A stretch of 64,000 nucleotides of DNA from Paenibacillus dokdonensis (lineage in GTDB: Bacteria > Bacillota > Bacilli > Paenibacillales > Paenibacillaceae). Position numbers and translations under genes: made by a program. The DNA lies in the NCBI RefSeq assembly GCF_004916975.1, contig NZ_STGQ01000001.1:520993-584992 (forward strand), read 5' to 3'. Shown here piece by piece: positions 1-64,000 of this stretch (within the stretch, counting starts at the first letter, position 1; each line of letters starts with the position of its first letter). The notes below the pieces were generated by a model, which had not been told where the DNA came from, did not search any database, and saw only the letters and a list, made by a program, of their open reading frames with translations.

Positions 1-26
1 TAAAAATGATATCCCTTACTTTGGGG

Positions 27-45
27 CATGTTAAGACAGAACATG
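27..45. repeat. short inverted repeat upstream of MFS gene
   Basis: CATGTT (27-32) and AACATG (40-45) form a perfect 6-bp dyad with a 7-nt spacer just before the first gene. It could be an operator or a leader hairpin. It is too short to assign a function. Confidence 0.3.
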
Positions 46-67
46 TTCGGTAAGCAAGGGGGGACTT

Positions 68-1276
68 ATGAAAACGACGGCACATTTGGACCGCCAATCG
101 CAGCTGCTGCTGGCTGTTAATGGGTTGATTGTTCTGGCGGGGGCCCTTTCCGGTACCTTTTTGAATGTGTACTTATGGAAAAGCAAACAGGACTATACCA
201 TGATCGGCTGGTTTACGGTAGCCCAACAGGTTGCCGTAGGACTTACTTTTTGGCTGGGTGGCAAGTGGGTAAAGGAATACAACAAAATGAACACCTTGCG
301 TGCAGGGATTGTTCTCTCGGGATTGTTTTATTTACTTGTATTATGGGTCGGTTCGGATGTGGTTCGCTTTATTTGGCCGCTGGGGATATTACTCGGCATA
401 TCGATCGGTCTGTTTTGGGTCGCGTTCAATGTCGTTTATTTTGAAGTGACAGACCGTGAGAACCGTGATTTATTTAATGGCTGGGTAGGCCTGCTGGGCT
501 CATTCACCGGAATTGTGGGTCCATGGTTCTCAGGAACCTTGATCACATGGTTGAAGGGTGACAAGGGGTACAGGCTCATATTTACGATCTCATTGGTCAT
601 TTATGCGATATGTGTGGTATTCAGCTTTTTTCTTAAAAAAAGGGAGAAAGGCAGCAGCTATCACTGGATGGAACCAATCACGCAGCTGCGGAGCAAGGGG
701 AGCCCATGGCGTCTTATGTCTCTAGGGCTTGTGGCGCAAGGGATTCGTGAAGGGGTATTTGCTTTTCTGATCGGTCTGTTGGTGTTTGTCGCTACCAAGC
801 AAGAGGCTAGACTAGGGCAATTTACGCTGATCACATCCGCCATATCACTGCTGACTTACTGGTTAGCAGGAAAATGGTACAAACCTAAATTCAGAAGCCC
901 GGGAATGCTTGTCGGTGCATTGCTTTTGTGGATTGTGATCATTCCGTTGCTCTGGAAAACAACCTATGGAACACTGCTTATTCTCGGGATCGGTTCTTCG
1001 TTGTTTATGCCGCTATATATTTTGCCAATGATCTCATCCGGCTTTGATCTGATGGGAACCAGCGATGAAACTGTGGATAAGCGCGTCGAGCTTGTCGTGC
1101 TGAGGGAGCTTAGCTTGATGGTTGGGCGTTTGGCAGGCACCTTCATTTTTATTATCGTATTAATGGTAAGCAAAACACCTCTGACGATTACGATACTCAT
1201 GCTGATCCTTGGAGCATCGCCGATTTTAAGCTGGGTTTTCATAAGAAAACTACTGCAGAGCGGACGATCAGCATAA
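68..1276 (+). CDS. MFS transporter
   Basis: 402-aa integral membrane protein with about 12 hydrophobic segments throughout its length, split by a charged central loop near residues 190-215 (FFLKKREKG), as in the two 6-helix halves of the major facilitator superfamily. It probably acts as a proton-coupled exporter or uptake permease in the cytoplasmic membrane; the substrate cannot be inferred. The ATG follows a strong AAGGGGGGA ribosome binding site. It is monocistronic: a strong intrinsic terminator follows it and the next gene has its own promoter region. The fold is clear; the function is not. Confidence 0.8.
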   Translation: MKTTAHLDRQSQLLLAVNGLIVLAGALSGTFLNVYLWKSKQDYTMIGWFTVAQQVAVGLTFWLGGKWVKEYNKMNTLRAGIVLSGLFYLLVLWVGSDVVRFIWPLGILLGISIGLFWVAFNVVYFEVTDRENRDLFNGWVGLLGSFTGIVGPWFSGTLITWLKGDKGYRLIFTISLVIYAICVVFSFFLKKREKGSSYHWMEPITQLRSKGSPWRLMSLGLVAQGIREGVFAFLIGLLVFVATKQEARLGQFTLITSAISLLTYWLAGKWYKPKFRSPGMLVGALLLWIVIIPLLWKTTYGTLLILGIGSSLFMPLYILPMISSGFDLMGTSDETVDKRVELVVLRELSLMVGRLAGTFIFIIVLMVSKTPLTITILMLILGASPILSWVFIRKLLQSGRSA

Positions 1277-1313
1277 GCTTGGCCGGCAACCATTTTAAAT
1301 AACGGGAAATATG

Positions 1314-1358
1314 AACCCTCAGGGTGGCACTTTAAAGTGGCCCTGAGGGTTTTTTTGT
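1314..1358 (+). terminator. intrinsic terminator of MFS gene
   Basis: ACCCTCAGGG pairs with CCCTGAGGGT around an inner GGC/GCC-rich loop and is followed by a run of seven T. Confidence 0.9.
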
Positions 1359-1407
1359 GCTGCCGAATAAGGGGCATTGATATCATGTTGTTCATATTTT
1401 TCATATT

Positions 1408-1460
1408 TAAGGTTTATGTAAGGTTTGCATTAAAATGCTGTAAGGTACAGACGTTATGAT
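1408..1460 (+). promoter_or_regulatory. phased TAAGGT repeats and candidate activated promoter of ABC operon
   Basis: TAAGGT occurs at 1408, 1419 and 1441; the skipped phase at 1430 holds the related TTAAAA. The spacing is exactly 11, 11 and 11 bp, the arrangement expected for tandem OmpR-family regulator dimers. A good -10 hexamer (TATGAT, 1455-1460) follows, but the -35 position (about 1432-1437) has no consensus and lies inside the repeats. This suggests a promoter that depends on a bound activator. The regulator could be the OmpR-type protein at 7013-7720; that link is inferred. Confidence 0.6.
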
Positions 1461-1504
1461 TACATCTGTGTTCGTTAATACATGCCATTTAAGGAGATTC
1501 TCAT

Positions 1505-2272
1505 ATGAAAAACATTTTGCAAGCAATCAACGTTAACAAAACATTTGGTACAAGAGGAAATATATATACGGCTCTGCAGCATATTAACCTGCAAATTCAG
1601 GAAGGCGAGTTTGTAGGCATCATGGGCCCATCCGGGGCGGGGAAATCCACGCTACTAAACATATTTTCAACCATTGATACACCAACATCCGGTGAGATCA
1701 CAATCGACGGTCAAAATATTGTAACTATGAGTGAAGAGAAGCTGTCGGATTTCCGCAGGAATAAGCTGGGTTTTATATTTCAGGATTATAACCTGCTTGA
1801 TACATTGACGGTCAAAGAGAATATTCTGCTCCCGCTTGCCTTGTCCAAAGTGCCACCTGCAGAAATCGAGGCTCGGGTAAACGAAATCGCCGACACGTTT
1901 GGTATTCGTCAAATCCTTGATAAATACCCGTACCATATCTCGGGTGGCCAAAAGCAACGGGCAGCGGCTTCAAGGGCGATTGTCGCCAATCCCAGTCTGA
2001 TCCTGGCAGACGAGCCGACCGGTGCACTTGATTCGAAATCGGCAACTAGCCTGCTGGAGAGTCTGAGCAAGCTCAATGACTCTAACCAATCGACTATTAT
2101 GATGGTTACTCATGATGCGTATGCCGCCAGTTACTGCAAACGTGTCATCTTTATCAACGATGGTCAGCTCTTCAAGGAGCTGCATAAGCAGCATTTGACG
2201 CGGAAAGAGTTCTTTCAGCAGATCCTAGAGGTTCTGGCGTCACTCGGAGGTGGGCAGCATGACGCTGTTTAG
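1505..2272 (+). CDS. Bce-type ABC transporter ATP-binding protein
   Basis: 255-aa ABC ATPase of the MacB/BceA (3.A.1.134-like) type. Walker A GPSGAGKST is at residues 41-49, the Q-loop lies in FIFQDYNLLD, the signature ISGGQKQR is near 145-152, and Walker B LILADE is at 165-170 followed by PTGALD. It would power the large permease encoded next, whose start overlaps this gene's end by 14 bp, so they are translationally coupled. The set ATPase-permease-YxeA matches B. subtilis yxdLM-yxeA, linked there to cationic antimicrobial peptide response. RBS AAGGAG precedes the ATG. Confidence 0.88.
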   Translation: MKNILQAINVNKTFGTRGNIYTALQHINLQIQEGEFVGIMGPSGAGKSTLLNIFSTIDTPTSGEITIDGQNIVTMSEEKLSDFRRNKLGFIFQDYNLLDTLTVKENILLPLALSKVPPAEIEARVNEIADTFGIRQILDKYPYHISGGQKQRAAASRAIVANPSLILADEPTGALDSKSATSLLESLSKLNDSNQSTIMMVTHDAYAASYCKRVIFINDGQLFKELHKQHLTRKEFFQQILEVLASLGGGQHDAV

Positions 2273-4190
2273 TATTGCCGGGAAGAATATCCGGAAGAAT
2301 TTTACTAACTATTTCCTTTATTTTGCATCCATGATCTTTAGTATTGTGATCTACTTCACCTTTGTTTCACTGAAGTATGACAGCACCATCCAATCAGCAT
2401 CGGACGGATCGCCTAAAATCAGCTCAGCCTTTAGCGGCGCTGCCGTTGTGCTTATTATTTTCGTTGCGATTTTCATCTGGTACTCGAATTCCTTTTTTAC
2501 ACGAAAGCGCAAGAAAGAGGTCGGACTGTATTCCCTGCTGGGGGTTCGGAAAAAGCAGATCGGACGCATGTTATTTTATGAAAATTTCCTGATGGGCGTA
2601 CTTGCGCTTATTGTGGGGATTGCTCTTGGCTCCCTGCTAAGCCGGTTTTTCGTATCGATCCTGATGAAGGTAATGGGGTACGATGCCATAAGCCATTTCT
2701 CTATTTCTGCGGCAGCGATCGTGAACACTTTCCTTGTATTCATGGTCATTACACTCATAACTTCGCTTCAGGGCTACCGGCTGATCTACCGTTTCAAATT
2801 AATTGAACTCTTCCATGCAGACCAGCAGCATGAGAAGGAGCCGAAGGCTTCCTTGCTGACCGCCTTATTATCTCTGGTTTTCGTAGGCCTAGGTTACTGG
2901 CTGGCTCTGCAAAATCTTATGAATTCGAAAGCATGGGCGGCACTTGGTTTGATGATCACACCGCTCGTTATTCTGATCACCGTGATTCTTGGTACGTATT
3001 TGCTGTTCAATACGTTAACAGTGACTCTACTGAAGCTGTCCAGAAAAAACAAGAAAAGTTATTGGAAAGGTCTCAATATCATCGGGACCTCCCAGCTTTT
3101 GTACCGGATTAAAGGCAATGCACGTACGTTAACGATCATCGCCGTACTAAGTGCAACGACACTAACCGCTGTTGGAACAGCCTACAGCTTGTATTACAGC
3201 AACCGAAACGCTGTCTCACAGGTCAACCCGAACAGCATGATGTTTATTAATACAGATCGTAAGGCAGCGAGCCAAGCCGATAAAGTCATCCAGGATTCTC
3301 CGGATCACAAGGTTCTTTACCATGCTTCGCTTCATCTGCTTGGGGTAGATGCCAACACTTCCGGACTGGATCAAAACAGCAGCTCGGATGAACAAACCTT
3401 CACCGTCCTGTCCAATCATGACTTCAACGAACTGGCTAAGCTCCAGGGAAAGGATGATTCATTGAGCCTACAGGCGGACGAAGCCGCTGCACTGGATCCC
3501 GTGTATATCGAAGGGATTTCACCACAGTATGTAGGTTCGGCGATTACGCTAAGCGGAAACCCGGTCCATGAAAAGATCAAGTTTAAGGAACTGAAAAAAT
3601 ACAGTGTTCTGAACCAAGGCACCGTATATTCCACCATTGTTGTTAGTGATGAACTGTTTGCCAAACTGAAGCCCAAGTCCCAAATGATGGCCATTGAGGC
3701 TTACGGAATCACACATCAGGACAAAGCCAAGCAATTAACGAAGGAGCTGAAAGGCATTTTACCCGAGAAAGCTGAATTCTCAAGCTTTTACGGTGATTAC
3801 GCCCGGGGGATGGAATCATCCGGATTGATGATTTTTATGGGCGGATTCCTTGGACTTGTCTTTCTGGCTGCGACAGGCAGCATCATATACTTTAAACAGT
3901 TAACCGAAGCCAATTCCGATAAAGAGAGATATCAGATTTTATATAAGATCGGCGTGAAGAAAAGAGAAATCCGTAAAACGGTTGCTAAGCAGGTTCTATT
4001 TATCTTTGCACTGCCTCTGATAGCCGGGATCGCCCACTGCGCGGTAGCCTTATCTGCACTATCCAGACTGATGCAAACGAACCTGGTCATCCCGGTGGTT
4101 GTTTGCATGGGAATCTACACTTGCATTTATCTGATCTATTACTTCATAACCGTGAATGCTTACTACAAAATCGTAACGAATACAAAATAA
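2259..4190 (+). CDS. Bce-type ABC transporter permease (FtsX domains)
   Basis: 643-aa permease of the BceB/YxdM type. A membrane segment near residue 20-40 and a cluster of helices are followed by a large extracytoplasmic domain (roughly residues 315-520), then terminal helices in FtsX arrangement, about ten membrane segments in all. Such permeases bind peptide antibiotics or lipid II-cycle complexes and also signal to a kinase. The ATG at 2259 is preferred over an upstream GTG because GGAGG ends 8 nt before it. It overlaps the ATPase gene. The substrate is unknown; a bacitracin or lantibiotic-like peptide is a family-based guess. Confidence 0.87.
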   Translation: MTLFSIAGKNIRKNFTNYFLYFASMIFSIVIYFTFVSLKYDSTIQSASDGSPKISSAFSGAAVVLIIFVAIFIWYSNSFFTRKRKKEVGLYSLLGVRKKQIGRMLFYENFLMGVLALIVGIALGSLLSRFFVSILMKVMGYDAISHFSISAAAIVNTFLVFMVITLITSLQGYRLIYRFKLIELFHADQQHEKEPKASLLTALLSLVFVGLGYWLALQNLMNSKAWAALGLMITPLVILITVILGTYLLFNTLTVTLLKLSRKNKKSYWKGLNIIGTSQLLYRIKGNARTLTIIAVLSATTLTAVGTAYSLYYSNRNAVSQVNPNSMMFINTDRKAASQADKVIQDSPDHKVLYHASLHLLGVDANTSGLDQNSSSDEQTFTVLSNHDFNELAKLQGKDDSLSLQADEAAALDPVYIEGISPQYVGSAITLSGNPVHEKIKFKELKKYSVLNQGTVYSTIVVSDELFAKLKPKSQMMAIEAYGITHQDKAKQLTKELKGILPEKAEFSSFYGDYARGMESSGLMIFMGGFLGLVFLAATGSIIYFKQLTEANSDKERYQILYKIGVKKREIRKTVAKQVLFIFALPLIAGIAHCAVALSALSRLMQTNLVIPVVVCMGIYTCIYLIYYFITVNAYYKIVTNTK

Positions 4191-4212
4191 CTTAAACATA
4201 AGGAGTAGAACG

Positions 4213-4578
4213 ATGAAACAAGGACTTATTGTTGGTGTCGTAATCTTAGTTATTCTTATCGGAGGTGTTGTATTCATACAAAATGTGAATCTCAACCGTT
4301 TAGGCGCGGATCAATATTATGTACAAATTCAGGACGGCAAGAAAATGGAAGACAAAACGAATGACGGCAAAAAGTATATCTACTACGAATACACTCTGGA
4401 AGGGTTCGACAAAAACGGGAAGGAAAAGACCGTAACCTTTACAGCAAACAAGGAGCTGCGCAAGGAAGCGTACCTGAGTGTTTACATGAAGGGCGATAAA
4501 GCGGGTTCCTACCAAGAGGTGCAAACAAGCGAACTGCCGGACCAAGCGAAGCAGAAGCTGGAAGAGCTAGGGAAGTAG
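4213..4578 (+). CDS. YxeA-like (DUF1093) exported protein
   Basis: 121 aa. An N-terminal hydrophobic segment (residues 4-23) acts as signal or anchor, followed by a small soluble domain of about 95 residues with YYVQIQDG and YYEYTLEGFDKNGKEK, matching the DUF1093/YxeA family. It lies 22 bp after the permease with its own AAGGAG site and is surely in the same operon. In B. subtilis yxeA ends the yxdJKLM operon. Biochemical function is unknown; the protein is expected at the outer face of the membrane. Confidence 0.8.
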   Translation: MKQGLIVGVVILVILIGGVVFIQNVNLNRLGADQYYVQIQDGKKMEDKTNDGKKYIYYEYTLEGFDKNGKEKTVTFTANKELRKEAYLSVYMKGDKAGSYQEVQTSELPDQAKQKLEELGK

Positions 4579-4682
4579 TGCGGCCTGTCATCACGGTGTA
4601 ACCAGCGATCGGAAACCGGCATCGCAGCGGAAGTAAGAGGAAGTTTGTTGAGTTGAATTACATGGCAAAGGGAGAGAACCAA

Positions 4683-6881
4683 ATGAACAATCTGAAATGG
4701 ACATCCATATCCAAAAAAGCAATGACATACTCGCTGGCATTCACGCTGGCAGCTTGTCCTATGGTAGCTGGCACAGGACATGCACTGGCGGCAGATCCAT
4801 TCTCTGCTTCCCAGCAGTCTGCAGACAGCGCCGAGACGCATACGCCAATTCAATATCGGATCAATGCTCGCCTGGACGAGAAAAATATGCATATTCAGGG
4901 AAGCGAAACGGTCACGTACCGCAACACCTCGAGCGACACGCTTAGGGAGTTGGTGTTCCATACCTTTGCCGATGCTAACCGCTCTAAATCTACCCAGGCC
5001 AGCATGTTCCAGAGAACCAATGCAGAAATCCTGAAGAACAATCCCGGCCTCAAGCCGGAGGCCTTTCTTGGCGGCATTGATATCCAGGCTGTGAAGGCAG
5101 GTGGGCAATCCTTAGCATTCACTAATACCAACCAGGCGCTGACCGTTCAGCTTCTGCAGGGACTAAAGCCCGGTGAAGCGGTAACGCTCCAAGTAGAATT
5201 TGATGTAAAAATTCCATATGGCTCCGAACGATTATCCTATTATAAAGACATCATCAACGGCGCTCACTGGTTTCCGGTCATGTCCGTGTATGACGAAACC
5301 AAGCATATGTGGGATAAAACGCCTTATAGCACTTCTTTTGAAACCGACTATTACACCTCCTCGGACTTTGAGGTTCACTTTAATGTCCCCGCAGCGTATC
5401 AAGTATTGATGCCAGGGACGATCACCACACAGGAAGATAAGGAAGCCGGTCGCAAAATCGTCTCCACGGTAGCCAACAACACGCGGGAATTTGTCTTTTT
5501 CGCAAGCCCGAACTATAAAGTAGATAGCGTGACCCGAAATGGCCTGACCGTCGAATACTATTATTTTGACAGCATGCCGAACAAGAAAAAGATCGTTGAC
5601 GAATACGTGGATCAGGCCTTCAAGGCGATCGAATTCTTCAATGACAAATACGGAAAATATCCGTATCCTGAATTTCGCCTCGCTGAATCGTATGTGGAGG
5701 GATTGGCGGTGGAATTTGCCCGCGTGATTCAGATGGGCATGATCGGTAATAACGCGGATCCGGTGCATGATTCGGTATTCGTGCATGAAATCGCTCATCA
5801 ATGGTTCCATGCCCTGATCGGCAACAACTCGGAGAAGGAATCGTTTCTGGATGAAGGCTTTGCCGACTTCTCAAAAATCTATTTCTCCGAGAAACAAGGC
5901 GACATGCTGAACGGGTTCAAAGCGCTCCAGTTTGACGACACTTCCTTCGATGCGCCCATCGCTTCGACCAATCAGGAGGTTGGCGACAATGCCAGTCCTG
6001 TCTTTTATGATAAGGGCCGCCAGGCTATTTACCAGCTGTATCGGATGGTTGGCGAAGAGAAATTTGATGCTTTCATGAGAGAATATTTCAAGCGGTATGC
6101 ATTTAAAAATGCAACGATTGATGGACTCCTCCAAACCATCGGGGATACACTGGGGAAAGAAGCCCGAAATGAGATGGACAAGTCGCTGCATCAGCCGAAT
6201 TTTGTCCTGAAGCCTGAATACCGCCTGAGCAAGCAAGAAACAGCCGCCTATTTTCATGAGCAGTTCAAAGAGATATACCGTTCTTCTCTCGCACAGATCC
6301 CGGAACTTCCGTTCGAGACGATGAGCCGGATTGAGGATAAAGCGCTTCAGGGCGAACCGCTGACCATTGTACTGAGCGACCAGGTGAGTAGCAAGGCGAA
6401 AAAGCAGCAGGAGATCATTCTCAATCAGCTGAAAGGAACATTTGAGGTTGCGGGCATTAAGCCTGTCATTATTACGGAGCGTCAGGTATTGAAAAAGAAA
6501 TTGGAAAAGGAAATTGGAAGCAGTAATCTGATCGTGATCGGCAGCGCTCAAACGAATGGGCTGATCCAGGCGCTGAAGCCCGGCATCATTCAAAAATCCA
6601 AGGATATAGGTTTTGACTGGAAGAGTAGGATGAATAAAAAAGGCGCAGCGGGCGCTTATATCATCAAGCATCCGTTTAACCATAACCGTTTATTGCTCCA
6701 TTTCTATTGGAACGGGGATACCCTTGCGGACGGAACGGTTGAGCCGTTTGGGAAGCAAGTGCTGAATGCACTCAGTTTTACCACTGATTTCTATCAATAT
6801 TATGAGATGAATAAGACAGGGAAAGTAACTTCAGATCAGAAGACGGCTAACCCGATGTCCAAATTTTTCGCTGAGGAGTAA
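4683..6881 (+). CDS. secreted M1-family metallopeptidase with C-terminal extra domain
   Basis: 732-aa exported gluzincin. HEIAH at residues 368-372 and Glu391 in DEGFA give the HExxH-x18-E zinc site of M1 aminopeptidases. The usual GxMEN substrate loop is altered to EGLAVEFAR (339-347). The leader ends in LAAC (Cys25, lipobox-like) and also contains an ALA-A signal peptidase I site, so it may be a lipoprotein or secreted. The last 200 residues form an extra Rossmann-like region (LIVIGSAQTNG) not needed for M1 catalysis. The ATG at 4683 is chosen because GGGAGA precedes it. No terminator separates it from yxeA, so it may share that transcript. Peptide cleavage outside the cell is the likely role. 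Confidence 0.82.
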   Translation: MNNLKWTSISKKAMTYSLAFTLAACPMVAGTGHALAADPFSASQQSADSAETHTPIQYRINARLDEKNMHIQGSETVTYRNTSSDTLRELVFHTFADANRSKSTQASMFQRTNAEILKNNPGLKPEAFLGGIDIQAVKAGGQSLAFTNTNQALTVQLLQGLKPGEAVTLQVEFDVKIPYGSERLSYYKDIINGAHWFPVMSVYDETKHMWDKTPYSTSFETDYYTSSDFEVHFNVPAAYQVLMPGTITTQEDKEAGRKIVSTVANNTREFVFFASPNYKVDSVTRNGLTVEYYYFDSMPNKKKIVDEYVDQAFKAIEFFNDKYGKYPYPEFRLAESYVEGLAVEFARVIQMGMIGNNADPVHDSVFVHEIAHQWFHALIGNNSEKESFLDEGFADFSKIYFSEKQGDMLNGFKALQFDDTSFDAPIASTNQEVGDNASPVFYDKGRQAIYQLYRMVGEEKFDAFMREYFKRYAFKNATIDGLLQTIGDTLGKEARNEMDKSLHQPNFVLKPEYRLSKQETAAYFHEQFKEIYRSSLAQIPELPFETMSRIEDKALQGEPLTIVLSDQVSSKAKKQQEIILNQLKGTFEVAGIKPVIITERQVLKKKLEKEIGSSNLIVIGSAQTNGLIQALKPGIIQKSKDIGFDWKSRMNKKGAAGAYIIKHPFNHNRLLLHFYWNGDTLADGTVEPFGKQVLNALSFTTDFYQYYEMNKTGKVTSDQKTANPMSKFFAEE

Positions 6882-7012
6882 ACAAGCAGGGCTCGTGTTA
6901 CGATAAGAGTTTGTATAGTAATTTTGGTGGTGGGGAATCTGAGTATTGTTTATGCTGCTCCGGTTAAGGCAGTTAATCGCGGATGATCACCCACAGTAAG
7001 GGGGTTATAGTT

Positions 7013-7720
7013 TTGACGTTCAATCAAAAGGTACTCATTGTGGATGATGAGGCGGATATTGTGAGACTGCTGCAAACCGTACTCATCAAGGAAGGCATCG
7101 AGCAGGTGTACGCAGCCGCTACGGCGGAAGAAGGATGGATCGAGTTTCAGAAGAGGCAGCCCGACATTGTCGTACTGGATATCATGCTTCCGGATGGAGA
7201 AGGCTATGATGTATGTAAAAAAATTCGCAGTGTTTCCAATGTTCCTATTTTCTTTTTATCCGCAAAGACAGAAGAGATTGATAAAATTCTAGGCTTTGCC
7301 ATTGGCGGGGATGACTATATCACGAAGCCTTTTAGCCCAAAAGAGGTGGCTTACCGGATCAAAGCCCGTTTCAGAAGAAATGATATTCCCCAAGGTGGGG
7401 AGAAAATGGATCATATCATCAAGGCTGGACCTTTCGAATTGGATGAACAAAAAATCGAGCTGAAAAAGAACGGAAGTATCATTGAATTAAAACCAAAGGA
7501 GCTTGGCTTACTCACCCATTTATTGAAGCATCCCAACCAAATCATCAGCAAGGAAAGCTTATATGACCATGTTTGGGGCGAAGAGTTTTTTGGATTTGAC
7601 AATACGGTGATGGTACATATCCGGAGGCTTAGGGAAAAGATCGAGAGAGACCCTTCAAATCCGCGGTATCTGGTTACGGTGAAGGGACTTGGTTATAAGC
7701 TTGCTGTAGAGGATGAGTAA
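7013..7720 (+). CDS. OmpR-family response regulator
   Basis: 235-aa response regulator: receiver domain with acidic pair DD (residues 11-12), phospho-acceptor Asp56 in VVLDIMLP and Lys in YITKPF, then a winged-helix DNA-binding domain (ELKPKELGLLTHLL to VKGLGYKL). A TTG at 7013 is preferred to the ATG at 6983, since AAGGGGG sits 8 nt before the TTG and would otherwise be inside the gene. It is followed 3 nt later by its kinase. It is a candidate regulator of the upstream transporter operon, which has OmpR-style phased repeats in its promoter; this is not shown. Confidence 0.88.
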   Translation: MTFNQKVLIVDDEADIVRLLQTVLIKEGIEQVYAAATAEEGWIEFQKRQPDIVVLDIMLPDGEGYDVCKKIRSVSNVPIFFLSAKTEEIDKILGFAIGGDDYITKPFSPKEVAYRIKARFRRNDIPQGGEKMDHIIKAGPFELDEQKIELKKNGSIIELKPKELGLLTHLLKHPNQIISKESLYDHVWGEEFFGFDNTVMVHIRRLREKIERDPSNPRYLVTVKGLGYKLAVEDE

Positions 7721-7723
7721 TGG

Positions 7724-9166
7724 ATGAAATGGAGGCTAACCGGGAGGTATCTGGTATCCGTTGTAGTTATTGTCGTGATCGTCATTGTCATCAATATCAT
7801 GGTTATACTGGGATTGTATATCTTGCAAATGGTAAACAAAGATCTCCAGATTCCCAGCCAAGAAACCTCTGCTGATACGATAACACGCTCTTTTCAAAAC
7901 GACATCGTCATCAATCCGGATGGGATAAGCATTACGGAAAAAGGTAAGAAGGTGCTTGAGGAGAACCAAGCATGGATTCAAGTTTTGGATGAGGACGGCA
8001 AGCAGGCGTACGGCTATCTTGTCCCTAAAGGAGCGAAAGTAAAATACACCCCCCTGGACATGATTCAGACGTATAAGTATTTCGAAAAAGAGTTACTTTC
8101 GACTGTGTTTGTTGGAGGGAAAATAGCGCAGAATCACCAATACAGTTATTTGGTAGGGTTCAAAAGTCGATATATACAGAGGCAGGTGCTAACCTTCGAC
8201 TATCGGAAAGTCGGACAGGCACTTAAGATGGGGAGTATAATCCTGATCATTATTGATGGACTCATCGCGCTTTGCATCGGCTACATCTTCAGTAAAATAC
8301 TGACGAAGCCGATTCATACATTAATTGACGGGATCAAACAGCTGGCCAACAAAAAATACAATAAACATTACAAGCCTGCGGGTGTTTATAAAGATGTTTT
8401 TCATAATGTTAATTTATTGTCGGAGGAGCTTAGGGCCGGCGAAATGGAAAGAAAGAAGCTGGACCGGATGAAGGAAGAATGGATCGGCAATATATCGCAT
8501 GATATTAAAACACCATTAGCTTCGATTCAGGGTTATGCAGAAATGATGAAGGATAAGGATTATCATTTCTCTATCGATGAAATGAGGGACTATGCTGAGA
8601 TTATTGAACGCAAGTCACTGTATTTGACGGATTTGATCGAAGACTTGAACCTGTCCACCCGTTTGAAAAACAAAGAAATGATGCTCAATAAAAAGAATGT
8701 AAACCTTGTGAGTCTGGTCCGGAATGCTGTCATCGACACGCTGAATGACTCCCGTTATGCCAACCGGAACATTGACTTTCAATGCAGCGATGAGATCATT
8801 AGAATGGATGTGGATGAACTCCTGATCCGTAGAGCGGTCAGTAATTTGATCTATAATGCGATCGTTCATAATGACGAAGCTGTTGTTATTAAAGTCAGTG
8901 TGGTGAAGAGCGGGCACATCGTCTATGTGCGTGTCGTGGATAGCGGGAAGGGAATCAGACAGGAAGAGCTTGCACGAATCTTTGACCGTTATTACAGAGG
9001 CACCAACACTGGTGAGGTGCATAAGGGATCAGGACTCGGCATGGCCATTACGCATGATATTATCGAGGCCCATGGTGGAGAGATTACAGTCCACAGCGAG
9101 CTGAGTCAAGGAACAGAAATTGAAATACGGCTTTCAATATCACAAAAGGGCAATGTCAGCGGATGA
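7724..9166 (+). CDS. sensor histidine kinase
   Basis: 480-aa membrane kinase. TM1 spans about residues 11-36, an extracytoplasmic sensor region of about 130 residues follows, TM2 is about 170-190, then a linker, HisKA with His259 in ISHDIKTPLAS, and HATPase_c with an N-box (SNLIYNAIVHND) and G boxes DSGKGI and GSGLGM. It partners the regulator 3 nt upstream. It is unlike BceS-type intramembrane-sensing kinases, which are about 330 aa and lack a sensor domain, although a Bce-type transporter lies nearby. The signal is unknown. Confidence 0.88.
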   Translation: MKWRLTGRYLVSVVVIVVIVIVINIMVILGLYILQMVNKDLQIPSQETSADTITRSFQNDIVINPDGISITEKGKKVLEENQAWIQVLDEDGKQAYGYLVPKGAKVKYTPLDMIQTYKYFEKELLSTVFVGGKIAQNHQYSYLVGFKSRYIQRQVLTFDYRKVGQALKMGSIILIIIDGLIALCIGYIFSKILTKPIHTLIDGIKQLANKKYNKHYKPAGVYKDVFHNVNLLSEELRAGEMERKKLDRMKEEWIGNISHDIKTPLASIQGYAEMMKDKDYHFSIDEMRDYAEIIERKSLYLTDLIEDLNLSTRLKNKEMMLNKKNVNLVSLVRNAVIDTLNDSRYANRNIDFQCSDEIIRMDVDELLIRRAVSNLIYNAIVHNDEAVVIKVSVVKSGHIVYVRVVDSGKGIRQEELARIFDRYYRGTNTGEVHKGSGLGMAITHDIIEAHGGEITVHSELSQGTEIEIRLSISQKGNVSG

Positions 9167-9179
9167 CATTGCCTTTTTG
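9147..9179 (+). terminator. terminator overlapping kinase stop codon
   Basis: GGCAATGTCA and TGACATTGCC form a 10-bp stem followed by TTTTT. The 5' arm encodes the last residues of the kinase and the TGA lies in the stem. Confidence 0.85.
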
Positions 9180-9185
9180 CTTGGG

Positions 9186-10427
9186 TTATATCAAAGTCAG
9201 CGGCTTGTGAGGCGATGGTTTGCTGGTCCGCTGCAAAGAGAACATCTCCAGCTCAGGCCGATCTTTTCCGGTCAGCACATCACTCAAAATATCCGCAGCA
9301 ATCATACAGTATACCGTCCCGTTTCCGCCGTACGCCTCGATAAAATAGCTGTTTGGGTAACCTGGATGTGTGCCGATCATCGGCAGTCCATCATGTGTTG
9401 AGCCGAAGATAGAGGCCCAGGCGTAGTCAGCCTTAAGTTCCTTATAACGGGGAAACAGCGTTCTTACCTCGTCCAGCAGAGCCTCGCTTTTATGCAGAGC
9501 GCGGCCATCACGCTCCTCGGGAGCTGGAGGATGCTCGTCCAGTCCACCCACAACGATACGATTATCCGGTGTAGTTCGCATATACAAATAAGGCCTGGCT
9601 GTTTCCCAGATCATGCAGCGCTCATGCCAGTCGGAAAGATCCTCTACAGGGTTGGTAAGTACGGCATAGGATACCTTAAGCACAGCATTTCTGTCCTTTT
9701 TGATTTCCTGGGTTTCATACCCCGTCGTATAAATGACCTTTTTGGCACAGATCTTATGGGTTTGGGTATGGCATGTAACGCCGTTCTCATCATAATCAAA
9801 GTGAACGGCTTCTGTATGCTCGAATACATGTGCTCCATGCCGGGCAGCCGCTTCAACCAACGCATGTACCATTCGAAACGGATTAACCTCTGCATCTCCG
9901 TGGGTATAAAGCGCTGCAGGCTTCGAAAAAGGCATATATTGTTCAATCTTGGCCTGATCCCAGTAATCAACATGAAACCCGTATTTTCTGAAATTCTCAT
10001 ACTCCTCCTGCAGCATAGCCACATCATCTTCATGACTGGCATAGTAGAAGCTGCTGCGGGGGATGAGATGAGGATCCGTATATAAACGGCTGCCTGTATC
10101 AATCAGCTTTTGCATTGCGCGTTCACACAGCTTGTAAAAAGCAACACCGATCTCTTCGCCGAATGTGTTCATAATGGAGGTGAGCGTTTTGTCATTGGAA
10201 AACTGCAGTAGGCCTGTATTCGCTGAAGAGCTGCCGCCTCCAATGCTTCTTTTGTCGATCATTACCGTGTTCAGTTTCCGATGGGTTAGTTCATAGCTCA
10301 AAATTGCTCCGCTCATGCCGCCGCCAACGACGAGAACATCGCAGTCCAGATCTTGGTTCAGTGAAGGGTATTCAGGAACGGGGTTCAGCGTATGGGGCCA
10401 AGCCAGTTTTCCACTATTCAAGATCAT
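9186..10427 (-). CDS. FAD-dependent oxidoreductase, DAO family
   Basis: 413-aa amine/amino-acid oxidase-like flavoprotein. The N-terminal FAD motif is VLVVGGGMSGA, followed by a SIGGGSSSANTGLLQF region typical of DAO-family enzymes. The C-terminal part has SIFGSTHDGLPMIG and GGNGTVYC, which close the FAD site. The enzyme would oxidise a secondary amine or amino acid using O2. The start at 10427 is chosen over an ATG nine codons upstream because AAGGAG lies 9 nt before it. It is convergent with the kinase gene and alone in its transcript. The substrate is unresolved (YurR/PuuB/glycine-oxidase-like are all possible). Confidence 0.8.
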   Translation of the reverse strand: MILNSGKLAWPHTLNPVPEYPSLNQDLDCDVLVVGGGMSGAILSYELTHRKLNTVMIDKRSIGGGSSSANTGLLQFSNDKTLTSIMNTFGEEIGVAFYKLCERAMQKLIDTGSRLYTDPHLIPRSSFYYASHEDDVAMLQEEYENFRKYGFHVDYWDQAKIEQYMPFSKPAALYTHGDAEVNPFRMVHALVEAAARHGAHVFEHTEAVHFDYDENGVTCHTQTHKICAKKVIYTTGYETQEIKKDRNAVLKVSYAVLTNPVEDLSDWHERCMIWETARPYLYMRTTPDNRIVVGGLDEHPPAPEERDGRALHKSEALLDEVRTLFPRYKELKADYAWASIFGSTHDGLPMIGTHPGYPNSYFIEAYGGNGTVYCMIAADILSDVLTGKDRPELEMFSLQRTSKPSPHKPLTLI

Positions 10428-10561
10428 CGTACTTCGCTCCTTTTCTTCATTCATCTTCAGTATTTGCTATTTAAAAGCTGTTTATTGGTAGGCACATAGA
10501 AAAAAAAGCCCGGGACATAATATGGATGAGTTAAATATCCCCAAGAAGGAGGCAAACATAT

Positions 10562-10798
10562 ATGCAATCCGGTCAAATGCAGGCAATTACGGGCAAAGAG
10601 CTCGAGTATATTGTCGATTCGATTTCCAATGAAGATTTGCTGATTAAGCAGTGTGCGGCAACGGCTGCAACCAGTCAAAATCCAGCCATCCAGCAGGCAT
10701 GCCAGCAATATATCCGTTCTATGGACCATCATCTGGAGATGCTGGTTCAGGCTCTGCAGCAGCATCAGTCGCTGGCTCCGAACCAGCCTCAACAATAA
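10562..10798 (+). CDS. small CotF-like helical protein
   Basis: 78 aa, predicted all-helical, Gln/Ala/His-rich, no signal peptide. AAGGAGGC lies before the ATG. It sits 26 bp upstream of a clear CotF-domain coat gene and has the same helical register (DEELLIKQ-like NEDLLIKQCA), so it is probably a short coat-associated paralogue of the ferritin-like CotF fold. Assignment as a spore protein rests mainly on context. Confidence 0.65.
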   Translation: MQSGQMQAITGKELEYIVDSISNEDLLIKQCAATAATSQNPAIQQACQQYIRSMDHHLEMLVQALQQHQSLAPNQPQQ

Positions 10799-10824
10799 TC
10801 CATTACGGGAGGTACGCGTAAATC

Positions 10825-11223
10825 ATGTATTATCAAAATCAAAATCAAAATAACTCTGCATTCATGCAGGATGAAGACCTGCTATATACCATCCTCGCGG
10901 ATTTGAAACGAACCGTCAGAGAATATACGACAGCTACCACGGAATCATCCTGTCCGACAGTACGCCAATTATTTACACAATTGACCAACGATACGCTACG
11001 GATGCAAGGGGAGCTCTATAATTTAATGAAGCAGATGAACATGTACTCTACTTCTTCCAAGGCGCTGCGCCAGGACGTGGACAAGCAGATCCAGGATGCG
11101 CGTAATACGCAGCAAAAGGCAAGGCAGTTTGTCCAACAAAAAACGGGGGGCATGGGTCAATACGCCCAAACTCCAAATGTCCCGCTTCATCAGCCAAATA
11201 TTCACAATCCGTACTATATGTAA
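10825..11223 (+). CDS. CotF-family spore coat protein
   Basis: 132 aa. The N-terminus is Tyr/Gln/Asn-rich (MYYQNQNQN); then comes the CotF helical domain, with DEDLLYTILADLKRTVREYTTA and a second long helix TNDTLRMQGELYNLMKQMNMY. The tail is rich in Gln, Pro and Tyr (HNPYYM), as in coat proteins. It forms a two-gene spore operon with the upstream 78-aa protein and ends at the terminator near 11310. Expected in the spore coat, produced in the mother cell. Confidence 0.78.
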   Translation: MYYQNQNQNNSAFMQDEDLLYTILADLKRTVREYTTATTESSCPTVRQLFTQLTNDTLRMQGELYNLMKQMNMYSTSSKALRQDVDKQIQDARNTQQKARQFVQQKTGGMGQYAQTPNVPLHQPNIHNPYYM

Positions 11224-11307
11224 CCGCCGTTCTGCGGGCAGCCCAAAAAGCAAAATAGCTATAATATATGTAACCCTCAGGTACCTGCGGTGAAGCATGG
11301 CACTTTT

Positions 11308-11350
11308 TAACCGTCTCTATTTCGGCCCACGCCGTAGAGACGGTTTTTCT
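11308..11350 (+). terminator. terminator of coat operon
   Basis: ACCGTCTCT pairs with AGAGACGGT, followed by TTTTTCTTT. A perfect palindrome CAGGTACCTG (11278-11287) lies just upstream, with no assigned role. Confidence 0.85.
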
Positions 11351-11450
11351 TTGCATGCTTCATAAAGTATTGTAATATTAGTATTAATCTCTTTCCCGGG
11401 TGTGACATGATCTGTAAGCAACCCGTGAAATGAATGCTGGAGGATACTGT

Positions 11451-11951
11451 ATGAAAGCACTGACTGAATTGAAATTAAAGGTTCTCGACCTGTTGAATGA
11501 AGACGCGAGACGGTCTCCCCAACTTCTCTCAACGCTGATTGGTGTTGAGGAGGAAGCGGTAAAAGAGGCGATTGCCGAGCTTGAGGCGGACCATGTCATT
11601 GTAAAATACGCGGCCGTGGTCAACTGGAGCAAGATCGAAGAAGAAACGGTTACAGCGCTCATTGAGGTGCAGATTACCCCAGAACGCGGCCGCGGTTTTG
11701 AAGGAATTGCCGAACGCATTTATTTGTATCCACAGGTCAAATCCGTATATTTGATGTCCGGAGCATATGATCTGCTGGTCGAAGTAGAAGGCCGTAATTT
11801 GCGGGAAGTAGCGAACTTTGTTTCCGAGAAGCTTTCCCCGATTGATTCTGTGCTGTCCACGAAAACAAACTTTATTTTGAAAAAATATAAACAAGACGGA
11901 ATTATTTTTGAAGACCGTGAAGAAGATAACCGTCTCATGGTCTCACCGTAA
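11451..11951 (+). CDS. alaR: Lrp/AsnC-family regulator AlaR
   Basis: 166 aa. An N-terminal helix-turn-helix (LKVLDLLNEDARRSPQLLS to EEEAVKEAIAELEADHVI) is followed by an RAM/Lrp ligand-binding ferredoxin-like domain. The ATG at 11451 is preferred to an in-frame ATG at 11430 because GGAGG lies 7 nt before it. It sits 14 bp from an alanine transaminase gene, the same order as B. subtilis alaR-alaT, so it probably activates that gene in response to alanine. Confidence 0.85.
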   Translation: MKALTELKLKVLDLLNEDARRSPQLLSTLIGVEEEAVKEAIAELEADHVIVKYAAVVNWSKIEEETVTALIEVQITPERGRGFEGIAERIYLYPQVKSVYLMSGAYDLLVEVEGRNLREVANFVSEKLSPIDSVLSTKTNFILKKYKQDGIIFEDREEDNRLMVSP

Positions 11952-11965
11952 AGGAAGATGTTGTC

Positions 11966-13177
11966 ATGATCGTGAATGAAGATACCAAACAGCAGCAAGT
12001 CAAATCGATGAATTCTTATCTTGCCCCACTCGTCAGGGATATCCCTCCATCCGGGATCCGCAAATTTTTTGATCTGGCCAATGGCAGCAAGGATATCATT
12101 ACACTCGGGGTAGGTGAGCCCGATTTCACGACTCCTTGGCATGTGAGGGAGGCCTGTGTATATTCCCTGGAACGGGGAGTAACCGCCTATACCTCGAATG
12201 CCGGAATGATTGAACTTCGTGAAGCTATCTCGCAATATTTGCATGAAAGCTTTGAGGTTGGATATGATCCGCAGAATCAGATTATCGTAACGGTCGGCGG
12301 CAGTGAGGCTATTGATCTTGCGCTGCGCGCACTCATAGAGCCAGGCGACGAAATCTTGATTCCTGAGCCTTGCTACGTATCCTATTCTCCGATCACTTCG
12401 ATTGGCGGCGGGGTGCCTGTAGGCATTGAAACCTATGCAGAGGATAATTTTAAGCTGACAGCGGAAGCGCTTGAAGCTCAAATTACACCGAAATCCAAAG
12501 TGCTAATTCTCTGTTATCCAAGTAATCCGACTGGCGCGACTATGACCTATGAAGATTGGCTCCCCATTGCCAAGGTAGTGGAAAAGCATGATCTGATCGT
12601 CATCTCCGATGAAATCTACGCAGAACTGACCTATAACCAAAAGCATGTCAGCTTTGCGGCGATTCCTGGCATGATGGATCGTACCGTTCTGGTCAGCGGA
12701 TTCTCCAAAGCATTCGCTATGACCGGCTGGCGGATGGGATATGTATGTGCCCATCCAGATATCATTGCCGCGATGCTCAAAATTCACCAGTATACTGTAA
12801 TGTGTGCGCCGGTGATGGGGCAGGTTGCCGCACTGGAGGCACTGAAGAACGGTATGGGGGAGAAGGACCGTATGGTTGAATCCTATAACCAGCGCAGACG
12901 GCTGATCGTTCAAGGGTTCCAGGATATCGGACTTCAATGCCACGAGCCTCAGGGAGCATTTTATGCTTTCCCAAGTATTGTTTCAACAGGACTCAGCTCG
13001 GATGAATTTGCCCAGAGGCTGCTGCTTGAAGCCAAGGTGGCCGCTGTACCGGGTACGGCTTTCGGAGCAGGGGGCGAAGGATTTTTACGTTGTTCCTATG
13101 CGACTTCCGTTGCCCAATTAACTGAAGCTCTGGATCGGATCGGAACATTTCTTCACAAGCTTAAACAGGAATCATGA
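11966..13177 (+). CDS. alaT: alanine transaminase AlaT
   Basis: 403-aa fold-type I aminotransferase. It contains the N-terminal SGIRKFFDLA segment, PEPCYVSY, NPTGA, DEIYAELTY and the PLP lysine in SGFSKAFAMTGWRMGY. The run of matching segments (VGEPDF, IPEPC, FSKAFAMTGWR, KIHQY.MMCAP-like) fits B. subtilis AlaT (YugH) better than PatA. It interconverts alanine and 2-oxoglutarate with pyruvate and glutamate in the cytosol. It follows its Lrp-type regulator in one operon. Confidence 0.87.
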   Translation: MIVNEDTKQQQVKSMNSYLAPLVRDIPPSGIRKFFDLANGSKDIITLGVGEPDFTTPWHVREACVYSLERGVTAYTSNAGMIELREAISQYLHESFEVGYDPQNQIIVTVGGSEAIDLALRALIEPGDEILIPEPCYVSYSPITSIGGGVPVGIETYAEDNFKLTAEALEAQITPKSKVLILCYPSNPTGATMTYEDWLPIAKVVEKHDLIVISDEIYAELTYNQKHVSFAAIPGMMDRTVLVSGFSKAFAMTGWRMGYVCAHPDIIAAMLKIHQYTVMCAPVMGQVAALEALKNGMGEKDRMVESYNQRRRLIVQGFQDIGLQCHEPQGAFYAFPSIVSTGLSSDEFAQRLLLEAKVAAVPGTAFGAGGEGFLRCSYATSVAQLTEALDRIGTFLHKLKQES

Positions 13178-13180
13178 TTT

Positions 13181-13225
13181 AAGAATGAACTGGAGCCTAT
13201 TAAGAGCTCCAGTTTATTCATTCTT
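13181..13225 (+). terminator. hairpin terminator of alaRT
   Basis: AACTGGAGC and GCTCCAGTT form the core stem. AAGAATGA and TCATTCTT extend it beyond a small bulge. The T-run is broken (TTTATTCATTCTTT). Confidence 0.7.
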
Positions 13226-13343
13226 TATAACGTTTTAATCTGTTTTTTGTATAATTTAACAAAAAATTCACTTTATTTTATGGATTTGTATGTTATAATT
13301 TTGCTTTAGGAGCAAGAAAAGACTTACCAGGGAGGGATTACCT

Positions 13344-13610
13344 TTGTTTTGTGCTGAATATGATATGCCCTCATATCGCGGTGACTACACTGCCGAAGGC
13401 GATCAACGCGGTGATTGGTCAACCAAAACGACGGATTCTATCAAGAATATATCCTTGGAAGATGAAATTCTGATGCTTCGCAAAAAGATGGAACAGATAT
13501 TTTTGCAGGAACAATCCTTCACTTCGGAAATCGTCATTGAAATTAGCAGCTTGCTGGATTTGAAGATTAATGAATATATGAAATTATGTCCTAAGAAGAG
13601 TAAAGCTTAA
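13344..13610 (+). CDS. Spo0E-like aspartyl phosphatase
   Basis: 88 aa starting at TTG after GGGAGGGA. The C-terminal half holds the Spo0E helical hairpin: LEDEILMLRKKMEQIF, then EISSLLDLKINEYMK with the SxxxD-type catalytic motif. This family dephosphorylates Spo0A~P, or related receivers, and so restrains sporulation. The N-terminal 35 residues are polar and not conserved. Target not determined. Confidence 0.8.
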   Translation: MFCAEYDMPSYRGDYTAEGDQRGDWSTKTTDSIKNISLEDEILMLRKKMEQIFLQEQSFTSEIVIEISSLLDLKINEYMKLCPKKSKA

Positions 13611-13626
13611 ATACATATAGGGTTAC

Positions 13627-13699
13627 AATCCCCCCGGTTTGGCAGTAAGCAAAGAGTTCATGTGATGAATTCGGCACTGCTGGCCGGTGGGGATTTTTG
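13627..13699 (+). terminator. long hairpin terminator after Spo0E-like gene
   Basis: AATCCCC and GGGGATT are the outer arms, with CCGG/CCGG and GGCAG/CTGC pairing inside and TTCAT/ATGAA at the tip. TTTTTG follows. Confidence 0.7.
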
Positions 13700-13807
13700 T
13701 GTTCATCCACATTTGGTTTGGGGATAAGTTTCATGATACAATATTAATCTGTCTCAAAAATAAGAAAGAGCAAATATATATACAAATACAACCCGGAGGG
13801 ATTGGCC

Positions 13808-14337
13808 ATGGTAAAGTATCAAGATATTATCCCCTATATGGATCAAGTTCGAGCACAATTCATGCAAGTATTGAACGCCTTCGGACCGGAAGAAAAGCAA
13901 TTACGCGAGAAGCCGGAGGGCTGGAGTGTAACAGAAGTGGTTGAGCATCTCGGAAAGCTTGAAGGTGTCATTCAATATCAAATCAAGCAATTGTTGGCTA
14001 AGGAACCGGTTCTTCCTTCTGAGCCGCTGGATGAGAAGAAGACGGATGTCATGGATATCGTGAAAGCAGCGGCATTATTGGTGTAAAGATCGAAGCCCCT
14101 ACTCCAACCCGCCCGAGCGGAACACTCAGTTATGAGGATGCTATTGAAAAGCTGAATGAGGTACGCTCAGCAACAAAAGCACTGATTCCTAAACTGGCCG
14201 AGCGGAATACAGATGAGCTTCTTTATCCCCACCCGTTCGGTTTTGAATTGAACGCATCGCAGTGGGCGCATTTTATCGCGATTCATGAGACAACTCATAT
14301 CCGTCAGCTCCAGCGCATACGTGAGGCAAACCAGTAA
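13808..14337 (+). pseudogene. frameshifted DinB-family protein
   Basis: Two overlapping frames together make one DinB_2-type four-helix protein of about 176 aa. The first (from ATG 13808, after GGAGGG) encodes VKYQDIIPYMDQVRAQF to IVKAAALL and stops at 14086. The second frame continues GVKIEAPTPTRPSG to FIAIHETTHIRQLQRI, ending with TAA at 14335. Adding one G to the GG at 14079-14081 restores an unbroken frame (LLGVKIEAP). The C-terminal HxxxHxxQ-like metal site survives in the second part. It is either a recent single-base deletion or a sequencing error. Confidence 0.8.
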
Positions 14338-14364
14338 TTTTGCAGCAATACGATATATAATAAC

Positions 14365-14402
14365 AGAGTCCGGATGCAATCGATCCGGGCTCTTCTTTTT
14401 TG
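14365..14402 (+). terminator. terminator after DinB-like locus
   Basis: GAGTCCGGAT and ATCCGGGCTC form the stem, followed by TTCTTTTTTG. Confidence 0.85.
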
Positions 14403-14456
14403 TCTCTGCCAGGTGTGATATATTGAACCTATTGGAGAAAAGAGGGGGAGCAGAGA

Positions 14457-14996
14457 TTGAAGGCATACGGTAAATTGATGCTGGTTATACTTGCTGTTTT
14501 TATGCTTGCAGGTTGTGGGAAAGATGACAAACCAGGTGTTTCGGTATTCATGATTGATCAGAATTCCGACCCAACGGAGGTGTCTGAGCAGCTGCAGAAG
14601 ACTCTTCAGGATAAACTCGGTCCTGACATCAAGGTTGAAGTGGTTGCAAGTCCTTTGTATAATCCGCAGAAGCTGATGGTTGAATATGCTGCGGGCGGAC
14701 ATGATATTATGATTTTGCCTGAAGATGACATGAAAAATTATGGTAAACTTGGCGGCCATGTCGCACTGGATGACCATTTCGATGCCAAAAAGTATCCGGA
14801 AGGCGTTTTTGCTAGCCAGGAAGAAAAGGACGATAAGACCATCGATAATACAAAGCATCTGTATGGCATCCCCGTAAAACAATTGAAAGTTTTTCAGGAT
14901 TTGAAATATACGCCTGAAAAACTGTATGTCACCATTCCTGTCTCTTCAAAACATGTGGACGACGCATTGAAGGCAATTCAGGCTATGACGGAATAA
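14457..14996 (+). CDS. small lipoprotein of unknown function
   Basis: 179 aa starting at TTG after GAGGGGG. The signal peptide ends in a lipobox MLAGC (Cys20), so it is predicted to be anchored to the outer face of the membrane. The mature part (GVSVFMIDQNSDPTEVSEQL, AAGGHDIMILPEDDMKNYG) resembles a small periplasmic-binding-like alpha/beta domain, but no family is recognised. It lies 34 bp before the adenosyltransferase gene and may be co-transcribed with it. Confidence 0.75.
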   Translation: MKAYGKLMLVILAVFMLAGCGKDDKPGVSVFMIDQNSDPTEVSEQLQKTLQDKLGPDIKVEVVASPLYNPQKLMVEYAAGGHDIMILPEDDMKNYGKLGGHVALDDHFDAKKYPEGVFASQEEKDDKTIDNTKHLYGIPVKQLKVFQDLKYTPEKLYVTIPVSSKHVDDALKAIQAMTE

Positions 14997-15030
14997 ATAA
15001 CGGTATCTTTTGCATAGGGGGTTCTGAAAA

Positions 15031-15600
15031 ATGAAAGTGTATACAAGAACAGGCGATGAAGGCCAGACATCCGTAATTGGCGGATGTGTATCCAAGGATG
15101 ATCAGCAGGTAGAGACCTATGGCACGATCGATGAGCTGAACAGCTATGTCGGACAGGCTGTCAGTCTTATGGAGGGGGAAACGTTCGAAGATTTGCGCCA
15201 GAATCTGCTGGAGATACAGCATGAATTATTTGATTGCGGATCGGATCTTGCCTTTGTTAAATTAAGTGAAAGCAAATATAAGGTAAGCGCTGAAATGGTG
15301 GAGCGACTGGAACAATGGTTGGATGCTTATGAGGAAGAGAATCCGGAGCTGGAACGTTTTATTTTACCGGGAGGAACTCTGTTATCGTCTACTCTGCATG
15401 TGTGCAGAACCGTGTGCCGCCGCGCTGAGCGCGGAGTTGTAACCTTGGGTCAAGTGAAGGACATTAATCCGGAGGTTCTCCGTTATCTGAACCGTCTGTC
15501 GGACTACTTCTTTGTGATTGCCCGTACGGCCAATGTCCGCAGCAACGTCCCGGATATCGAATATATCCGTAGTAAAAAGGTGTTTGGCAACAAGAAATGA
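15031..15600 (+). CDS. cob(I)yrinic acid a,c-diamide adenosyltransferase, PduO type
   Basis: 189 aa. The N-terminal VYTRTGDEGQTS ATP-binding motif, TYGTIDELNSYVG, and the C-terminal RRAERGVV and YLNRLSDYFFVIAR segments are diagnostic of PduO-type ATP:cob(I)alamin adenosyltransferases. It makes adenosylcobalamin in the cytosol. Its stop overlaps the next start (ATGA). B. subtilis YvqK is the counterpart. Confidence 0.92.
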   Translation: MKVYTRTGDEGQTSVIGGCVSKDDQQVETYGTIDELNSYVGQAVSLMEGETFEDLRQNLLEIQHELFDCGSDLAFVKLSESKYKVSAEMVERLEQWLDAYEEENPELERFILPGGTLLSSTLHVCRTVCRRAERGVVTLGQVKDINPEVLRYLNRLSDYFFVIARTANVRSNVPDIEYIRSKKVFGNKK

Positions 15601-16601
15601 CATCCTACTATCCGCCCATTACTTATATCATTCCCGAGGCTGAGGATGGCTGGCTCCTCAAGACCATCCTGTTTCGGCGCATGCATGTGTCACGCAAGCT
15701 GCAGTCCCGGCTGAAGCTGACAGAACAAGGCATTACATTGAATGGCCAGAGGGTATACATCAGTGTGCATGTTCAGGCCGGAGATGTGGTGGAAATCAGG
15801 ATGGAGAAGGAAACCTCCGAGGATATTCTGCCGCAGCCAATCCCTTTTGAGATTATATATGAAGACGAGCATATCTTAATTGTAAATAAAGAAGCGGGAA
15901 TCATTGTCCATCCTACACATGGCCACTATACAGGCACGCTCGCGAATGGAGTCGTGGACTATTGGCTTAAAAAAGAGGAAGCATTCCGTTTTCGCGCAGT
16001 TCACCGCCTGGATCAAGAGACAACCGGCGTGCTTGCGATTGCCAAAAATCCTTATGTGCATCAGCATATTTCCGAGCAGATGATTGATAATCGCGTGGAC
16101 AAGAAGTACCTGGCACTGGTGCATGGTACGCCGAATCCGGAGCAGGGAGAGATTGACGGCCCGATTGACCGGGATCCGGAACAGCCTCACCGCCGGATTG
16201 TCACATCTGACGGATATCCTTCGCTAACGAAATATATGGTGCTGGAAAGCTGGAGCAAGGGATCGCTTGTTCAGCTCAAGCTGGAGACGGGAAGAACGCA
16301 TCAAATCCGTGTACATATGACTAGCATCGGCTGCCCTTTAATCGGTGATAAACTGTATCGTCACTCCGTTTATGAGGAGATTGAAGGAACCGTTGATCCG
16401 ATTCTCCCGGATGAAGCTTTCCTGGACTCATTGACTGAATCCGCCCAGGAAATTGTCCGGCTTGATCAATCCATGCCGCGGCAGGCTCTGCATGCTTTCG
16501 AGCTTTCTTTTGAGCATCCGGTAACGCATGAGATGATGACTTTTCAGGCACCGTTACCTGAGGACATGAAAGAGCTGCAGCGCAGGCTGGATTCCAGGTA
16601 A
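15597..16601 (+). CDS. RluA-family rRNA pseudouridine synthase
   Basis: 334 aa. An N-terminal S4-like RNA-binding region (HVSRKLQSRLKLTEQGITLNGQRV) precedes the catalytic domain, with the active Asp in HRLDQETTGVLAIAK and the closing motifs GRTHQIRVHM and LIGDKLY. It isomerises uridine to pseudouridine in large rRNA; the target site is unknown. It starts inside the stop codon of the upstream gene (4-bp ATGA overlap), so the two are coupled. Confidence 0.9.
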   Translation: MTSYYPPITYIIPEAEDGWLLKTILFRRMHVSRKLQSRLKLTEQGITLNGQRVYISVHVQAGDVVEIRMEKETSEDILPQPIPFEIIYEDEHILIVNKEAGIIVHPTHGHYTGTLANGVVDYWLKKEEAFRFRAVHRLDQETTGVLAIAKNPYVHQHISEQMIDNRVDKKYLALVHGTPNPEQGEIDGPIDRDPEQPHRRIVTSDGYPSLTKYMVLESWSKGSLVQLKLETGRTHQIRVHMTSIGCPLIGDKLYRHSVYEEIEGTVDPILPDEAFLDSLTESAQEIVRLDQSMPRQALHAFELSFEHPVTHEMMTFQAPLPEDMKELQRRLDSR

Positions 16602-16646
16602 AAGAGCTGTCCACCCGTATAAATATGACAGAGAGAGTTGACTACG

Positions 16647-17006
16647 ATGAGCAAACTAGAAGTTTATCAATACCCGAAATGCGGTACATGCCGCAGCGCT
16701 GTGAAATGGCTTCAGGCTCACGGACATGAGCTGGAACTTCATCATATATTCGATGAGCCGCCCAAACCGGAAGTGCTGGCTGAGCTGATTAAGCTGAGCG
16801 GACTTCCGCTCAAGAAGTTCTTTAATACGAGCGGCGAGGTTTACAAGGAGCTGGGTCTGAAAGACAAGCTTGCCGGAATGGACGAAAAGGAACAGATTGA
16901 GCTTCTGTCATCGAACGGCAGATTGATCAAACGTCCGATCGTAACGGATGGCAGCAAAGTGACGGTTGGGTATAAAGAAGACCAATACGAATCCACTTGG
17001 AGATAA
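16647..17006 (+). CDS. ArsC/Spx-family thioredoxin-fold protein
   Basis: 119 aa. It has the redox motif CGTC near the N-terminus (YPKCGTCRSAVKWL) and the ArsC-family segments KKFFNTSGEVYKELGLKDKL and RLIKRPIV. It is close to the YusI-type arsenate-reductase-like proteins and lacks signs of being the Spx RNA polymerase regulator, although that is the same fold. ATG 16647 is taken rather than the upstream TTG. Substrate is unknown. Confidence 0.8.
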   Translation: MSKLEVYQYPKCGTCRSAVKWLQAHGHELELHHIFDEPPKPEVLAELIKLSGLPLKKFFNTSGEVYKELGLKDKLAGMDEKEQIELLSSNGRLIKRPIVTDGSKVTVGYKEDQYESTWR

Positions 17007-17105
17007 CAGGAAAGAGCCCAAATGCTCCCCGTAGTTGTGTTATACTAGAGGCAGAATTGCCGGACCCTGTAAAGGGAATAGGGCAGACAAGGGGAGAAAC
17101 GAAGA

Positions 17106-17993
17106 TTGATACCTAATGCTAAACGCCAATCCGTCTTGCTCGTTGATGGGATGGCCTTATTATTCAGAGCTTATTATGCGACCGCCACAAGCGGATATAT
17201 CCGCCGTACCAAATCAGGAATCCCGACGAATGCGATTTACGGATTTATACGGTATTTTTGGGATGCTGTTCAGAATTTTGACCCAAGTCATGTCATCTGC
17301 TGTTGGGATCTTGGAGGCTCGACCTTCCGCGGTCAGCAGTTTTCCGCATATAAGGGAAACCGTCCGGAAGCGCCGAATGATCTGGTGCCGCAGTTTTCCA
17401 TCATCCGTGATGTCATGGATAGCATGGGGGTACCGAATATCAGCGCCGAAGGATACGAAGCCGATGATTGCATCGGTACGCTGGCTACGAAGTTCAGTGA
17501 AGAAATGGATGTCATGATTTTAACAGGCGACCACGATCTGCTGCAGCTTGTTAGTGACCGTACGACGGTTATTATCATGAAAAAAGGCCATGGCAATTAT
17601 AAGGTATACACACCGGAATCCTTGTATGAAGAGAAACAGCTTCAGCCGCGCCAAATTATAGATGTAAAAGCCCTGATGGGGGATGCCAGCGACAATTATC
17701 CGGGCGTCCGCGGCATCGGCGAGAAGATAGCCCATAAGCTGGTTCAGGAATATGGATCTGTTGAAGGTATTCTGGACAATCTGGATCAGGTAACGAAGAG
17801 TGTCCGCGTCAAAATTGAAACGGATCTCGAAATGCTGCATCTGTCACGTAAACTGGCGGAAATTCATTGCTGTGTGCCTGTGGCATGCGAGCTGGATATC
17901 TGCGAGCTATCACTTGACGAGCAAATGGTAGCGGATAAATTCGAGGAACTCGAGATGAAGAGCCTTTGCCATCTTCTCGGAGTTGTTGTCTAA
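17106..17993 (+). CDS. 5'-3' exonuclease (YpcP-like)
   Basis: 295-aa stand-alone FEN/PolI-N family nuclease. VLLVDGMALLFRAYYA, FRGQQFSAYKGNR, EGYEADDCIGTLA, ILTGDHDLLQL and VKALMGDASDNYPGVRGIGEKIA hold the metal-binding acidic residues and helix-hairpin-helix. It would remove RNA primers or flaps in replication and repair. It begins with TTG after AAGGGGAGA. Its own terminator follows. Confidence 0.9.
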   Translation: MIPNAKRQSVLLVDGMALLFRAYYATATSGYIRRTKSGIPTNAIYGFIRYFWDAVQNFDPSHVICCWDLGGSTFRGQQFSAYKGNRPEAPNDLVPQFSIIRDVMDSMGVPNISAEGYEADDCIGTLATKFSEEMDVMILTGDHDLLQLVSDRTTVIIMKKGHGNYKVYTPESLYEEKQLQPRQIIDVKALMGDASDNYPGVRGIGEKIAHKLVQEYGSVEGILDNLDQVTKSVRVKIETDLEMLHLSRKLAEIHCCVPVACELDICELSLDEQMVADKFEELEMKSLCHLLGVVV

Positions 17994-18024
17994 GCAGAAT
18001 ATTGCGGTACAAAACCATGCGCTG

Positions 18025-18067
18025 GGGATGCTGGCATCAACGCCGGCATCTCCATTTGTATTTTTCT
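18025..18067 (+). terminator. terminator of exonuclease gene
   Basis: GGGATGCTGGC and GCCGGCATCTCC form a long GC-rich stem with one G-U, followed by ATTTGTATTTTTC. Confidence 0.75.
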
Positions 18068-18113
18068 GTGGTATCATTCGAATGGTTAAGTACCTAAGAT
18101 GTGCGCGGTTGAA

Positions 18114-18143
18114 TTGACTTTTTTTGATAAACTGGGCTATAAT
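18114..18143 (+). promoter_or_regulatory. sigma-A promoter of ROK kinase gene
   Basis: TTGACT (18114-18119) and TATAAT (18138-18143) with an 18-bp spacer, about 80 bp before the start codon. Confidence 0.75.
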
Positions 18144-18224
18144 GCCCGTGGTTATGGATAGGATTCATACTTGATACCTCATAAAAAACAGACAATGAGA
18201 ATGGTGCAGGAGGGTTTACAAACG

Positions 18225-19112
18225 ATGAGTATTCTGGGAGCAATTGAAGCTGGAGGAACTAAATTTGTATGCGGAATCGGCAAGGAAGACGGAACTGTGC
18301 TTGAACGGGTAAGTTTTCCAACGACAATACCGGAAGAAACGATGGCACAGGTGGTCGCGTTCTTTCAAAATAAAGGCGTGGAAGCCATTGGTGTCGGCTC
18401 GTTCGGACCGATCGATCCCGTCAAAGGAAGTCCTACATACGGACGGATTACAACAACACCCAAACCACATTGGAGCAATTTTGATATTGTAGGGCATTTG
18501 GGATCCTATTTTGAGGTGCCTATCGAATTTGATACCGATGTGAATGGAGCAGCGCTTGGTGAATATACATGGGGCGCAGCGCAAGGATATGACAGTTGTC
18601 TCTATATTACAGTAGGAACCGGCATTGGAGCTGGAGCTGTGGTCGGCGGCGAGCTGGTTCACGGGCTTTCTCATCCTGAAATGGGACATATTCTGGTGCG
18701 CCGTCATCCGGACGATAAGTTCGAAGGCTTTTGCCCGTATCATGGCGACTGCCTTGAAGGTGTGGCTGCGGGTCCTTCTTTGTCGAAAAGATGGGGAGTT
18801 CAAGGCGTGGAACTAACCCCAGATCATCCTGCATGGGAAATGGAAGCCTACTATCTCGCGCAGGCTCTGATGAATTATATCCTGATCCTGTCCCCGCAAA
18901 AAATTGTTATGGGCGGCGGCGTGATGAAGCAGCAGCAGCTGTTCCCGCTGATTCATTCCAAACTTCAGGAGCTGCTGAACGGTTATGTCCAGCTTCCTGC
19001 GATTCATGATCAAATTGCTGATTACATTGTTTCTCCGCAGCTTGGAGACAATGCGGGATTATGCGGAGCGCTCGCACTGGCCAAAAAGGCCTTGGCAGCC
19101 GTTTCTGTATAA
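18225..19112 (+). CDS. ROK-family fructokinase-like sugar kinase
   Basis: 295 aa. The ATP site is EAGGTKFVCG at the N-terminus, then DTDVNGAALGE with the catalytic Asp region, GTGIGAG, and the zinc motif with HILVRRH and CPYHGDCLEG. These features match the zinc-dependent fructokinase branch (B. subtilis YdhR/GmuE). It phosphorylates a hexose, most likely fructose, in the cytosol. The ATG at 18225 is preferred because AGGAGGG precedes it. Monocistronic, with its own promoter and terminator. Confidence 0.85.
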   Translation: MSILGAIEAGGTKFVCGIGKEDGTVLERVSFPTTIPEETMAQVVAFFQNKGVEAIGVGSFGPIDPVKGSPTYGRITTTPKPHWSNFDIVGHLGSYFEVPIEFDTDVNGAALGEYTWGAAQGYDSCLYITVGTGIGAGAVVGGELVHGLSHPEMGHILVRRHPDDKFEGFCPYHGDCLEGVAAGPSLSKRWGVQGVELTPDHPAWEMEAYYLAQALMNYILILSPQKIVMGGGVMKQQQLFPLIHSKLQELLNGYVQLPAIHDQIADYIVSPQLGDNAGLCGALALAKKALAAVSV

Positions 19113-19133
19113 GCTGATAAAAAGCAAACAAAA

Positions 19134-19172
19134 AAAGGACAAGATCCCTTCAAAGGGGGCCTTGTCCTTTTT
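19134..19172. terminator. bidirectional terminator
   Basis: AAAGGACAAG and CTTGTCCTTT pair around CCC/GGG with T-runs on both strands, serving the ROK kinase gene and the convergent small gene at 19182. Confidence 0.85.
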
Positions 19173-19181
19173 ATATCTGTC

Positions 19182-19490
19182 CTAATCCGTAAAATACGGT
19201 ATGCCGACGACCATGCTCAGAAACTCCCGGAGCTCCGCTGCCTCCGCTTCAGAAAGCTTGAAGACGGATTCGAGATATCCAGGCTCCTCCACATCATCCG
19301 CACCAATAACGGCACTGATTCCCTGCTGTAAATCAGCCACAAGGCTTTTACCATAGAATAACGCTGTATTGGTTACGGCGAGATCGAAACGTTTGAGGGA
19401 TGGGCCCAAAAAAGTGACAAACCTTGTAGAGGTCTGCTCCGTGTTGTCCGCTAAAAAATCCAGTTCTCCATGCTGAGGCATGTTGTTCAT
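19182..19490 (-). CDS. small DUF3055-like cytosolic protein
   Basis: 102 aa, acidic, no signal or membrane segment. TRFVTFLGPSLKRFDLAVTNTALFYGKSLVADLQ followed by DDVEEPGYLESVFKLSEAEAAELREFL resembles the DUF3055 (SAV0927-like) family of Firmicutes as I recall it. No known function. AAGGAG precedes the ATG. Divergent from the HRDC gene. Confidence 0.6.
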   Translation of the reverse strand: MNNMPQHGELDFLADNTEQTSTRFVTFLGPSLKRFDLAVTNTALFYGKSLVADLQQGISAVIGADDVEEPGYLESVFKLSEAEAAELREFLSMVVGIPYFTD

Positions 19491-19553
19491 ATCACTCCTT
19501 GAATCTAGGGTTTCATCTTCCTGTTATTATAAAGCAAAAAGCACAGTTTTTCA

Positions 19554-19581
19554 TTGACCATTTATGATGATGTGGTATGAT
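19554..19581 (+). promoter_or_regulatory. sigma-A promoter of HRDC gene
   Basis: TTGACC (19554-19559) and TATGAT (19576-19581) with 16 bp between them. The RNA would start near 19588 and meet a terminator about 60 nt later. Confidence 0.65.
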
Positions 19582-19613
19582 CTTGAATAACAGCATAATC
19601 TCATTTCGGGGAA

Positions 19614-19648
19614 GCACCTCTCTTGCATTTTAAGAGAGGTGTTTTTTG
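19614..19648 (+). terminator. terminator hairpin in the leader of the HRDC gene
   Basis: ACCTCTCTT pairs with AAGAGAGGT, followed by GTTTTTTGTT. It lies between the promoter and the gene start, so it would truncate the transcript or define a short RNA of about 60 nt. Confidence 0.75.
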
Positions 19649-19681
19649 TTGTGCTGATTTTTAATCGTGGAGGTCATAAGA

Positions 19682-20686
19682 ATGCAGATTGTTTTTATGA
19701 ATCGTTTGGTTAAAGAAAGCGGGAGCGACGAAAGCAGGGCAGAAGTATGGATTGAAGAGGCAGAAGGTGCCTGGAAACTGGGATGGAGGGATATGCATGA
19801 CAGCGGTGGGGTTCAGGAAAGCATTTGGTATGAAGGCAGCTCGTGGAATGAAATGCTATACATTTACCGGCATGAGCTCGCCGTTAAGCTCGGCCAAGGA
19901 TTCAGGCCATTAATCGATGGCATGCTGCTTGATGAGGAGGGTCAGAAGGGGAGAAGCCAGTCCATCCAGAAGCTCTACTGCTATAGTGAACTGAACTACC
20001 AAGAGGCGCTATACAATGAGCTATGTGCCTGGAGACGCAAAAAAGCAGCGGCAGAACGAAAGGCACCCTATTTTATTGCTACCAACAGGCTTTTAAGGCT
20101 CATCAGTTCTTTTGTACCGGTGACTGTGGAGGAATTGCTGCAGCTTCCGGGTGTGGGAGAGAACAAGGCTGTGGAATATGGTGCGGATATTCTGAACTTG
20201 ACTTTAGGCCAGGAACGCAGCCATAACTTCCCGCTGGACTGGGTTCAGGACATGCTGGATGAGCATACCTATGAATCCTGGGTTTACAAGCAGAAGGAGC
20301 TGAAATACAAACAGGACCTGGATAAATACCGGACCAAGCAAATGCTGCTAAGAGGCATTAGTGAAGGCAAACGTCTGGAGCAGATGGAGCAGGAAAGCAG
20401 TCTGACAAGACGTGAGCTGGTGGAGTCGCTGGAACAGTTGGAGAAGGAAGGCTATGATGTGGACACTTTGATCGCAGGAGAACTGCAGGAGATGCCGCAG
20501 TCAGAACAGTCAGAGATCTGGAACGCCTTCGAAGAACTGGGTGATGCGCTTCTGAAGCCAATCCTGCAGCGGGTATACGGTCAGGAAACAGCGGCAGGTT
20601 CTGTGATGGAGCTGCGTTATGAACGTTTGCGTCTGATCCGGATGCGTTTCCGCAGAGAAGGCGAGAGCAGAAGAAACGCGGGATAA
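19682..20686 (+). CDS. HRDC-domain protein
   Basis: 334 aa. The middle (about residues 112-180: ALYNELCAWRRKKAAAERKAP, then LLQLPGVGENKAVEYGADIL) is an HRDC nucleic-acid-binding domain as found after RecQ helicases. There is no helicase, nuclease or membrane part. The N-terminal 100 residues and the charged C-terminal helices are not recognised. It could be a DNA-binding accessory factor. The ATG at 19682 is chosen because GGAGG precedes it. The leader contains a premature terminator. Confidence 0.75.
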   Translation: MQIVFMNRLVKESGSDESRAEVWIEEAEGAWKLGWRDMHDSGGVQESIWYEGSSWNEMLYIYRHELAVKLGQGFRPLIDGMLLDEEGQKGRSQSIQKLYCYSELNYQEALYNELCAWRRKKAAAERKAPYFIATNRLLRLISSFVPVTVEELLQLPGVGENKAVEYGADILNLTLGQERSHNFPLDWVQDMLDEHTYESWVYKQKELKYKQDLDKYRTKQMLLRGISEGKRLEQMEQESSLTRRELVESLEQLEKEGYDVDTLIAGELQEMPQSEQSEIWNAFEELGDALLKPILQRVYGQETAAGSVMELRYERLRLIRMRFRREGESRRNAG

Positions 20687-20727
20687 TCAATCAGCAGAGG
20701 GTCATTGAAGTCCAAGCATCTTGGAAC

Positions 20728-20779
20728 GCAAAAAGGACGAAGTAGCTTTTATTGTTAAAAGCATAACTTCGTCCTTTGT
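20728..20779. terminator. terminator between HRDC gene and corA
   Basis: AAAGGACGAAGT and ACTTCGTCCTTT pair around an AGCTTTT/AAAAGC inner stem. The T-run is stronger on the minus strand, so it mainly serves corA. Confidence 0.8.
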
Positions 20780-20799
20780 ATGTGGGAATCCGAATTCTT

Positions 20800-21735
20800 T
20801 CAGATCCAGTCCTTTTTCCGGAATATGAGCACCATGCTGATACCAAGTAAAACCATGACGCCGATGATGGAGTAATAGCCGTACTTCCAATGTATTTCAG
20901 GTATATAATCAAAGTTCATCCCGTAAATCCCGGTAATGACGGTCAACGGCATGAATATCGTCGTAATGGCAGTAAAAACACGCATGATTTCGTTGGCGCG
21001 ATTGGCGATACTGGATTGGTAGGCTTCACGAAGGTTGCCCATCAGATCGCGGAATGTATCAAAGTTTTCGGAAATCTTCACGGCATTTTCGTAAATGTCG
21101 CTGAAATATTTTTGCAGCTGATCATCAATCAGCCGGAGATCTCTTTTATTCAGCGTATTGATGACTTCCTTCTGAGGGACCAGTACCTTTTTCAGCCATA
21201 AAATCTCGCTGCGCAGACCGATAATTTCATTCAGATGGGATTTTTTCGTATGCATCAGAATGTCTTCTTCCAGCTTCTCAATCTTGGCTTCGATCCGGTC
21301 GCCGACTGTAAAGTAATTGTCTACAACCAAGTCGATCAGCAGATATAAAAAGCGGTCCGGAGTGCTGACTTCCTGTTCCCACAAAATCGGCTTCAGGGAA
21401 CGCAGCTCATTGATCTTTTGCTTGGTCACCGTAATGATAAAATGGCGGCCCAAAAAGACGTTGAGTGCACGCATGAAAATTTCCTCGTCATCAAAACGTA
21501 TAGAGCTTACAACGATAAAATAGTGGCTTTCATAAATTTCGATCTTGGGACGCTGTTCTTCCTCACTCAGACAGTCTTCCACCGCTAAATCATGGAGGGA
21601 AAACAAAGGCTGCAAAAGGGTAAGGTCGTCAACATCCGCATCGATCCAGTAGAATCCTGCGGGTGGGGCTGTTAGTGCGGTTTGAATGTCGTCGATCGGG
21701 CTGAAAACGCCGTCGTTCACCAACCGGATTTTCAT
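20800..21735 (-). CDS. corA: CorA-family magnesium/divalent cation channel
   Basis: 311 aa. A long cytoplasmic alpha/beta and helical part ends in two C-terminal membrane helices. The signature YGMNF lies between them (GIYGMNFDYIPE), followed by the second helix and a KKDW tail, as in the pentameric CorA channel. It would import Mg2+ or Co2+. It is preceded by GGAGGAG. It has a long upstream region with inverted repeats, but no M-box was recognised. Confidence 0.9.
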   Translation of the reverse strand: MKIRLVNDGVFSPIDDIQTALTAPPAGFYWIDADVDDLTLLQPLFSLHDLAVEDCLSEEEQRPKIEIYESHYFIVVSSIRFDDEEIFMRALNVFLGRHFIITVTKQKINELRSLKPILWEQEVSTPDRFLYLLIDLVVDNYFTVGDRIEAKIEKLEEDILMHTKKSHLNEIIGLRSEILWLKKVLVPQKEVINTLNKRDLRLIDDQLQKYFSDIYENAVKISENFDTFRDLMGNLREAYQSSIANRANEIMRVFTAITTIFMPLTVITGIYGMNFDYIPEIHWKYGYYSIIGVMVLLGISMVLIFRKKDWI

Positions 21736-22192
21736 ATGATTTCACTCCTCCATCCCCTCACGCGATGCATGATCAGGGGAACGCTTGTTTAGAGCATAGG
21801 AAAGAAATCAGCATTACCGGTCAGAAATAGAGGGTTAGAGAAGGGGTACATTGACAAAAGCAACGAAAACTTCCCTATGCCGGCAAGCTGATATCAGTTC
21901 TATGCAGTTGTGTTCATTTGCATTCAGCTTCGGGCTCGGGTCGCCTTCCATCTTACATGTCACCTCTGTCATATAGGTTTAAACACTTGTCTAGTATAAC
22001 GCCGGGCCATGGACCTTTCAAGAAGAAAATGGCTCGCCCGGCGATCCCGCTTACAGCGTATGACAAAGGCTGGAAATCGGTGAAGAAAAAATAAGTTTAA
22101 GGTCAGACCGTGAGCATCTTGACGAAGGATAGGAATATGAATTAAAGTAAGGAACAAGATCAATATTTAAATCAAAATTTAATATTGCGAAA
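21736..22192. other. gene-free region between corA and the SAM riboswitch
   Basis: 457 bp without a credible gene. It holds two dyads. At 21885-21930 AAGCTGA/TCAGCTT encloses ATGCA/TGCAT. At 22000-22043 CGCCGGGC pairs with GCCCGGCG. The first lies in what would be the corA leader. A weak promoter for the met operon (TTGACG at 22119, TAAAGT at 22143) is possible. Confidence 0.5.
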
Positions 22193-22318
22193 TCTTATCA
22201 AGAGCAGGTGGAGGGACTAGCCCGATGAAACCCGGCAACCGGCGTATGTTACGCACGGTGCTAATTCTTGCAGGAACATGATGCAGCTAGCAGCTGATTC
22301 CTGACAGATGAGAGAGGC
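22193..22318 (+). ncRNA. SAM-I (S-box) riboswitch
   Basis: The core is complete: CTTATCAAGAGCAGGTGGAG, GGGACTAGCCCGATGAAACC, CGGCAACC, the CACGGTGCTAATTC joining region and the closing CTGACAGATGAGAGAG. It binds S-adenosylmethionine and switches off the met operon downstream through the adjacent terminator. Confidence 0.97.
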
Positions 22319-22332
22319 GTATGAATTAACGT

Positions 22333-22371
22333 GATGACCTTTCTCTATGCAATGAGAAGGTCATTTTTTGT
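22333..22371 (+). terminator. SAM riboswitch terminator
   Basis: ATGACCTTTCTC and GAGAAGGTCAT form the stem, with ATTTTTTGTT behind it. This is the expression platform of the S-box. Confidence 0.9.
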
Positions 22372-22431
22372 TATATACACCTTGCTCCCCGAATGATTTT
22401 CGCCACCTTAACAAAAAAGGAGTGTTGAATC

Positions 22432-23367
22432 ATGCCGATTAAAATTCCGGATACCCTGCCGGCCAAAGAGATTCTAAGCGGAGAAAATATTTTCGTGATG
22501 GATGACAGCAAGGCTTATCATCAGGATATCCGTCCCCTGCGGATCGCGATCCTGAACATTATGCCGACCAAGGAAACGACTGAAACGCAGCTGCTGCGCC
22601 TTCTGGGCAACTCACCGCTCCAAGTCGAGATCACACTGCTGCATCCAAGCTCGCATACATCCAAAAATACTTCTCAGGAGCATCTTGAAGCTTTTTATAA
22701 GACGTTTGACGAGGTACGCCACCGCCGTTTTGACGGCATGATTATTACCGGAGCCCCTGTGGAGCAGATGGATTTTGAAGATGTGAACTACTGGGATGAG
22801 CTTCAGGAAATTATGGACTGGTCCAAATCCAATGTCACCTCGACGCTGCATATCTGTTGGGCCTCGCAGGCAGGATTGTATCATCATTTTGGTGTGCCGA
22901 AATGGGATCTGGCGAAAAAATGCTTCGGCGTATTTCCACACACAATTAATCAGCAAAACGTCAAGCTTCTGCGCGGATTTGATGAAGTCTTTTATGTACC
23001 TCAGTCCCGTCATACAGAGGTACGGCGCGAGGACATCGAGATCATTGATGAGCTGGAAATTTTGTCCGAATCCGAGGAAGCCGGAATTTATCTGGTGGCT
23101 ACCAACGATGGCAAACAGATTTTCGTGACGGGCCATTCAGAATATGATCCGTATTCCCTGAAATGGGAGTATGAACGCGATATTGCCAAGGGCATGGAGA
23201 TGGAAATTCCAAAGCATTATTACCCGAATGATGATCCGAGCCGGATTCCTCCTACGGTATGGCGGGCCCATGCAAACTTATTATTCTCTAATTGGTTGAA
23301 TTACTATGTATATCAGGAAACACCTTATGACATTGAAGAGGCTGCAGAAGTTTGGCCGCAGATCTGA
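22432..23367 (+). CDS. metA: homoserine O-acetyltransferase (MetA)
   Basis: 311 aa of the HTS family. Catalytic Cys142 is in HICWASQAG, and His235 and Glu237 are in TGHSEYD. Residue 111 is Glu (GAPVEQMDF), which in characterised MetA enzymes selects acetyl-CoA, while Gly111 selects succinyl-CoA. It therefore probably makes O-acetylhomoserine. First gene of an S-box-controlled operon metA-metI-metC. AAGGAG precedes the ATG. Confidence 0.94.
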
Positions 23368-23409
23368 TCAAAGCATCCATCTAAAAGAGAATATGGGGGA
23401 GAAACCGTT

Positions 23410-24597
23410 ATGGAGAAGAAACCATTAAATATTGAAAGTAGACTTGCACAGATTGGCTCGCTCGAAGATCCGGCGACTGGAGCAGTGAATTTTCCGATTT
23501 ATCAGGCGACAGCGTTCCGTCATCCCAAGCTTGGTCAAAGCACGGGGTTTGATTATGCAAGAACGAAGAGCCCGACCCGTAAGGTTCTGGAAGATGCCTC
23601 CGCGCAGCTGGAATCTGGAGACGCCGGTTTTGCGTGCAGCTCCGGTATGGCTGCGCTGCAAACCATCTTTTCATTGTTCGGGCAAGGTGACCATCTGATC
23701 GTATCCCTGGATTTGTATGGTGGTACATATCGCATGCTCGAAAGAATCTTTTCAAAATTCGGTGTTGCTGCGACATACATCGACACGAATAGCCTGGATG
23801 AACTTGAGAAATGCAGACGTCCGGAAACGAAGGCCGTATTTATTGAGACGCCAACGAATCCATTGATGATGATCACGGATATTGAAAAGGTTGCAGCCTG
23901 GGCCAAGCGACACCAGCTGCTGACCATTGTGGACAATACGCTGCTTACGCCGTTCTTCCAGCGTCCGATCGAGCTTGGAGCCGACATTGTCATCCATAGC
24001 GCAACCAAGTATTTGGGCGGACATAATGATGTGCTGGCAGGTCTGATTGTGACCAAAGGGAAAGAGCTGTCGGAAGAAATGTTCTTTCTGCATAACTCCA
24101 TCGGCGCTGTACTGGGAGCCAGTGATTCTTATCAGCTGATGAGAGGGATGAAGACCCTTGCGCTGCGGATGGAGCGGCATGAGAGTAACGCCAAGGTGAT
24201 TGCTGAATTCCTGAAGACACATCCTGCAGTTGACGAAGTGTTTCATCCGGCCTTCCCGGATCACCCGGGACATGATATTCAAAACAAGCAGTCCAGCGGG
24301 AATACAGGGATTTTCTCCTTTAAAGTGAAGGATGCCCGCTATGTGGAGCCCGTTCTTCGCCACATTCAGCTGATCGCATTTGCCGAAAGTCTGGGTGGAG
24401 TGGAATCTCTGATGACCTATCCGGCCGTTCAAACCCATGCGGATATTCCAGAAGAAATTCGTAAAGCGGTTGGCGTGGACGACAGATTGCTGCGATTCTC
24501 GGTCGGTATTGAACATATCGATGATTTGATTGCAGATCTCGGAGGGGCGCTGGACGCTGCTATAGAGGAAATTGAAGGGGGAAAGCATCATGAGTGA
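23410..24597 (+). CDS. metI: cystathionine gamma-synthase / O-acetylhomoserine thiolyase MetI
   Basis: 395-aa Cys/Met metabolism PLP enzyme. The PLP lysine is in HSATKYLGGHND; also FDYARTKSPTR, ACSSGMAAL and the C-terminal SLGGVESLMTYPA. It would join cysteine or sulfide to the O-acetylhomoserine made by MetA. It lies 42 bp after metA and overlaps metC by 8 bp, the same metIC order as B. subtilis. Confidence 0.9.
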   Translation: MEKKPLNIESRLAQIGSLEDPATGAVNFPIYQATAFRHPKLGQSTGFDYARTKSPTRKVLEDASAQLESGDAGFACSSGMAALQTIFSLFGQGDHLIVSLDLYGGTYRMLERIFSKFGVAATYIDTNSLDELEKCRRPETKAVFIETPTNPLMMITDIEKVAAWAKRHQLLTIVDNTLLTPFFQRPIELGADIVIHSATKYLGGHNDVLAGLIVTKGKELSEEMFFLHNSIGAVLGASDSYQLMRGMKTLALRMERHESNAKVIAEFLKTHPAVDEVFHPAFPDHPGHDIQNKQSSGNTGIFSFKVKDARYVEPVLRHIQLIAFAESLGGVESLMTYPAVQTHADIPEEIRKAVGVDDRLLRFSVGIEHIDDLIADLGGALDAAIEEIEGGKHHE

Positions 24598-25768
24598 TAA
24601 CGGTAAAGAGCAAAACAACCATGAAAATAAATTAAAGTTTGCAACCAAGCTTTTGCATTTTGGTTCCGAAATTGACAGTACCACCGGAGCATCAAGCGTA
24701 CCGATCTACCAGGCTTCAACCTTTCACCATGAGGATGTGTTCAATCCTCCGGTTCATGACTACAGCCGTTCCGGCAACCCGACGCGGCAGGCGCTTGAGG
24801 ATTACATCGCTCTGCTCGAAGGCGGAGTCCGCGGGTTTGCCTATTCCTCCGGCATGGCCGCCATCTCCAGCACTTTCATGATGCTGTCCGCAGGCGACCA
24901 TATGATTGTGACGGAAGATGTATACGGCGGTACATATCGTTTGCTCACCAGCATTCTGAGCCGTCTTGGCATTGAAAGCACCTTTGTGGATATGACGGAT
25001 CTGGATCAGGTTAAAGCAGCTTTGAAGCCGAACACCAAAGCTGTTTATATGGAAACACCATCGAATCCTACCCTGAAAATTACCGACATTGCGGCGGTTA
25101 CCTCCTGGGCACAGGAACATGATCTCCTGACGATGCTGGATAACACGTTTATGACGCCATATTACCAACGGCCGATTGAGCTTGGGGTTGATATTGTGCT
25201 GCATAGTGCCACCAAGTTTTTAGGGGGACACAGTGATGTGCTGGCAGGACTGGCCGTAGCGCGAACTCACTCCATTGGCACACAGCTCAAGCAGCTTCAG
25301 AATGGACTGGGCACTGTGCTGGGGGTGCAGGATTCCTGGCTGCTCATACGGGGGATGAAAACTTTGCAGGCACGAATGAACCATAGTGAGCAAAGTGCGG
25401 CTGTACTGGCCGCGTGGTTGAAGGGACGCCCGGACATTGATCAAGTGTACTATCCTGGCCTGCTGGATCATCCTGGCCGTGAGGTTCATGAGAAGCAGTC
25501 TACCGGTTATGGAGCTGTCGTGTCCTTCGACGTAGGCTCCGGCGAACGCGCCAAACAGGTGCTGAACAAGGTAAGCATTCCGCTCGTGGCTGTGAGCTTG
25601 GGTGCGGTGGAGAGCATTCTTTCTTATCCGGCCATGATGTCCCATGCAGCGATGCCTGCCGAGGTTCGACTCGAACGCGGCATTACGGACGGTTTGCTTC
25701 GCTTCTCCGTTGGACTTGAAGATATCGATGATTTGATCGCAGATCTGGACCAGGCTTTGCAAGGGTAA
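24590..25768 (+). CDS. metC: cystathionine beta-lyase MetC
   Basis: 392-aa paralogue of MetI with PLP lysine in HSATKFLGGHSD, VHDYSRSGNPTR and AYSSGMAAIS. It would cleave cystathionine to homocysteine, pyruvate and ammonia. ATG 24590 is preferred to an upstream TTG because GAAGGGGG precedes it. The gene begins within the last codons of metI. Reaction assignment between the two paralogues rests on gene order. Confidence 0.88.
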   Translation: MSDNGKEQNNHENKLKFATKLLHFGSEIDSTTGASSVPIYQASTFHHEDVFNPPVHDYSRSGNPTRQALEDYIALLEGGVRGFAYSSGMAAISSTFMMLSAGDHMIVTEDVYGGTYRLLTSILSRLGIESTFVDMTDLDQVKAALKPNTKAVYMETPSNPTLKITDIAAVTSWAQEHDLLTMLDNTFMTPYYQRPIELGVDIVLHSATKFLGGHSDVLAGLAVARTHSIGTQLKQLQNGLGTVLGVQDSWLLIRGMKTLQARMNHSEQSAAVLAAWLKGRPDIDQVYYPGLLDHPGREVHEKQSTGYGAVVSFDVGSGERAKQVLNKVSIPLVAVSLGAVESILSYPAMMSHAAMPAEVRLERGITDGLLRFSVGLEDIDDLIADLDQALQG

Positions 25769-25775
25769 TGTATGT

Positions 25776-25810
25776 TGAGAGCACCGTTTTCTTACGGGCT
25801 CTCTTTTTGT
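25776..25810 (+). terminator. terminator of met operon
   Basis: GAGAGC and GCTCTC form the stem with TTTTT behind. Confidence 0.8.
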
Positions 25811-25995
25811 GTCTATTTTGTGAAAAAGAGGATAGAACATCCTTGAACTGACGGGATTTAGGCTAAAATAGGAAAGAGAAAAAAGAAAGTGAAGTTTTTC
25901 TCATAGGGAAATTATGATAAGATGGTATGGATGGTTTAAGGAAATAAGTTCTATATAATTTTTGGAATTGCCATATGATAAGGAGGCTGCCGGAG

Positions 25996-27129
25996 ATGAG
26001 CACAGTAAATCAGATCTTGGACAAAGCGCTGCGGGGTGAACGTCTGAATTTGGAAGACAGCGTGACCCTGTTTGAGAGTGACGAAATTGAAAAAATGGGC
26101 CATGCCGCCGATATCATGATGAAAAGAACACATCCGGATCCGATTACGACATTTGTGATTGGACGGAATGTCAACTATACGAACGTATGCGATACCTTTT
26201 GTACCTTTTGTGCATTTTACCGCAGACCGGGGCATAACGAAGGGTACCTGCTGAACGACGAGGTTATCTTTCAGAAAATCAAAGAAACCGAGGATGTGGA
26301 CGGAACCGAAATCCTGATGCAGGGAGGTACGAATCCGGACTTGCCATTCAGTTATTATACGGATCTGCTTCGTGGTATCAAGCAGCGGTTCCCGAATATT
26401 ACCATGCACTCCTTCTCTCCGGCGGAAATTCGCAAAATGCAGGAAGTATCCGGGCTGCCTTTGGAAGAGGTTATGAGAGAGCTTAAAGCGGCGGGTCTTG
26501 ATTCGCTGCCTGGCGGAGGAGCCGAGATTCTGGATGACCGCATTCGCAAAAAAATCAGCCGTCATAAAGGCACCTGGCGCGATTGGATGGATGTCATGCA
26601 GATGGCTCATAAAGTCGGCATGAATACAACCGCAACGATGGTTATCGGCTTTGGTGAATCGATGGAAGAGCGTGCCCTGCATATGCTTCGTGTTCGTGAG
26701 GCGCAGGATGAGTGCGTGGCTAACGGCTATGACTCTAAAGGTTTCCTTGCCTTCATTCCGTTTACGTTCCAGCCGGACAATACGAGCCTGAAGCGTGAGC
26801 GTGAAACACCGGAAGCTTATCTGAAAACGGTCGCGATCGGCCGCCTTGTGCTTGATAATGTACCGAATCTTCAATCCTCTTGGGTAACTATGGGACCTGA
26901 AGTCGGAAAGTTGTCGCTTAGCTACGGCTGTAACGACTTTGGCAGCACGATGATGGAGGAGAATGTTGTTTCTTCCGCAGGCGCGGTGCATAAAGTCAAT
27001 ATCGCTTCGATTCTGCAATTAATCCGCGAAGCAGGCAAAATTCCGGCACAGCGTAATACCCGCTACGATATTTTGAAGGTGTTCGAAGAGGGAACTGAGA
27101 TTGAACGCGATTTTGTCATGCAGAACTAA
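25996..27129 (+). CDS. mqnC: cyclic dehypoxanthinyl futalosine synthase MqnC
   Basis: 377-aa radical SAM enzyme. The cluster motif is CDTFCTFCAF (CX3CX2C); QGGTNPDLP, SLPGGGAEIL and TTATMVIG(F)GE are typical MqnC segments. It acts in the futalosine route to menaquinone. The ATG at 25996 follows AAGGAGG. It is alone here with its own terminator, and other mqn genes are not in the window. Confidence 0.92.
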   Translation: MSTVNQILDKALRGERLNLEDSVTLFESDEIEKMGHAADIMMKRTHPDPITTFVIGRNVNYTNVCDTFCTFCAFYRRPGHNEGYLLNDEVIFQKIKETEDVDGTEILMQGGTNPDLPFSYYTDLLRGIKQRFPNITMHSFSPAEIRKMQEVSGLPLEEVMRELKAAGLDSLPGGGAEILDDRIRKKISRHKGTWRDWMDVMQMAHKVGMNTTATMVIGFGESMEERALHMLRVREAQDECVANGYDSKGFLAFIPFTFQPDNTSLKRERETPEAYLKTVAIGRLVLDNVPNLQSSWVTMGPEVGKLSLSYGCNDFGSTMMEENVVSSAGAVHKVNIASILQLIREAGKIPAQRNTRYDILKVFEEGTEIERDFVMQN

Positions 27130-27155
27130 TCTATTTACTAATAATTCGTTTTTAC

Positions 27156-27188
27156 AATCCCGCTTCTATGATGAAGCGGGATTTTTTT
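27156..27188 (+). terminator. terminator of mqnC
   Basis: AATCCCGCTTC and GAAGCGGGATT form the stem, followed by a T-run. Confidence 0.9.
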
Positions 27189-27333
27189 AAACCCATCTTA
27201 TTTCTGAATCTGCCATGTACAACATGTCGATTTAACCTGAGAAATGTTAGTCTGTTTTCCATTGATCACTCCCGTATATCCCCTCTGCATAGACATATAC
27301 TTTGTAAGAAGGATTTTGAAAGGAGTGAACTCC

Positions 27334-28236
27334 ATGGAACTGTTCAGCATTGCAGCCCAAACCTCCACTCCGCAGGAAGCGGAGCAATATAGCCGCATGG
27401 TTTCGAAGGCGAATCAGGTTTTACATAAAAAATACAAATCTTTAGCCATCAGCTGTACGGTCCATGAAGGCATCATGCTTTGGAGCTGCCGTGAGGATGA
27501 CCCGCGTTTTTTCAAAGGGAACCAACTACAACAGGTATACGAAACTGCCGCCAACACGGTGGCAGAATACATTTTGCAGGAGAAAGAGCAGAAGCTGGTT
27601 GAACATATACTGCAGGAGGATTTTGACTTCCCGGAGCCGGAGGAGCATGAGCAGATACTGAAGCACTGCAGGATGATTCTGGAGAGAGATCCTGAATTGA
27701 GCGAATCCTGGAACCGCCGCTTCGACATGCTGATGCAGGGCGTCAAGCAGTGCTTGACCGAAAGACCGCTGCTGCATATCGATGGGTTTCTCACCTTCCG
27801 TTCCGGTCAGTACGTCAAAGAGCTGAAGGAAATTGTGGAATATGCGGTGGATGAATTTTTAATGGACCGACAGTATGAGGAATTTGTGGGGATGCTGAAA
27901 TATTTCGTCTATTTTCAACAGCCACAGGTTCCGCTTGTACATGTGATTCATAAGGGCGGGCAGGATTTGCTGCTGCTGGATGAAGATCTGAATCCACTTG
28001 AATACCGTTATGATGAAGGCGTCGTCGTGGAGCGGCTGGACCAGCAGGATTTGCAGATGGAGGATGCCGTTGTCACAACCTTGATTTCCGTTTCTCCGGC
28101 TAAAATCGTGATCCATACCAGGGAGCCTCATATGACGGTGATCCGGACGCTTACACAGATTTTTGAGCAAAGGATCGAGATATGCAGGTACTGCCCTGAT
28201 TGTCACGCCTATTTCCGGGAAACAGGGAAGATATAA
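27334..28236 (+). CDS. ytxC: sporulation protein YtxC
   Basis: 300 aa, soluble. It matches the YtxC family in its long helical N-terminal part and C-terminal KIVIHTREPHMTVIRTLTQIFEQRIEICRYCPDCHAY with a CPDC pair. It sits directly upstream of thrS, as in Bacillus. The ATG at 27334 follows AAAGGAG; in-frame codons further upstream lack a site. Molecular role is unknown. Confidence 0.82.
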   Translation: MELFSIAAQTSTPQEAEQYSRMVSKANQVLHKKYKSLAISCTVHEGIMLWSCREDDPRFFKGNQLQQVYETAANTVAEYILQEKEQKLVEHILQEDFDFPEPEEHEQILKHCRMILERDPELSESWNRRFDMLMQGVKQCLTERPLLHIDGFLTFRSGQYVKELKEIVEYAVDEFLMDRQYEEFVGMLKYFVYFQQPQVPLVHVIHKGGQDLLLLDEDLNPLEYRYDEGVVVERLDQQDLQMEDAVVTTLISVSPAKIVIHTREPHMTVIRTLTQIFEQRIEICRYCPDCHAYFRETGKI

Positions 28237-28239
28237 AAC

Positions 28240-28269
28240 TTGACGGCGGATGAACAGGGACTATATAAT
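28240..28269 (+). promoter_or_regulatory. sigma-A promoter of thrS
   Basis: TTGACG (28240-28245) and TATAAT (28264-28269), 18-bp spacer, right after the ytxC stop. Start of the T-box RNA expected near 28276. Confidence 0.8.
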
Positions 28270-28276
28270 AACTCAT

Positions 28277-28575
28277 AATTCGATAAAAGCTTCGACAAAG
28301 ATATGGACCCAAGAGATGGACGGTGCAGAGAGAGGGAACGCTGGCTGAAATTTCCTCACGTTATTCCGCCTTTGGTCTACCCCTTTGTAGCTGTGGTTAG
28401 GAACGTTCTCCATTCGTGGATAACCAATGAACCGCCGGGTCATTCCGTTATGAGATGCTGATGAAGGATAGCTGCTTCTTTTTTCCTGGATTTTAGGTGA
28501 GGCATGTATCAAATTTGGGTGGAACCACGGGTGCAAACACTCGTCCCTATAGTATGAGGGATGAGTGTTTTTTTG
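28277..28575 (+). ncRNA. T-box leader of thrS (specifier ACC)
   Basis: The T-box sequence GGGTGGAACCACGG lies at 28516-28530. ACAAAG/CTTTGT can close the base of stem I. On its 3' side the specifier loop holds ACC (28379-28381), a threonine codon, flanked by GGTCT. The RNA senses uncharged tRNA-Thr and prevents termination, raising threonyl-tRNA synthetase. Confidence 0.93.
28535..28575 (+). terminator. T-box regulated terminator
   Basis: AACACTCGTCCCT and AGGGATGAGTGTT form the stem, followed by TTTTTT. It competes with the antiterminator that contains the T-box sequence. Confidence 0.9.
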
Positions 28576-28635
28576 TATGCTTCTTTTGGAAAATGCTGTA
28601 TGAGTGTGGTTTGGAAAATTGAAGGAGGAATTCAC

Positions 28636-30576
28636 GTGTCAGTAAGTATCAAGCTTCCGGACGGATCGGTCCGGGAATACGCAGAAGGAAGTACAATTGA
28701 GGATGTGGCTGCTTCCATAAGCAGTGGTCTGAAGAAGAATGCGGCTGCCGGCAAATTGAACGGCATTGTGGTAGATTTGTCCACTACGCTCAAAGACGGA
28801 GCCCTGATTGAGATTGTAACGCTGGATTCGGAGGATGGTCTGGAAGTGATGCGTCACAGCACAGCGCACTTGATGGCTCAAGCGGTAAAACGCCTGTTTG
28901 GAGCCAAAGAAGTGAAGCTTGGTGTAGGCCCGGTCATTGAAGGCGGATTTTATTATGATATGGACCTTGAGCATCCACTCAATCCGGAAGATCTGCAAAA
29001 GATCGAGAAGGAAATGGAACGCATCGTAGGCGAGAACCTGCCAATCGTGCGTAAGGAAGTAAGCCGCCAGGAAGCGCTGAACGTATTCGGCGAGCTAGGG
29101 GATCCTTACAAGCTGGAACTGATCAATGCACTGCCGGAAGACAGTATCATTACTATTTATGAGCAGGGTGAGTTCTTTGACCTTTGCCGCGGACCGCATC
29201 TGCCTTCCACCGGTAAAATCAAAGTATTCAAACTGATGAACGTAGCCGGCGCATACTGGCGCGGAGACAGCAAGAATAAAATGCTGCAGCGCATTTACGG
29301 AACAGCTTTTGCTAAAAGGGCTCAGCTCGATGAGCATCTCCATATGCTTGAAGAAGCCAAGAAACGCGACCACCGTAAGCTAGGCAAGGAACTCGAAATC
29401 TTCACCTTCTCCCAGCTTGTGGGACAAGGCCTGCCGATGTGGCTGCCAAAAGGCGCCAAGCTTCGCCGCACGCTGGAGCGTTATATTGTGGATCTGGAAG
29501 AAAGCCTCGGTTATCAGCATGTATATACTCCTGTACTCGGTAACGTGGAGCTGTATAAAACCTCTGGTCACTGGGAGCACTATCAAGAAGACATGTTCCC
29601 TAAGATGGAGCTCGACAATGAAGAACTCGTACTTCGTCCGATGAACTGTCCGCATCACATGATGGTATATAAGAGCTCCATGCATAGCTACCGCGATCTG
29701 CCGATCCGTATCGCCGAGCTTGGCATGCAGCATCGTTACGAAATGTCGGGCGCATTAACCGGTCTGCACCGCGTGCGCGCAATGACGCTGAACGATTCCC
29801 ATATCTTCTGCCGTCCGGACCAGATCAAGGAAGAGTTCCTGCGCGTGATCCAGCTGATTACGAAGGTATATGAGGATTTCGGCATTCACGATTTCCGTTT
29901 CCGCCTGTCTTACCGTGATCCGGAGGATACTGAGAAGTACTTCCCGAATGATGAAATGTGGGAAATGTCCCAACGCATGCTGCGTGAGGTTGTTGAGGAA
30001 ACGGGAATTCCGTTCTTCGAAGCGGAAGGAGAAGCAGCCTTCTACGGACCGAAGCTTGACGTGCAGATCCGTACGGCTCTTGGTAAGGAAGAAACCTTAT
30101 CGACTGTACAGCTGGACTTCCTGCTGCCTGAGCGCTTTGAGCTTGAATATGTAGGCGATGATGGTCAGAAGCACCGTCCGGTCGTCATTCACCGTGGCAT
30201 TCTTGGTACTATGGAACGCTTCACTGCCTTCCTGCTCGAGAATTTTGCGGGTGCACTTCCGGTTTGGCTGTCTCCGGTGCAAGTTAAAGTGATTCCGGTA
30301 TCTACTGCTTTTGAAAGCTATGCGAAGCAAGTCGCTGAACAGCTTCAGCTTAGTGGTGTTGCCGTGGAAGCCGATCTTCGCAACGAAAAACTGGGTTACA
30401 AGATCCGTGAGGGACAGCTCGAGAAAATCCCGTATATGTTCATCATCGGCGAAAATGAAATGAATGCTGGCTCCGTTTCCATCCGTAAACGCGGTGAGGG
30501 AGATCTAGGGGCAATGCCTTTGGGCGAAGCGGTTTCTATGCTGAAAGAGCAAATCGTAAATCGCGTAATTTTCTAA
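28636..30576 (+). CDS. thrS: threonyl-tRNA synthetase
   Basis: 646 aa, normal length for bacterial ThrRS. An N-terminal TGS domain ([11 protein letters not shown]) is followed by the editing domain with [11 protein letters not shown] and CRGPH, the class II core ([28 protein letters not shown]) and the anticodon-binding domain ([12 protein letters not shown]). The GTG at 28636 is chosen because AAGGAGG precedes it; an ATG at 28561 lies inside the terminator hairpin. Controlled by the T-box upstream. Confidence 0.97.
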
Positions 30577-30713
30577 AAAATAAAGTGGGCTCAACATGAT
30601 AATTTGATTATTTTGAACCCCTATTCAATCCTCTGCTATGAACCTGTGTTCATAAAACATGTATAATTCCTAAATCATCTGGACATCCTCGCTAGTAAGG
30701 GGGAGGATTTCAA

Positions 30714-31517
30714 ATGGTAAAGGTAAAAACATGGCAGAGGATTTTATTATGTATGCTTTTGTTTGGGCTGCTTGCGGATTCACCAAACCTGTATGCAGCT
30801 GCATTTTCAATGACACCGGATAATACGGCGGGAAATAAAAGTACGAACTCGATGATCACTTCAACGAACGATTACTATCTCAAACCATTAAAATATGCGT
30901 CGAAACCGGAAATGTTCCAAATCGTTGATATCAACAAAAAGAAAGCGGATCAGTTTGCTGCTGCAACTCAAAATGAATTTATGCCCAAATTCACTTCCAA
31001 GGCATTACCGACACTGGTCAAACCGGAAACCAAGGTCAGTCCAACGGTTAAAAAGCAGGGAGTGGTTGCAGTTACGGCTCCCAAGCAGGACCAGATTATC
31101 CATACCGTAAAAGTGATGGCGACCGGATATACTGCCGGCTATGAATCGACGGGGAAGCGGCCTACACATCCGCAATATGGGATTACGTATTCAGGTGTAA
31201 AAGTACGCAGGGATAAGAACACGATCTCAACCATTGCCGCTGATCCGCGTGTATTTCCACTCGGCACCATTCTGTATATTCCAGAATACGGATATGCTGT
31301 TGTAGCCGATGTCGGTTCCGCAATTAAGGGCCGGAAAATCGATCTTTATTTTGCCACAACCAAACAGGTTTACAAGGAATGGGGCAAAAAAGAAGTTGAG
31401 GTCCAGGTCATCAAGCGCGGTAACGGAAAATGCAATGAGAAGCTGATAAATACACTGGGCAAGGCGATCCAGACGTACAAGTCCGTACCTGCCTCGTTAC
31501 TGGAAGAAGCCATTTAA
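30714..31517 (+). CDS. secreted 3D-domain cell wall protein
   Basis: 267 aa. An N-terminal signal peptide (hydrophobic [12 protein letters not shown], cleavage after NLYAAA) precedes a low-complexity Lys/Pro-rich linker and a C-terminal 3D domain: VMATGYTAG, the [14 protein letters not shown] segment and [18 protein letters not shown], holding three conserved Asp. This fold is the MltA/YuiC/Rpf-type lytic transglycosylase core. It probably trims peptidoglycan. GGGGGAGG precedes the ATG. Monocistronic. Confidence 0.85.
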
Positions 31518-31526
31518 CACCTATAT

Positions 31527-31562
31527 AAGCCTTTCCCTTTATTTGGGGATGGGCTTTTTTTG
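31527..31562 (+). terminator. terminator of 3D-domain gene
   Basis: AAGCCTTTCCC and GGGGATGGGCTT pair, followed by a T-run. Confidence 0.85.
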
Positions 31563-31695
31563 TATGCTAAGCAGAAAGATTGAGCTGCATAAATTTTATG
31601 TCTTTTCACATACTACGGACTGGGGCAAAGAACAACGTCTCCCCAGGCAAGCGTTAGGCTCGCGTATTGAGAAGAACCCAGGGAGGTGAAACCAG

Positions 31696-31857
31696 ATGAA
31701 AAAGCAAAAAAATCAAGGCAACTATAAAACACCAAACGAGAAGTTCAATGCTGAATTTGCTGAAGAGAATTCTTCGCAAAAGAGCACAAACGCTCAAAAC
31801 AGCAATTACAAGACACCAAATGAGAAATTTAACGAGGAATTCAAAGAAAAAAATTAA
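31696..31857 (+). CDS. 53-aa miniprotein with internal duplication (spore-protein-like)
   Basis: Starts with ATG after GGGAGGTG and ends before its own terminator. The polar Lys/Asn/Glu-rich chain contains NYKTPNEKFN at residues 9-18 and again at 37-46, each followed by an EF(A/K)E-type tail. Seven of the ten repeated codons differ yet all ten residues match, so selection acts on the peptide. The AEFAEE segment recalls the TEFASE protease site of gamma-type small acid-soluble spore proteins, but the match is weak. Function is not known. Confidence 0.75.
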   Translation: MKKQKNQGNYKTPNEKFNAEFAEENSSQKSTNAQNSNYKTPNEKFNEEFKEKN

Positions 31858-31885
31858 TCTCTGAAACATCATATGATTGACAAAA

Positions 31886-31919
31886 GCATCCGCTCTAAAG
31901 AGCGGGTGTTTTTTGTTTT
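31886..31919 (+). terminator. terminator of 53-aa gene
   Basis: GCATCCGCTCT and AGAGCGGGTGT pair, followed by TTTTTGTTTTG. Confidence 0.9.
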
Positions 31920-32075
31920 GTAAATGTTATCCATAAGACTCGGTCTCGAGACGGAGTACAACATCATTCCCGCGCCGCTATCCGTAAAATGCCATATTGT
32001 TGTACACTAATATCAAATCCACAGATACGTGGACATTTCTAAAAGGCAAAGTTTATTTTTAAAGGAGATAAAATC

Positions 32076-33152
32076 ATGAAAAAGCGATGGTTAGACAGGC
32101 TTTTCGGAGGCGTTGTGCTGATTGGCATCGGCATGATATTCCTTCTGAATCAGCTGGAGGTAATCGATGTCAGTCTCGGTTATGTAATCGGACATTACTG
32201 GCCGGTGATTCTCATCGTTTTGGGAATCAAGGAGCTGTTAAAGGGAAGAAAATCCTTTGTTGGTGCGATGGTGCTTTTACTCATCGGGACATATTTTCTG
32301 GGAAGAAATGAAGGCTGGGATTGGCTGACGCCAGGTAGCTTCTTCAAAATCATTATTCCGGCAATTTTGATCATGGCTGGCCTGTATGTCATATTTAAGC
32401 CGCATGATCATACGCCTCCCCCGCGTCCGAATAGGGATCATGAACCACCCGCGTTTACCCCGGAACCGCCTGAACCGGAGGATCTGACCGCAAAGTCAAC
32501 CCTGGACCAGCAGTTTGAGGAGAAATTCGGAATCCCTTATACCGAGCGGAAAGAAGCCGAGCGCAAAGGCTTCCATATTGAAGTCGATGAAGATGACGAG
32601 GATATGGAGTTCGATGATATGGATGATGATGTTAAGGATCGCTACAAGCAATATAAAAAGAAATACAAGCAGCAGAGAAAGCATCATCAGCACATGAAGC
32701 ATCAGATGCGACATGATCGGCGTCATGGCAGACCAGAGTGGGAAGAGCATGGGGAGACACATTATGATGGTGGTAAGATCAACAGATCTGCTTTTATCGG
32801 AGACATTCACTTGGGCCGTGATTACTTCGAGCTCAAACCAACCAATCTGTCGCAGTTTATCGGGGATACCGTGCTGGATCTGACGAATGCCCACATTCCC
32901 TACGGTGAAACCAAGATTAACATCTCCGCTTTTATCGGTGACATCAAGGTGTATGTTCCTGAGGATACGGATCTCGGTATTTCGGTAAATTCAAGCTCAT
33001 TTATCGGGGATATGTTCGTCCTGAATGAATCGCGGAGCGGGTTTATGAGCAGCTGTCAAATGAAGACTCCACATTATAAGGATGCCCGCAAGAAAATACG
33101 CATTAATGTCAGCGCATTTATTGGCGACATCAAAGTGAATAAAGTAGGTTGA
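32076..33152 (+). CDS. liaF: LiaF-like envelope stress regulator
   Basis: 358 aa. About four N-terminal membrane segments (residues 9-110) are followed by a charged linker rich in Asp/Glu and Lys/His (residues 170-225) and a C-terminal LiaF-type beta domain with repeated FIGD(I/T/M) motifs (SAFIGDIHLG, SQFIGDTVLD, SAFIGDIKVY, SSFIGDMFV, SAFIGDIKV). LiaF inhibits the LiaSR two-component system in the absence of cell wall stress. First gene of liaF-liaS-liaR, RBS AAAGGAGA. Confidence 0.9.
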   Translation: MKKRWLDRLFGGVVLIGIGMIFLLNQLEVIDVSLGYVIGHYWPVILIVLGIKELLKGRKSFVGAMVLLLIGTYFLGRNEGWDWLTPGSFFKIIIPAILIMAGLYVIFKPHDHTPPPRPNRDHEPPAFTPEPPEPEDLTAKSTLDQQFEEKFGIPYTERKEAERKGFHIEVDEDDEDMEFDDMDDDVKDRYKQYKKKYKQQRKHHQHMKHQMRHDRRHGRPEWEEHGETHYDGGKINRSAFIGDIHLGRDYFELKPTNLSQFIGDTVLDLTNAHIPYGETKINISAFIGDIKVYVPEDTDLGISVNSSSFIGDMFVLNESRSGFMSSCQMKTPHYKDARKKIRINVSAFIGDIKVNKVG

Positions 33153-33156
33153 TGGC

Positions 33157-34215
33157 ATGCGGAATATTTTGAAGAATACCAAATGGGTGCTGTTATTGTA
33201 TTTTCTTCTGACCGGTCTCCTGATGAGCGCGGTTCTATATATCGGGGCGGACAGTGGATATCTGGTCGTCAAAGGAACCTGGGTTTGGGTCTACACAAGC
33301 CTGGGCTTCCTGCTGTTATCTATCGTCATTGGCTACATGGCCGGCCAGCGGATTCAGCGTAGAATAGATATCCTGGAATACAATATGCTGCAGGTGGCGA
33401 AGGGCAATCTGTCCGTTCGGATTGAGGAGTCCGATGACCCGACCTTTACACGGCTGTATCATGAGTTCAATAATTTAATGGAAGCCATGGAAAAGAAAAT
33501 GATGCTGCTGCAGCGGATGGGCGAGCAGGAGGTTGTAGAGAAGGAGAAGGCAGCGGAGCGTGCAGTTCTGGAAGAACGCCGCCGCATGGCTCGTGATTTG
33601 CATGATACCGTAAGCCAGCAGCTGTTTGCCATTCATATGTCCGCCTCCTCTCTGCCTAAAGTGCTGGAGCGCAATGCTGAGCAGGGGCAAGTCGTCATGG
33701 CGCAGCTAATTTCGATGTCGCAAATGGCTCAGAAGCAAATGCGGGCCTTGATCGCGCAACTGCGGCCGGTGGAGCTAGAAGGCAAGAATCTGGCGGAAGC
33801 ACTTGAAATGTGGTTCCCGGACTACTGCCGGCAGAACGGGCTGAAGGGTATGAAGGAAGTGGAGCTGCAGGGGAATTTGTCTGAAGCGATCGAGCATCAA
33901 TTATTTTTGATTATCCAGGAGGCTATGGCCAATATTGTGAAGCATGCCCATGCACGTCTTGTCAGTATGTCGCTGCGGGAGGAGCAGAGACAGGTCGTCC
34001 TGAGCATCAGTGATGACGGACAGGGATTTAATGAAGTGCCACATAAAACGGGATCTTATGGATTGTCAACGATGCAGGAGCGTGCCGAAAAACTAGGCGG
34101 TAAAGCGGAAATCATCAGCCGTCAGGGTTCCGGAACAACGATTCGCGTACATATACCTAAGTTTGAAGAAGAAATAACCGGTAAGGTTCATAAGATGGGA
34201 GAGGAAGAGGAATAA
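33157..34215 (+). CDS. liaS: LiaS-like sensor histidine kinase
   Basis: 352-aa NarL-partner kinase. TM1 (residues 9-29) and TM2 (about 45-63) are separated by a short extracytoplasmic loop, so it probably senses within the membrane. Then come HAMP, HisKA_3 with the phospho-His in ARDLHDTVSQQLFA, and HATPase_c (NIVKHAHA, SDDGQGF, GLSTMQERAE). It lies 4 bp after liaF and abuts liaR. Detects lipid II-cycle antibiotics in relatives. Confidence 0.92.
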   Translation: MRNILKNTKWVLLLYFLLTGLLMSAVLYIGADSGYLVVKGTWVWVYTSLGFLLLSIVIGYMAGQRIQRRIDILEYNMLQVAKGNLSVRIEESDDPTFTRLYHEFNNLMEAMEKKMMLLQRMGEQEVVEKEKAAERAVLEERRRMARDLHDTVSQQLFAIHMSASSLPKVLERNAEQGQVVMAQLISMSQMAQKQMRALIAQLRPVELEGKNLAEALEMWFPDYCRQNGLKGMKEVELQGNLSEAIEHQLFLIIQEAMANIVKHAHARLVSMSLREEQRQVVLSISDDGQGFNEVPHKTGSYGLSTMQERAEKLGGKAEIISRQGSGTTIRVHIPKFEEEITGKVHKMGEEEE

Positions 34216-34874
34216 TGACAGACATCATTAAAGTGTTGATTGTGGATGATCATGAAATGGTCCGGATGGGACTTAAAACATATCTAATGCTGGAGTCGTC
34301 CATTGAAGTCGTTGGTGAAGCTGATAACGGTTCAAAGGTTGTAGACTGGCTCAAAAATGCTGCTCCTGAGCAGTTCCCTGATCTGATCCTGATGGATTTG
34401 ATGATGCCGATCATGAATGGGGTAGAAACAACCAGGGCTGTGCTTGGCGAGTTCCCATCCATGAAAATCGTTATTCTGACGAGCTTCTTAGAGGATGACT
34501 TAGTCGTGGATGCCGTGGAAGCAGGCGCTGTCAGTTATGTGCTTAAAACGGTATCGGCAGATGAGCTGATTTATGCTCTACAGGGGGCAAACCGTGGTAT
34601 GCCTGTCATGACCGGTGATGTGTCGCAGGCACTTACGCGCGGGATTCGCCAGCGTACCGTTCAAGGAGATTCCACCGGAATGACGGAGCGTGAGAAGGAA
34701 GTACTGCTGTTAATTGCTGAAGGCAAGAGCAATAAGGATATCGGAGAAGAGCTTCACATCAGCATCAAGACTGTTAAAACCCATGTGAGTAACCTGCTGA
34801 TGAAATGTGATCTGGAGGATCGGACGCAGCTTGCTATATATGCACATCGCAAAGGATGGGTGCAGACCGAGTAA
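34215..34874 (+). CDS. liaR: LiaR-like response regulator
   Basis: 219-aa NarL/LuxR-type regulator. Receiver: DDHEM at the N-terminus, phospho-acceptor Asp in LILMDLMMP, Lys in YVLKTV. C-terminal LuxR helix-turn-helix: MTEREKEVLLLIAEGKSNKDIGEEL to TVKTHVSNLLMKC. The start codon shares a base with the liaS stop, so they are coupled. The classical LiaR target liaIH is not in the window. Confidence 0.92.
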   Translation: MTDIIKVLIVDDHEMVRMGLKTYLMLESSIEVVGEADNGSKVVDWLKNAAPEQFPDLILMDLMMPIMNGVETTRAVLGEFPSMKIVILTSFLEDDLVVDAVEAGAVSYVLKTVSADELIYALQGANRGMPVMTGDVSQALTRGIRQRTVQGDSTGMTEREKEVLLLIAEGKSNKDIGEELHISIKTVKTHVSNLLMKCDLEDRTQLAIYAHRKGWVQTE

Positions 34875-34888
34875 GGTTTGATGGTGAT

Positions 34889-35042
34889 CGGTCTGTCTCC
34901 TGCGAATTACGTCAATAGGTGTTTTTCATTAGAATACAGAATTTAAAAGTTATCAGCATAGCTGATCAATTCTGTATTCGCAAGAAAACATACCACTAAA
35001 AGCGGTCTGTCTTCTGTGATTTACATCGACTTTTGTGTTTTC
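34889..35042. repeat. direct repeat pair flanking a nested hairpin
   Basis: CGGTCTGTCTCCTGCGAATT (from 34889) recurs as CGGTCTGTCTTCTGTGATTT (from 35003); over 25 bp 21 match. Between them GAATACAGAATT (34932-34943) pairs perfectly with AATTCTGTATTC (34968-34979), with ATCAGC/GCTGAT (34952-34966) nested inside. A related copy of the right-hand part is at 49487-49549. It looks like a small dispersed intergenic element; no coding capacity. Confidence 0.65.
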
Positions 35043-35154
35043 TTATCTCCTTTTTAATTGTTTTTAATCTGCTATTAAGGTTTATAGTACATGATATAAA
35101 CAGTTAAACAATTCCCACACGGAAATTGATATAAAGGTACAGGAGGCATAAAAC

Positions 35155-36792
35155 ATGGACGAAAGAAACAGATCCGGTCAGCCTGAAGATGAATTTGAAA
35201 ACGACACAATGAAGCGTCAAGATTCTTCTGAATCGGGTTCCTCATATTACTATTCCTACGGACCGTTCCAATCGCTTGGAAAAGATAATGCCGAGCAGCA
35301 TGGAGTGGAGAGTCATAATCAGGAGGATGTCGAAATCACACCTCCGAATCCGGTCCGGCCGCTCCCGACCGTAAGTCCTTATCTATCCTCCACGGATCCC
35401 GGCAATGCCGGCAGAAACGGTGGCGGAACAGGAGGAAATGGCGGCAACAGTAATTGGCAGTTCAACCAGAAGCCCAAGACATCGGTCAAAACCGTATTGA
35501 TTTCCTTTCTTGCCGGTGTAGTCGTAATATCCGCTCTGATGTTTACTTCGGACCGGATGAACCTGTTTACTCCAAATGCGGCAATGTCATCGGCAGAGCA
35601 GCCTAGTACAACAGTATCCGCCGCACCGGAAAGCAGCGGCAACGGTGGAAATACATCAACGACTTCACTTCCTCTGAGCAAGCCGACAGATGTATCCGGT
35701 GTTGTTCAGGAAGCAGGACCAGCAGTCGTTAAGATTGAAACACTCGTGAAGCAAAGCAGCCGCAGCTCCCAATCGCAAACGAATCCATTTTCGAACGATC
35801 CATTCTCTTACTTCTTCGGTGACCAATCCGGAAGCGGAAGTGACTTTGGCGATTCGCAATCAAACAGTGATTCCCAATCCCAGTCACAAAACCAATCGAA
35901 GCTGGTGCCATACGGAATTGGATCCGGATTTATCTACAATAAAGATGGCTACATCCTAACGAATGAGCATGTGGTCGAGAATGCAGATGTTATTCAGGTC
36001 ACAATCGAGAATGACAGCAAGACATACGAAGCTAAGCTTCTAGGTAAATCCAAGGATCTAGACTTGGCCGTACTGAAAATCGAAGGCAAAAATAACTTCC
36101 CAGTGGTTCCACTTGGTGATTCCAATAGCCTGAAAGTCGGTCAACCGGTGGTTGCTATCGGTAACCCTCAAGGCTTTGACCATACCGTAACCAGCGGTGT
36201 GCTGAGTGCCCGCGAACGCTCCATCGATATCAAGGAAGAAACAGGTTCCGGCACACGTAAATACCAGCATTTGCTGCAAACCGACGCATCCATTAACCCT
36301 GGTAACTCTGGTGGACCATTATTGAACATGAATGGCGAAGTCATCGGCATGAACGTTGCCGTGAGTGCGGATTCCCAAGGCATCGGCTTTGCGATCCCTA
36401 CCAGCACGATCAAGAATGTTGTTCAAAAGCTGGAAACCAATCAATCGATTCCAAAGGATCCCGTACCATTCATTGGTGCAACGTTGATGACTTTGACCGA
36501 TGAGGTTGCCAAGCAAATGGGAACTACGATTACCGAAGGTTGTGTTGTGGCAGAGGTTGTCTTCAAATCCCCGGCATATGAAGCGGATCTTCGTCCGTAT
36601 GACATCATCACCGGTGTGAACGGCACGAGCTACAAGACTAATTCGGATCTCGTATCATTTATCCAGAAGCAAAAGGTTGGTTCCAACGTCACGCTGAATG
36701 TAGTCCGTAATGGTAAAAAAATGGACCTGCAAGTTACCGTTGGCGACAAGAACAAATATAATATTCCTTCTGAAAGTACCGATCAAGAATAA
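35155..36792 (+). CDS. htrA: HtrA-family membrane serine protease
   Basis: 545 aa. A disordered acidic cytoplasmic N-terminus (1-108, Gly/Asn-rich) precedes one membrane anchor (about 109-130), a Ser/Gln-rich linker, and a trypsin-like domain with His272 (NEHVVENAD), Asp303 (LDLAVLKI) and Ser385 (GNSGGPL). A C-terminal PDZ domain follows (about 440-535, ADLRPYDIITGVNG). It degrades misfolded proteins outside the membrane. AGGAGGC lies before the ATG. A two-component system follows, as with cssRS-htrB or mprAB-pepD elsewhere; whether it regulates this gene is inferred. Confidence 0.92.
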   Translation: MDERNRSGQPEDEFENDTMKRQDSSESGSSYYYSYGPFQSLGKDNAEQHGVESHNQEDVEITPPNPVRPLPTVSPYLSSTDPGNAGRNGGGTGGNGGNSNWQFNQKPKTSVKTVLISFLAGVVVISALMFTSDRMNLFTPNAAMSSAEQPSTTVSAAPESSGNGGNTSTTSLPLSKPTDVSGVVQEAGPAVVKIETLVKQSSRSSQSQTNPFSNDPFSYFFGDQSGSGSDFGDSQSNSDSQSQSQNQSKLVPYGIGSGFIYNKDGYILTNEHVVENADVIQVTIENDSKTYEAKLLGKSKDLDLAVLKIEGKNNFPVVPLGDSNSLKVGQPVVAIGNPQGFDHTVTSGVLSARERSIDIKEETGSGTRKYQHLLQTDASINPGNSGGPLLNMNGEVIGMNVAVSADSQGIGFAIPTSTIKNVVQKLETNQSIPKDPVPFIGATLMTLTDEVAKQMGTTITEGCVVAEVVFKSPAYEADLRPYDIITGVNGTSYKTNSDLVSFIQKQKVGSNVTLNVVRNGKKMDLQVTVGDKNKYNIPSESTDQE

Positions 36793-36814
36793 TCAGAAGG
36801 CTGCGCCCACTTTG

Positions 36815-36843
36815 ACAGCGGAAGGGAAGCTCCCTTCCGCTGT
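36815..36843. repeat. perfect hairpin after htrA
   Basis: ACAGCGGAAGGGA and TCCCTTCCGCTGT make a 13-bp stem with a 3-nt loop. No T-run follows, so it may be an RNA-stabilising or weak termination structure. Confidence 0.6.
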
Positions 36844-36943
36844 TGCTGTACAAAGATGCAAAGGTAAATATTCACTGTTACAATAGAAGTAACATCTTAT
36901 TTTGTGAAAGTATAGAGTACAGGAACGAAGGAGCCATCCGTAT

Positions 36944-37633
36944 ATGCGATCGAAAGTATTAATTATTGATGATGACGAAAAAATTATTTCCATGCTGCGC
37001 AGAGGGCTGGCTTTTGAAGGCTACGATATTATAACAGCCAATAATGGGGCGGAAGGCCTGAAGAGTGTCCTGAACAATGAACCGGATCTGGTGATTCTGG
37101 ATGTCATGATGCCTCAGGTTGATGGTTTTGAGGTATGCCGCCGCTTGCGCGAAGGTGGAATCCGTGTGCCGGTGCTCATGCTGACAGCCAAGGATGAAAT
37201 CGAGCATCGGGTCAAAGGACTGGACCTGGGAGCGGATGACTATCTCGTTAAGCCGTTTGCGCTGGAAGAACTGCTGGCACGGGTCCGGGCGCTCTTACGC
37301 CGGAAACCGGGACAAGAGGATGCTGAGGATCACCGTTTAGCGTTTGAGGATATTATTCTGGATGTCGATTCCAGAGAGGTGCTGCGTGGAGGCAAACGTC
37401 TGGAGCTGACAGCCAAAGAATTTGAGCTGCTGCACCTATTTATGCAGAATCCGAAGCGAGTACTGTCGCGGGATCTCATTATGGACAAGATCTGGGGTTA
37501 TGATTATAGCGGCGAATCTAACGTCCTTGAAGTATATATAGCCATGCTGCGTCAAAAAATCGAAGAGCATGGAGGTAAACGGCTTATCCAAACCATCCGT
37601 GGAGCGGGCTACATTTTGAGAGGTGACTCATAA
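36944..37633 (+). CDS. OmpR-family response regulator
   Basis: 229 aa. The receiver has DDDEK (9-13), phospho-acceptor Asp53 (LVILDVMMP) and Lys in YLVKPF. The winged helix follows (LELTAKEFELLHLF to IRGAGYILRG). It is 2 bp from the kinase gene and 150 bp after htrA, with a GAAGGAG-type site. The architecture resembles MprA/YkoG regulators. Probable targets are envelope stress genes including htrA; not demonstrated. Confidence 0.9.
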   Translation: MRSKVLIIDDDEKIISMLRRGLAFEGYDIITANNGAEGLKSVLNNEPDLVILDVMMPQVDGFEVCRRLREGGIRVPVLMLTAKDEIEHRVKGLDLGADDYLVKPFALEELLARVRALLRRKPGQEDAEDHRLAFEDIILDVDSREVLRGGKRLELTAKEFELLHLFMQNPKRVLSRDLIMDKIWGYDYSGESNVLEVYIAMLRQKIEEHGGKRLIQTIRGAGYILRGDS

Positions 37634-37635
37634 AC

Positions 37636-39096
37636 ATGTCCATACGTTGGCGGCTAACCGCATGGTATACATGCATTTTGGCTGTAACTCTTATTTTGTT
37701 TGGGTCTGCTGTATACGGTGTGGTTCATTATAATACGTACTCCGAAATCAAGAAGAAAATTACGGATCAGCGCAAACAAATGCAAACAAATATTATCGTA
37801 GGAATATCTCAAGGACAGCTGAAATTTGATCTCGGACTTGAGACGACAACTGATTTTCAGTCTTCGCAAATTTTCGGACAGCTTCATAACTATCAAAACA
37901 ACCAAAACCTTGTCACGAATAATCTGGCGGATTTGAAAAAGCTTTTTCCCGTACCTGCGACAACAAATGCAACTAAGGTGAAGCAGTTTGAAAGATATAA
38001 GCTGAACGGCAATCCATTCTTGGTATATCAAGAGCCGTTGATTTATAAAGATCAGCTGATTGGTTTTCTGCAACTAGCCGTTTGGACCGGACATGAGGAA
38101 GAATTGCTGAGGCTGCTCCGAAGTATTTTAATTATGAGTGCCACCATTATGTTGCTCATGGCAACAACCTTCGGCCTCTTCCTGGCACGCAAATCCATAG
38201 CTCCGATTGGCAAAGTCATTGAAGCTGCAGACCAAATCCAAAACGGTTCGGATCTAAGCGTACGGATTGCTTATGACGGTCCTCAGGATGAGGTCGGCCA
38301 ACTGATCAATACGGTCAATAATATGCTGGGACGGATGGAAGGCTTTTATAAAAACCTGGAAGATTCCTATGCCGCGCAGCGCAGGTTTGTATCCGACGCA
38401 TCTCATGAACTGCGCACACCGCTGACCACGATCCGCGGCAATGTGGATTTGCTGCAAAAGATGTGGTCCAAGGATGATTCGGACCGCCCTAATATTGATG
38501 AGGCTACCCTTCATACGATGTCTCTGGAAGCAGTCAGCGATATAGCGGATGAGTCCAAGCGGATGAGCAGGCTGGTGAGCGACATGCTGTCCTTGGCCCG
38601 AGCGGATACCGGACGAACCTTTGAAAAAGAGCCGGTCCCGCTAGAAATTCTTGTTGAGGAAGTGGCCCGCCGGGCCCAAATGCTGCCGCGTCAAGCAGAG
38701 TGGATCACCGGAGATTTTTCCGTACTGAATGGTATATATATTAACGGTAACAAAGATTATATGCAGCAGATGCTGTTCATTTTTATTGAGAACGCGTTCA
38801 AATACACGCCTGCAGGTGAAGTGGTGTTTGATGCCTTCATATTCAAAAACCAGGTGGGAATAAGGATTGCAGACACCGGAATTGGTATGGATAAGGAGGA
38901 AGTACCCTATATCTTCGATCGTTTTTACCGTGCGGATCAATCCCGCGGTGTTACCGAAGGTATCGGGCTTGGCTTATCCATCGCCAAATGGATCATCGAT
39001 GAACTGGAAGGCTCGGTTGAGGTTGTAACCCGTCAAGGAGAGGGAACCACCTTCGTCATCTGGCTGCCGATCGTCTTTCCGACACCTCTCGAATAG
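37636..39096 (+). CDS. sensor histidine kinase
   Basis: 486 aa. TM1 about residues 8-30, a 130-residue extracytoplasmic sensor, TM2 about 161-184, HAMP (185-238), HisKA with His257 in SDASHELRTPLTT and HATPase_c (ENAFKYTP, ADTGIGMD, GIGLGLSIAK). Partner of the regulator just upstream. A cell-envelope or secretion-stress signal is suggested by the adjacent HtrA protease. Confidence 0.9.
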   Translation: MSIRWRLTAWYTCILAVTLILFGSAVYGVVHYNTYSEIKKKITDQRKQMQTNIIVGISQGQLKFDLGLETTTDFQSSQIFGQLHNYQNNQNLVTNNLADLKKLFPVPATTNATKVKQFERYKLNGNPFLVYQEPLIYKDQLIGFLQLAVWTGHEEELLRLLRSILIMSATIMLLMATTFGLFLARKSIAPIGKVIEAADQIQNGSDLSVRIAYDGPQDEVGQLINTVNNMLGRMEGFYKNLEDSYAAQRRFVSDASHELRTPLTTIRGNVDLLQKMWSKDDSDRPNIDEATLHTMSLEAVSDIADESKRMSRLVSDMLSLARADTGRTFEKEPVPLEILVEEVARRAQMLPRQAEWITGDFSVLNGIYINGNKDYMQQMLFIFIENAFKYTPAGEVVFDAFIFKNQVGIRIADTGIGMDKEEVPYIFDRFYRADQSRGVTEGIGLGLSIAKWIIDELEGSVEVVTRQGEGTTFVIWLPIVFPTPLE

Positions 39097-39150
39097 GTTA
39101 TAATGAATAATTGATAGCTTAAGCATGAGGAAAGCAGGTGGAGTCAAAGC

Positions 39151-40095
39151 ATGGAAGTCATTAAAATATCACCGCGCGGATACTGTTACGGTGTTGTGGA
39201 TGCCATGGTGCTTGCGCGCCAGGCTGCACAGAATCTGGATCTCCCGCGGCCTATATATATACTGGGCATGATTGTTCATAACAGCCATGTCACGAACTCT
39301 TTTGAGGATGAAGGTATTATTACTCTGGATGGAGCGAACCGTCTGGATATACTGGATCAAGTGGAGAAGGGAACCGTTATTTTCACGGCTCACGGTGTTT
39401 CGCCTGAAGTACGTAAGATTGCCCGAGATAAGGGGCTTACTACAGTCGATGCGACCTGTCCTGATGTGACGAAGACGCATGATCTGATCCGTGACAAAGT
39501 GGCCGATGGGTATGAAGTCATTTATATCGGAAAGAAAGGCCATCCGGAGCCGGAAGGCGCCATTGGTATCGCGCCGAATCATGTACATCTTATCGAGAAG
39601 GAAGAGGAAATCGCCGAACTCAAAATATCTTCTTCCCGAATCATCATTACGAATCAGACAACGATGAGCCAGTGGGATATCAAGCATATCGTGAAGCGAC
39701 TTTTGGAGCTGTTTCCTTCGGCTGAGGTGCATAATGAAATCTGTCTTGCAACGCAGGTTCGCCAAGAGGCAGTAGCGGAGCAGGCTGGGCAGGCTGATCT
39801 GGTCATCGTGGTCGGAGACCCCAGAAGCAATAACTCTAACCGTCTCGCCCAGGTATCCGAAGAGATTGCCCATGTCACAGCATACCGGATTGCCGATATT
39901 ACCGAGCTCAAACGCGAATGGCTGGAGGGCATATCGAAGGTTGCCGTTACTTCGGGGGCGTCCACCCCTACACCGATTACCAAAGAGGTCATTAACTATC
40001 TGGAGCAGTATGATCCGAATAATCCGGAAACCTGGGATCTCCAGCGGACCGTGAACATGAATAAGCTGCTGCCTCCGGTAAAAACAAAAAGATAA
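39151..40095 (+). CDS. ispH: 4-hydroxy-3-methylbut-2-enyl diphosphate reductase
   Basis: 314 aa. Three cluster cysteines are visible: Cys12 ([12 protein letters not shown]), one in DATCPDVTK and one in HNEICLATQ. The [17 protein letters not shown] and [10 protein letters not shown] segments complete the IspH fold. Last step of the MEP isoprenoid pathway, forming IPP and DMAPP. Preceded by GCAGGTGGAG. Has its own terminator. Confidence 0.96.
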
Positions 40096-40101
40096 AACGT
40101 A

Positions 40102-40140
40102 GAACAGGCTTTCCGCTAATGGAAGGCCTGTTTTTTTATT
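40102..40140 (+). terminator. terminator of ispH
   Basis: GAACAGGCTTTCC and GGAAGGCCTGTT pair, followed by TTTTTTATTT. Confidence 0.88.
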
Positions 40141-40371
40141 TAAGAAAGAGACGAATCGGAGACTGCCATAAGAAAAATAAGGACTTGGTCTTGACGCATG
40201 GAGGCAAATGATATATAGTTACTTTAGTGATTAAAAGCATAAAAGCTAAAACGCGTTTAAGTAAATGGGTAAGAGACAAATATTATATTCTTTCCGCAAG
40301 CTTTCATTAAAAATGAAAATATAAAGCTGCGCAGCAGACTCTGCGCTTGGATACAGAAAGGAATGGTAATC

Positions 40372-41424
40372 ATGATCGTTATTACATCCAACACGACACC
40401 GGAGGAACAAATTCAAGATATCGTCCGCGTCATTGAGAAAAACGGTTTGCAAGCTTCCATCTCCAGAGGTTCGGATCGCACGGTTATCGGACTCGTCGGC
40501 GCGGTGGATCCAACAATAGCAGAGCATTTGCGGCAGATGAAAGGCGTTGAAAATGTAGTGAAGATTACAAAATCATACAAACTGGCAAGCCGGGACTTCC
40601 ATCCGGAAGATACGGTTATTGATATTAAAGGTGTGAAAATCGGCGGTGAAGAGCTCGTTGTTATGGGTGGTCCTTGTGCAGTGGAATCTCCAGCCCAAAT
40701 TGATGAGATCGCAGCGCTGGTAAAAGCGGCAGGCGGACAGGTGCTTCGCGGCGGTGCATTTAAACCGCGTACAGGCCCCTACAGCTTCCAAGGCGTTGGC
40801 GTGGAAGGTCTGATTATGATGGCGGAAGCTGGTCAAAAGCATGGGCTTCTGACGATCACCGAAGTCATGACGCCGGAATATGTTGATATCTGTGCGGAGT
40901 ACGCGGATATTTTGCAGGTGGGCACACGTAATATGCAAAACTTCGATTTGCTCCGCAAGCTGGGTACCTGCGGCAAACCCGTTCTACTCAAGCGCGGCTT
41001 CAGCGCGACATATGATGAGCTGCTCAATGCAGCAGAGTACATTTTAGCTGGAGGCAACCCGAATGTGATGCTTTGTGAGCGTGGTATTCGTACCTTTGAG
41101 AGCTACACTCGCAATACGCTCGATCTGTCGGCTATTCCTGTGCTGCAGCAGTTGAGCCATTTGCCTGTCATCTCCGATCCGAGTCACGGTACGGGACGCC
41201 GCGAACTGGTGGAGCCGATGTCCAAGGCATCTGTCGCTGCCGGAGCCAATGGTCTTATTATCGAAATGCATACCGATCCTGACAACTCGATGACGGGGGA
41301 CGGCGTACAATCCCTTTTCCCGGATCAATTTGCCGCTCTGCTGAAGGATCTGGAAAAACTTGCTCCGATTGTCGGTCGTTCATTCAATACGGAAAAGGCG
41401 CCTGCAGGGGCATTTGTAGTCTAA
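40372..41424 (+). CDS. aroF: 3-deoxy-7-phosphoheptulonate synthase
   Basis: 350-aa DAHP synthase of the AroF (type I-beta) family. An N-terminal ferredoxin-like regulatory domain (residues 1-70) precedes the TIM barrel with [44 protein letters not shown] and [10 protein letters not shown]. First step of the shikimate pathway. The ATG at 40372 is used because AAAGGA lies 9 nt before it, whereas the ATG at 40363 abuts that site. Monocistronic. Confidence 0.94.
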
Positions 41425-41451
41425 ACCGTTTATTCATAACCAAACCATATA

Positions 41452-41500
41452 TTAGCCTGCCTGACGGTTCCACAACCGTTAGCGGGCTATTTGTTTTTTT
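41452..41500 (+). terminator. terminator of aroF
   Basis: TAGCCTGC and GCGGGCTA with ACGGTT/AACCGT inside, followed by TTTGTTTTTTTG. Confidence 0.85.
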
Positions 41501-41524
41501 GTTTTCATAGGCAAACACCCGATG

Positions 41525-41541
41525 TGTGAGGATACCTAACA
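41525..41541 (+). promoter_or_regulatory. GlnR/TnrA box
   Basis: TGTGAGGATACCTAACA fits the GlnR/TnrA consensus TGTNA-N7-TNACA at all ten fixed positions. It lies 28 bp before the -35 of the glutamine synthetase promoter. Confidence 0.75.
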
Positions 41542-41555
41542 CAAATTAAAAAAAT

Positions 41556-41599
41556 ACCTGACATGGATATTGACGATGTCAGGTTTTCCGTTTTATAAT
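41556..41599 (+). promoter_or_regulatory. glutamine synthetase promoter with overlapping dyad
   Basis: TTGACG (41570-41575) and TATAAT (41594-41599) with an 18-bp spacer. A 9-bp perfect dyad ACCTGACAT (41556-41564) and ATGTCAGGT (41576-41584) brackets the -35, so a bound protein would block polymerase. Confidence 0.75.
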
Positions 41600-41675
41600 G
41601 ACGACATAAATATTAGATACTGAACGTTCACGTTGAATATGTGGGTTAATGTTCGGATATTGGGAGGAAGAGATC

Positions 41676-43100
41676 ATGTCGGTTGAAAACGTGTTGAAAA
41701 CAATCAAGGATAATGCAATTGAGTGGGTAGATTTTCGCTTTGTAGATTTGTCTGGGCGCGCCCATCACATTTCTTTGCCTGCTAAAGAGGTGGATGAAGA
41801 AACGTTTGTGAACGGAGTAGCGTTTGATGGCTCCTCGATCCCCGGTTTCCGAGGCATCGAAGAATCCGACATGGTTATGATGCCTGATCCTAATGCGGCA
41901 TACGTAGATCCTTTCACTGCACATCCCACATTAAACATTATGTGCAACATATATACACCGGACGGCGAGCGTTATGAGCGCGATCCGCGCGGCATAGCAG
42001 CGAAAGCAGAAGAGTTCCTGCAAGCTAGCGGCGTGGGTACAACAGCATTTTTCGCACCAGAGTCCGAATTCTTTATTTTCGATGATGTGCGTTACGAAAG
42101 CTCCATGAACAGCTCTTCCTTCTATGTGGATTCCGAAGAGGCCGCATGGAATACGAACCGCAAGGAAGAAGGCGGCAACCTTGGCTTTAAAGTGGGCGTT
42201 AAAGGCGGATATGTTCCAGTAGCTCCTGTCGACACCCAGCAAGACATCCGCAGTGAAATGTGCCGTTTGCTCGAAGAAGCTGGACTGCGTGTGGAACGCC
42301 ATCACCATGAAGTGGCAACTGCAGGTCAAGCAGAGATCAACTTCCGTTTCGATACCTTGAAGAAAACAGCAGATAACCTGCTTGTCTACAAATATATCGT
42401 GCATAATACAGCTCGCCAATACGGTAAAGTGGCAACCTTCATGCCGAAACCTCTCTTTGGGGACAACGGAAGCGGTATGCACGTTCACCAATCCATCTTT
42501 GACGGCGATACGCCTCTGTTCTATGAAAAAGGCGCTTATGCCAACCTGAGTGAGATGGCCCTTCATTACATTGGCGGAATCCTGTACCATGCTCCGGCAC
42601 TTCTGGCACTGACTAACCCGTCGACGAACTCGTTCAAACGTCTGGTTCCAGGCTATGAAGCGCCAGTGAACCTGGTATTCTCCAAAGGCAACCGTTCTGC
42701 GGCAATCCGTATTCCGGTAGCTGCTGTAACGCCAAAAGGCTGCCGCATCGAGTTCCGTACACCGGACTCCACAGCGAATCCTTACCTGGCATTCTCTGCC
42801 ATGCTGATGGCCGGTCTGGACGGCATCAAGCGCAAAATCAATCCGGTCGAGCTCGGATATGGTCCAATGGATAAAAACATCTATGAGCTCAGCGATGATC
42901 AAAAATCGCAAATCCGCAGCGTGCCTGGTACGCTGGACGAAGCACTTGACGCACTGAAAGCCGATTACGAGTTCCTGCTCGAAGGCGACGTATTCACAAA
43001 AGACTTTATCGATAACTTCATCGAATTGAAACGTGGCGAAGCGAAAGCCGTTGCGATCCGCATTCATCCGCATGAATACGGTTTGTACTTCGACTGCTAA
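41676..43100 (+). CDS. glnA: glutamine synthetase, type I (beta-like)
   Basis: 474 aa. FDGSSIPGFRGIEESDM, the APESEFFIFD and GSGMHVHQS active-site segments and the KPLFGDNGSG loop define GSI. It makes glutamine from glutamate, ammonia and ATP. It is longer than the 444-aa Firmicute alpha enzymes, carries the extra stretch around residues 135-165, and keeps Tyr403 in DKNIYEL, aligned with the adenylylated Tyr397 of E. coli. The ATG at 41676 follows GGGAGGAAG. No glnR is adjacent. Confidence 0.9.
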   Translation: MSVENVLKTIKDNAIEWVDFRFVDLSGRAHHISLPAKEVDEETFVNGVAFDGSSIPGFRGIEESDMVMMPDPNAAYVDPFTAHPTLNIMCNIYTPDGERYERDPRGIAAKAEEFLQASGVGTTAFFAPESEFFIFDDVRYESSMNSSSFYVDSEEAAWNTNRKEEGGNLGFKVGVKGGYVPVAPVDTQQDIRSEMCRLLEEAGLRVERHHHEVATAGQAEINFRFDTLKKTADNLLVYKYIVHNTARQYGKVATFMPKPLFGDNGSGMHVHQSIFDGDTPLFYEKGAYANLSEMALHYIGGILYHAPALLALTNPSTNSFKRLVPGYEAPVNLVFSKGNRSAAIRIPVAAVTPKGCRIEFRTPDSTANPYLAFSAMLMAGLDGIKRKINPVELGYGPMDKNIYELSDDQKSQIRSVPGTLDEALDALKADYEFLLEGDVFTKDFIDNFIELKRGEAKAVAIRIHPHEYGLYFDC

Positions 43101-43111
43101 TTCCACTTCTA

Positions 43112-43144
43112 GAGACTGTCCCGAAATATGGGGCAGTCTTTTTG
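43112..43144 (+). terminator. terminator of glnA
   Basis: AGACTGTCCC and GGGGCAGTCT pair, followed by TTTTT. Confidence 0.88.
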
Positions 43145-43616
43145 TGTACGGAGGGGCATCTGACACATGAGCTTTGGTGGACGCTACGATTACGAAGCAT
43201 TCCTCCAATCGCTGTTGTCCCCGAGTTTCCGGAATATTCCTTAGTGGAAGAAACTAGGGGACAAAGGCGACCACTGCCGCTTTTTCGGAATTGCTTCGTC
43301 CTCTCCGCTAGTTTTGCATTGATTGCTACTTCGCTCTTACAGCAGGAGATTTTGTATGTCTCTCCATCTTATTTAAGGTGCACCATTAAAGAATGCAGGT
43401 TATGTTCAAGAGTATTCGAATATTTTATGGTCTCTACGATAGCCTAATGTAAGGAATTGCACCCAAGCAACGTTCATTCTCGGAGTGTCCGCCTAAACGC
43501 CGTGTTATTAACGAATTATTCCGATAGGCTCACATCATCCCTATTATCCTGCATACCTCCCTTTCTCAATGGGCACATTAGCCAAATGAATAATACATAA
43601 TTAGGAGATGTGAACA
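43145..43616. other. gene-free region with large imperfect dyad
   Basis: 470 bp without a convincing gene; a 101-codon open frame from 43142 begins in the terminator and has no ribosome site. An imperfect inverted repeat at 43251-43314 pairs AAACTAGGGGA with TCTCCGCTAGTTT around GACAAAGGCGACC/CGTCC. It looks like the remains of an intergenic repeat element. Confidence 0.5.
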
Positions 43617-45245
43617 GTGATAGAGCATAATGACAATAAACACGACCACAGCGCGGTGGATCAGGCGAGTGCAAATGCCGGCAGCACAGCGGGGGAAGTG
43701 GAACGGGATAAAACTCTTACCGACCGCCAGGGTCATCCGATATCGGATAATCAGAATGTGCGGACGGTGGGCAGCCGTGGGCCGATCACGCTGGAGAACT
43801 ATCACTTCCTGGAGAAGATCACCCACTTCGATCGTGAGCGTACACCAGAGCGTGTCGTTCATGCTCGGGGAGCAGGAGCGCACGGTTATTTTGAAAGCTA
43901 TGGAACAGTAGGGGAAGAGTCAGTATCCCAATATACCCGCGCCAAGCTATTTCAGATCAAAGGTAAGCGTACCCCCGTGTTTGTGCGGTTTTCCACTGTG
44001 ATACATGGAACGGGATCTCCTGAGACGCTTCGTGACCCGCGCGGCTTCGCCGTGAAGTTTTACACCGAGGAAGGAAACTGGGATCTCGTCGGCAACAACC
44101 TCAAAATCTTTTTTATCCGCGATCCGTTGAAATTCCCTGATATGGTACATGCGTTTAAGCCGGATCCGGTTTCCAACGTGCCTGGACCTGTGGGGATGTT
44201 CGATTTTGTATCCAAATCACCTGAAGCGACCCATATGATTACGTTTATCTTCTCACCATGGGGCATTCCAGCCAATTACCGGCAGATGCAGGGTTCGGGC
44301 GTGAATACGTATAAGTGGGTTAACTCGGAAGGCGAAGCGGTACTCGTGAAGTATCATTGGGAGCCGATTCGGCAGGGCATCAAAAATTTGACGCAGAATG
44401 AAGCCAATACCATTCAAGGGATGAATGACAGCCATGCGACTCAGGATCTTTATGAAGCGATCAAACGCGGGGATTATCCGGAGTGGGAGCTTTGCGTGCA
44501 GATCATGAGCGATGATGATCATCCCGAGCTTGATTTTGATCCGCTGGATCCAACCAAGCTATGGCCGGAAGATCAGTTTCCTTTTCTGAAAGTGGGCAAA
44601 ATGGTGCTAGATCGAAACCCGGAAAACTACTATAACGAGGTAGAGCAGTCAGCCTTCGGTACCGGAGTGCTTGTCGACGGACTCGACTTCTCGGATGATA
44701 AGCTGCTCCAGGGACGCACATTCTCCTACTCAGACACCAAACGCTACCGGGTAGGGACCAACTATCTCCAACTGCCGATAAACGCCCCTAAGAAGCGTGT
44801 GGCGACCAATCAGCGTGGGGGTCAGATGCAGTATTTTGTAGATATGGCGCCCGAGCAGAGTCCGCATGTGGATTATGAGCCATCGATGACGGATGGTCTG
44901 GTCGAAGCTGAGCAGAACGCGGCGCCTCACGAGCCAGAGTATCATACCAAGCTCCAGCGTCAGAGAATCGAGCGTACCAATGATTTTAAACAGGCAGGAC
45001 ATACGTACCGCTCGTTTGAAGACTGGGAAAGGGAGGATCTCATTAACAATCTCGTGAATGCCCTCAAACAATGCGATCCGTCCATTCAGGAACAGATGAT
45101 TCGGAATTTCAAGCAAGCGGATGAAGAGTACGGACGCCGTGTTGCGGAGGGGCTGGAAAAAGCACGGAAAGAGTCTTCCGGTGATCAGCGGGAGGAAGCG
45201 GTGCATGACGCAGAGCGCATGGGCCATGAAGCGGATCCCTATTAA
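43617..45245 (+). CDS. heme catalase
   Basis: 542-aa monofunctional catalase, starting at GTG after TAGGAGATG. The catalytic His is in [13 protein letters not shown], the catalytic Asn is in [11 protein letters not shown], and the proximal heme Tyr is in [31 protein letters not shown] is nearer to clade-1 catalases than to KatA of B. subtilis. It degrades hydrogen peroxide. The C-terminal 60 residues are charged. No PerR-like box was recognised upstream. Confidence 0.93.
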
Positions 45246-45264
45246 TGTCAATATGATGACTATT

Positions 45265-45296
45265 GCCTGTCCGCCCTGGCGGACGGGTATTTTTTC
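45265..45296 (+). terminator. terminator of catalase gene
   Basis: CTGTCCGCC and GGCGGACGG pair, followed by TATTTTTTC. Confidence 0.85.
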
Positions 45297-45444
45297 GTGT
45301 ATCAGCGGATTAATATCATCTCATTTGGAAAATACATATTGAGCTCTTTTTTGAGCCGGATAAACTATATATTTTATTTCTGTAAAGCTTTATTTGAGTA
45401 AAAGAAATATGCTAAAGTGGATGGAAAGGGAATACATTTCCGGG

Positions 45445-45456
45445 ACAAGCGCTTGT
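45445..45456. promoter_or_regulatory. perfect palindrome upstream of serC
   Basis: ACAAGCGCTTGT, with the AAGCGCTT centre found in LacI-family operators (including cre sites), but the outer bases do not fit the CcpA consensus. It lies 80 bp before the serC start. Confidence 0.45.
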
Positions 45457-45537
45457 GCATTTTGGTACTTGCTGCTCCGCGAGATACCTGCTATCATTTT
45501 ATAAAAATCGGTTACAGAGAGAGGATGGGGAGTTATC

Positions 45538-46626
45538 GTGAGCAAGAGAGCTTATAATTTCAATGCGGGGCCGGCGGCACTGCCGCTTGAAGTTCTGACG
45601 CGCGCACAGGCAGAATTTGTTGATTTTCGGGAAACAGGCATGTCCATTATGGAAATGTCGCATCGGGGCAAAGTCTATGAGGAAGTTCATCATGAAGCAG
45701 AGAGCCGTCTTTTATCTCTTCTAGGCAATCCTGAAGGGTACAAGGTGCTGTTTTTACAGGGTGGGGCAAGCACGCAGTTTGCCATGATCCCGATGAATTT
45801 TCTGTCCGCAGGCAAAACGGCAAGTTATGTTCTGTCAGGCAGTTGGGCTGACAAAGCGGTCAAAGAAGCGAAGCTGATCGGTGAAACGCATATTGCTGCC
45901 ACATCGGAGGCAGATAAGTTTATGTCCATCCCTGATCTCAGCAGCATTGAGATTCCAGAGAACGCTGCGTACCTGCATGTGACTTCCAACGAGACCATCG
46001 AGGGTACCCAGTACCAGCAGTATCCCCAAACGGGCAACGTTCCGCTTATTGCTGATATGTCGAGCGATATTCTCTGCCGTCAATTGGATGTAAATCAGTT
46101 CGATTTCATCTATGCAGGGGCTCAGAAGAATCTTGGTCCTTCCGGGGTAACGGTTGTCATTGCCCGTGAAGAGATGCTGGCCGATTCTCCGAAGCATATT
46201 CCAACGATGCTGCGTTACAGTACGCATTTAAAGAATGACTCTCTGTATAACACCCCTCCTTCCTTCTCTGTTTATATGGTGAACGAGGTATTGAAATGGA
46301 TTGAAGAGCAGGGCGGACTTGCGGGGGTTGAGCAGGCTAACCGCAAGAAAGCTGGCCTGATTTATGATATAATCGATAGCAGCGAAGGCTTCTATCGCGG
46401 TCCTGTCGATGCCGGCAGCCGTTCTATAATGAACGTTACATTTAAGTTGGCATCTGAAGAACTCGAGAAGCAGTTCATCAAGGAAACGGAGCAGGCAGGA
46501 TTCGTAGGTCTGAAGGGTCATCGCAGTGTGGGCGGGTTACGCGCTTCCATTTACAATGCGGTACCTTATGACAGCTGCAAAGCTCTGGTGGATTTCATGG
46601 CCGATTTCCAAAAAAGTCATGGATAA
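45538..46626 (+). CDS. serC: phosphoserine aminotransferase
   Basis: 362 aa, GTG start after GAGGATGGGG. YNFNAGPAALP, FLQGGASTQFAM, HVTSNETIEGTQ, PLP lysine in AGAQKNLGPSG and GLKGHRSVGGLRAS are diagnostic. Makes phosphoserine from phosphohydroxypyruvate and glutamate. Followed by its own terminator. Confidence 0.96.
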   Translation: MSKRAYNFNAGPAALPLEVLTRAQAEFVDFRETGMSIMEMSHRGKVYEEVHHEAESRLLSLLGNPEGYKVLFLQGGASTQFAMIPMNFLSAGKTASYVLSGSWADKAVKEAKLIGETHIAATSEADKFMSIPDLSSIEIPENAAYLHVTSNETIEGTQYQQYPQTGNVPLIADMSSDILCRQLDVNQFDFIYAGAQKNLGPSGVTVVIAREEMLADSPKHIPTMLRYSTHLKNDSLYNTPPSFSVYMVNEVLKWIEEQGGLAGVEQANRKKAGLIYDIIDSSEGFYRGPVDAGSRSIMNVTFKLASEELEKQFIKETEQAGFVGLKGHRSVGGLRASIYNAVPYDSCKALVDFMADFQKSHG

Positions 46627-46659
46627 TGCAAGCTGACGAAAAATCAGCATGTTGAACGC

Positions 46660-46694
46660 AAAGCCTTTCGCCTTATGGGTGAAAGGCTTTTTCG
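46660..46694 (+). terminator. terminator of serC
   Basis: AAAGCCTTTCGCC and GGTGAAAGGCTTT pair with a T-run. Confidence 0.85.
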
Positions 46695-46750
46695 TTACGA
46701 TAAGAAGCAAAAACTTATTTGAATTACAACTTAAGGATGGAGTGAATGAT

Positions 46751-47215
46751 ATGGCACTGCATATTGTGCTTGTAGAACCTGAAATTCCGGCAAACACCGG
46801 CAATATCTCAAGAACCTGCGCGGCAACAGGGATCCATTTGCATTTGGTCCGGCCGCTGGGCTTCAGTACGGATGATTCGAAGCTGAAGAGAGCAGGACTT
46901 GATTACTGGTACGCGGTTAATCTTGAATATCATGATTCCTTCGCGGAGGTTCAGGAGAAATATCCGGAAGGACGCTTCTTCTACGCAACGACAAAAGCCG
47001 ACAAAAGATACAATGATATAAAGTTCCAGGACGGGGATTTTCTTGTGTTCGGAAAAGAAACAAAAGGACTGCCTCCTGAGCTGCTGGCTGCGAATCCCGA
47101 GACTTGTATCCGTATGCCGATGACCGATAAGGTCCGCTCCTTGAACCTGTCCAACTCGGCAGCCATTATCGCTTTTGAGGCACTGCGCCAGCTGGATTTT
47201 CCTGGTATGAAGTAA
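46751..47215 (+). CDS. trmL: tRNA (cytidine/uridine-34 2'-O)-methyltransferase TrmL
   Basis: 154-aa SPOUT enzyme. It has the N-terminal VLVEPEIPANTGNISRTCAATG, the VFGKETKGLPPELL glycine loop, and the C-terminal knot IRMPMTDKVRSLNLSNSAAI. It methylates the ribose at wobble position 34 of tRNA-Leu. ATG 46751 gives the normal family length; an upstream frame extends into the serC terminator. Confidence 0.94.
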   Translation: MALHIVLVEPEIPANTGNISRTCAATGIHLHLVRPLGFSTDDSKLKRAGLDYWYAVNLEYHDSFAEVQEKYPEGRFFYATTKADKRYNDIKFQDGDFLVFGKETKGLPPELLAANPETCIRMPMTDKVRSLNLSNSAAIIAFEALRQLDFPGMK

Positions 47216-47388
47216 GCTTCTAAAAGAAAGAAATAAAAATTCAAAATGTTAGCAGGATTCGACATCCTCATATAGAACTATTAAGAAAGACCCATTTTTT
47301 TTGGTTGGAAAGACGTTTTAACATGCCAGGGAGTACTTTCTAATCATAAAAGAAGTTGACTAGTTAATAGGAGAGGTGTAGTTGGTCT

Positions 47389-47643
47389 ATGAAACCTGCT
47401 GGTGTAGTTCGCAAAGTCGATCAGCTGGGAAGAATTGTCTTGCCCAAATCGTTGCGAAAACGGTATCAGATGAATGAGGGGGACCCTGTCGAGATTTTAG
47501 TACAGGGAGATCATATCATCCTGGAACGTTATCGTCCCAAATGTGTATTCTGCGGCTCCATGGATGATGTGAGCGAATTTAAAGAACGTTATATCTGCGG
47601 TCAATGCCAAGTCGATATGGCGCAGCTTCAAAAACACGCATAA
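47389..47643 (+). CDS. AbrB-like regulator with C-terminal zinc ribbon
   Basis: 84 aa. The N-terminal swapped-hairpin DNA-binding domain (GVVRKVDQLGRIVLPKSLRK to VEILVQGDHIILERY) is AbrB/SpoVT type. The C-terminal part replaces the usual AbrB dimer region by a CxxC-x17-CxxC ribbon (CVFC and CGQC). It probably acts as a transition-state regulator; whether it is the true AbrB is unsure. GGAGAGGTG lies upstream. Confidence 0.85.
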   Translation: MKPAGVVRKVDQLGRIVLPKSLRKRYQMNEGDPVEILVQGDHIILERYRPKCVFCGSMDDVSEFKERYICGQCQVDMAQLQKHA

Positions 47644-47654
47644 CCATCATTTCA

Positions 47655-47687
47655 GGCATCACGATGATTCGTGGTGTTTCTTTTTTG
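47655..47687 (+). terminator. terminator of AbrB-like gene
   Basis: GCATCACGA and TCGTGGTGT pair, followed by TTCTTTTTTG. Confidence 0.8.
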
Positions 47688-47713
47688 TATCGGATGACCT
47701 GTACAAAAGACAA

Positions 47714-47744
47714 GAAAAAAAGGCTTCCTTGTTCAGGAAGCCTT
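47714..47744 (-). terminator. terminator of 34-aa membrane protein gene
   Basis: On the minus strand AAGGCTTCCTG and AAGGAAGCCTT form a stem followed by TTTTTC. It lies 13 bp after the stop of the small gene. Confidence 0.85.
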
Positions 47745-47756
47745 CTTGGCCTAAAA

Positions 47757-47861
47757 TTACAGACCTTTGGTTTTATCCTCGTTAAAACCTGCGGTTAAGA
47801 TGCCAGCCAGGAACATAACAAGCACCAATGCAATAATCCAAAAAGTTAATGAGAACGACAT
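47757..47861 (-). CDS. 34-aa single-pass membrane miniprotein
   Basis: A short frame opening with ATG after GGGAGGTGGCC. The chain is MSFSLTFWIIALVLVMFLAG, then a short polar tail ending in KTKGL. It has one predicted membrane helix (about residues 4-24) and a charged cytosolic or external end. A strong ribosome site and a dedicated terminator both fit an expressed gene. No family recognised. It may modulate a membrane complex or serve as a sporulation/stress peptide, but that is only inference. Confidence 0.75.
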   Translation of the reverse strand: MSFSLTFWIIALVLVMFLAGILTAGFNEDKTKGL

Positions 47862-47941
47862 GAAGGCCACCTCCCGCTATACTACCATGCTCATTAAGAA
47901 TATTATACCCAGACTTTCACAAAAAATAAATGAGTATTGTT

Positions 47942-49009
47942 TTATTTGTAGAATAAAAAATGTGTTGGAACCGGCCGCAGACTTCCATCTGACGGATTAT
48001 TAACCACTCTTCCGTTTACAATAAGGGATGAAGAACCACCGCCATCCAAATTATAAGCATCCTTTATGCCCAGTCCATACATCTTGTTCTGCAGCTCTTG
48101 GAGCGTAGCGCCTGAGCTTCCGCTTTCACTATACCCGTCAACCACGATGATGAGCAGTTGATCATCTTTATAATTACCAATGACGGTACGAGGGGCACGC
48201 TTCGGCGAAACCTGCCACTTTTCCGGAATCGGCATAGGTTGTCCATTTTTAAGAAGCACGGGTACGAATGTGGCTCCGAATTTTGGCTTCAGGCTGTCGA
48301 GCTCTGTTTTGTTGCTGAACTTTCCTCCGATTAGCTTGCCGGAATTGTCCATACCCACGAAGAACAGATCCTTGAAGCTTGATTCAAAACCGGTCAAGTA
48401 TTCTCCGTTCATGACCGTGGTGCTGAGCGGATAGCGTTTACCACCGTTGTCGGCAAAGCCCCCGGCATTGATGCCTGCTACGGCTCCGTGTCTACTCACG
48501 GCCTGCATCGTGGTTTCAGAGCTGCCTATGTTATCACGCCCCAGACTCATCTGCATAGCGGCAGGATCCTTGAGTTTTACCTTCATGGCGTAACCTTTGT
48601 AAACACCCGGATTCACCTTATACAACTCGATACGGATGCGGTCGCTTTCCACCCGTTCAAAAGGAACGCCAAGCTTGGCAGTAATCCGCCGGTTGTATAA
48701 GTACTCTGGGCGAACCGCCTGTGTTTTTGCATTCGTGACGATCGAATTCATGGTTGTGGTCGTTTGCTTGTAAAGTGCCGATGTCTTGCGTATGGAAGAG
48801 ATGGTCACCTTTACAGACTGGTCAGCTTTGTCCAAATCCTGCTTAAGTATTGCAGTCCGATCCTTTAATGTAACATCAGGAACATAGGCTGCGGTATCGA
48901 CCTCAACATGTACGGGCTTAAAGCTGAATAATAGAAATAGAAAAAGTCCTAAAAAGGGTGCAGTCGCGAGCAGGAAAAAACGGTTGATCTGTTTCATTTC
49001 TAAGTTCAT
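47942..49009 (-). CDS. phosphodiester glycosidase (NAGPA-domain) family protein
   Basis: 355 aa. An N-terminal membrane segment (residues 9-28) is followed by an extracytoplasmic helical stretch and a C-terminal NAGPA/DUF2233 domain with GINAGGFAD, MNGEYLTGF and NLDGGGSSSLIVNGRVVN. Related enzymes remove GlcNAc-phosphodiester or exopolysaccharide-type linkages. Its ATG overlaps the stop of the upstream coiled-coil gene (ATGA). Substrate is unknown. Confidence 0.85.
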   Translation of the reverse strand: MNLEMKQINRFFLLATAPFLGLFLFLLFSFKPVHVEVDTAAYVPDVTLKDRTAILKQDLDKADQSVKVTISSIRKTSALYKQTTTTMNSIVTNAKTQAVRPEYLYNRRITAKLGVPFERVESDRIRIELYKVNPGVYKGYAMKVKLKDPAAMQMSLGRDNIGSSETTMQAVSRHGAVAGINAGGFADNGGKRYPLSTTVMNGEYLTGFESSFKDLFFVGMDNSGKLIGGKFSNKTELDSLKPKFGATFVPVLLKNGQPMPIPEKWQVSPKRAPRTVIGNYKDDQLLIIVVDGYSESGSSGATLQELQNKMYGLGIKDAYNLDGGGSSSLIVNGRVVNNPSDGSLRPVPTHFLFYK

Positions 49010-49413
49010 TTGAGCAGATCCATTTTCTGCTGCAATGTATTCAGCTGTTTCTTGACTTCATTCAGCTGCGTGTACAGCTTATTGCTGTTATCCGTTTTGC
49101 TGGTGGCATTGTCTTTGGTAAACGTCAGCAGCTCATTAAACGACTGCACCTTGCTTTCAAGCTCCTTTACTTCACCGGACAAAGCTTCGAATTTTGCTTC
49201 GTAGCTCATCTTCAGCTCATTCATCTGTTTATGTGAATCTGCCTGAAGCTGCTGGAGCATTTCATGCTTTACATGATTGCTGTATAAATAAGCGGCTGTA
49301 ATTCCTGCAGCTATGAGCAATATCCAAATAAGTAAAACGAACTTCACCGAAGGGGATCTTTCCCGTTTTGTCCGGTTCTGATAAGATGCGGAAGGCTGTG
49401 TCGAAGATTGCAT
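49006..49413 (-). CDS. single-pass coiled-coil membrane protein
   Basis: 135 aa. After a polar N-terminus comes one membrane helix (VKFVLLIWILLIAAGITAAYL), then a long coiled coil (residues 45-130, KHEMLQQLQADSHKQM to NTLQQKMDLLK) outside the membrane. The start at 49413 is chosen because GAGGTG lies 6 nt before it; an ATG at 49479 has no site. It is coupled to the phosphodiester glycosidase gene and may scaffold it. Confidence 0.75.
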   Translation of the reverse strand: MQSSTQPSASYQNRTKRERSPSVKFVLLIWILLIAAGITAAYLYSNHVKHEMLQQLQADSHKQMNELKMSYEAKFEALSGEVKELESKVQSFNELLTFTKDNATSKTDNSNKLYTQLNEVKKQLNTLQQKMDLLK

Positions 49414-49843
49414 TATCATCACCTCGGGTACAACTGGATTTTTTAAAATATCAGAACTATACACTTCTTGACCAGACATCCTGGTATCGCAAGAAAACTC
49501 CGTTAAACGCGCCCTGTCTTCTGTGGAACTTCCTAAAAGAGCCTTTTCTGCCAGTCCTCATTCTAACATTCCCCTGCTCTTTTCGCAAAAATGAATCTAA
49601 AGTCACAGAAAAGCCTAAAAAGAGATTGCACCATATGGAAGCGTTGCGATACAATCTTGTTAGATTATTTGCAGCAAAGGCATGAAAAAGCGAAACTTTA
49701 ACAAAATTTACTAAAAAACACCTCCGACACCATTTTATACACTTCATACGTCTTGAAACAAGCATTTAACGCGTTTTTCAACATAGCTGAATTATACGTT
49801 TATGTAATCATTCCACTCTATTTAGCAGGGGGTTTCAATTGAA
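49414..49843. other. divergent intergenic region
   Basis: 430 bp between divergent genes. It contains a copy (49487-49549) of the repeat seen at 34978-35042, sharing TCGCAAGAAAAC and CTGTCTTCTGTG. The rest is AT-rich promoter-like DNA. No gene is visible. Confidence 0.5.
49487..49549. repeat. dispersed repeat copy
   Basis: TCGCAAGAAAAC (49487-49498) and CTGTCTTCTGTG (from about 49513) match 34978-35020 in the same order and nearly the same spacing. Confidence 0.55.
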
Positions 49844-50500
49844 ATGACGAAGGTTTGGCGGGTCGTGATTATAGACAGTCACCCCACGAGTATGCTGGGA
49901 ACCAAATTAATTTTGGAAGAAAAAGAAGAGCTAAAAGTAACAGGCATGGCTTCAAATTGGGATGAAGGACTGATACTCGTCATGGAGCAGCAGCCGGAAT
50001 TGGTGCTGTTGGACTACCAAATGCCGGAAGGAACAGCAGAGACTCTGCTTGAAAAAATGACGCATTCATCCCCATCGAGCCATATTATTATTTTGACGGA
50101 TACAGATGGAATCAAGCTGCTGCATTCGGTGGTAAATCTCGGAGGAAGCGGTATTTTGTCGAAACAGGCGTCCGCGGCTCAGCTGATGCTTATGATTGAC
50201 GGTCTGCGCGAAGGACTCGCAACACTTCCGATGGATTGGCTGAAGAATGGTATTTGGCAGGTCCAGCAACCGGTTATCGACGGTGGACTGTATCATTTGA
50301 CAGATACGGAGATTTTCATTATGGAGCGGATCGTTCAGGGGATTACCTATGACAAGATTGCGACAGAAATTGCGGTCAGCCGGCGGTCCATCGATAATTA
50401 CTTGCGTAAGATATATGTGAAGCTGGGAGTATCCACCCGGGCGCAGGCCATTGAAAAGTTTGCTCTTACCACGCGTCAAAAAAGTCCTGTTTTCAGTTAA
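49844..50500 (+). CDS. orphan LuxR/NarL-type response regulator (ComA-like)
   Basis: 218 aa. The receiver has Asp57 (LVLLDYQMP), Thr85 and Lys107, but the usual acidic pair reads Asp11-Ser12 (IIDSHP). The segment HPTSMLGTKLILEE resembles ComA. The C-terminal LuxR helix-turn-helix spans LTDTEIFIMERIVQGITYDKIATEIAVSRRSIDNYLRKIY. No kinase gene is adjacent. It may be activated by a distant kinase or act without phosphorylation. The ATG has a weak ribosome site (GGGGG, 12 nt away). Confidence 0.82.
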   Translation: MTKVWRVVIIDSHPTSMLGTKLILEEKEELKVTGMASNWDEGLILVMEQQPELVLLDYQMPEGTAETLLEKMTHSSPSSHIIILTDTDGIKLLHSVVNLGGSGILSKQASAAQLMLMIDGLREGLATLPMDWLKNGIWQVQQPVIDGGLYHLTDTEIFIMERIVQGITYDKIATEIAVSRRSIDNYLRKIYVKLGVSTRAQAIEKFALTTRQKSPVFS

Positions 50501-50603
50501 ACCACGATATATATACATGTGAGGATTTTACGGAATCCTGATATGGGGCTTTAGATACAAAGCAGAAAACGGTGGATTGGAACTGGAAGAAGGAGGAGAT
50601 ATC

Positions 50604-51827
50604 ATGCAGTATTCCTTTGCGGAACGCACGAAGGCTATGTTGTCGTCACCGCTTCACTTCATGAGATCACTGTCTACACGGGATTCATTTATCTCTTTTG
50701 CGGAGGAGCTTCCCGCGGAGGAGCTGTTCCCGGTATCATCACTGGAGGCTGCTGCGGCAGCCGTCATATCGAAAAGCCCTGCGGCGCTGCAGTACGGCGA
50801 GCCTCAGGGCTATTTGCCGCTGCGGAAGTGGCTATGCACAAACTTCAAGCAGATGAAACATATGGATGTGGATGCGGCTCAGATTCTCCTCACTACAGGC
50901 AGCCAGCAGGCTGTGGATCTCCTTGCCCGTGTATATGTGGAGCCAGGGGATCCTGTACTGGTCGAACATCCGACATCACCGGGATTTCTGCAGATTCTGA
51001 AAATGCAGGGGGCTGTCATCGTTCCTGTGGAAGGTAATGAGGACGGGATCAGTCCGGAGCATTTGCTCCAGCAATTGGAGAGTTTAAGACCCAAGCTGCT
51101 GCTGGTATCCCCAAATTTCACGAATCCCACTGGAGTTCTGTGGAGTCTTGAGCGGCGCAAGGAAGTACTGGAGATTTGCAAATCACATAAGCTTCTGATT
51201 GTGGAAGACAATTCATATGGAGATCTACACTTCGGGGGAATAACCGAGAAGAAGTTTTATACCGAGTATCCTTCCTTGTTCTCGCTTGATGATTCGGGTA
51301 ATGGAGGTCAAGTATTGTATATCGGCTCTTTCAGCAAGACGGTGGTTCCGGCGCTCCGTACAGGCTGGGCTGCGGGGAACAAGGCGATGATCGAAACCAT
51401 GGTCATGGCCAAACAGCTGGCCGACTGGCAGTCGAGCCATTTTAACCAGTGCCTGCTGCATTATCTGCTCGAATCTTCAACGTTTGATATTCACGAGCAT
51501 GTTCAGATGCTGAACCGTGAATACGAGACCCGGCTGAAGCTGATGACAGAGCTTCTGAAACGTCCGGCCTGGAAAGGTGCCCGTTTCGATGTGCCCAAGG
51601 GCGGTATGTTCATTTGGGTGAAGCTCCCGGAGGCACTGGACAGTGTAGCTCTGTTAAAATGCTCTCTGGATAAGGGAGCGGCCTTTTTACCTGGAACGCT
51701 TTGCTATGCAAAAGGGGAAGGCAGCGGATATATCCGGCTGAACTTTACCCATCCGGGCAGGGATGAACTGCTCCTGGGGATGAATCTGATCGGAGAGGCT
51801 ATCTCAGAATTCACAGCCCGAAGCTAA
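50604..51827 (+). CDS. PLP-dependent aminotransferase (2-aminoadipate/LysN-like)
   Basis: 407 aa, class I/II fold. Has LQYGEPQGYLPLRKWL, TTGSQQAVDLLARV, the NPTG segment (FTNPTGVLW), DNSYGDLHF and the PLP lysine in YIGSFSKTVVPALRTGWAAG. This resembles the aminotransferase half of MocR-type regulators, but there is no GntR domain. The ATG at 50604 follows AAGGAGGA. Substrate is unknown. Its end overlaps the convergent DUF2161 gene by 4 bp. Confidence 0.85.
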   Translation: MQYSFAERTKAMLSSPLHFMRSLSTRDSFISFAEELPAEELFPVSSLEAAAAAVISKSPAALQYGEPQGYLPLRKWLCTNFKQMKHMDVDAAQILLTTGSQQAVDLLARVYVEPGDPVLVEHPTSPGFLQILKMQGAVIVPVEGNEDGISPEHLLQQLESLRPKLLLVSPNFTNPTGVLWSLERRKEVLEICKSHKLLIVEDNSYGDLHFGGITEKKFYTEYPSLFSLDDSGNGGQVLYIGSFSKTVVPALRTGWAAGNKAMIETMVMAKQLADWQSSHFNQCLLHYLLESSTFDIHEHVQMLNREYETRLKLMTELLKRPAWKGARFDVPKGGMFIWVKLPEALDSVALLKCSLDKGAAFLPGTLCYAKGEGSGYIRLNFTHPGRDELLLGMNLIGEAISEFTARS

Positions 51828-52573
51828 CGCTTTTTAGGTTTCTGTTCAACGGCAGGAGATGCAGGGGCGGTTTCGAGTACCCCCGCATACAGATTGAGAC
51901 TCTCCGCACCGGCTGAAGTAAGTGCATAACGTCCGCGCCCGATCCGGTCGAACCAACCGTAATAATTGCTTCGAAGGATACTTGCTGTGTTCCCTATCCC
52001 GGTCAGATCCCGCAGTGAAGCGGGAGAAGCGCCTTCCGGCGGAGCACTTGCCAGTGCGAGCGCAACCCGCAGTGCTTTTTCACGGTAAGCGGTCATCAGC
52101 TTCGCACGGCTGCTGCCGCCGATATTGTAATCGCCGCTGCGTTCATGAAATTCATATAAGAGACGTTCCTTACGTCTTTTCTTGATGCTTTTGGCTGGTT
52201 CCTGTTGATCCGGCTCGCATAGAACCTCGACAAAAGGTTTTTTTGTTTTGAAAAAGGTAATGGTAATCAGTCCGAAGCCCAGCTTGCGGCACAACCTCGT
52301 GATCTCGCCCCAACGCTGGTTCACTGCTCCGCGCTTGGTTCTGCTGCGTTCTACCGCCAAATATACCTGTGAGCTCATTTGTAGACGTTCCATCCCCTGC
52401 AGAAGCAGTGCGAGATTGAACGTTTTTTTCATTTCGATAATCAGAGGCTCGCTTCTCTCCGGATGAACCCCGACGAGATCGCAGTTCTTAACCTCTCCCT
52501 TGATTTCATATCCTTGCTGTTCGAAAAAAGCCTTCAACGGCTCATACAGCTCGGTTTCATGCTGTACGGTCAT
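51824..52573 (-). CDS. DUF2161 family PD-(D/E)xK-like protein
   Basis: 249 aa. The N-terminal half has a PD-(D/E)xK-like core (YEIKGEVKNCDLVGV, then PLIIEMKK). A Lys/Arg-rich middle (KSIKKRRKERLLYEF) precedes a winged-helix-like C-terminus (TGIGNTASILRSNYYGWFDRIGRGRYALT). The family is poorly characterised; a DNA-processing role is inferred. The start at 52573 is chosen over 52579 because AAAGGGGA lies 6 nt before it. Confidence 0.75.
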   Translation of the reverse strand: MTVQHETELYEPLKAFFEQQGYEIKGEVKNCDLVGVHPERSEPLIIEMKKTFNLALLLQGMERLQMSSQVYLAVERSRTKRGAVNQRWGEITRLCRKLGFGLITITFFKTKKPFVEVLCEPDQQEPAKSIKKRRKERLLYEFHERSGDYNIGGSSRAKLMTAYREKALRVALALASAPPEGASPASLRDLTGIGNTASILRSNYYGWFDRIGRGRYALTSAGAESLNLYAGVLETAPASPAVEQKPKKR

Positions 52574-52642
52574 GAACATTCCCCTTTGCTAAAAGTCGGC
52601 CAAGACTCGTCTTTTTTTAATCTAGATCTATAATTTCCGGGG

Positions 52643-52704
52643 CCCCCACAAAGTACCTGAATTAGCTCCGAAGCAAAGTTCCCACTTTGTGGGGTTATTT
52701 TTCG
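52643..52704 (+). promoter_or_regulatory. competing hairpins in the prkA leader
   Basis: Arm A CCCCACAAAGT (52644-52654) pairs with arm C ACTTTGTGGGG (52684-52694), followed by TTATTTTTC like a terminator. Arm B CAAAGT (52674-52679) can instead pair with ACTTTG in C across a TCCC loop. The two folds exclude each other, as in an attenuator. A TATAAT sits at 52629-52634 without a good -35. Confidence 0.55.
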
Positions 52705-52906
52705 TTTCCTATATTATAACATTTGATAAAAGACAATCCTCCTTTTGCGAAAAAATAGGTCAACTAATCCCCATAATCAGCATAGGTATGTAATACACTT
52801 TTTGATTAGGATTATGTGAAAACCGGGATCAAATGGGATGAAGTTGACCCTTGACGCTTTGATCGAATTTTTGACAACTCAAAACGTAGTCATAGGAGGT
52901 ACTAGC

Positions 52907-54802
52907 ATGGATATTTTCGAACGCGTAGCGGCCTATCGGGCAGAAAGCGATCAACTTGCGTGGAACGGCACTTTTAAAGATTATATTGAACTGCTCCGTC
53001 AAGATCCTTCAGCGGCAATCACTGCTCATGCGCGCGTGTATGACATGATCAAGTCGTACGGTGTGGAGGAGGTGGGCGGCCATAAACGCTATAAATTTTT
53101 TGAACAGGAGATTTTCGGATTGGACCGGTCTGTGGAGAAGCTCGTAGAGGAGTATTTCCACTCTTCCGCGCGCAGGCTCGATGTCCGCAAACGGATATTG
53201 CTGCTGATGGGTCCGGTAAGTGGCGGTAAATCTACACTGGTGACACTCCTGAAGCGAGGATTGGAAAAGTTTTCACGGACAGAGCAGGGGGCTTTTTATG
53301 CGATTGACGGATGCCCGATGCATGAGGAACCACTGCATTTGATTCCGCTCGAGCTTAGGCAAGAAGTGGAGAAAGAGCTGGGGGTGCGCATTGAAGGGAA
53401 TTTATGCCCATCCTGCCAAATGCGGCTGAAGCAGGAATACGGCGGTGATATCGAAAAGGTACCTGTGACCCGGGTGATCATATCCGAGGATGCCCGTGTT
53501 GGAATTGGTACATTTAGTCCTTCAGATCCAAAGTCGCAAGATATTGCAGACCTGACGGGCAGCATCGATTTTTCAACGATAACGGAATTTGGCTCGGAGT
53601 CGGACCCGCGGGCATACCGCTTCGATGGAGAGCTGAATAAGGCCAATCGCGGCTTGATGGAGTTCCAGGAAATGCTCAAGTGTGACGAGAAGTTTCTGTG
53701 GAATCTGCTGTCACTTACCCAGGAAGGTAATTTCAAGGCAGGGCGATTTGCGTTAATCTCGGCGGATGAGCTCATTGTGGCCCATACCAACGAATCCGAG
53801 TACAAGGCGTTTATATCCAATAAGAAAAATGAGGCGCTGCAATCACGGATGATTGTCATGCCAATTCCATACAACCTTAGAGTTTCAGATGAAGAGAAAA
53901 TTTACAACAAGCTGATTTTACAAAGTGATATGAAGCATGTGCATATTGCGCCGCATGCGCTTCGATCCTCTGCTATTTTCTCCATACTCACACGTCTGAA
54001 GGAAACGAAAAAGCATGGAATGGATCTCGTCAAAAAGATGCGGATGTACGACGGGGAAGAGATTGAGGGGTTCAAGGAAGCAGATCTGAAGGAAATGCAG
54101 ACCGAATATCTGGAAGAGGGTATGTCCGGCGTGGATCCACGCTATGTCATTAACCGGATTTCCAGTGCTTTGATTAAGCAGGACCTTCAGTGCATTAACG
54201 CACTGGATATTTTGAGAGCGATTAAGGACGGACTGGATCAGCATGCCTCCATCACCAAAGAGGAGCGGGAGCGTTATTTGAATTTTATCGCGGTTGCGCG
54301 TAAGGAATACGACGAGCTCGCGAAAAAAGAAGTGCAAAAGGCGTTTGTCTACTCTTTCGATGAGTCTGCTAAGACGCTGTTTGAAAATTACTTAGATAAT
54401 ATCGAGGCATTCTGCAATATGTCCAAAATTCGTGATCCGCTGACAGACGAGGAGATGAATCCGGATGAGCGGTTGATGCGCTCGATTGAAGAGCAGATCG
54501 GCATTTCGGAAAATGCCAAGAAAGCGTTTAGGGAAGAAATCATGATCCGCATTTCGTCCTATTCACGTAAAGGAAAGAAATTCGAATACCATAATCACGA
54601 CCGGCTGCGTGAAGCCATCGAGAAAAAGCTGTTTACAGATTTGAAGGATATCGTCAAGATCACCACTTCCACGAAAACCCCGGATGCGAACCAGCTCAAG
54701 CGAATTAATGAGGTCAGCAAACGTCTTATGGATGATCACGGGTACTGCCCGGTCTGTGCGAATGAGTTGCTGAAATATGTGGGAAGCCTGCTGAACCGAT
54801 AA
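52907..54802 (+). CDS. prkA: PrkA serine protein kinase / AAA+ ATPase
   Basis: 631 aa, the same length as B. subtilis PrkA. The AAA domain has Walker A GPVSGGKST (102-110); CPSCQMRL follows, and the C-terminal part ends with HGYCPVCANELL. It is a sporulation protein working in the mother cell, recently treated as an AAA protease or kinase in relatives. The ATG at 52907 follows AGGAGGT; an earlier in-frame ATG lacks one. In many bacteria prkA is next to yhbH and spoVR, which are here about 5 kb away on the other strand. Confidence 0.95.
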   Translation: MDIFERVAAYRAESDQLAWNGTFKDYIELLRQDPSAAITAHARVYDMIKSYGVEEVGGHKRYKFFEQEIFGLDRSVEKLVEEYFHSSARRLDVRKRILLLMGPVSGGKSTLVTLLKRGLEKFSRTEQGAFYAIDGCPMHEEPLHLIPLELRQEVEKELGVRIEGNLCPSCQMRLKQEYGGDIEKVPVTRVIISEDARVGIGTFSPSDPKSQDIADLTGSIDFSTITEFGSESDPRAYRFDGELNKANRGLMEFQEMLKCDEKFLWNLLSLTQEGNFKAGRFALISADELIVAHTNESEYKAFISNKKNEALQSRMIVMPIPYNLRVSDEEKIYNKLILQSDMKHVHIAPHALRSSAIFSILTRLKETKKHGMDLVKKMRMYDGEEIEGFKEADLKEMQTEYLEEGMSGVDPRYVINRISSALIKQDLQCINALDILRAIKDGLDQHASITKEERERYLNFIAVARKEYDELAKKEVQKAFVYSFDESAKTLFENYLDNIEAFCNMSKIRDPLTDEEMNPDERLMRSIEEQIGISENAKKAFREEIMIRISSYSRKGKKFEYHNHDRLREAIEKKLFTDLKDIVKITTSTKTPDANQLKRINEVSKRLMDDHGYCPVCANELLKYVGSLLNR

Positions 54803-54808
54803 ACAATT

Positions 54809-54837
54809 AAACCGTCCTCAGAAGAGGGCGGTTTTTC
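54809..54837 (+). terminator. terminator of prkA
   Basis: AAACCGTCCTC and GAGGGCGGTTT pair, followed by TTC. Confidence 0.85.
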
Positions 54838-54963
54838 GCTGTTTGCTGTAAAATATAAAAAAACAGGTCAAATCTAGTGGATAAGCTGTCGATATAGTCT
54901 ATAATATACAAAGTTGCTGTATCAACGGAAAATTTTAGGTATAAAGAAGGAGTGCCTTTTTAC

Positions 54964-55971
54964 ATGATTAATGTATCCCCTAAACGGCAGAAACAGATTG
55001 ATTATATCAGGCTGACCGAGAAAGACTTGGAGAATCTTCTGCAATTTCGTCCGGTATTCGCGAAAGTAGTAGAGGAAGTCGTGAACTATTTTTACAAGCA
55101 TATCGCCACCGAACCGGAACTGATGGAGCTTATCGGGAAAACCACGACGATTGAGAGATTAAAGGAAACGCAAAGAGAATATTGGATGTCACTGGCTGAC
55201 GGTAAAATTGATGATGAATATCTGGAGAAAAGAATTGCGATCGGTCTTGTACACTCTCGCGTGGGCCTGAGTGTCGAATATTATCTTGGCAGCTACATGA
55301 CATACCTGGATATCGCAACAGACTTGATGCGCCAGGTGATGCCGGATCAATGGGTTTCAGTTATCCATTCACTCAGCAAAATGTTCAATCTTGATTCACA
55401 GCTCGTATTGGAAGCCTATGAACTGAAAGAGAAAGAAAAACTGAAAGACCTGGCCGATGAAAAAGAACATGTGCTGCAAGCGGTTACAGAGGTTGTGCAG
55501 CAATTAACGGGCATGGTTGCGGAACTGAATGAGAGCGCAGGCCAAATCGCGACTTCTGCACAGGTCACTGCGGACTCACAGGAAACGGCTCATGTATTGA
55601 TGGACGAGCTTCACGAGGATGTGAAGCAGATTGAAAATATGGGTGTACTCATTAAAGCGATCGCAGATCAGACACATCTGCTTGGTCTGAATGCCGCAAT
55701 TGAAGCTGCGCATGCGGGAGATATGGGCAGAGGGTTTACCGTGGTGGCAGGAGAAGTGCGTAAACTAGCGATGCATTCGCGTGAAGCCTTGGAGCAGATT
55801 CAGGACAAGGTGTCCGGCATTATGCAGCGGCTGAGCCGCGTGCAGAATGAAACGGAAAAAACGACTATTCATGCCAGAGAACAGGCCAGCAGCTCACAGG
55901 AACTCGCTTCATTTGTGACGATGATCGAGAAACTGACGCAGGATCTGGCGGAAATTCAAAATAAAAGCTAG
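54964..55971 (+). CDS. globin-coupled sensor with short MCP signalling domain
   Basis: 335 aa, no membrane segment. The N-terminal sensor globin (residues 1-165) has proximal His97 in IGLVHSRVGLS. The C-terminal domain has the chemoreceptor tip IADQTHLLGLNAAIEAAHAG and GRGFTVVAGEVRKLA. The signalling hairpin is shorter than in HemAT (432 aa), with no room for full methylation helices. It probably reports O2 to the chemotaxis apparatus or another kinase. The ATG at 54964 follows GAAGGAG. Confidence 0.88.
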   Translation: MINVSPKRQKQIDYIRLTEKDLENLLQFRPVFAKVVEEVVNYFYKHIATEPELMELIGKTTTIERLKETQREYWMSLADGKIDDEYLEKRIAIGLVHSRVGLSVEYYLGSYMTYLDIATDLMRQVMPDQWVSVIHSLSKMFNLDSQLVLEAYELKEKEKLKDLADEKEHVLQAVTEVVQQLTGMVAELNESAGQIATSAQVTADSQETAHVLMDELHEDVKQIENMGVLIKAIADQTHLLGLNAAIEAAHAGDMGRGFTVVAGEVRKLAMHSREALEQIQDKVSGIMQRLSRVQNETEKTTIHAREQASSSQELASFVTMIEKLTQDLAEIQNKS

Positions 55972-56128
55972 ATTCCTTCAACGGACTACCCTTTTTTCCA
56001 TTTTCATGCAGAAAATTCTATATCTCTGACTTATCATTTCAAGTATAATAGAGGACACATCATGAGTTATAGGGATAGAAGAACTGATTGAGCATGTATA
56101 TGCAATCCGTAGTCCGAGGTGATCTGAT

Positions 56129-57139
56129 TTGGCTTCAATTCATGATGTAGCAAAAGAAGCAGGAGTTTCGGTAGCAACGGTGTCCAAAGTGATTAATCAC
56201 TATCCGGATGTTAGTGAAAAGACGAGAAAAAAAGTAAAAAATGCGATCGAACTGCTTCGTTACAGACCCAATGTCATTGCACGGGGTCTGGTGACAGGGA
56301 GGTCCTGGACCGTTGGGGTCCTCATTAATATACCTTTTACTAATCCATATGTGTCGATGCTGCTGGAAGGCATCAAGACGGCACTGGAACACAGCGGATA
56401 TGATCTGATGCGGTTGTCGGCCCGGTTGAATGATCCCGGTTACTCTTTCGTTGATCACTGTCAGAGCCGTAATTTGGACGGAGTGGTCGTGTTCGGAGTG
56501 GAAAAGGATCATCACAGCATTCAGGAGCTGATCGAATCCGGAATTCCAACCATGTTTGTAGATATGGATGTGACCGGTCAACGGGCAGGCAATATAACGA
56601 CGGAGAACCGTAATGGCGTACATATGGCAGTCCGGCATTTATACGAGCTTGGACATCAACGGATTGCCTATCTGGCAGGTGTACCAGGTCAGCCCGTTAA
56701 CGAAAGCCGCTTGGCGGGATATCGTGACGGTCTTGAGACTTCCTTCATTCCATATCGTGAGGATTATGTTGTGAACGGGGATTACTCCTACGATAGCGGT
56801 ATTCAAGGCATGAGAATGCTGCTGCAGCTGGATCAGCCGCCGACGGCCGTAGTTTGTACTTCTGATATGGCTGCTTTTGGAGTCATTCACGCTATTGAAG
56901 CTCATGGGCTTTCCGTTCCCGGTGATATTTCAGTCGTGGGATTTGATAATATTTATGAAGCTGAGCTGTTCAAGCCAGCCCTGACGACGATTAACCAGAA
57001 TATTCACACCATCGGCGTGAAATCGATTGAAGAGCTGATCTCGATGATTAAGAGCACTGAATATCCGCCTCCGGTCGTTACCGAGCCTTCCAGTCTGGTT
57101 ATCCGCGAATCAACGGCACGCTATTCGGAACAATTGTGA
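56129..57139 (+). CDS. LacI-family transcriptional regulator
   Basis: 336 aa starting at TTG after GAGGTGA. The N-terminal helix-turn-helix and hinge (IHDVAKEAGVSVATVSKVINHYPDVS, then YRPNVIARGL) are followed by a periplasmic-binding-protein-like sensor domain. VVGFDNIYEAELFKPALTTI is the usual C-terminal segment. It probably represses sugar genes, none of which adjoin it. Its operator is expected to have a central CG; the palindrome at 45445 is one distant candidate. Confidence 0.9.
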   Translation: MASIHDVAKEAGVSVATVSKVINHYPDVSEKTRKKVKNAIELLRYRPNVIARGLVTGRSWTVGVLINIPFTNPYVSMLLEGIKTALEHSGYDLMRLSARLNDPGYSFVDHCQSRNLDGVVVFGVEKDHHSIQELIESGIPTMFVDMDVTGQRAGNITTENRNGVHMAVRHLYELGHQRIAYLAGVPGQPVNESRLAGYRDGLETSFIPYREDYVVNGDYSYDSGIQGMRMLLQLDQPPTAVVCTSDMAAFGVIHAIEAHGLSVPGDISVVGFDNIYEAELFKPALTTINQNIHTIGVKSIEELISMIKSTEYPPPVVTEPSSLVIRESTARYSEQL

Positions 57140-57153
57140 ATAAATAATAAATG

Positions 57154-57189
57154 GTAGAGTATGCTTGTAAAGGCATGCTCTTTATTTTT
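57154..57189 (+). terminator. terminator of LacI-type gene
   Basis: GAGTATGC and GCATGCTC pair, followed by TTTATTTTTG. Confidence 0.75.
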
Positions 57190-57270
57190 GGCTGCTGTTT
57201 CATCACTGGGCACTATTCTTTATAATAAATGAAATTAGAAAAACTTCGGTTTGAAACGGGAAGTGATAAT

Positions 57271-57963
57271 ATGGACCAGAGAAGAGTACTTGTGGTCGAC
57301 GATGAAGAAAGCATTCGAAGTGCTATTACGTACGCCTTGAAACGCGAGGGCTTTGAGGTATCAACGGCAGCGGATGGGGAGGAAGCACTGCAGAAGGTAG
57401 CCTCCTTCCGGCCGGACATGCTTGTCCTGGATGTAATGATGCCAAAGCTGAATGGGTATGATGTTTGCCGCCGGCTAGAAAACGTCAAGGGGATCGGTAT
57501 CCTTTTGCTGACCGTTAAAAACGATATTGTAGATAAAGTGCTGGGACTGGAGCTCGGTGCGGATGACTTTATGAGCAAGCCATTTGATATCCGGGAGCTG
57601 GTGGCCAGGGTCAAATCCATTGTTCGCCGATTAGAAAAAGGCAGTGATCCAACGCCATCTGCTGACTCGGAGGTTTATCGTCTTGAGGGTCTTAAAGTCG
57701 ACACGGTACGACGTACGGCGGATATTAATGACGGGTCCATGGATTTGACACCTAAAGAATTCGATCTGCTGGCGCTGCTGGTTTCTCATGCGGGGCGTGT
57801 CTATACCCGCGAGGATTTGCTTGAACTCGTGTGGGGGATGGAGTACTTTGGCGGGACTCGCACTGTCGATATTCATATCCAGCGTCTGCGCAAGAAGCTG
57901 GGGGATGCGCAGTATCTTCTCCAGACCGTGTACGGCATTGGATATAAAGCGATGGAAAAATAA
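57271..57963 (+). CDS. orphan OmpR-family response regulator
   Basis: 230 aa. The receiver has DDEES near the N-terminus, Asp in MLVLDVMMP, and Lys in FMSKPF. The winged helix follows (LTPKEFDLLALLVS to VYGIGYKAMEK). No kinase gene lies on either side. The ATG at 57271 fits the family start. It may be driven by a distant kinase. A terminator lies 155 bp downstream. Confidence 0.86.
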   Translation: MDQRRVLVVDDEESIRSAITYALKREGFEVSTAADGEEALQKVASFRPDMLVLDVMMPKLNGYDVCRRLENVKGIGILLLTVKNDIVDKVLGLELGADDFMSKPFDIRELVARVKSIVRRLEKGSDPTPSADSEVYRLEGLKVDTVRRTADINDGSMDLTPKEFDLLALLVSHAGRVYTREDLLELVWGMEYFGGTRTVDIHIQRLRKKLGDAQYLLQTVYGIGYKAMEK

Positions 57964-58117
57964 TTTACAAGTTGGAAACACTTTGAAATATCATGGATAT
58001 ATTTGCGGTATAACATATGAATTGCGCTAGGGAAGAGTTTCTCGCTTTAACAGGTAAGAGATACAGAGCAGGTTAGAATTAGTTCTATACGAGTACGTTG
58101 GTAAATAAGAGGTAATG

Positions 58118-58147
58118 AAAAGACCCGGTGGGTTCCCGGGTCTTTTT
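58118..58147 (+). terminator. terminator downstream of orphan OmpR gene
   Basis: AAGACCCGG and CCGGGTCTT pair, followed by TTT. Confidence 0.85.
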
Positions 58148-58203
58148 GTATTGAAATCAAAGCAAGTTGGAAATGATTAGAAATAGAAGGAGGAGGTATA
58201 TTC

Positions 58204-58782
58204 ATGGCTATTCTATTAAGCTTTTCGATCATCATCAATTTTGCTTTGTTGTATTCTTTGCACGACTATAAGAAACAGGTGGAAAGATATCGATCTAATG
58301 CTCTTGATGCTTTTTCGTCGCATGAAGATATGAAGGAGACACTGCGAATAGGTTTATATAACCGATTTAAACGAGATTTGGAGGAAGATAAGGAAGAGAA
58401 TCCATGGTTGTTCGAGCATTTTGTCGCCGACATTCTAAAATCTGTACGTGGTGGAAGGACTGTTGTAACTCAAAGCTCAGGTGACTTTGGCATTGATATT
58501 GAAGAGCATACTGAGGAAGGGCTTTATCTTGGACAAGTTAAATGTTACCATGACCAGAATCCATTGGGCTATACACCTATCGCGATAGTCCATTCTCAGA
58601 TGATTAAACAAAATGCCGTCGGCGGCTATGTGATTACAACAGGTAAATTTACACACAATGCCTATACTTATGCAAGCGGTTTAGATATTGAGCTTATTAA
58701 CGGAACCCAGCTGGTGGAGTTATGGTTGCAGCATTTAGAGGAGAAGAGAGAGCAAGTTACAGTTTTGAGCCCAGCTACCTAA
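58204..58782 (+). CDS. membrane-anchored Mrr-like nuclease-domain protein
   Basis: 192 aa. An N-terminal membrane segment (residues 3-19) and a helical linker are followed by a restriction-endonuclease-like (Mrr_cat) domain: WLFEHFVADILKSVRGG, GDFGIDIEEHTEEG and LGQVKCY give the D-x(n)-QxK site of PD-(D/E)xK enzymes. It would act on DNA near the membrane or be a tethered regulator. AAGGAGGAGG precedes the ATG. It has a hairpin after it and is not in an evident restriction operon. Confidence 0.8.
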   Translation: MAILLSFSIIINFALLYSLHDYKKQVERYRSNALDAFSSHEDMKETLRIGLYNRFKRDLEEDKEENPWLFEHFVADILKSVRGGRTVVTQSSGDFGIDIEEHTEEGLYLGQVKCYHDQNPLGYTPIAIVHSQMIKQNAVGGYVITTGKFTHNAYTYASGLDIELINGTQLVELWLQHLEEKREQVTVLSPAT

Positions 58783-58797
58783 GAAACTAAATATGGT

Positions 58798-58840
58798 GTC
58801 AAGAAAATCAGCTTTCGCTGTATATTTCTTGGCATTTATT
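58798..58840 (+). terminator. probable terminator of Mrr-like gene
   Basis: CAAGAAAATCAGC and GCTGTATATTTCTTG pair imperfectly, followed by a broken T-run. Confidence 0.5.
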
Positions 58841-58973
58841 CTTCATAGATCGATCTTCTTTTACTCCGGCATCGTGCTTATTATAATGTGGAATGAATAT
58901 GAGCAATAATCTGTATGACCATGCTACAATATAATAAATTATGTTTATTTGTACTCAAAGGAGGTCGAACATT

Positions 58974-59546
58974 GTGTCAAATCCGGATGAAAAGAAAACT
59001 CATACGTATGAGGAGTGGCTGACATGGGATGGTCCATGGGAGTTAATTAACGGCAGAGCATATAATATGTCTCCTGCTCCGACCTCACTGCATCAATTTA
59101 TTGTTGGAGAGCTTTATTTTGCGCTGCGGACTTTTTTTCAAAATCGGAATTGTTATGTGTTTGTGGCTCCATTTGATGTATTTTTCAGTGAGAGGGATAT
59201 TTATACTTCTCCTGATCACGTCATACAACCGGACCTCTCGGTAGTTTGCTCCAAAGACCAAATCTCTAAAAGTGGTTGTCATGGCGCACCGACATTGATA
59301 GTAGAGGTGCTGTCACCATCCACAGCACTTAAGGATTTCAATGAGAAATTCAACCTATATCAAAATTATGGCGTACAAGAATACTGGATCGTCGACCCCG
59401 GCAATCAAACGGTTCATGTATATGCTTTGCAGAATGGCACATACTCTGTGCGTGAACTGTACATGGAGAAGGAAAAGATCCAATCCGTTCTATTTGAAGG
59501 CCTGCAGGTGTCTATGAACAGATTATTCAGGTTTGAGCAGCAATAA
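58974..59546 (+). CDS. Uma2-family (DUF820) endonuclease-like protein
   Basis: 190 aa. TYEEWLTWDGPWELINGRAYNMSP, VIQPDLSVVC, PTLIVEVLSPST and NLYQNYGVQEYWIVDP are diagnostic of the Uma2/DUF820 family, a PD-(D/E)xK-type fold. The GTG at 58974 is used because AAAGGAGG lies 9 nt before it. These proteins are numerous in cyanobacteria and scattered in Firmicutes, with no settled role. Separated from the Mrr-like gene by a hairpin. Confidence 0.85.
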   Translation: MSNPDEKKTHTYEEWLTWDGPWELINGRAYNMSPAPTSLHQFIVGELYFALRTFFQNRNCYVFVAPFDVFFSERDIYTSPDHVIQPDLSVVCSKDQISKSGCHGAPTLIVEVLSPSTALKDFNEKFNLYQNYGVQEYWIVDPGNQTVHVYALQNGTYSVRELYMEKEKIQSVLFEGLQVSMNRLFRFEQQ

Positions 59547-59605
59547 AATAAATGATTGAAATGATATGCGAGTTCATCTGACGATAACAACGAAGATTTC
59601 AGTGC

Positions 59606-59653
59606 AAAAAGCGACCTTTCTCCGGTAGAGCACCGTGAAAGGCCGCTTTTTTT
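59606..59653. terminator. bidirectional terminator
   Basis: AAAAGCGACCTTTC and GAAAGGCCGCTTTT pair, with T-runs on both strands, serving the Uma2 gene and spoVR. Confidence 0.85.
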
Positions 59654-59663
59654 GTGGGCAATT

Positions 59664-61103
59664 TCAAACAAATTTGCGGTGCAGCTTTTTGCCATCATAG
59701 GTGAACATGACTTTTTTATCTTCGATAATGGTTTCCAGATGGACGGTCCGGCCCCATAACTGATAGACATGCGGCATGGTCCGTTCCATATATTTCAGAT
59801 CAAGCTCGGTGCCTTCATACTCATGCCGCACTACCAGCTCTCCGTTTCGCATGAAATCACCATCGGATACAACCAGAAATGGATTACCGCCGTTCACTCT
59901 GGAGACAACCAGCTGATCTCGGACACGCTCCCAACCTTTGTCGGTAATTTTCCACTCGGGTCCTTTTTTCTCGAATACATACAAATCCAAATCATTGGTT
60001 AATTCCTTTGTTAAGTAATTGCGGATAAACGAGGTGTCGGAATCGTACTCACGCACCTCGAAAATTTTCTCTCGGCCTCGGCCGGACGTTCTTCCGCCAC
60101 GTTCCTGCTCTTCCTTCGTCGGGTGATCCCAGCGCCGCTCGATATCCTCGAAAATTTTAAGGCCCAGGTAGTAGGGATTCAAGCTGTTGCGGGATGGCTG
60201 TACGACAGAGGAGTTCAGTTTGGCGAACTCAATGGTTTCCTCGCTGGTCAGATCCAGCTCCCTGATGATGTGCTGATGCCAGTAGGAAGCCCAGCCTTCG
60301 TTCATGATTTTGGTTTCCATCTGCGGCCAGAAGTACAGCATTTCCTCGCGCAGCATGCTCATGATATCCCGCTGCCACTCCTCCAGCACCTCGGAAAATT
60401 CCTGGATGAACCACATGATATCTTTTTCCGGTTCGGGAGGGAAATGGCGTGAAGCCACTGCGTCCCTGTCTTTGGTTTTGGGTTCATCCAGATTCCAAAG
60501 ATCATCATAGTCGCCAGCTGGAGGCTCTTGTTTGTGAGAGTCTTTCTGTTCCTTGATCTTGTATTCCATGTATCGCTGCTTGCCGAGATGCTGTGGTCTA
60601 GCCAGCTGGGGATCCACATGCTCTTGTATACTCAGGACGGCGTCAATGAAACTCTCGACAGCTTCGGTTCCATATTCCATCTCGTAATGGCTGATCCGTT
60701 CAGCTGTGGCGGACATGCTCTCGACCATATTGCGGTTGGAGGTCGAAAAACGGTAATTATTTTTAAAGAAGTCACAATGGGCAAGAACGTGTGCGACGAT
60801 CAGCTTGTTCTGAATCAGCGAGTTGCCGTCGAGCAGAAAAGCATAGCAGGGATTGGAGTTGATGACCAGCTCGTAAATTTTGCTGAGTCCGAAGTCGTAT
60901 TGCATTTTCATCTTATTAAAGGTTTTTCCGAAGCTCCAGTGCGAGAAGCGGGTTGGCATGCCATATGCGCCGAAAGTGTAGATAATATCAGCAGGACAGA
61001 TCTCGTAACGCATCGGATAATAATCGAGCCCGAAGCCATCGGCTATCTCCATAATTTCGCTGATGGCATATTCAAGCTGCTTGATTTCATCACTGTTACT
61101 CAT
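59664..61103 (-). CDS. spoVR: SpoVR family protein
   Basis: 479 aa, normal length. The family segments [50 protein letters not shown] and [12 protein letters not shown] are present. It contributes to spore cortex formation in Bacillus by an unknown mechanism. Its ATG overlaps the yhbH stop (ATGA), so the two are coupled. In enterobacteria the counterpart (YcgB) is grouped with the PrkA and YhbH homologues. Confidence 0.95.
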
Positions 61104-62260
61104 GTTTGGATTGCTCCTTCCTGTTTCTGGAAGAATGTGCGCAGGGCCTGATAGACCTCTCCTTTTTCCTTGATGACATAATACATAAAATGCTCCATTT
61201 TAATATTGCGGTAGGCCGACATGAGTGTGCTGCTGCGGTTGTACTGGTTGACCTCTCCGTATCCGAACATATTGCTCACCTTGAGCAGTTCCCCAATCAG
61301 GCGCACGCAGCGTTCGTTATCCGAGGTTAGATTGTCTCCGTCTGAGAAGTGGAACGGATAAATATTGTATTTGGAAGGCGGGTAGCGCCGGTCGATGATT
61401 TCAAGCGCCTTTTGATAGGCAGAAGAACAGATGGTGCCGCCGCTTTCGCCGCGTGTAAAAAAGTCCTCCTCGGATACTTCCTTCGCTTCGGTATGATGCG
61501 CCAGGAAAACAATATCTACCTTTTCATACTGCCGCCGCAGAAAACGGGTCATCCAGAAAAAGAAGCTGCGCGCACAGTATTTTTCAAAGGATCCCATACT
61601 GCCTGAGGTATCCATCATAGCGATAATGACAGCGCTGGAGTGAGGCACCACGATTTCCTCCCAGGTTTTGTAGCGCAGGTCATCAGGGCTGATATGATGG
61701 ATGCCGGGAGTTCCGGAAGTGGCATTGCGGCGCAGGTTTTCCAGAATGGTACGCTTTTTGTCGATGTTGGACTGCATTCCTTTTTTGCGGATATCGTTAA
61801 AAGTAATGGATTCGGTCTCCACATCCTGCTGCTCTTTCGGCTTCATAAAAGGAAGCTCCATTTCGTCAAAGAGCATATTCTCCAGATCTTCCATGCTGAC
61901 TTCGGCTTCCATGATATCATGGCCAGGCTGATCTCCAGCTTTCTCGCCCTGACCAGGCTTCTGAGCCGGATCACGTCCGAGTACATCACCTACTTGACTG
62001 TCACCATCACCCTGCCCCACATGCTTTTGCTTCTGGAAATTATAGATAAAACGGTATTCGTCCAGACTCCGGATGGGTACCTTGATGATCTGTTTACCGT
62101 CCGACATGACAATACTCTCTTCCGTAATGAGATCGGGCAGGTTTTGCTTAATCATTTCTTTCACTTTTTCCTGATGGCGGACTTGATCCTGATACCCTTT
62201 ACGGTGCAGTGACCAGTCCTCCTTGGACACGACAAACAGCGAATGATCGTCAGATGGCAT
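61100..62260 (-). CDS. yhbH: YhbH (DUF444) sporulation protein
   Basis: 386 aa. The N-terminal part is charged ([19 protein letters not shown]) with a Gly/Gln-rich stretch. The C-terminal half is a von Willebrand-like domain with [12 protein letters not shown] (metal-ion-dependent adhesion motif DxSxS) and [11 protein letters not shown]. YhbH works with PrkA and SpoVR in other genomes. The ATG at 62260 follows GGGGAGGT; an in-frame start 12 codons upstream does not. Confidence 0.93.
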
Positions 62261-62689
62261 GTTCAGCACCTCCCCTATACGCATAATCAGCTTCAAAAGT
62301 CATGAGTCATTATTAATCAAGTATATTCACGCGCAGGGATGATATGTGATGAGGATGAAGTAAAATAACGAGTTCAATTGATTGTAATTTAATCCATATT
62401 CAGGATTTTCAAGTGAGTATTCGACTGTTTATGACAAATATTTCAAAAATGTTATAGTATACTGCAATTGTCCTAGTTACAAAGGATGAGAGATTTCGCA
62501 GTAATAGTTTCTAATACATATGTTTTGAGGGAGGTGTGCTCCAGATCATTCACGTGGGCAAGCAGTCCCGTAGGATAAGACAAGAAGAAGTGGATTGTGA
62601 GGAAGGAAGCAGCGCGGTTTATCTTCTGGGAAGTTACGTCGATAGACGTGGGCGGAGACGAAAAAATGTGATTGATAGGGAGTGTACAT
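62261..62689 (+). other. gene-free region and long leader of SLH gene
   Basis: A promoter ATGACA (62431-62436) and TATAGT (62453-62458), 16-bp spacer, would start RNA near 62465. This leaves about 225 nt of untranslated leader. It contains a GGGAGGTG site at 62530 followed by a GTG, but the frame it opens overlaps the SLH gene and lacks protein-like features. No known riboswitch class was recognised in it. Confidence 0.5.
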
Positions 62690-63907
62690 ATGAAAAAGAG
62701 AATGATCACTTTGTTGGCTATAGCACTAATTTTGGGCGCTTGTCTTGGATGGGGGAAACCCGCATCAGCAGCGGAAAGCTCATTTAAAGATGTTCCAGCC
62801 AATCACTGGGCTAAAAAAGCTATTGATTATGCGGTGTCTAAGGGATATTTGAAAGGTGAAGGAAACGGGAGCTTCAGACCGAACGCGGCTGTTACGCGGG
62901 CGGAATTTGCCGCCATTTTGGACCGGGTATCCACGAATGAAGCGAAAGCGAATATGGGTTCCTTTTCAGACCTGGCAGGTCATTGGAGCGAAAAAGAAGT
63001 AAGCGAAGCTGCAGCAAAAGGTTTTTTGAGTGTTGGCGATTATTCCAATGGGTTTAAGCCAGGTACGGCTTTGACACGCGTGGAAATGGCGAAATGGATG
63101 GCTTCCGGCTTGGCGGCCAAAGATGAGGATTACAAAACGGCACTGTCCGATACCAAGGAGACGATTGTGCCGGTTACGGAGTATTACAAAGGCGGCTTGA
63201 ACAAGGCTGACTATCCATATGTATCCGTTGTTCTTGGGACCGGCCTCATGTCCGGATATCCGGATGATAGTTTCGGGGCTGGTAAGACGACAACTCGGGC
63301 GGAAGTAGCAGTTATTTTACAGCGCTATGAGGGGACACAGGAGAAGGCTGCGAGTTCTTTTCGGGATTTGAGTGAGCTGAGAGAGGTAGGATTAACAGGC
63401 ACGAATGTGAAGACGGTTGCTCCGAAACTCTCAATTACCGATGGGGGTCTTCAAGAAATCTATAACAAGAATATAAATCTGAGAAATGGAATTGCTGTAC
63501 TTCAAATTCACCACTATATCTTTATTCCTGGTTCAAGTATGGCCGATCTTGGAAGTGTGTATGGAAAAATGTTTGTAGATAAAGAATACATGGTTAATCC
63601 AAAGACTTATCTTGTGCTAATTGATGAAACCTTAACTCCTAATGCGGACAATTTCACATATCAAAGATATCTAGGGGCTATCGATAATGATTTAAAAGCC
63701 GGGCTAAGAATCGATGGTGATGTTACTAAGAAATTCGGTTACAAAACCCCTCCGAACGATGGCTCCCACTTTTTTGATAAAGGTAAAGGCATCCGATTTT
63801 GGTCCGCGGGTATGTTTATGAAGACACTTAATGACAATGAAGATCGGTACTCTAATGCTGTGACAGCTAATGATGGTACAACAATAAGAATTGTTTATAA
63901 AAAATAG
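62690..63907 (+). CDS. SLH-domain surface protein with unknown C-terminal half
   Basis: 405 aa. The signal peptide ends near PASA-AES; LGAC within it also resembles a lipobox. Three SLH domains follow: FKDVPANHWAKKAIDYA, FSDLAGHWSEKEVSEAA, and a third containing YPDDSFGAGKTTTRAEVAVIL. They should attach the protein to pyruvylated cell wall polymer. The remaining 170 residues (from about 230) match no family I know, and are visibly more AT-rich than the SLH part. GGGAG precedes the ATG. Confidence 0.88.
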   Translation: MKKRMITLLAIALILGACLGWGKPASAAESSFKDVPANHWAKKAIDYAVSKGYLKGEGNGSFRPNAAVTRAEFAAILDRVSTNEAKANMGSFSDLAGHWSEKEVSEAAAKGFLSVGDYSNGFKPGTALTRVEMAKWMASGLAAKDEDYKTALSDTKETIVPVTEYYKGGLNKADYPYVSVVLGTGLMSGYPDDSFGAGKTTTRAEVAVILQRYEGTQEKAASSFRDLSELREVGLTGTNVKTVAPKLSITDGGLQEIYNKNINLRNGIAVLQIHHYIFIPGSSMADLGSVYGKMFVDKEYMVNPKTYLVLIDETLTPNADNFTYQRYLGAIDNDLKAGLRIDGDVTKKFGYKTPPNDGSHFFDKGKGIRFWSAGMFMKTLNDNEDRYSNAVTANDGTTIRIVYKK

Positions 63908-63934
63908 AAATTACAAGGAAGTGAAAAAGTCGGT

Positions 63935-64000
63935 ATGTACATTAAAAGGATATTATTAACATTACTATCCTTCGCTCTCATTTTCTTGTTTTTTCAATAC
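63935..64000 (+). CDS. exported protein, N-terminus only
   Basis: 22 codons up to the window edge, after an AAGGAAGTG site 27 bp beyond the SLH gene. The encoded stretch starts MYIKRILLTLLSFALIFLFF, a signal peptide or membrane anchor. Probably co-transcribed with the SLH gene. Function cannot be told. Confidence 0.65.
   Translation, partial: MYIKRILLTLLSFALIFLFFQY

Follow-up and report, generated by a model that had tools for sequence, protein, structure and literature searches.

A structured repeat of about 112 bp found behind transcription terminators in Paenibacillus dokdonensis and its relatives, most likely a small mobile element

PATEs are non-autonomous derivatives of the IS200/IS605 insertion sequences, and the BOX repeats have a modular structure; terminator targeting and pairing between a guide and an element end are not known for BOX and RUP. 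IS200/IS605 elements carry subterminal hairpins that are recognised, their guides pair with target and right-end tetranucleotides, and insertion takes place in the lagging-strand template (PMC6006769). Group IIC introns recognise a DNA stem-loop and the single-stranded stretch that follows it, and they make use of lagging strands (PMC10190682). According to PMC3733652, GTAG/CGTC REPs are small palindromes of 20-40 bp tagged at one end, the CGTC REPs having no known dedicated transposase. Here we describe a repeat first noticed in a 64,000-nucleotide stretch of the P. dokdonensis genome (the window), of a kind that was not found described in the openly licensed papers searched.

The first-pass annotation of the window had reported a 25-bp repeat with 21 matches around a 12-bp perfect stem that encloses a 6-bp stem. 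Counting bears this out: 34889-34913 and 35003-35027 are identical at 21 of 25 positions (the direct repeat lengthens to 43 nt at a 72% match), and both the outer stem (34932-34943/34968-34979, 12 bp) and the inner stem nested within it (34952-34957/34961-34966, 6 bp) are perfect as read from the sequence. What had looked like repeats flanking a hairpin are two B modules, one from each of two element copies lying head to tail, the first of which lacks its 5′ half. That 5′-truncated copy, the right part of module B (34889..34929, + strand), starts 14 bases past the liaR stop codon and is the direct-repeat partner of 35003-35045; it was matched by an nhmmer half-model that does not include it (E-value = 9.4e-8) and is also present in the relative G020 (locus L209). 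The full-length copy follows at 34930..35044 (+ strand; cmsearch 89.7 bits over 34930-35045, the copy being part of the model), with boundaries deduced from other copies that lie in arrays or have an empty counterpart site. It comprises hairpin A (34932..34979, +), read from the sequence and with a stem that covaries among copies; an A-rich guide-like stretch, AAGAAAAC (34982..34989, +), complementary to the element right end according to guide/end complementarity in 81 copies; a conserved box without consistent pairing, GCGGTCTGTCTTCTGTGA (35002..35019, +), of which GCGGTC is best conserved in an 81-sequence alignment; and the right end with the T-run TGTTTTCTT (35036..35044, +; consensus GTTTTTCTT). 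RNA folding of 34875-35060 was moderately better than that of shuffles (z = -2.47 and -3.39 for the two strands).

The head-to-tail pair has a liaF/liaS/liaR-like operon on one side and an htrA-like gene on the other. Upstream, the liaR-like response regulator gene (34215..34874, +; Pfam Response_reg and GerE) stands after a LiaF gene and a LiaS-like kinase gene, the ORF at 32076 exceeding the LiaF NF040535 cut-off. Downstream lies an HtrA-like serine protease gene (35155..36792, +; Trypsin_2 and PDZ_2), which scores 336.7 bits against degP_htrA_DO, under the 416.2 cut-off of that model. By eye, the T-run end of the pair adjoins an htrA-upstream block found in many relatives without the element. 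This block, TTATCTCC..TTTTTAATTGTTTTTAATCTG..TTAAGGTTTATAGTACATGATA (window 35040-35110), is repeated 5′ of the htrA-like gene across many Paenibacillus relatives (by eye) and is possibly a conserved promoter or operator. Among the 30 loci read for the window site, copies occur in P. dokdonensis and G020, and a broken form was made out by eye in G014; in G005 the two flanks are adjacent.

Elsewhere in the window, a partial right-hand copy had been proposed at 49487. Both of its 12-mers are there, TCGCAAGAAAAC followed by CTGTCTTCTGTG, in the same order (49487-49525), but the copy is a full one whose decayed hairpin A begins at 49445 (49445..49550, +; cmsearch 70.6 bits, the copy being part of the model). 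Taken singly, the 12-mers are not rare at two mismatches (5 occurrences vs. 4.04 expected and 10 vs. 7.52 expected). The covariance model finds the two full places at E-values of 8.8e-20 and 4.2e-15; since both are among its 15 building sequences, independent support for the window element comes from the genome-wide family. A remnant of the right-hand part of module B lies at 62611..62650 (+; nhmmer half-model E-value = 8.9e-8, outside the model; cmsearch 16.5 bits). The window also holds a SAM riboswitch (RF00162) at 22192-22314 (+, 79.3 bits).

The element is about 112 bp long (98-126 bp among 81 representatives). Its plan, from 5′ to 3′, is hairpin A, the A-rich guide AAGAAAAAC, a conserved GCGGTCTG..CTTCT box, a hairpin with a GATA loop and the T-run end GTTTTTCTT, which is complementary to the guide. 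Written as a consensus, it reads two bases (AA, TA, AC or AT in 75 of the 81 representatives), hairpin A, CGC, AAGAAAAAC, a variable stretch, GCGGTCTGTCTTCTGNGA, CGTC-GATA-GACG and TTTTTCTT. Hairpin A and the guide/right-end pairing covary, and the structure is under constraint. In 15 P. dokdonensis copies, standard pairs fill 87.5% of cells, compared with 79.8% after shuffling and 44-50% after sliding, and none of 500 shuffles reached as good a covariation score. Hairpin A has 33 different left arms among the 81 representatives, which pair better with their own right regions than with those of other copies (6.95 vs. 4.70 when shuffled, 0/2000), and the guide is more complementary to its own right end than to shuffled ones (7.25 vs. 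6.60, 0/2000, 81 copies), kinship among copies inflating these shuffle tests. Double changes of guide and end were read as AACAA/TTGTT (L079, L083), AAAACC/GGTTTT (L368, L382) and ATGAAAAA/TTTTTCAT (L376). The right hairpin keeps its GATA loop on arms that include CGTC/GACG, CTTC/GAAG, CCTC/GAGG and CTCC/GGAG. The CGATA motif occurs in 55 copies, of which 41 form every pair of this hairpin, and is missing from 26 of the 81. Apparent compensatory changes were also seen by eye between the window-site orthologues of P. dokdonensis and G020. A CCGC/GCGG hairpin in module B was considered and rejected by eye, as its 5′ side varies without compensation. A TATAAT-like promoter sequence was noticed by eye at the right end of the element.

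Folding as single-stranded DNA permits two pairings of the guide, one with a T-run, enclosing hairpin A (z = -3.56, composite letters), and one around module B (z = -3.66). A piece in which a real terminator precedes hairpin A folds no better than its shuffles (z = -0.85), and the guide/T-run pairing is not in its best structure. In the window and six further loci scanned, no Rfam family matched the element at its gathering score, and other matches fell far below theirs.

The idea of a dispersed element proved right: rather than these few copies without conserved structure, there is a genome-wide family, with many copies across P. dokdonensis and the genus. BLAST with window 34960-35050 returned 26 places in the P. 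dokdonensis genome at E ≤ 10, the upper ones being clear relatives with different flanks. A covariance model (R1) of 15 aligned copies, all from P. dokdonensis and including both full window copies, gave at least 41 matches in that genome at E < 1e-3 (150 of 1579 candidates scored). At E ≤ 1e-6 it matched at least 37 of 80 genomes, P. dokdonensis included (47 candidates scored per genome), and the element-bearing ones fall in 6 of 21 genera. All copy numbers are lower bounds, as best-candidate subsets were scored (e.g., 40 of 287 in G014 and 150 per genome elsewhere). An exact degenerate pattern occurred in 94 stretches of named genomes, and all 80 of the titled matches listed were from Paenibacillus. 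The species distribution is patchy. In three other families of the order (G064, G066, and G079) the plan is kept and the sequence differs (50 matches at E ≤ 1e-4, 30 read). Within G079, and within G066 (an assembly that is 94% complete and holds two subtypes), the copies appear almost identical to one another, and spread there therefore looks recent. No match to phages was found and IMG/VR held no exact pattern; for plasmid carriage, the one find was the 897-kb replicon of P. cellulositrophicus, with 14 places.

The element most likely inserts in one orientation, immediately 3′ of a terminator T-run. Left flanks of 60 nt were available for 138 deduplicated copies, 33 of which come after another copy. 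Among the 105 lone or first copies, 60 have a strong terminator at the left end (a hairpin of -10 kcal/mol or lower with a T-rich tail abutting the element). The same feature turned up at 5/314 random positions, in 2/103 right flanks taken as reverse complement and at 35/300 positions matched for a T-run, element copies being left unmasked in this last control. The Fisher p-values are 1.5e-37, 1.1e-20 and 2.4e-19, respectively, and are overstated, as orthologous sites and related genomes make the copies non-independent. A strong terminator is missing from the other 45, and no obvious host terminator abuts either full copy of the window. A junction profile was drawn from 65 of the 105 copies, selected because they end in TTTCTT and no copy follows; here the junction has the form T-run/A, with T at -6 to -1 in 71-94% and A at +1 in 92%.

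Sites empty in relatives, which had been proposed as a check, were found. For 12 of 14 sites (the last in part), the joined flanks served as queries against 100 genomes of the genus, and four sites could be aligned filled vs. empty: P. dokdonensis C3:429524, empty in G118 (93% identity); a P. solani site, empty in G093; a P. cellulositrophicus site, empty in G005 and G113; and P. dokdonensis C1:224797, empty in G020, G087, G095 and others, with G118 showing there a 106-base gap whose size fits one copy. Target-site duplications, likewise proposed as a check, are not visible at any of the four, where a T-run could mask a short one, and at two of them the junctions are off by a few bases. Being dispersed, structured and absent from such sites in related species, the repeat is most likely mobile, in keeping with the small non-autonomous element suggested at first. 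A decayed copy behind a T-run lies shortly 5′ of an ORF that by eye resembles translation elongation factor Ts (L062, P. dokdonensis C1:1375982); at the matching site in L078 the gap is 36 bases vs. 74 in L062.

With respect to replication, 38 of 40 clusters that BLAST with one copy found in G014 run co-directionally (40 of 287 candidates scored); sampled ORFs do so in 209 of 303 cases and predicted terminators in 167 of 288. In 400 kb sampled at even spacing from that genome, decayed copies included, the count was 13 of 17, and two of the four exceptions are carried within another repeat. On P. dokdonensis contig C1 the count is 18 of 19 (from 20 places at E ≤ 4.0e-5), or 19 of 23 when four weaker places are added, vs. 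135 of 172 sampled ORFs. G010 lies slightly above its ORFs (34/42 vs. 172/229) and G045 shows no excess (29/43 vs. 192/258); ORF counts for these baselines come from a longest-ORF heuristic. The strand bias is thus not general and may mark recent copies or G014 alone, and it backs a single-strand model only in part.

Copy number can vary at a site: one locus holds a single copy in P. rhizosphaerae, about 1.5 in P. cellulositrophicus and, in strain XY044, three; the flanks agree at 93-98%. At C2:1172669-1172999 of P. dokdonensis (L025), the first two of three tandem copies are near-identical and far from other copies, which suggests local amplification. Longer parent elements in G014 were considered and, by eye, proved to be other repeats. 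One is a ~290-bp unit with GTTCAAAAAG ends that holds one element copy (L356 at ~3791 and L363 at ~12529, 91% over 291 columns) and may ferry the element. The other, of ~110 bp and beginning TAAAATAACCCC, is an insertion that splits element copies (L353 at ~4690-4800 and L361 at ~19640-19750) and occurs elsewhere in G014 as well.

We explain these data by a non-autonomous element mobilised in trans on single-stranded DNA, with IS200/IS605-like behaviour, that inserts behind terminator T-runs, and we give this reading a probability of about 0.5. The strand bearing terminator and element would be used as single-stranded DNA, as in a lagging-strand template. The A-rich guide would pair with the target T-run or, alternatively, with the element's own right-end T-run, the two pairings marking both cut or junction points, and an enzyme encoded elsewhere would join the left end behind the target T-run. 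Since the element's own right end resembles a terminator, with hairpin and T-run, each insertion may offer a fresh target, which would yield head-to-tail arrays. A weak terminator may be added on both strands as a side effect. Against this explanation are the many copy-bearing genomes without Y1_Tnp (see below), a strand bias that is not general, the 45 lone or first copies without a strong terminator, the position of the guide, 3′ of hairpin A where IS200/IS605 has it 5′, and the 5′-truncated copies at T-runs, which are unexpected from precise end cleavage.

The two enzyme families tested do not fit easily. Of 17 genomes with copies, 11 have no Y1_Tnp (PF01797), G066 included, and of 13 without copies, 10 have it; RVT_1 (PF00078) is absent from 6 of 17 copy-bearing genomes (six of the 17 deemed copy-bearing from a ~105-base gap between flank hits; G093 left out), among them G005, G045 and G061, each with at least 45 matches, and G066. 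Only one of 60 Y1/RT loci has element copies at E < 0.01. These data speak against either the Y1 or the reverse transcriptase family as the explanation of the movement, at least as present-day residents; the test covered these two families. A linked autonomous partner was also sought by clustering the ORFs within 2.5 kb of copies, and no transposase-like cluster was seen by eye among the 40 largest (at least three loci each). We tentatively consider a new class of element that would address terminators through its A-rich guide and spread without Y1 or RT, through either a single-strand mobiliser of undescribed type or replication template switching that needs no transposase.

An RNA-mediated spread seems unlikely. 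Here a transcript ended by the element's own terminator would be inserted behind terminator hairpins by a group IIC-like reverse transcriptase supplied in trans, with the A-rich stretch in the role of an EBS1 that pairs with the T-run, so that the element would be a bacterial analogue of SINEs. The use by group IIC introns of a DNA stem-loop with the downstream single strand, and of lagging strands, speaks for it (PMC10190682), as do 5′-truncated copies joined to terminator T-runs (L164, L086, L420, L010, and L004; 5 of 26 5′-short copies, by eye) and the ratio of 26 5′-short to 6 3′-short copies among the loci examined. This excess is biased, however, since conservation lies in the 3′ half, and we rejected it as proof of reverse transcription, module B being easier to detect. 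Some 3′-short hits were antisense hairpin hits inside full copies, and some 5′-short copies are decayed or broken by another repeat. The six copy-bearing genomes without RVT_1 and the lack of a group II intron match in the window or in the six loci with better copies also count against this route.

Two further mechanisms are less probable still, and about equally so. In the first, no dedicated enzyme is needed: a lagging strand stalled at a terminator hairpin would let its nascent A-run re-anneal at a T-run flanking the element, copy it and switch back, so that anything bounded by T-runs beside hairpins would spread. The T-rich left flank in most of the 65 profiled copies (the T-run right end is in all of them by selection), the orientation of BLAST-found copies in G014, the local near-identical arrays, and the lack of a linked Y1/RT gene, with both families missing from several copy-bearing genomes, are in its favour. 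Yet the unpaired GCGGTC.. box is kept in most of the 81 copies, which suggests a recognised motif, 40 clusters in G014 are many for ectopic template switching, and the species distribution is patchy. In the second, a circular form would be integrated by a site-specific or bridge-RNA-type recombinase (e.g., IS110-like) with the common T-run as crossover core; a T-rich target, a T-run right end and no visible target duplication agree with this, and arrays would arise if copies integrated at the junction of an element already in place, but the strand bias of BLAST-found copies in G014 is left unexplained. Finally, an immobile host regulatory RNA or bidirectional terminator kept for its function is very improbable, since in spite of the compensatory changes that conserve structure, apparently at the window site too (by eye), related species have empty sites, the copies are scattered with a patchy distribution, and array number varies at one site.

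Terminator tails are safe and common landing sites between genes. An element that targets terminators and has a terminator-like end could remodel transcript ends at dozens of loci and grow arrays, and the pairing of guide and target, if true, would be a natural case of oriented, terminator-addressed DNA insertion. The element also raises the question of what moves small non-coding repeats in genomes without the usual enzymes.

Compared with described systems, the element is similar in description to BOX and RUP of Streptococcus pneumoniae (PMC3049150), short non-coding repeats dispersed in a Firmicute chromosome. With the GTAG/CGTC REPs it has in common that it is a small palindromic repeat, and the CGTC REPs are likewise without a known dedicated transposase. 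It is unlike them in being ~112 bp and two-part, with ends AAGA../..TTTTTCTT, and unlike REP/REPIN in having no GTAG/CGTC tag (first two bases AA/TA/AC/AT in 75 of 81) and no linked RAYT gene (copies at 1/60 Y1/RT loci). Its ends share only AAGA inverted (by eye) and no duplication was seen at four sites, in contrast to a DDE MITE. With the IS200/IS605 family and its non-autonomous derivatives (REP/REPIN, PATE) it shares subterminal hairpins, no visible target duplication, insertion in one orientation 3′ of a target of constant type, an internal sequence that pairs with a right-end sequence like a cleavage site, and, in part of the data, a strand bias. The targets are T-rich throughout and the right-end pairing of the guide covaries. 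It differs in that 11 of the 17 genomes with copies have no Y1 transposase, the target is a terminator tail, and there is one guide, between the two hairpins, with none 5′ of hairpin A. Like group IIC introns, it has a stem-loop and T-rich single strand as target, a complementary A-rich stretch and no visible duplication; unlike them, it is 112 bp long, matches no Rfam intron and occurs in six genomes without reverse transcriptase. By analogy, the element may work like a meeting of IS200/IS605 and group IIC, with a terminator as address, an A-rich guide and a terminator-like right end.
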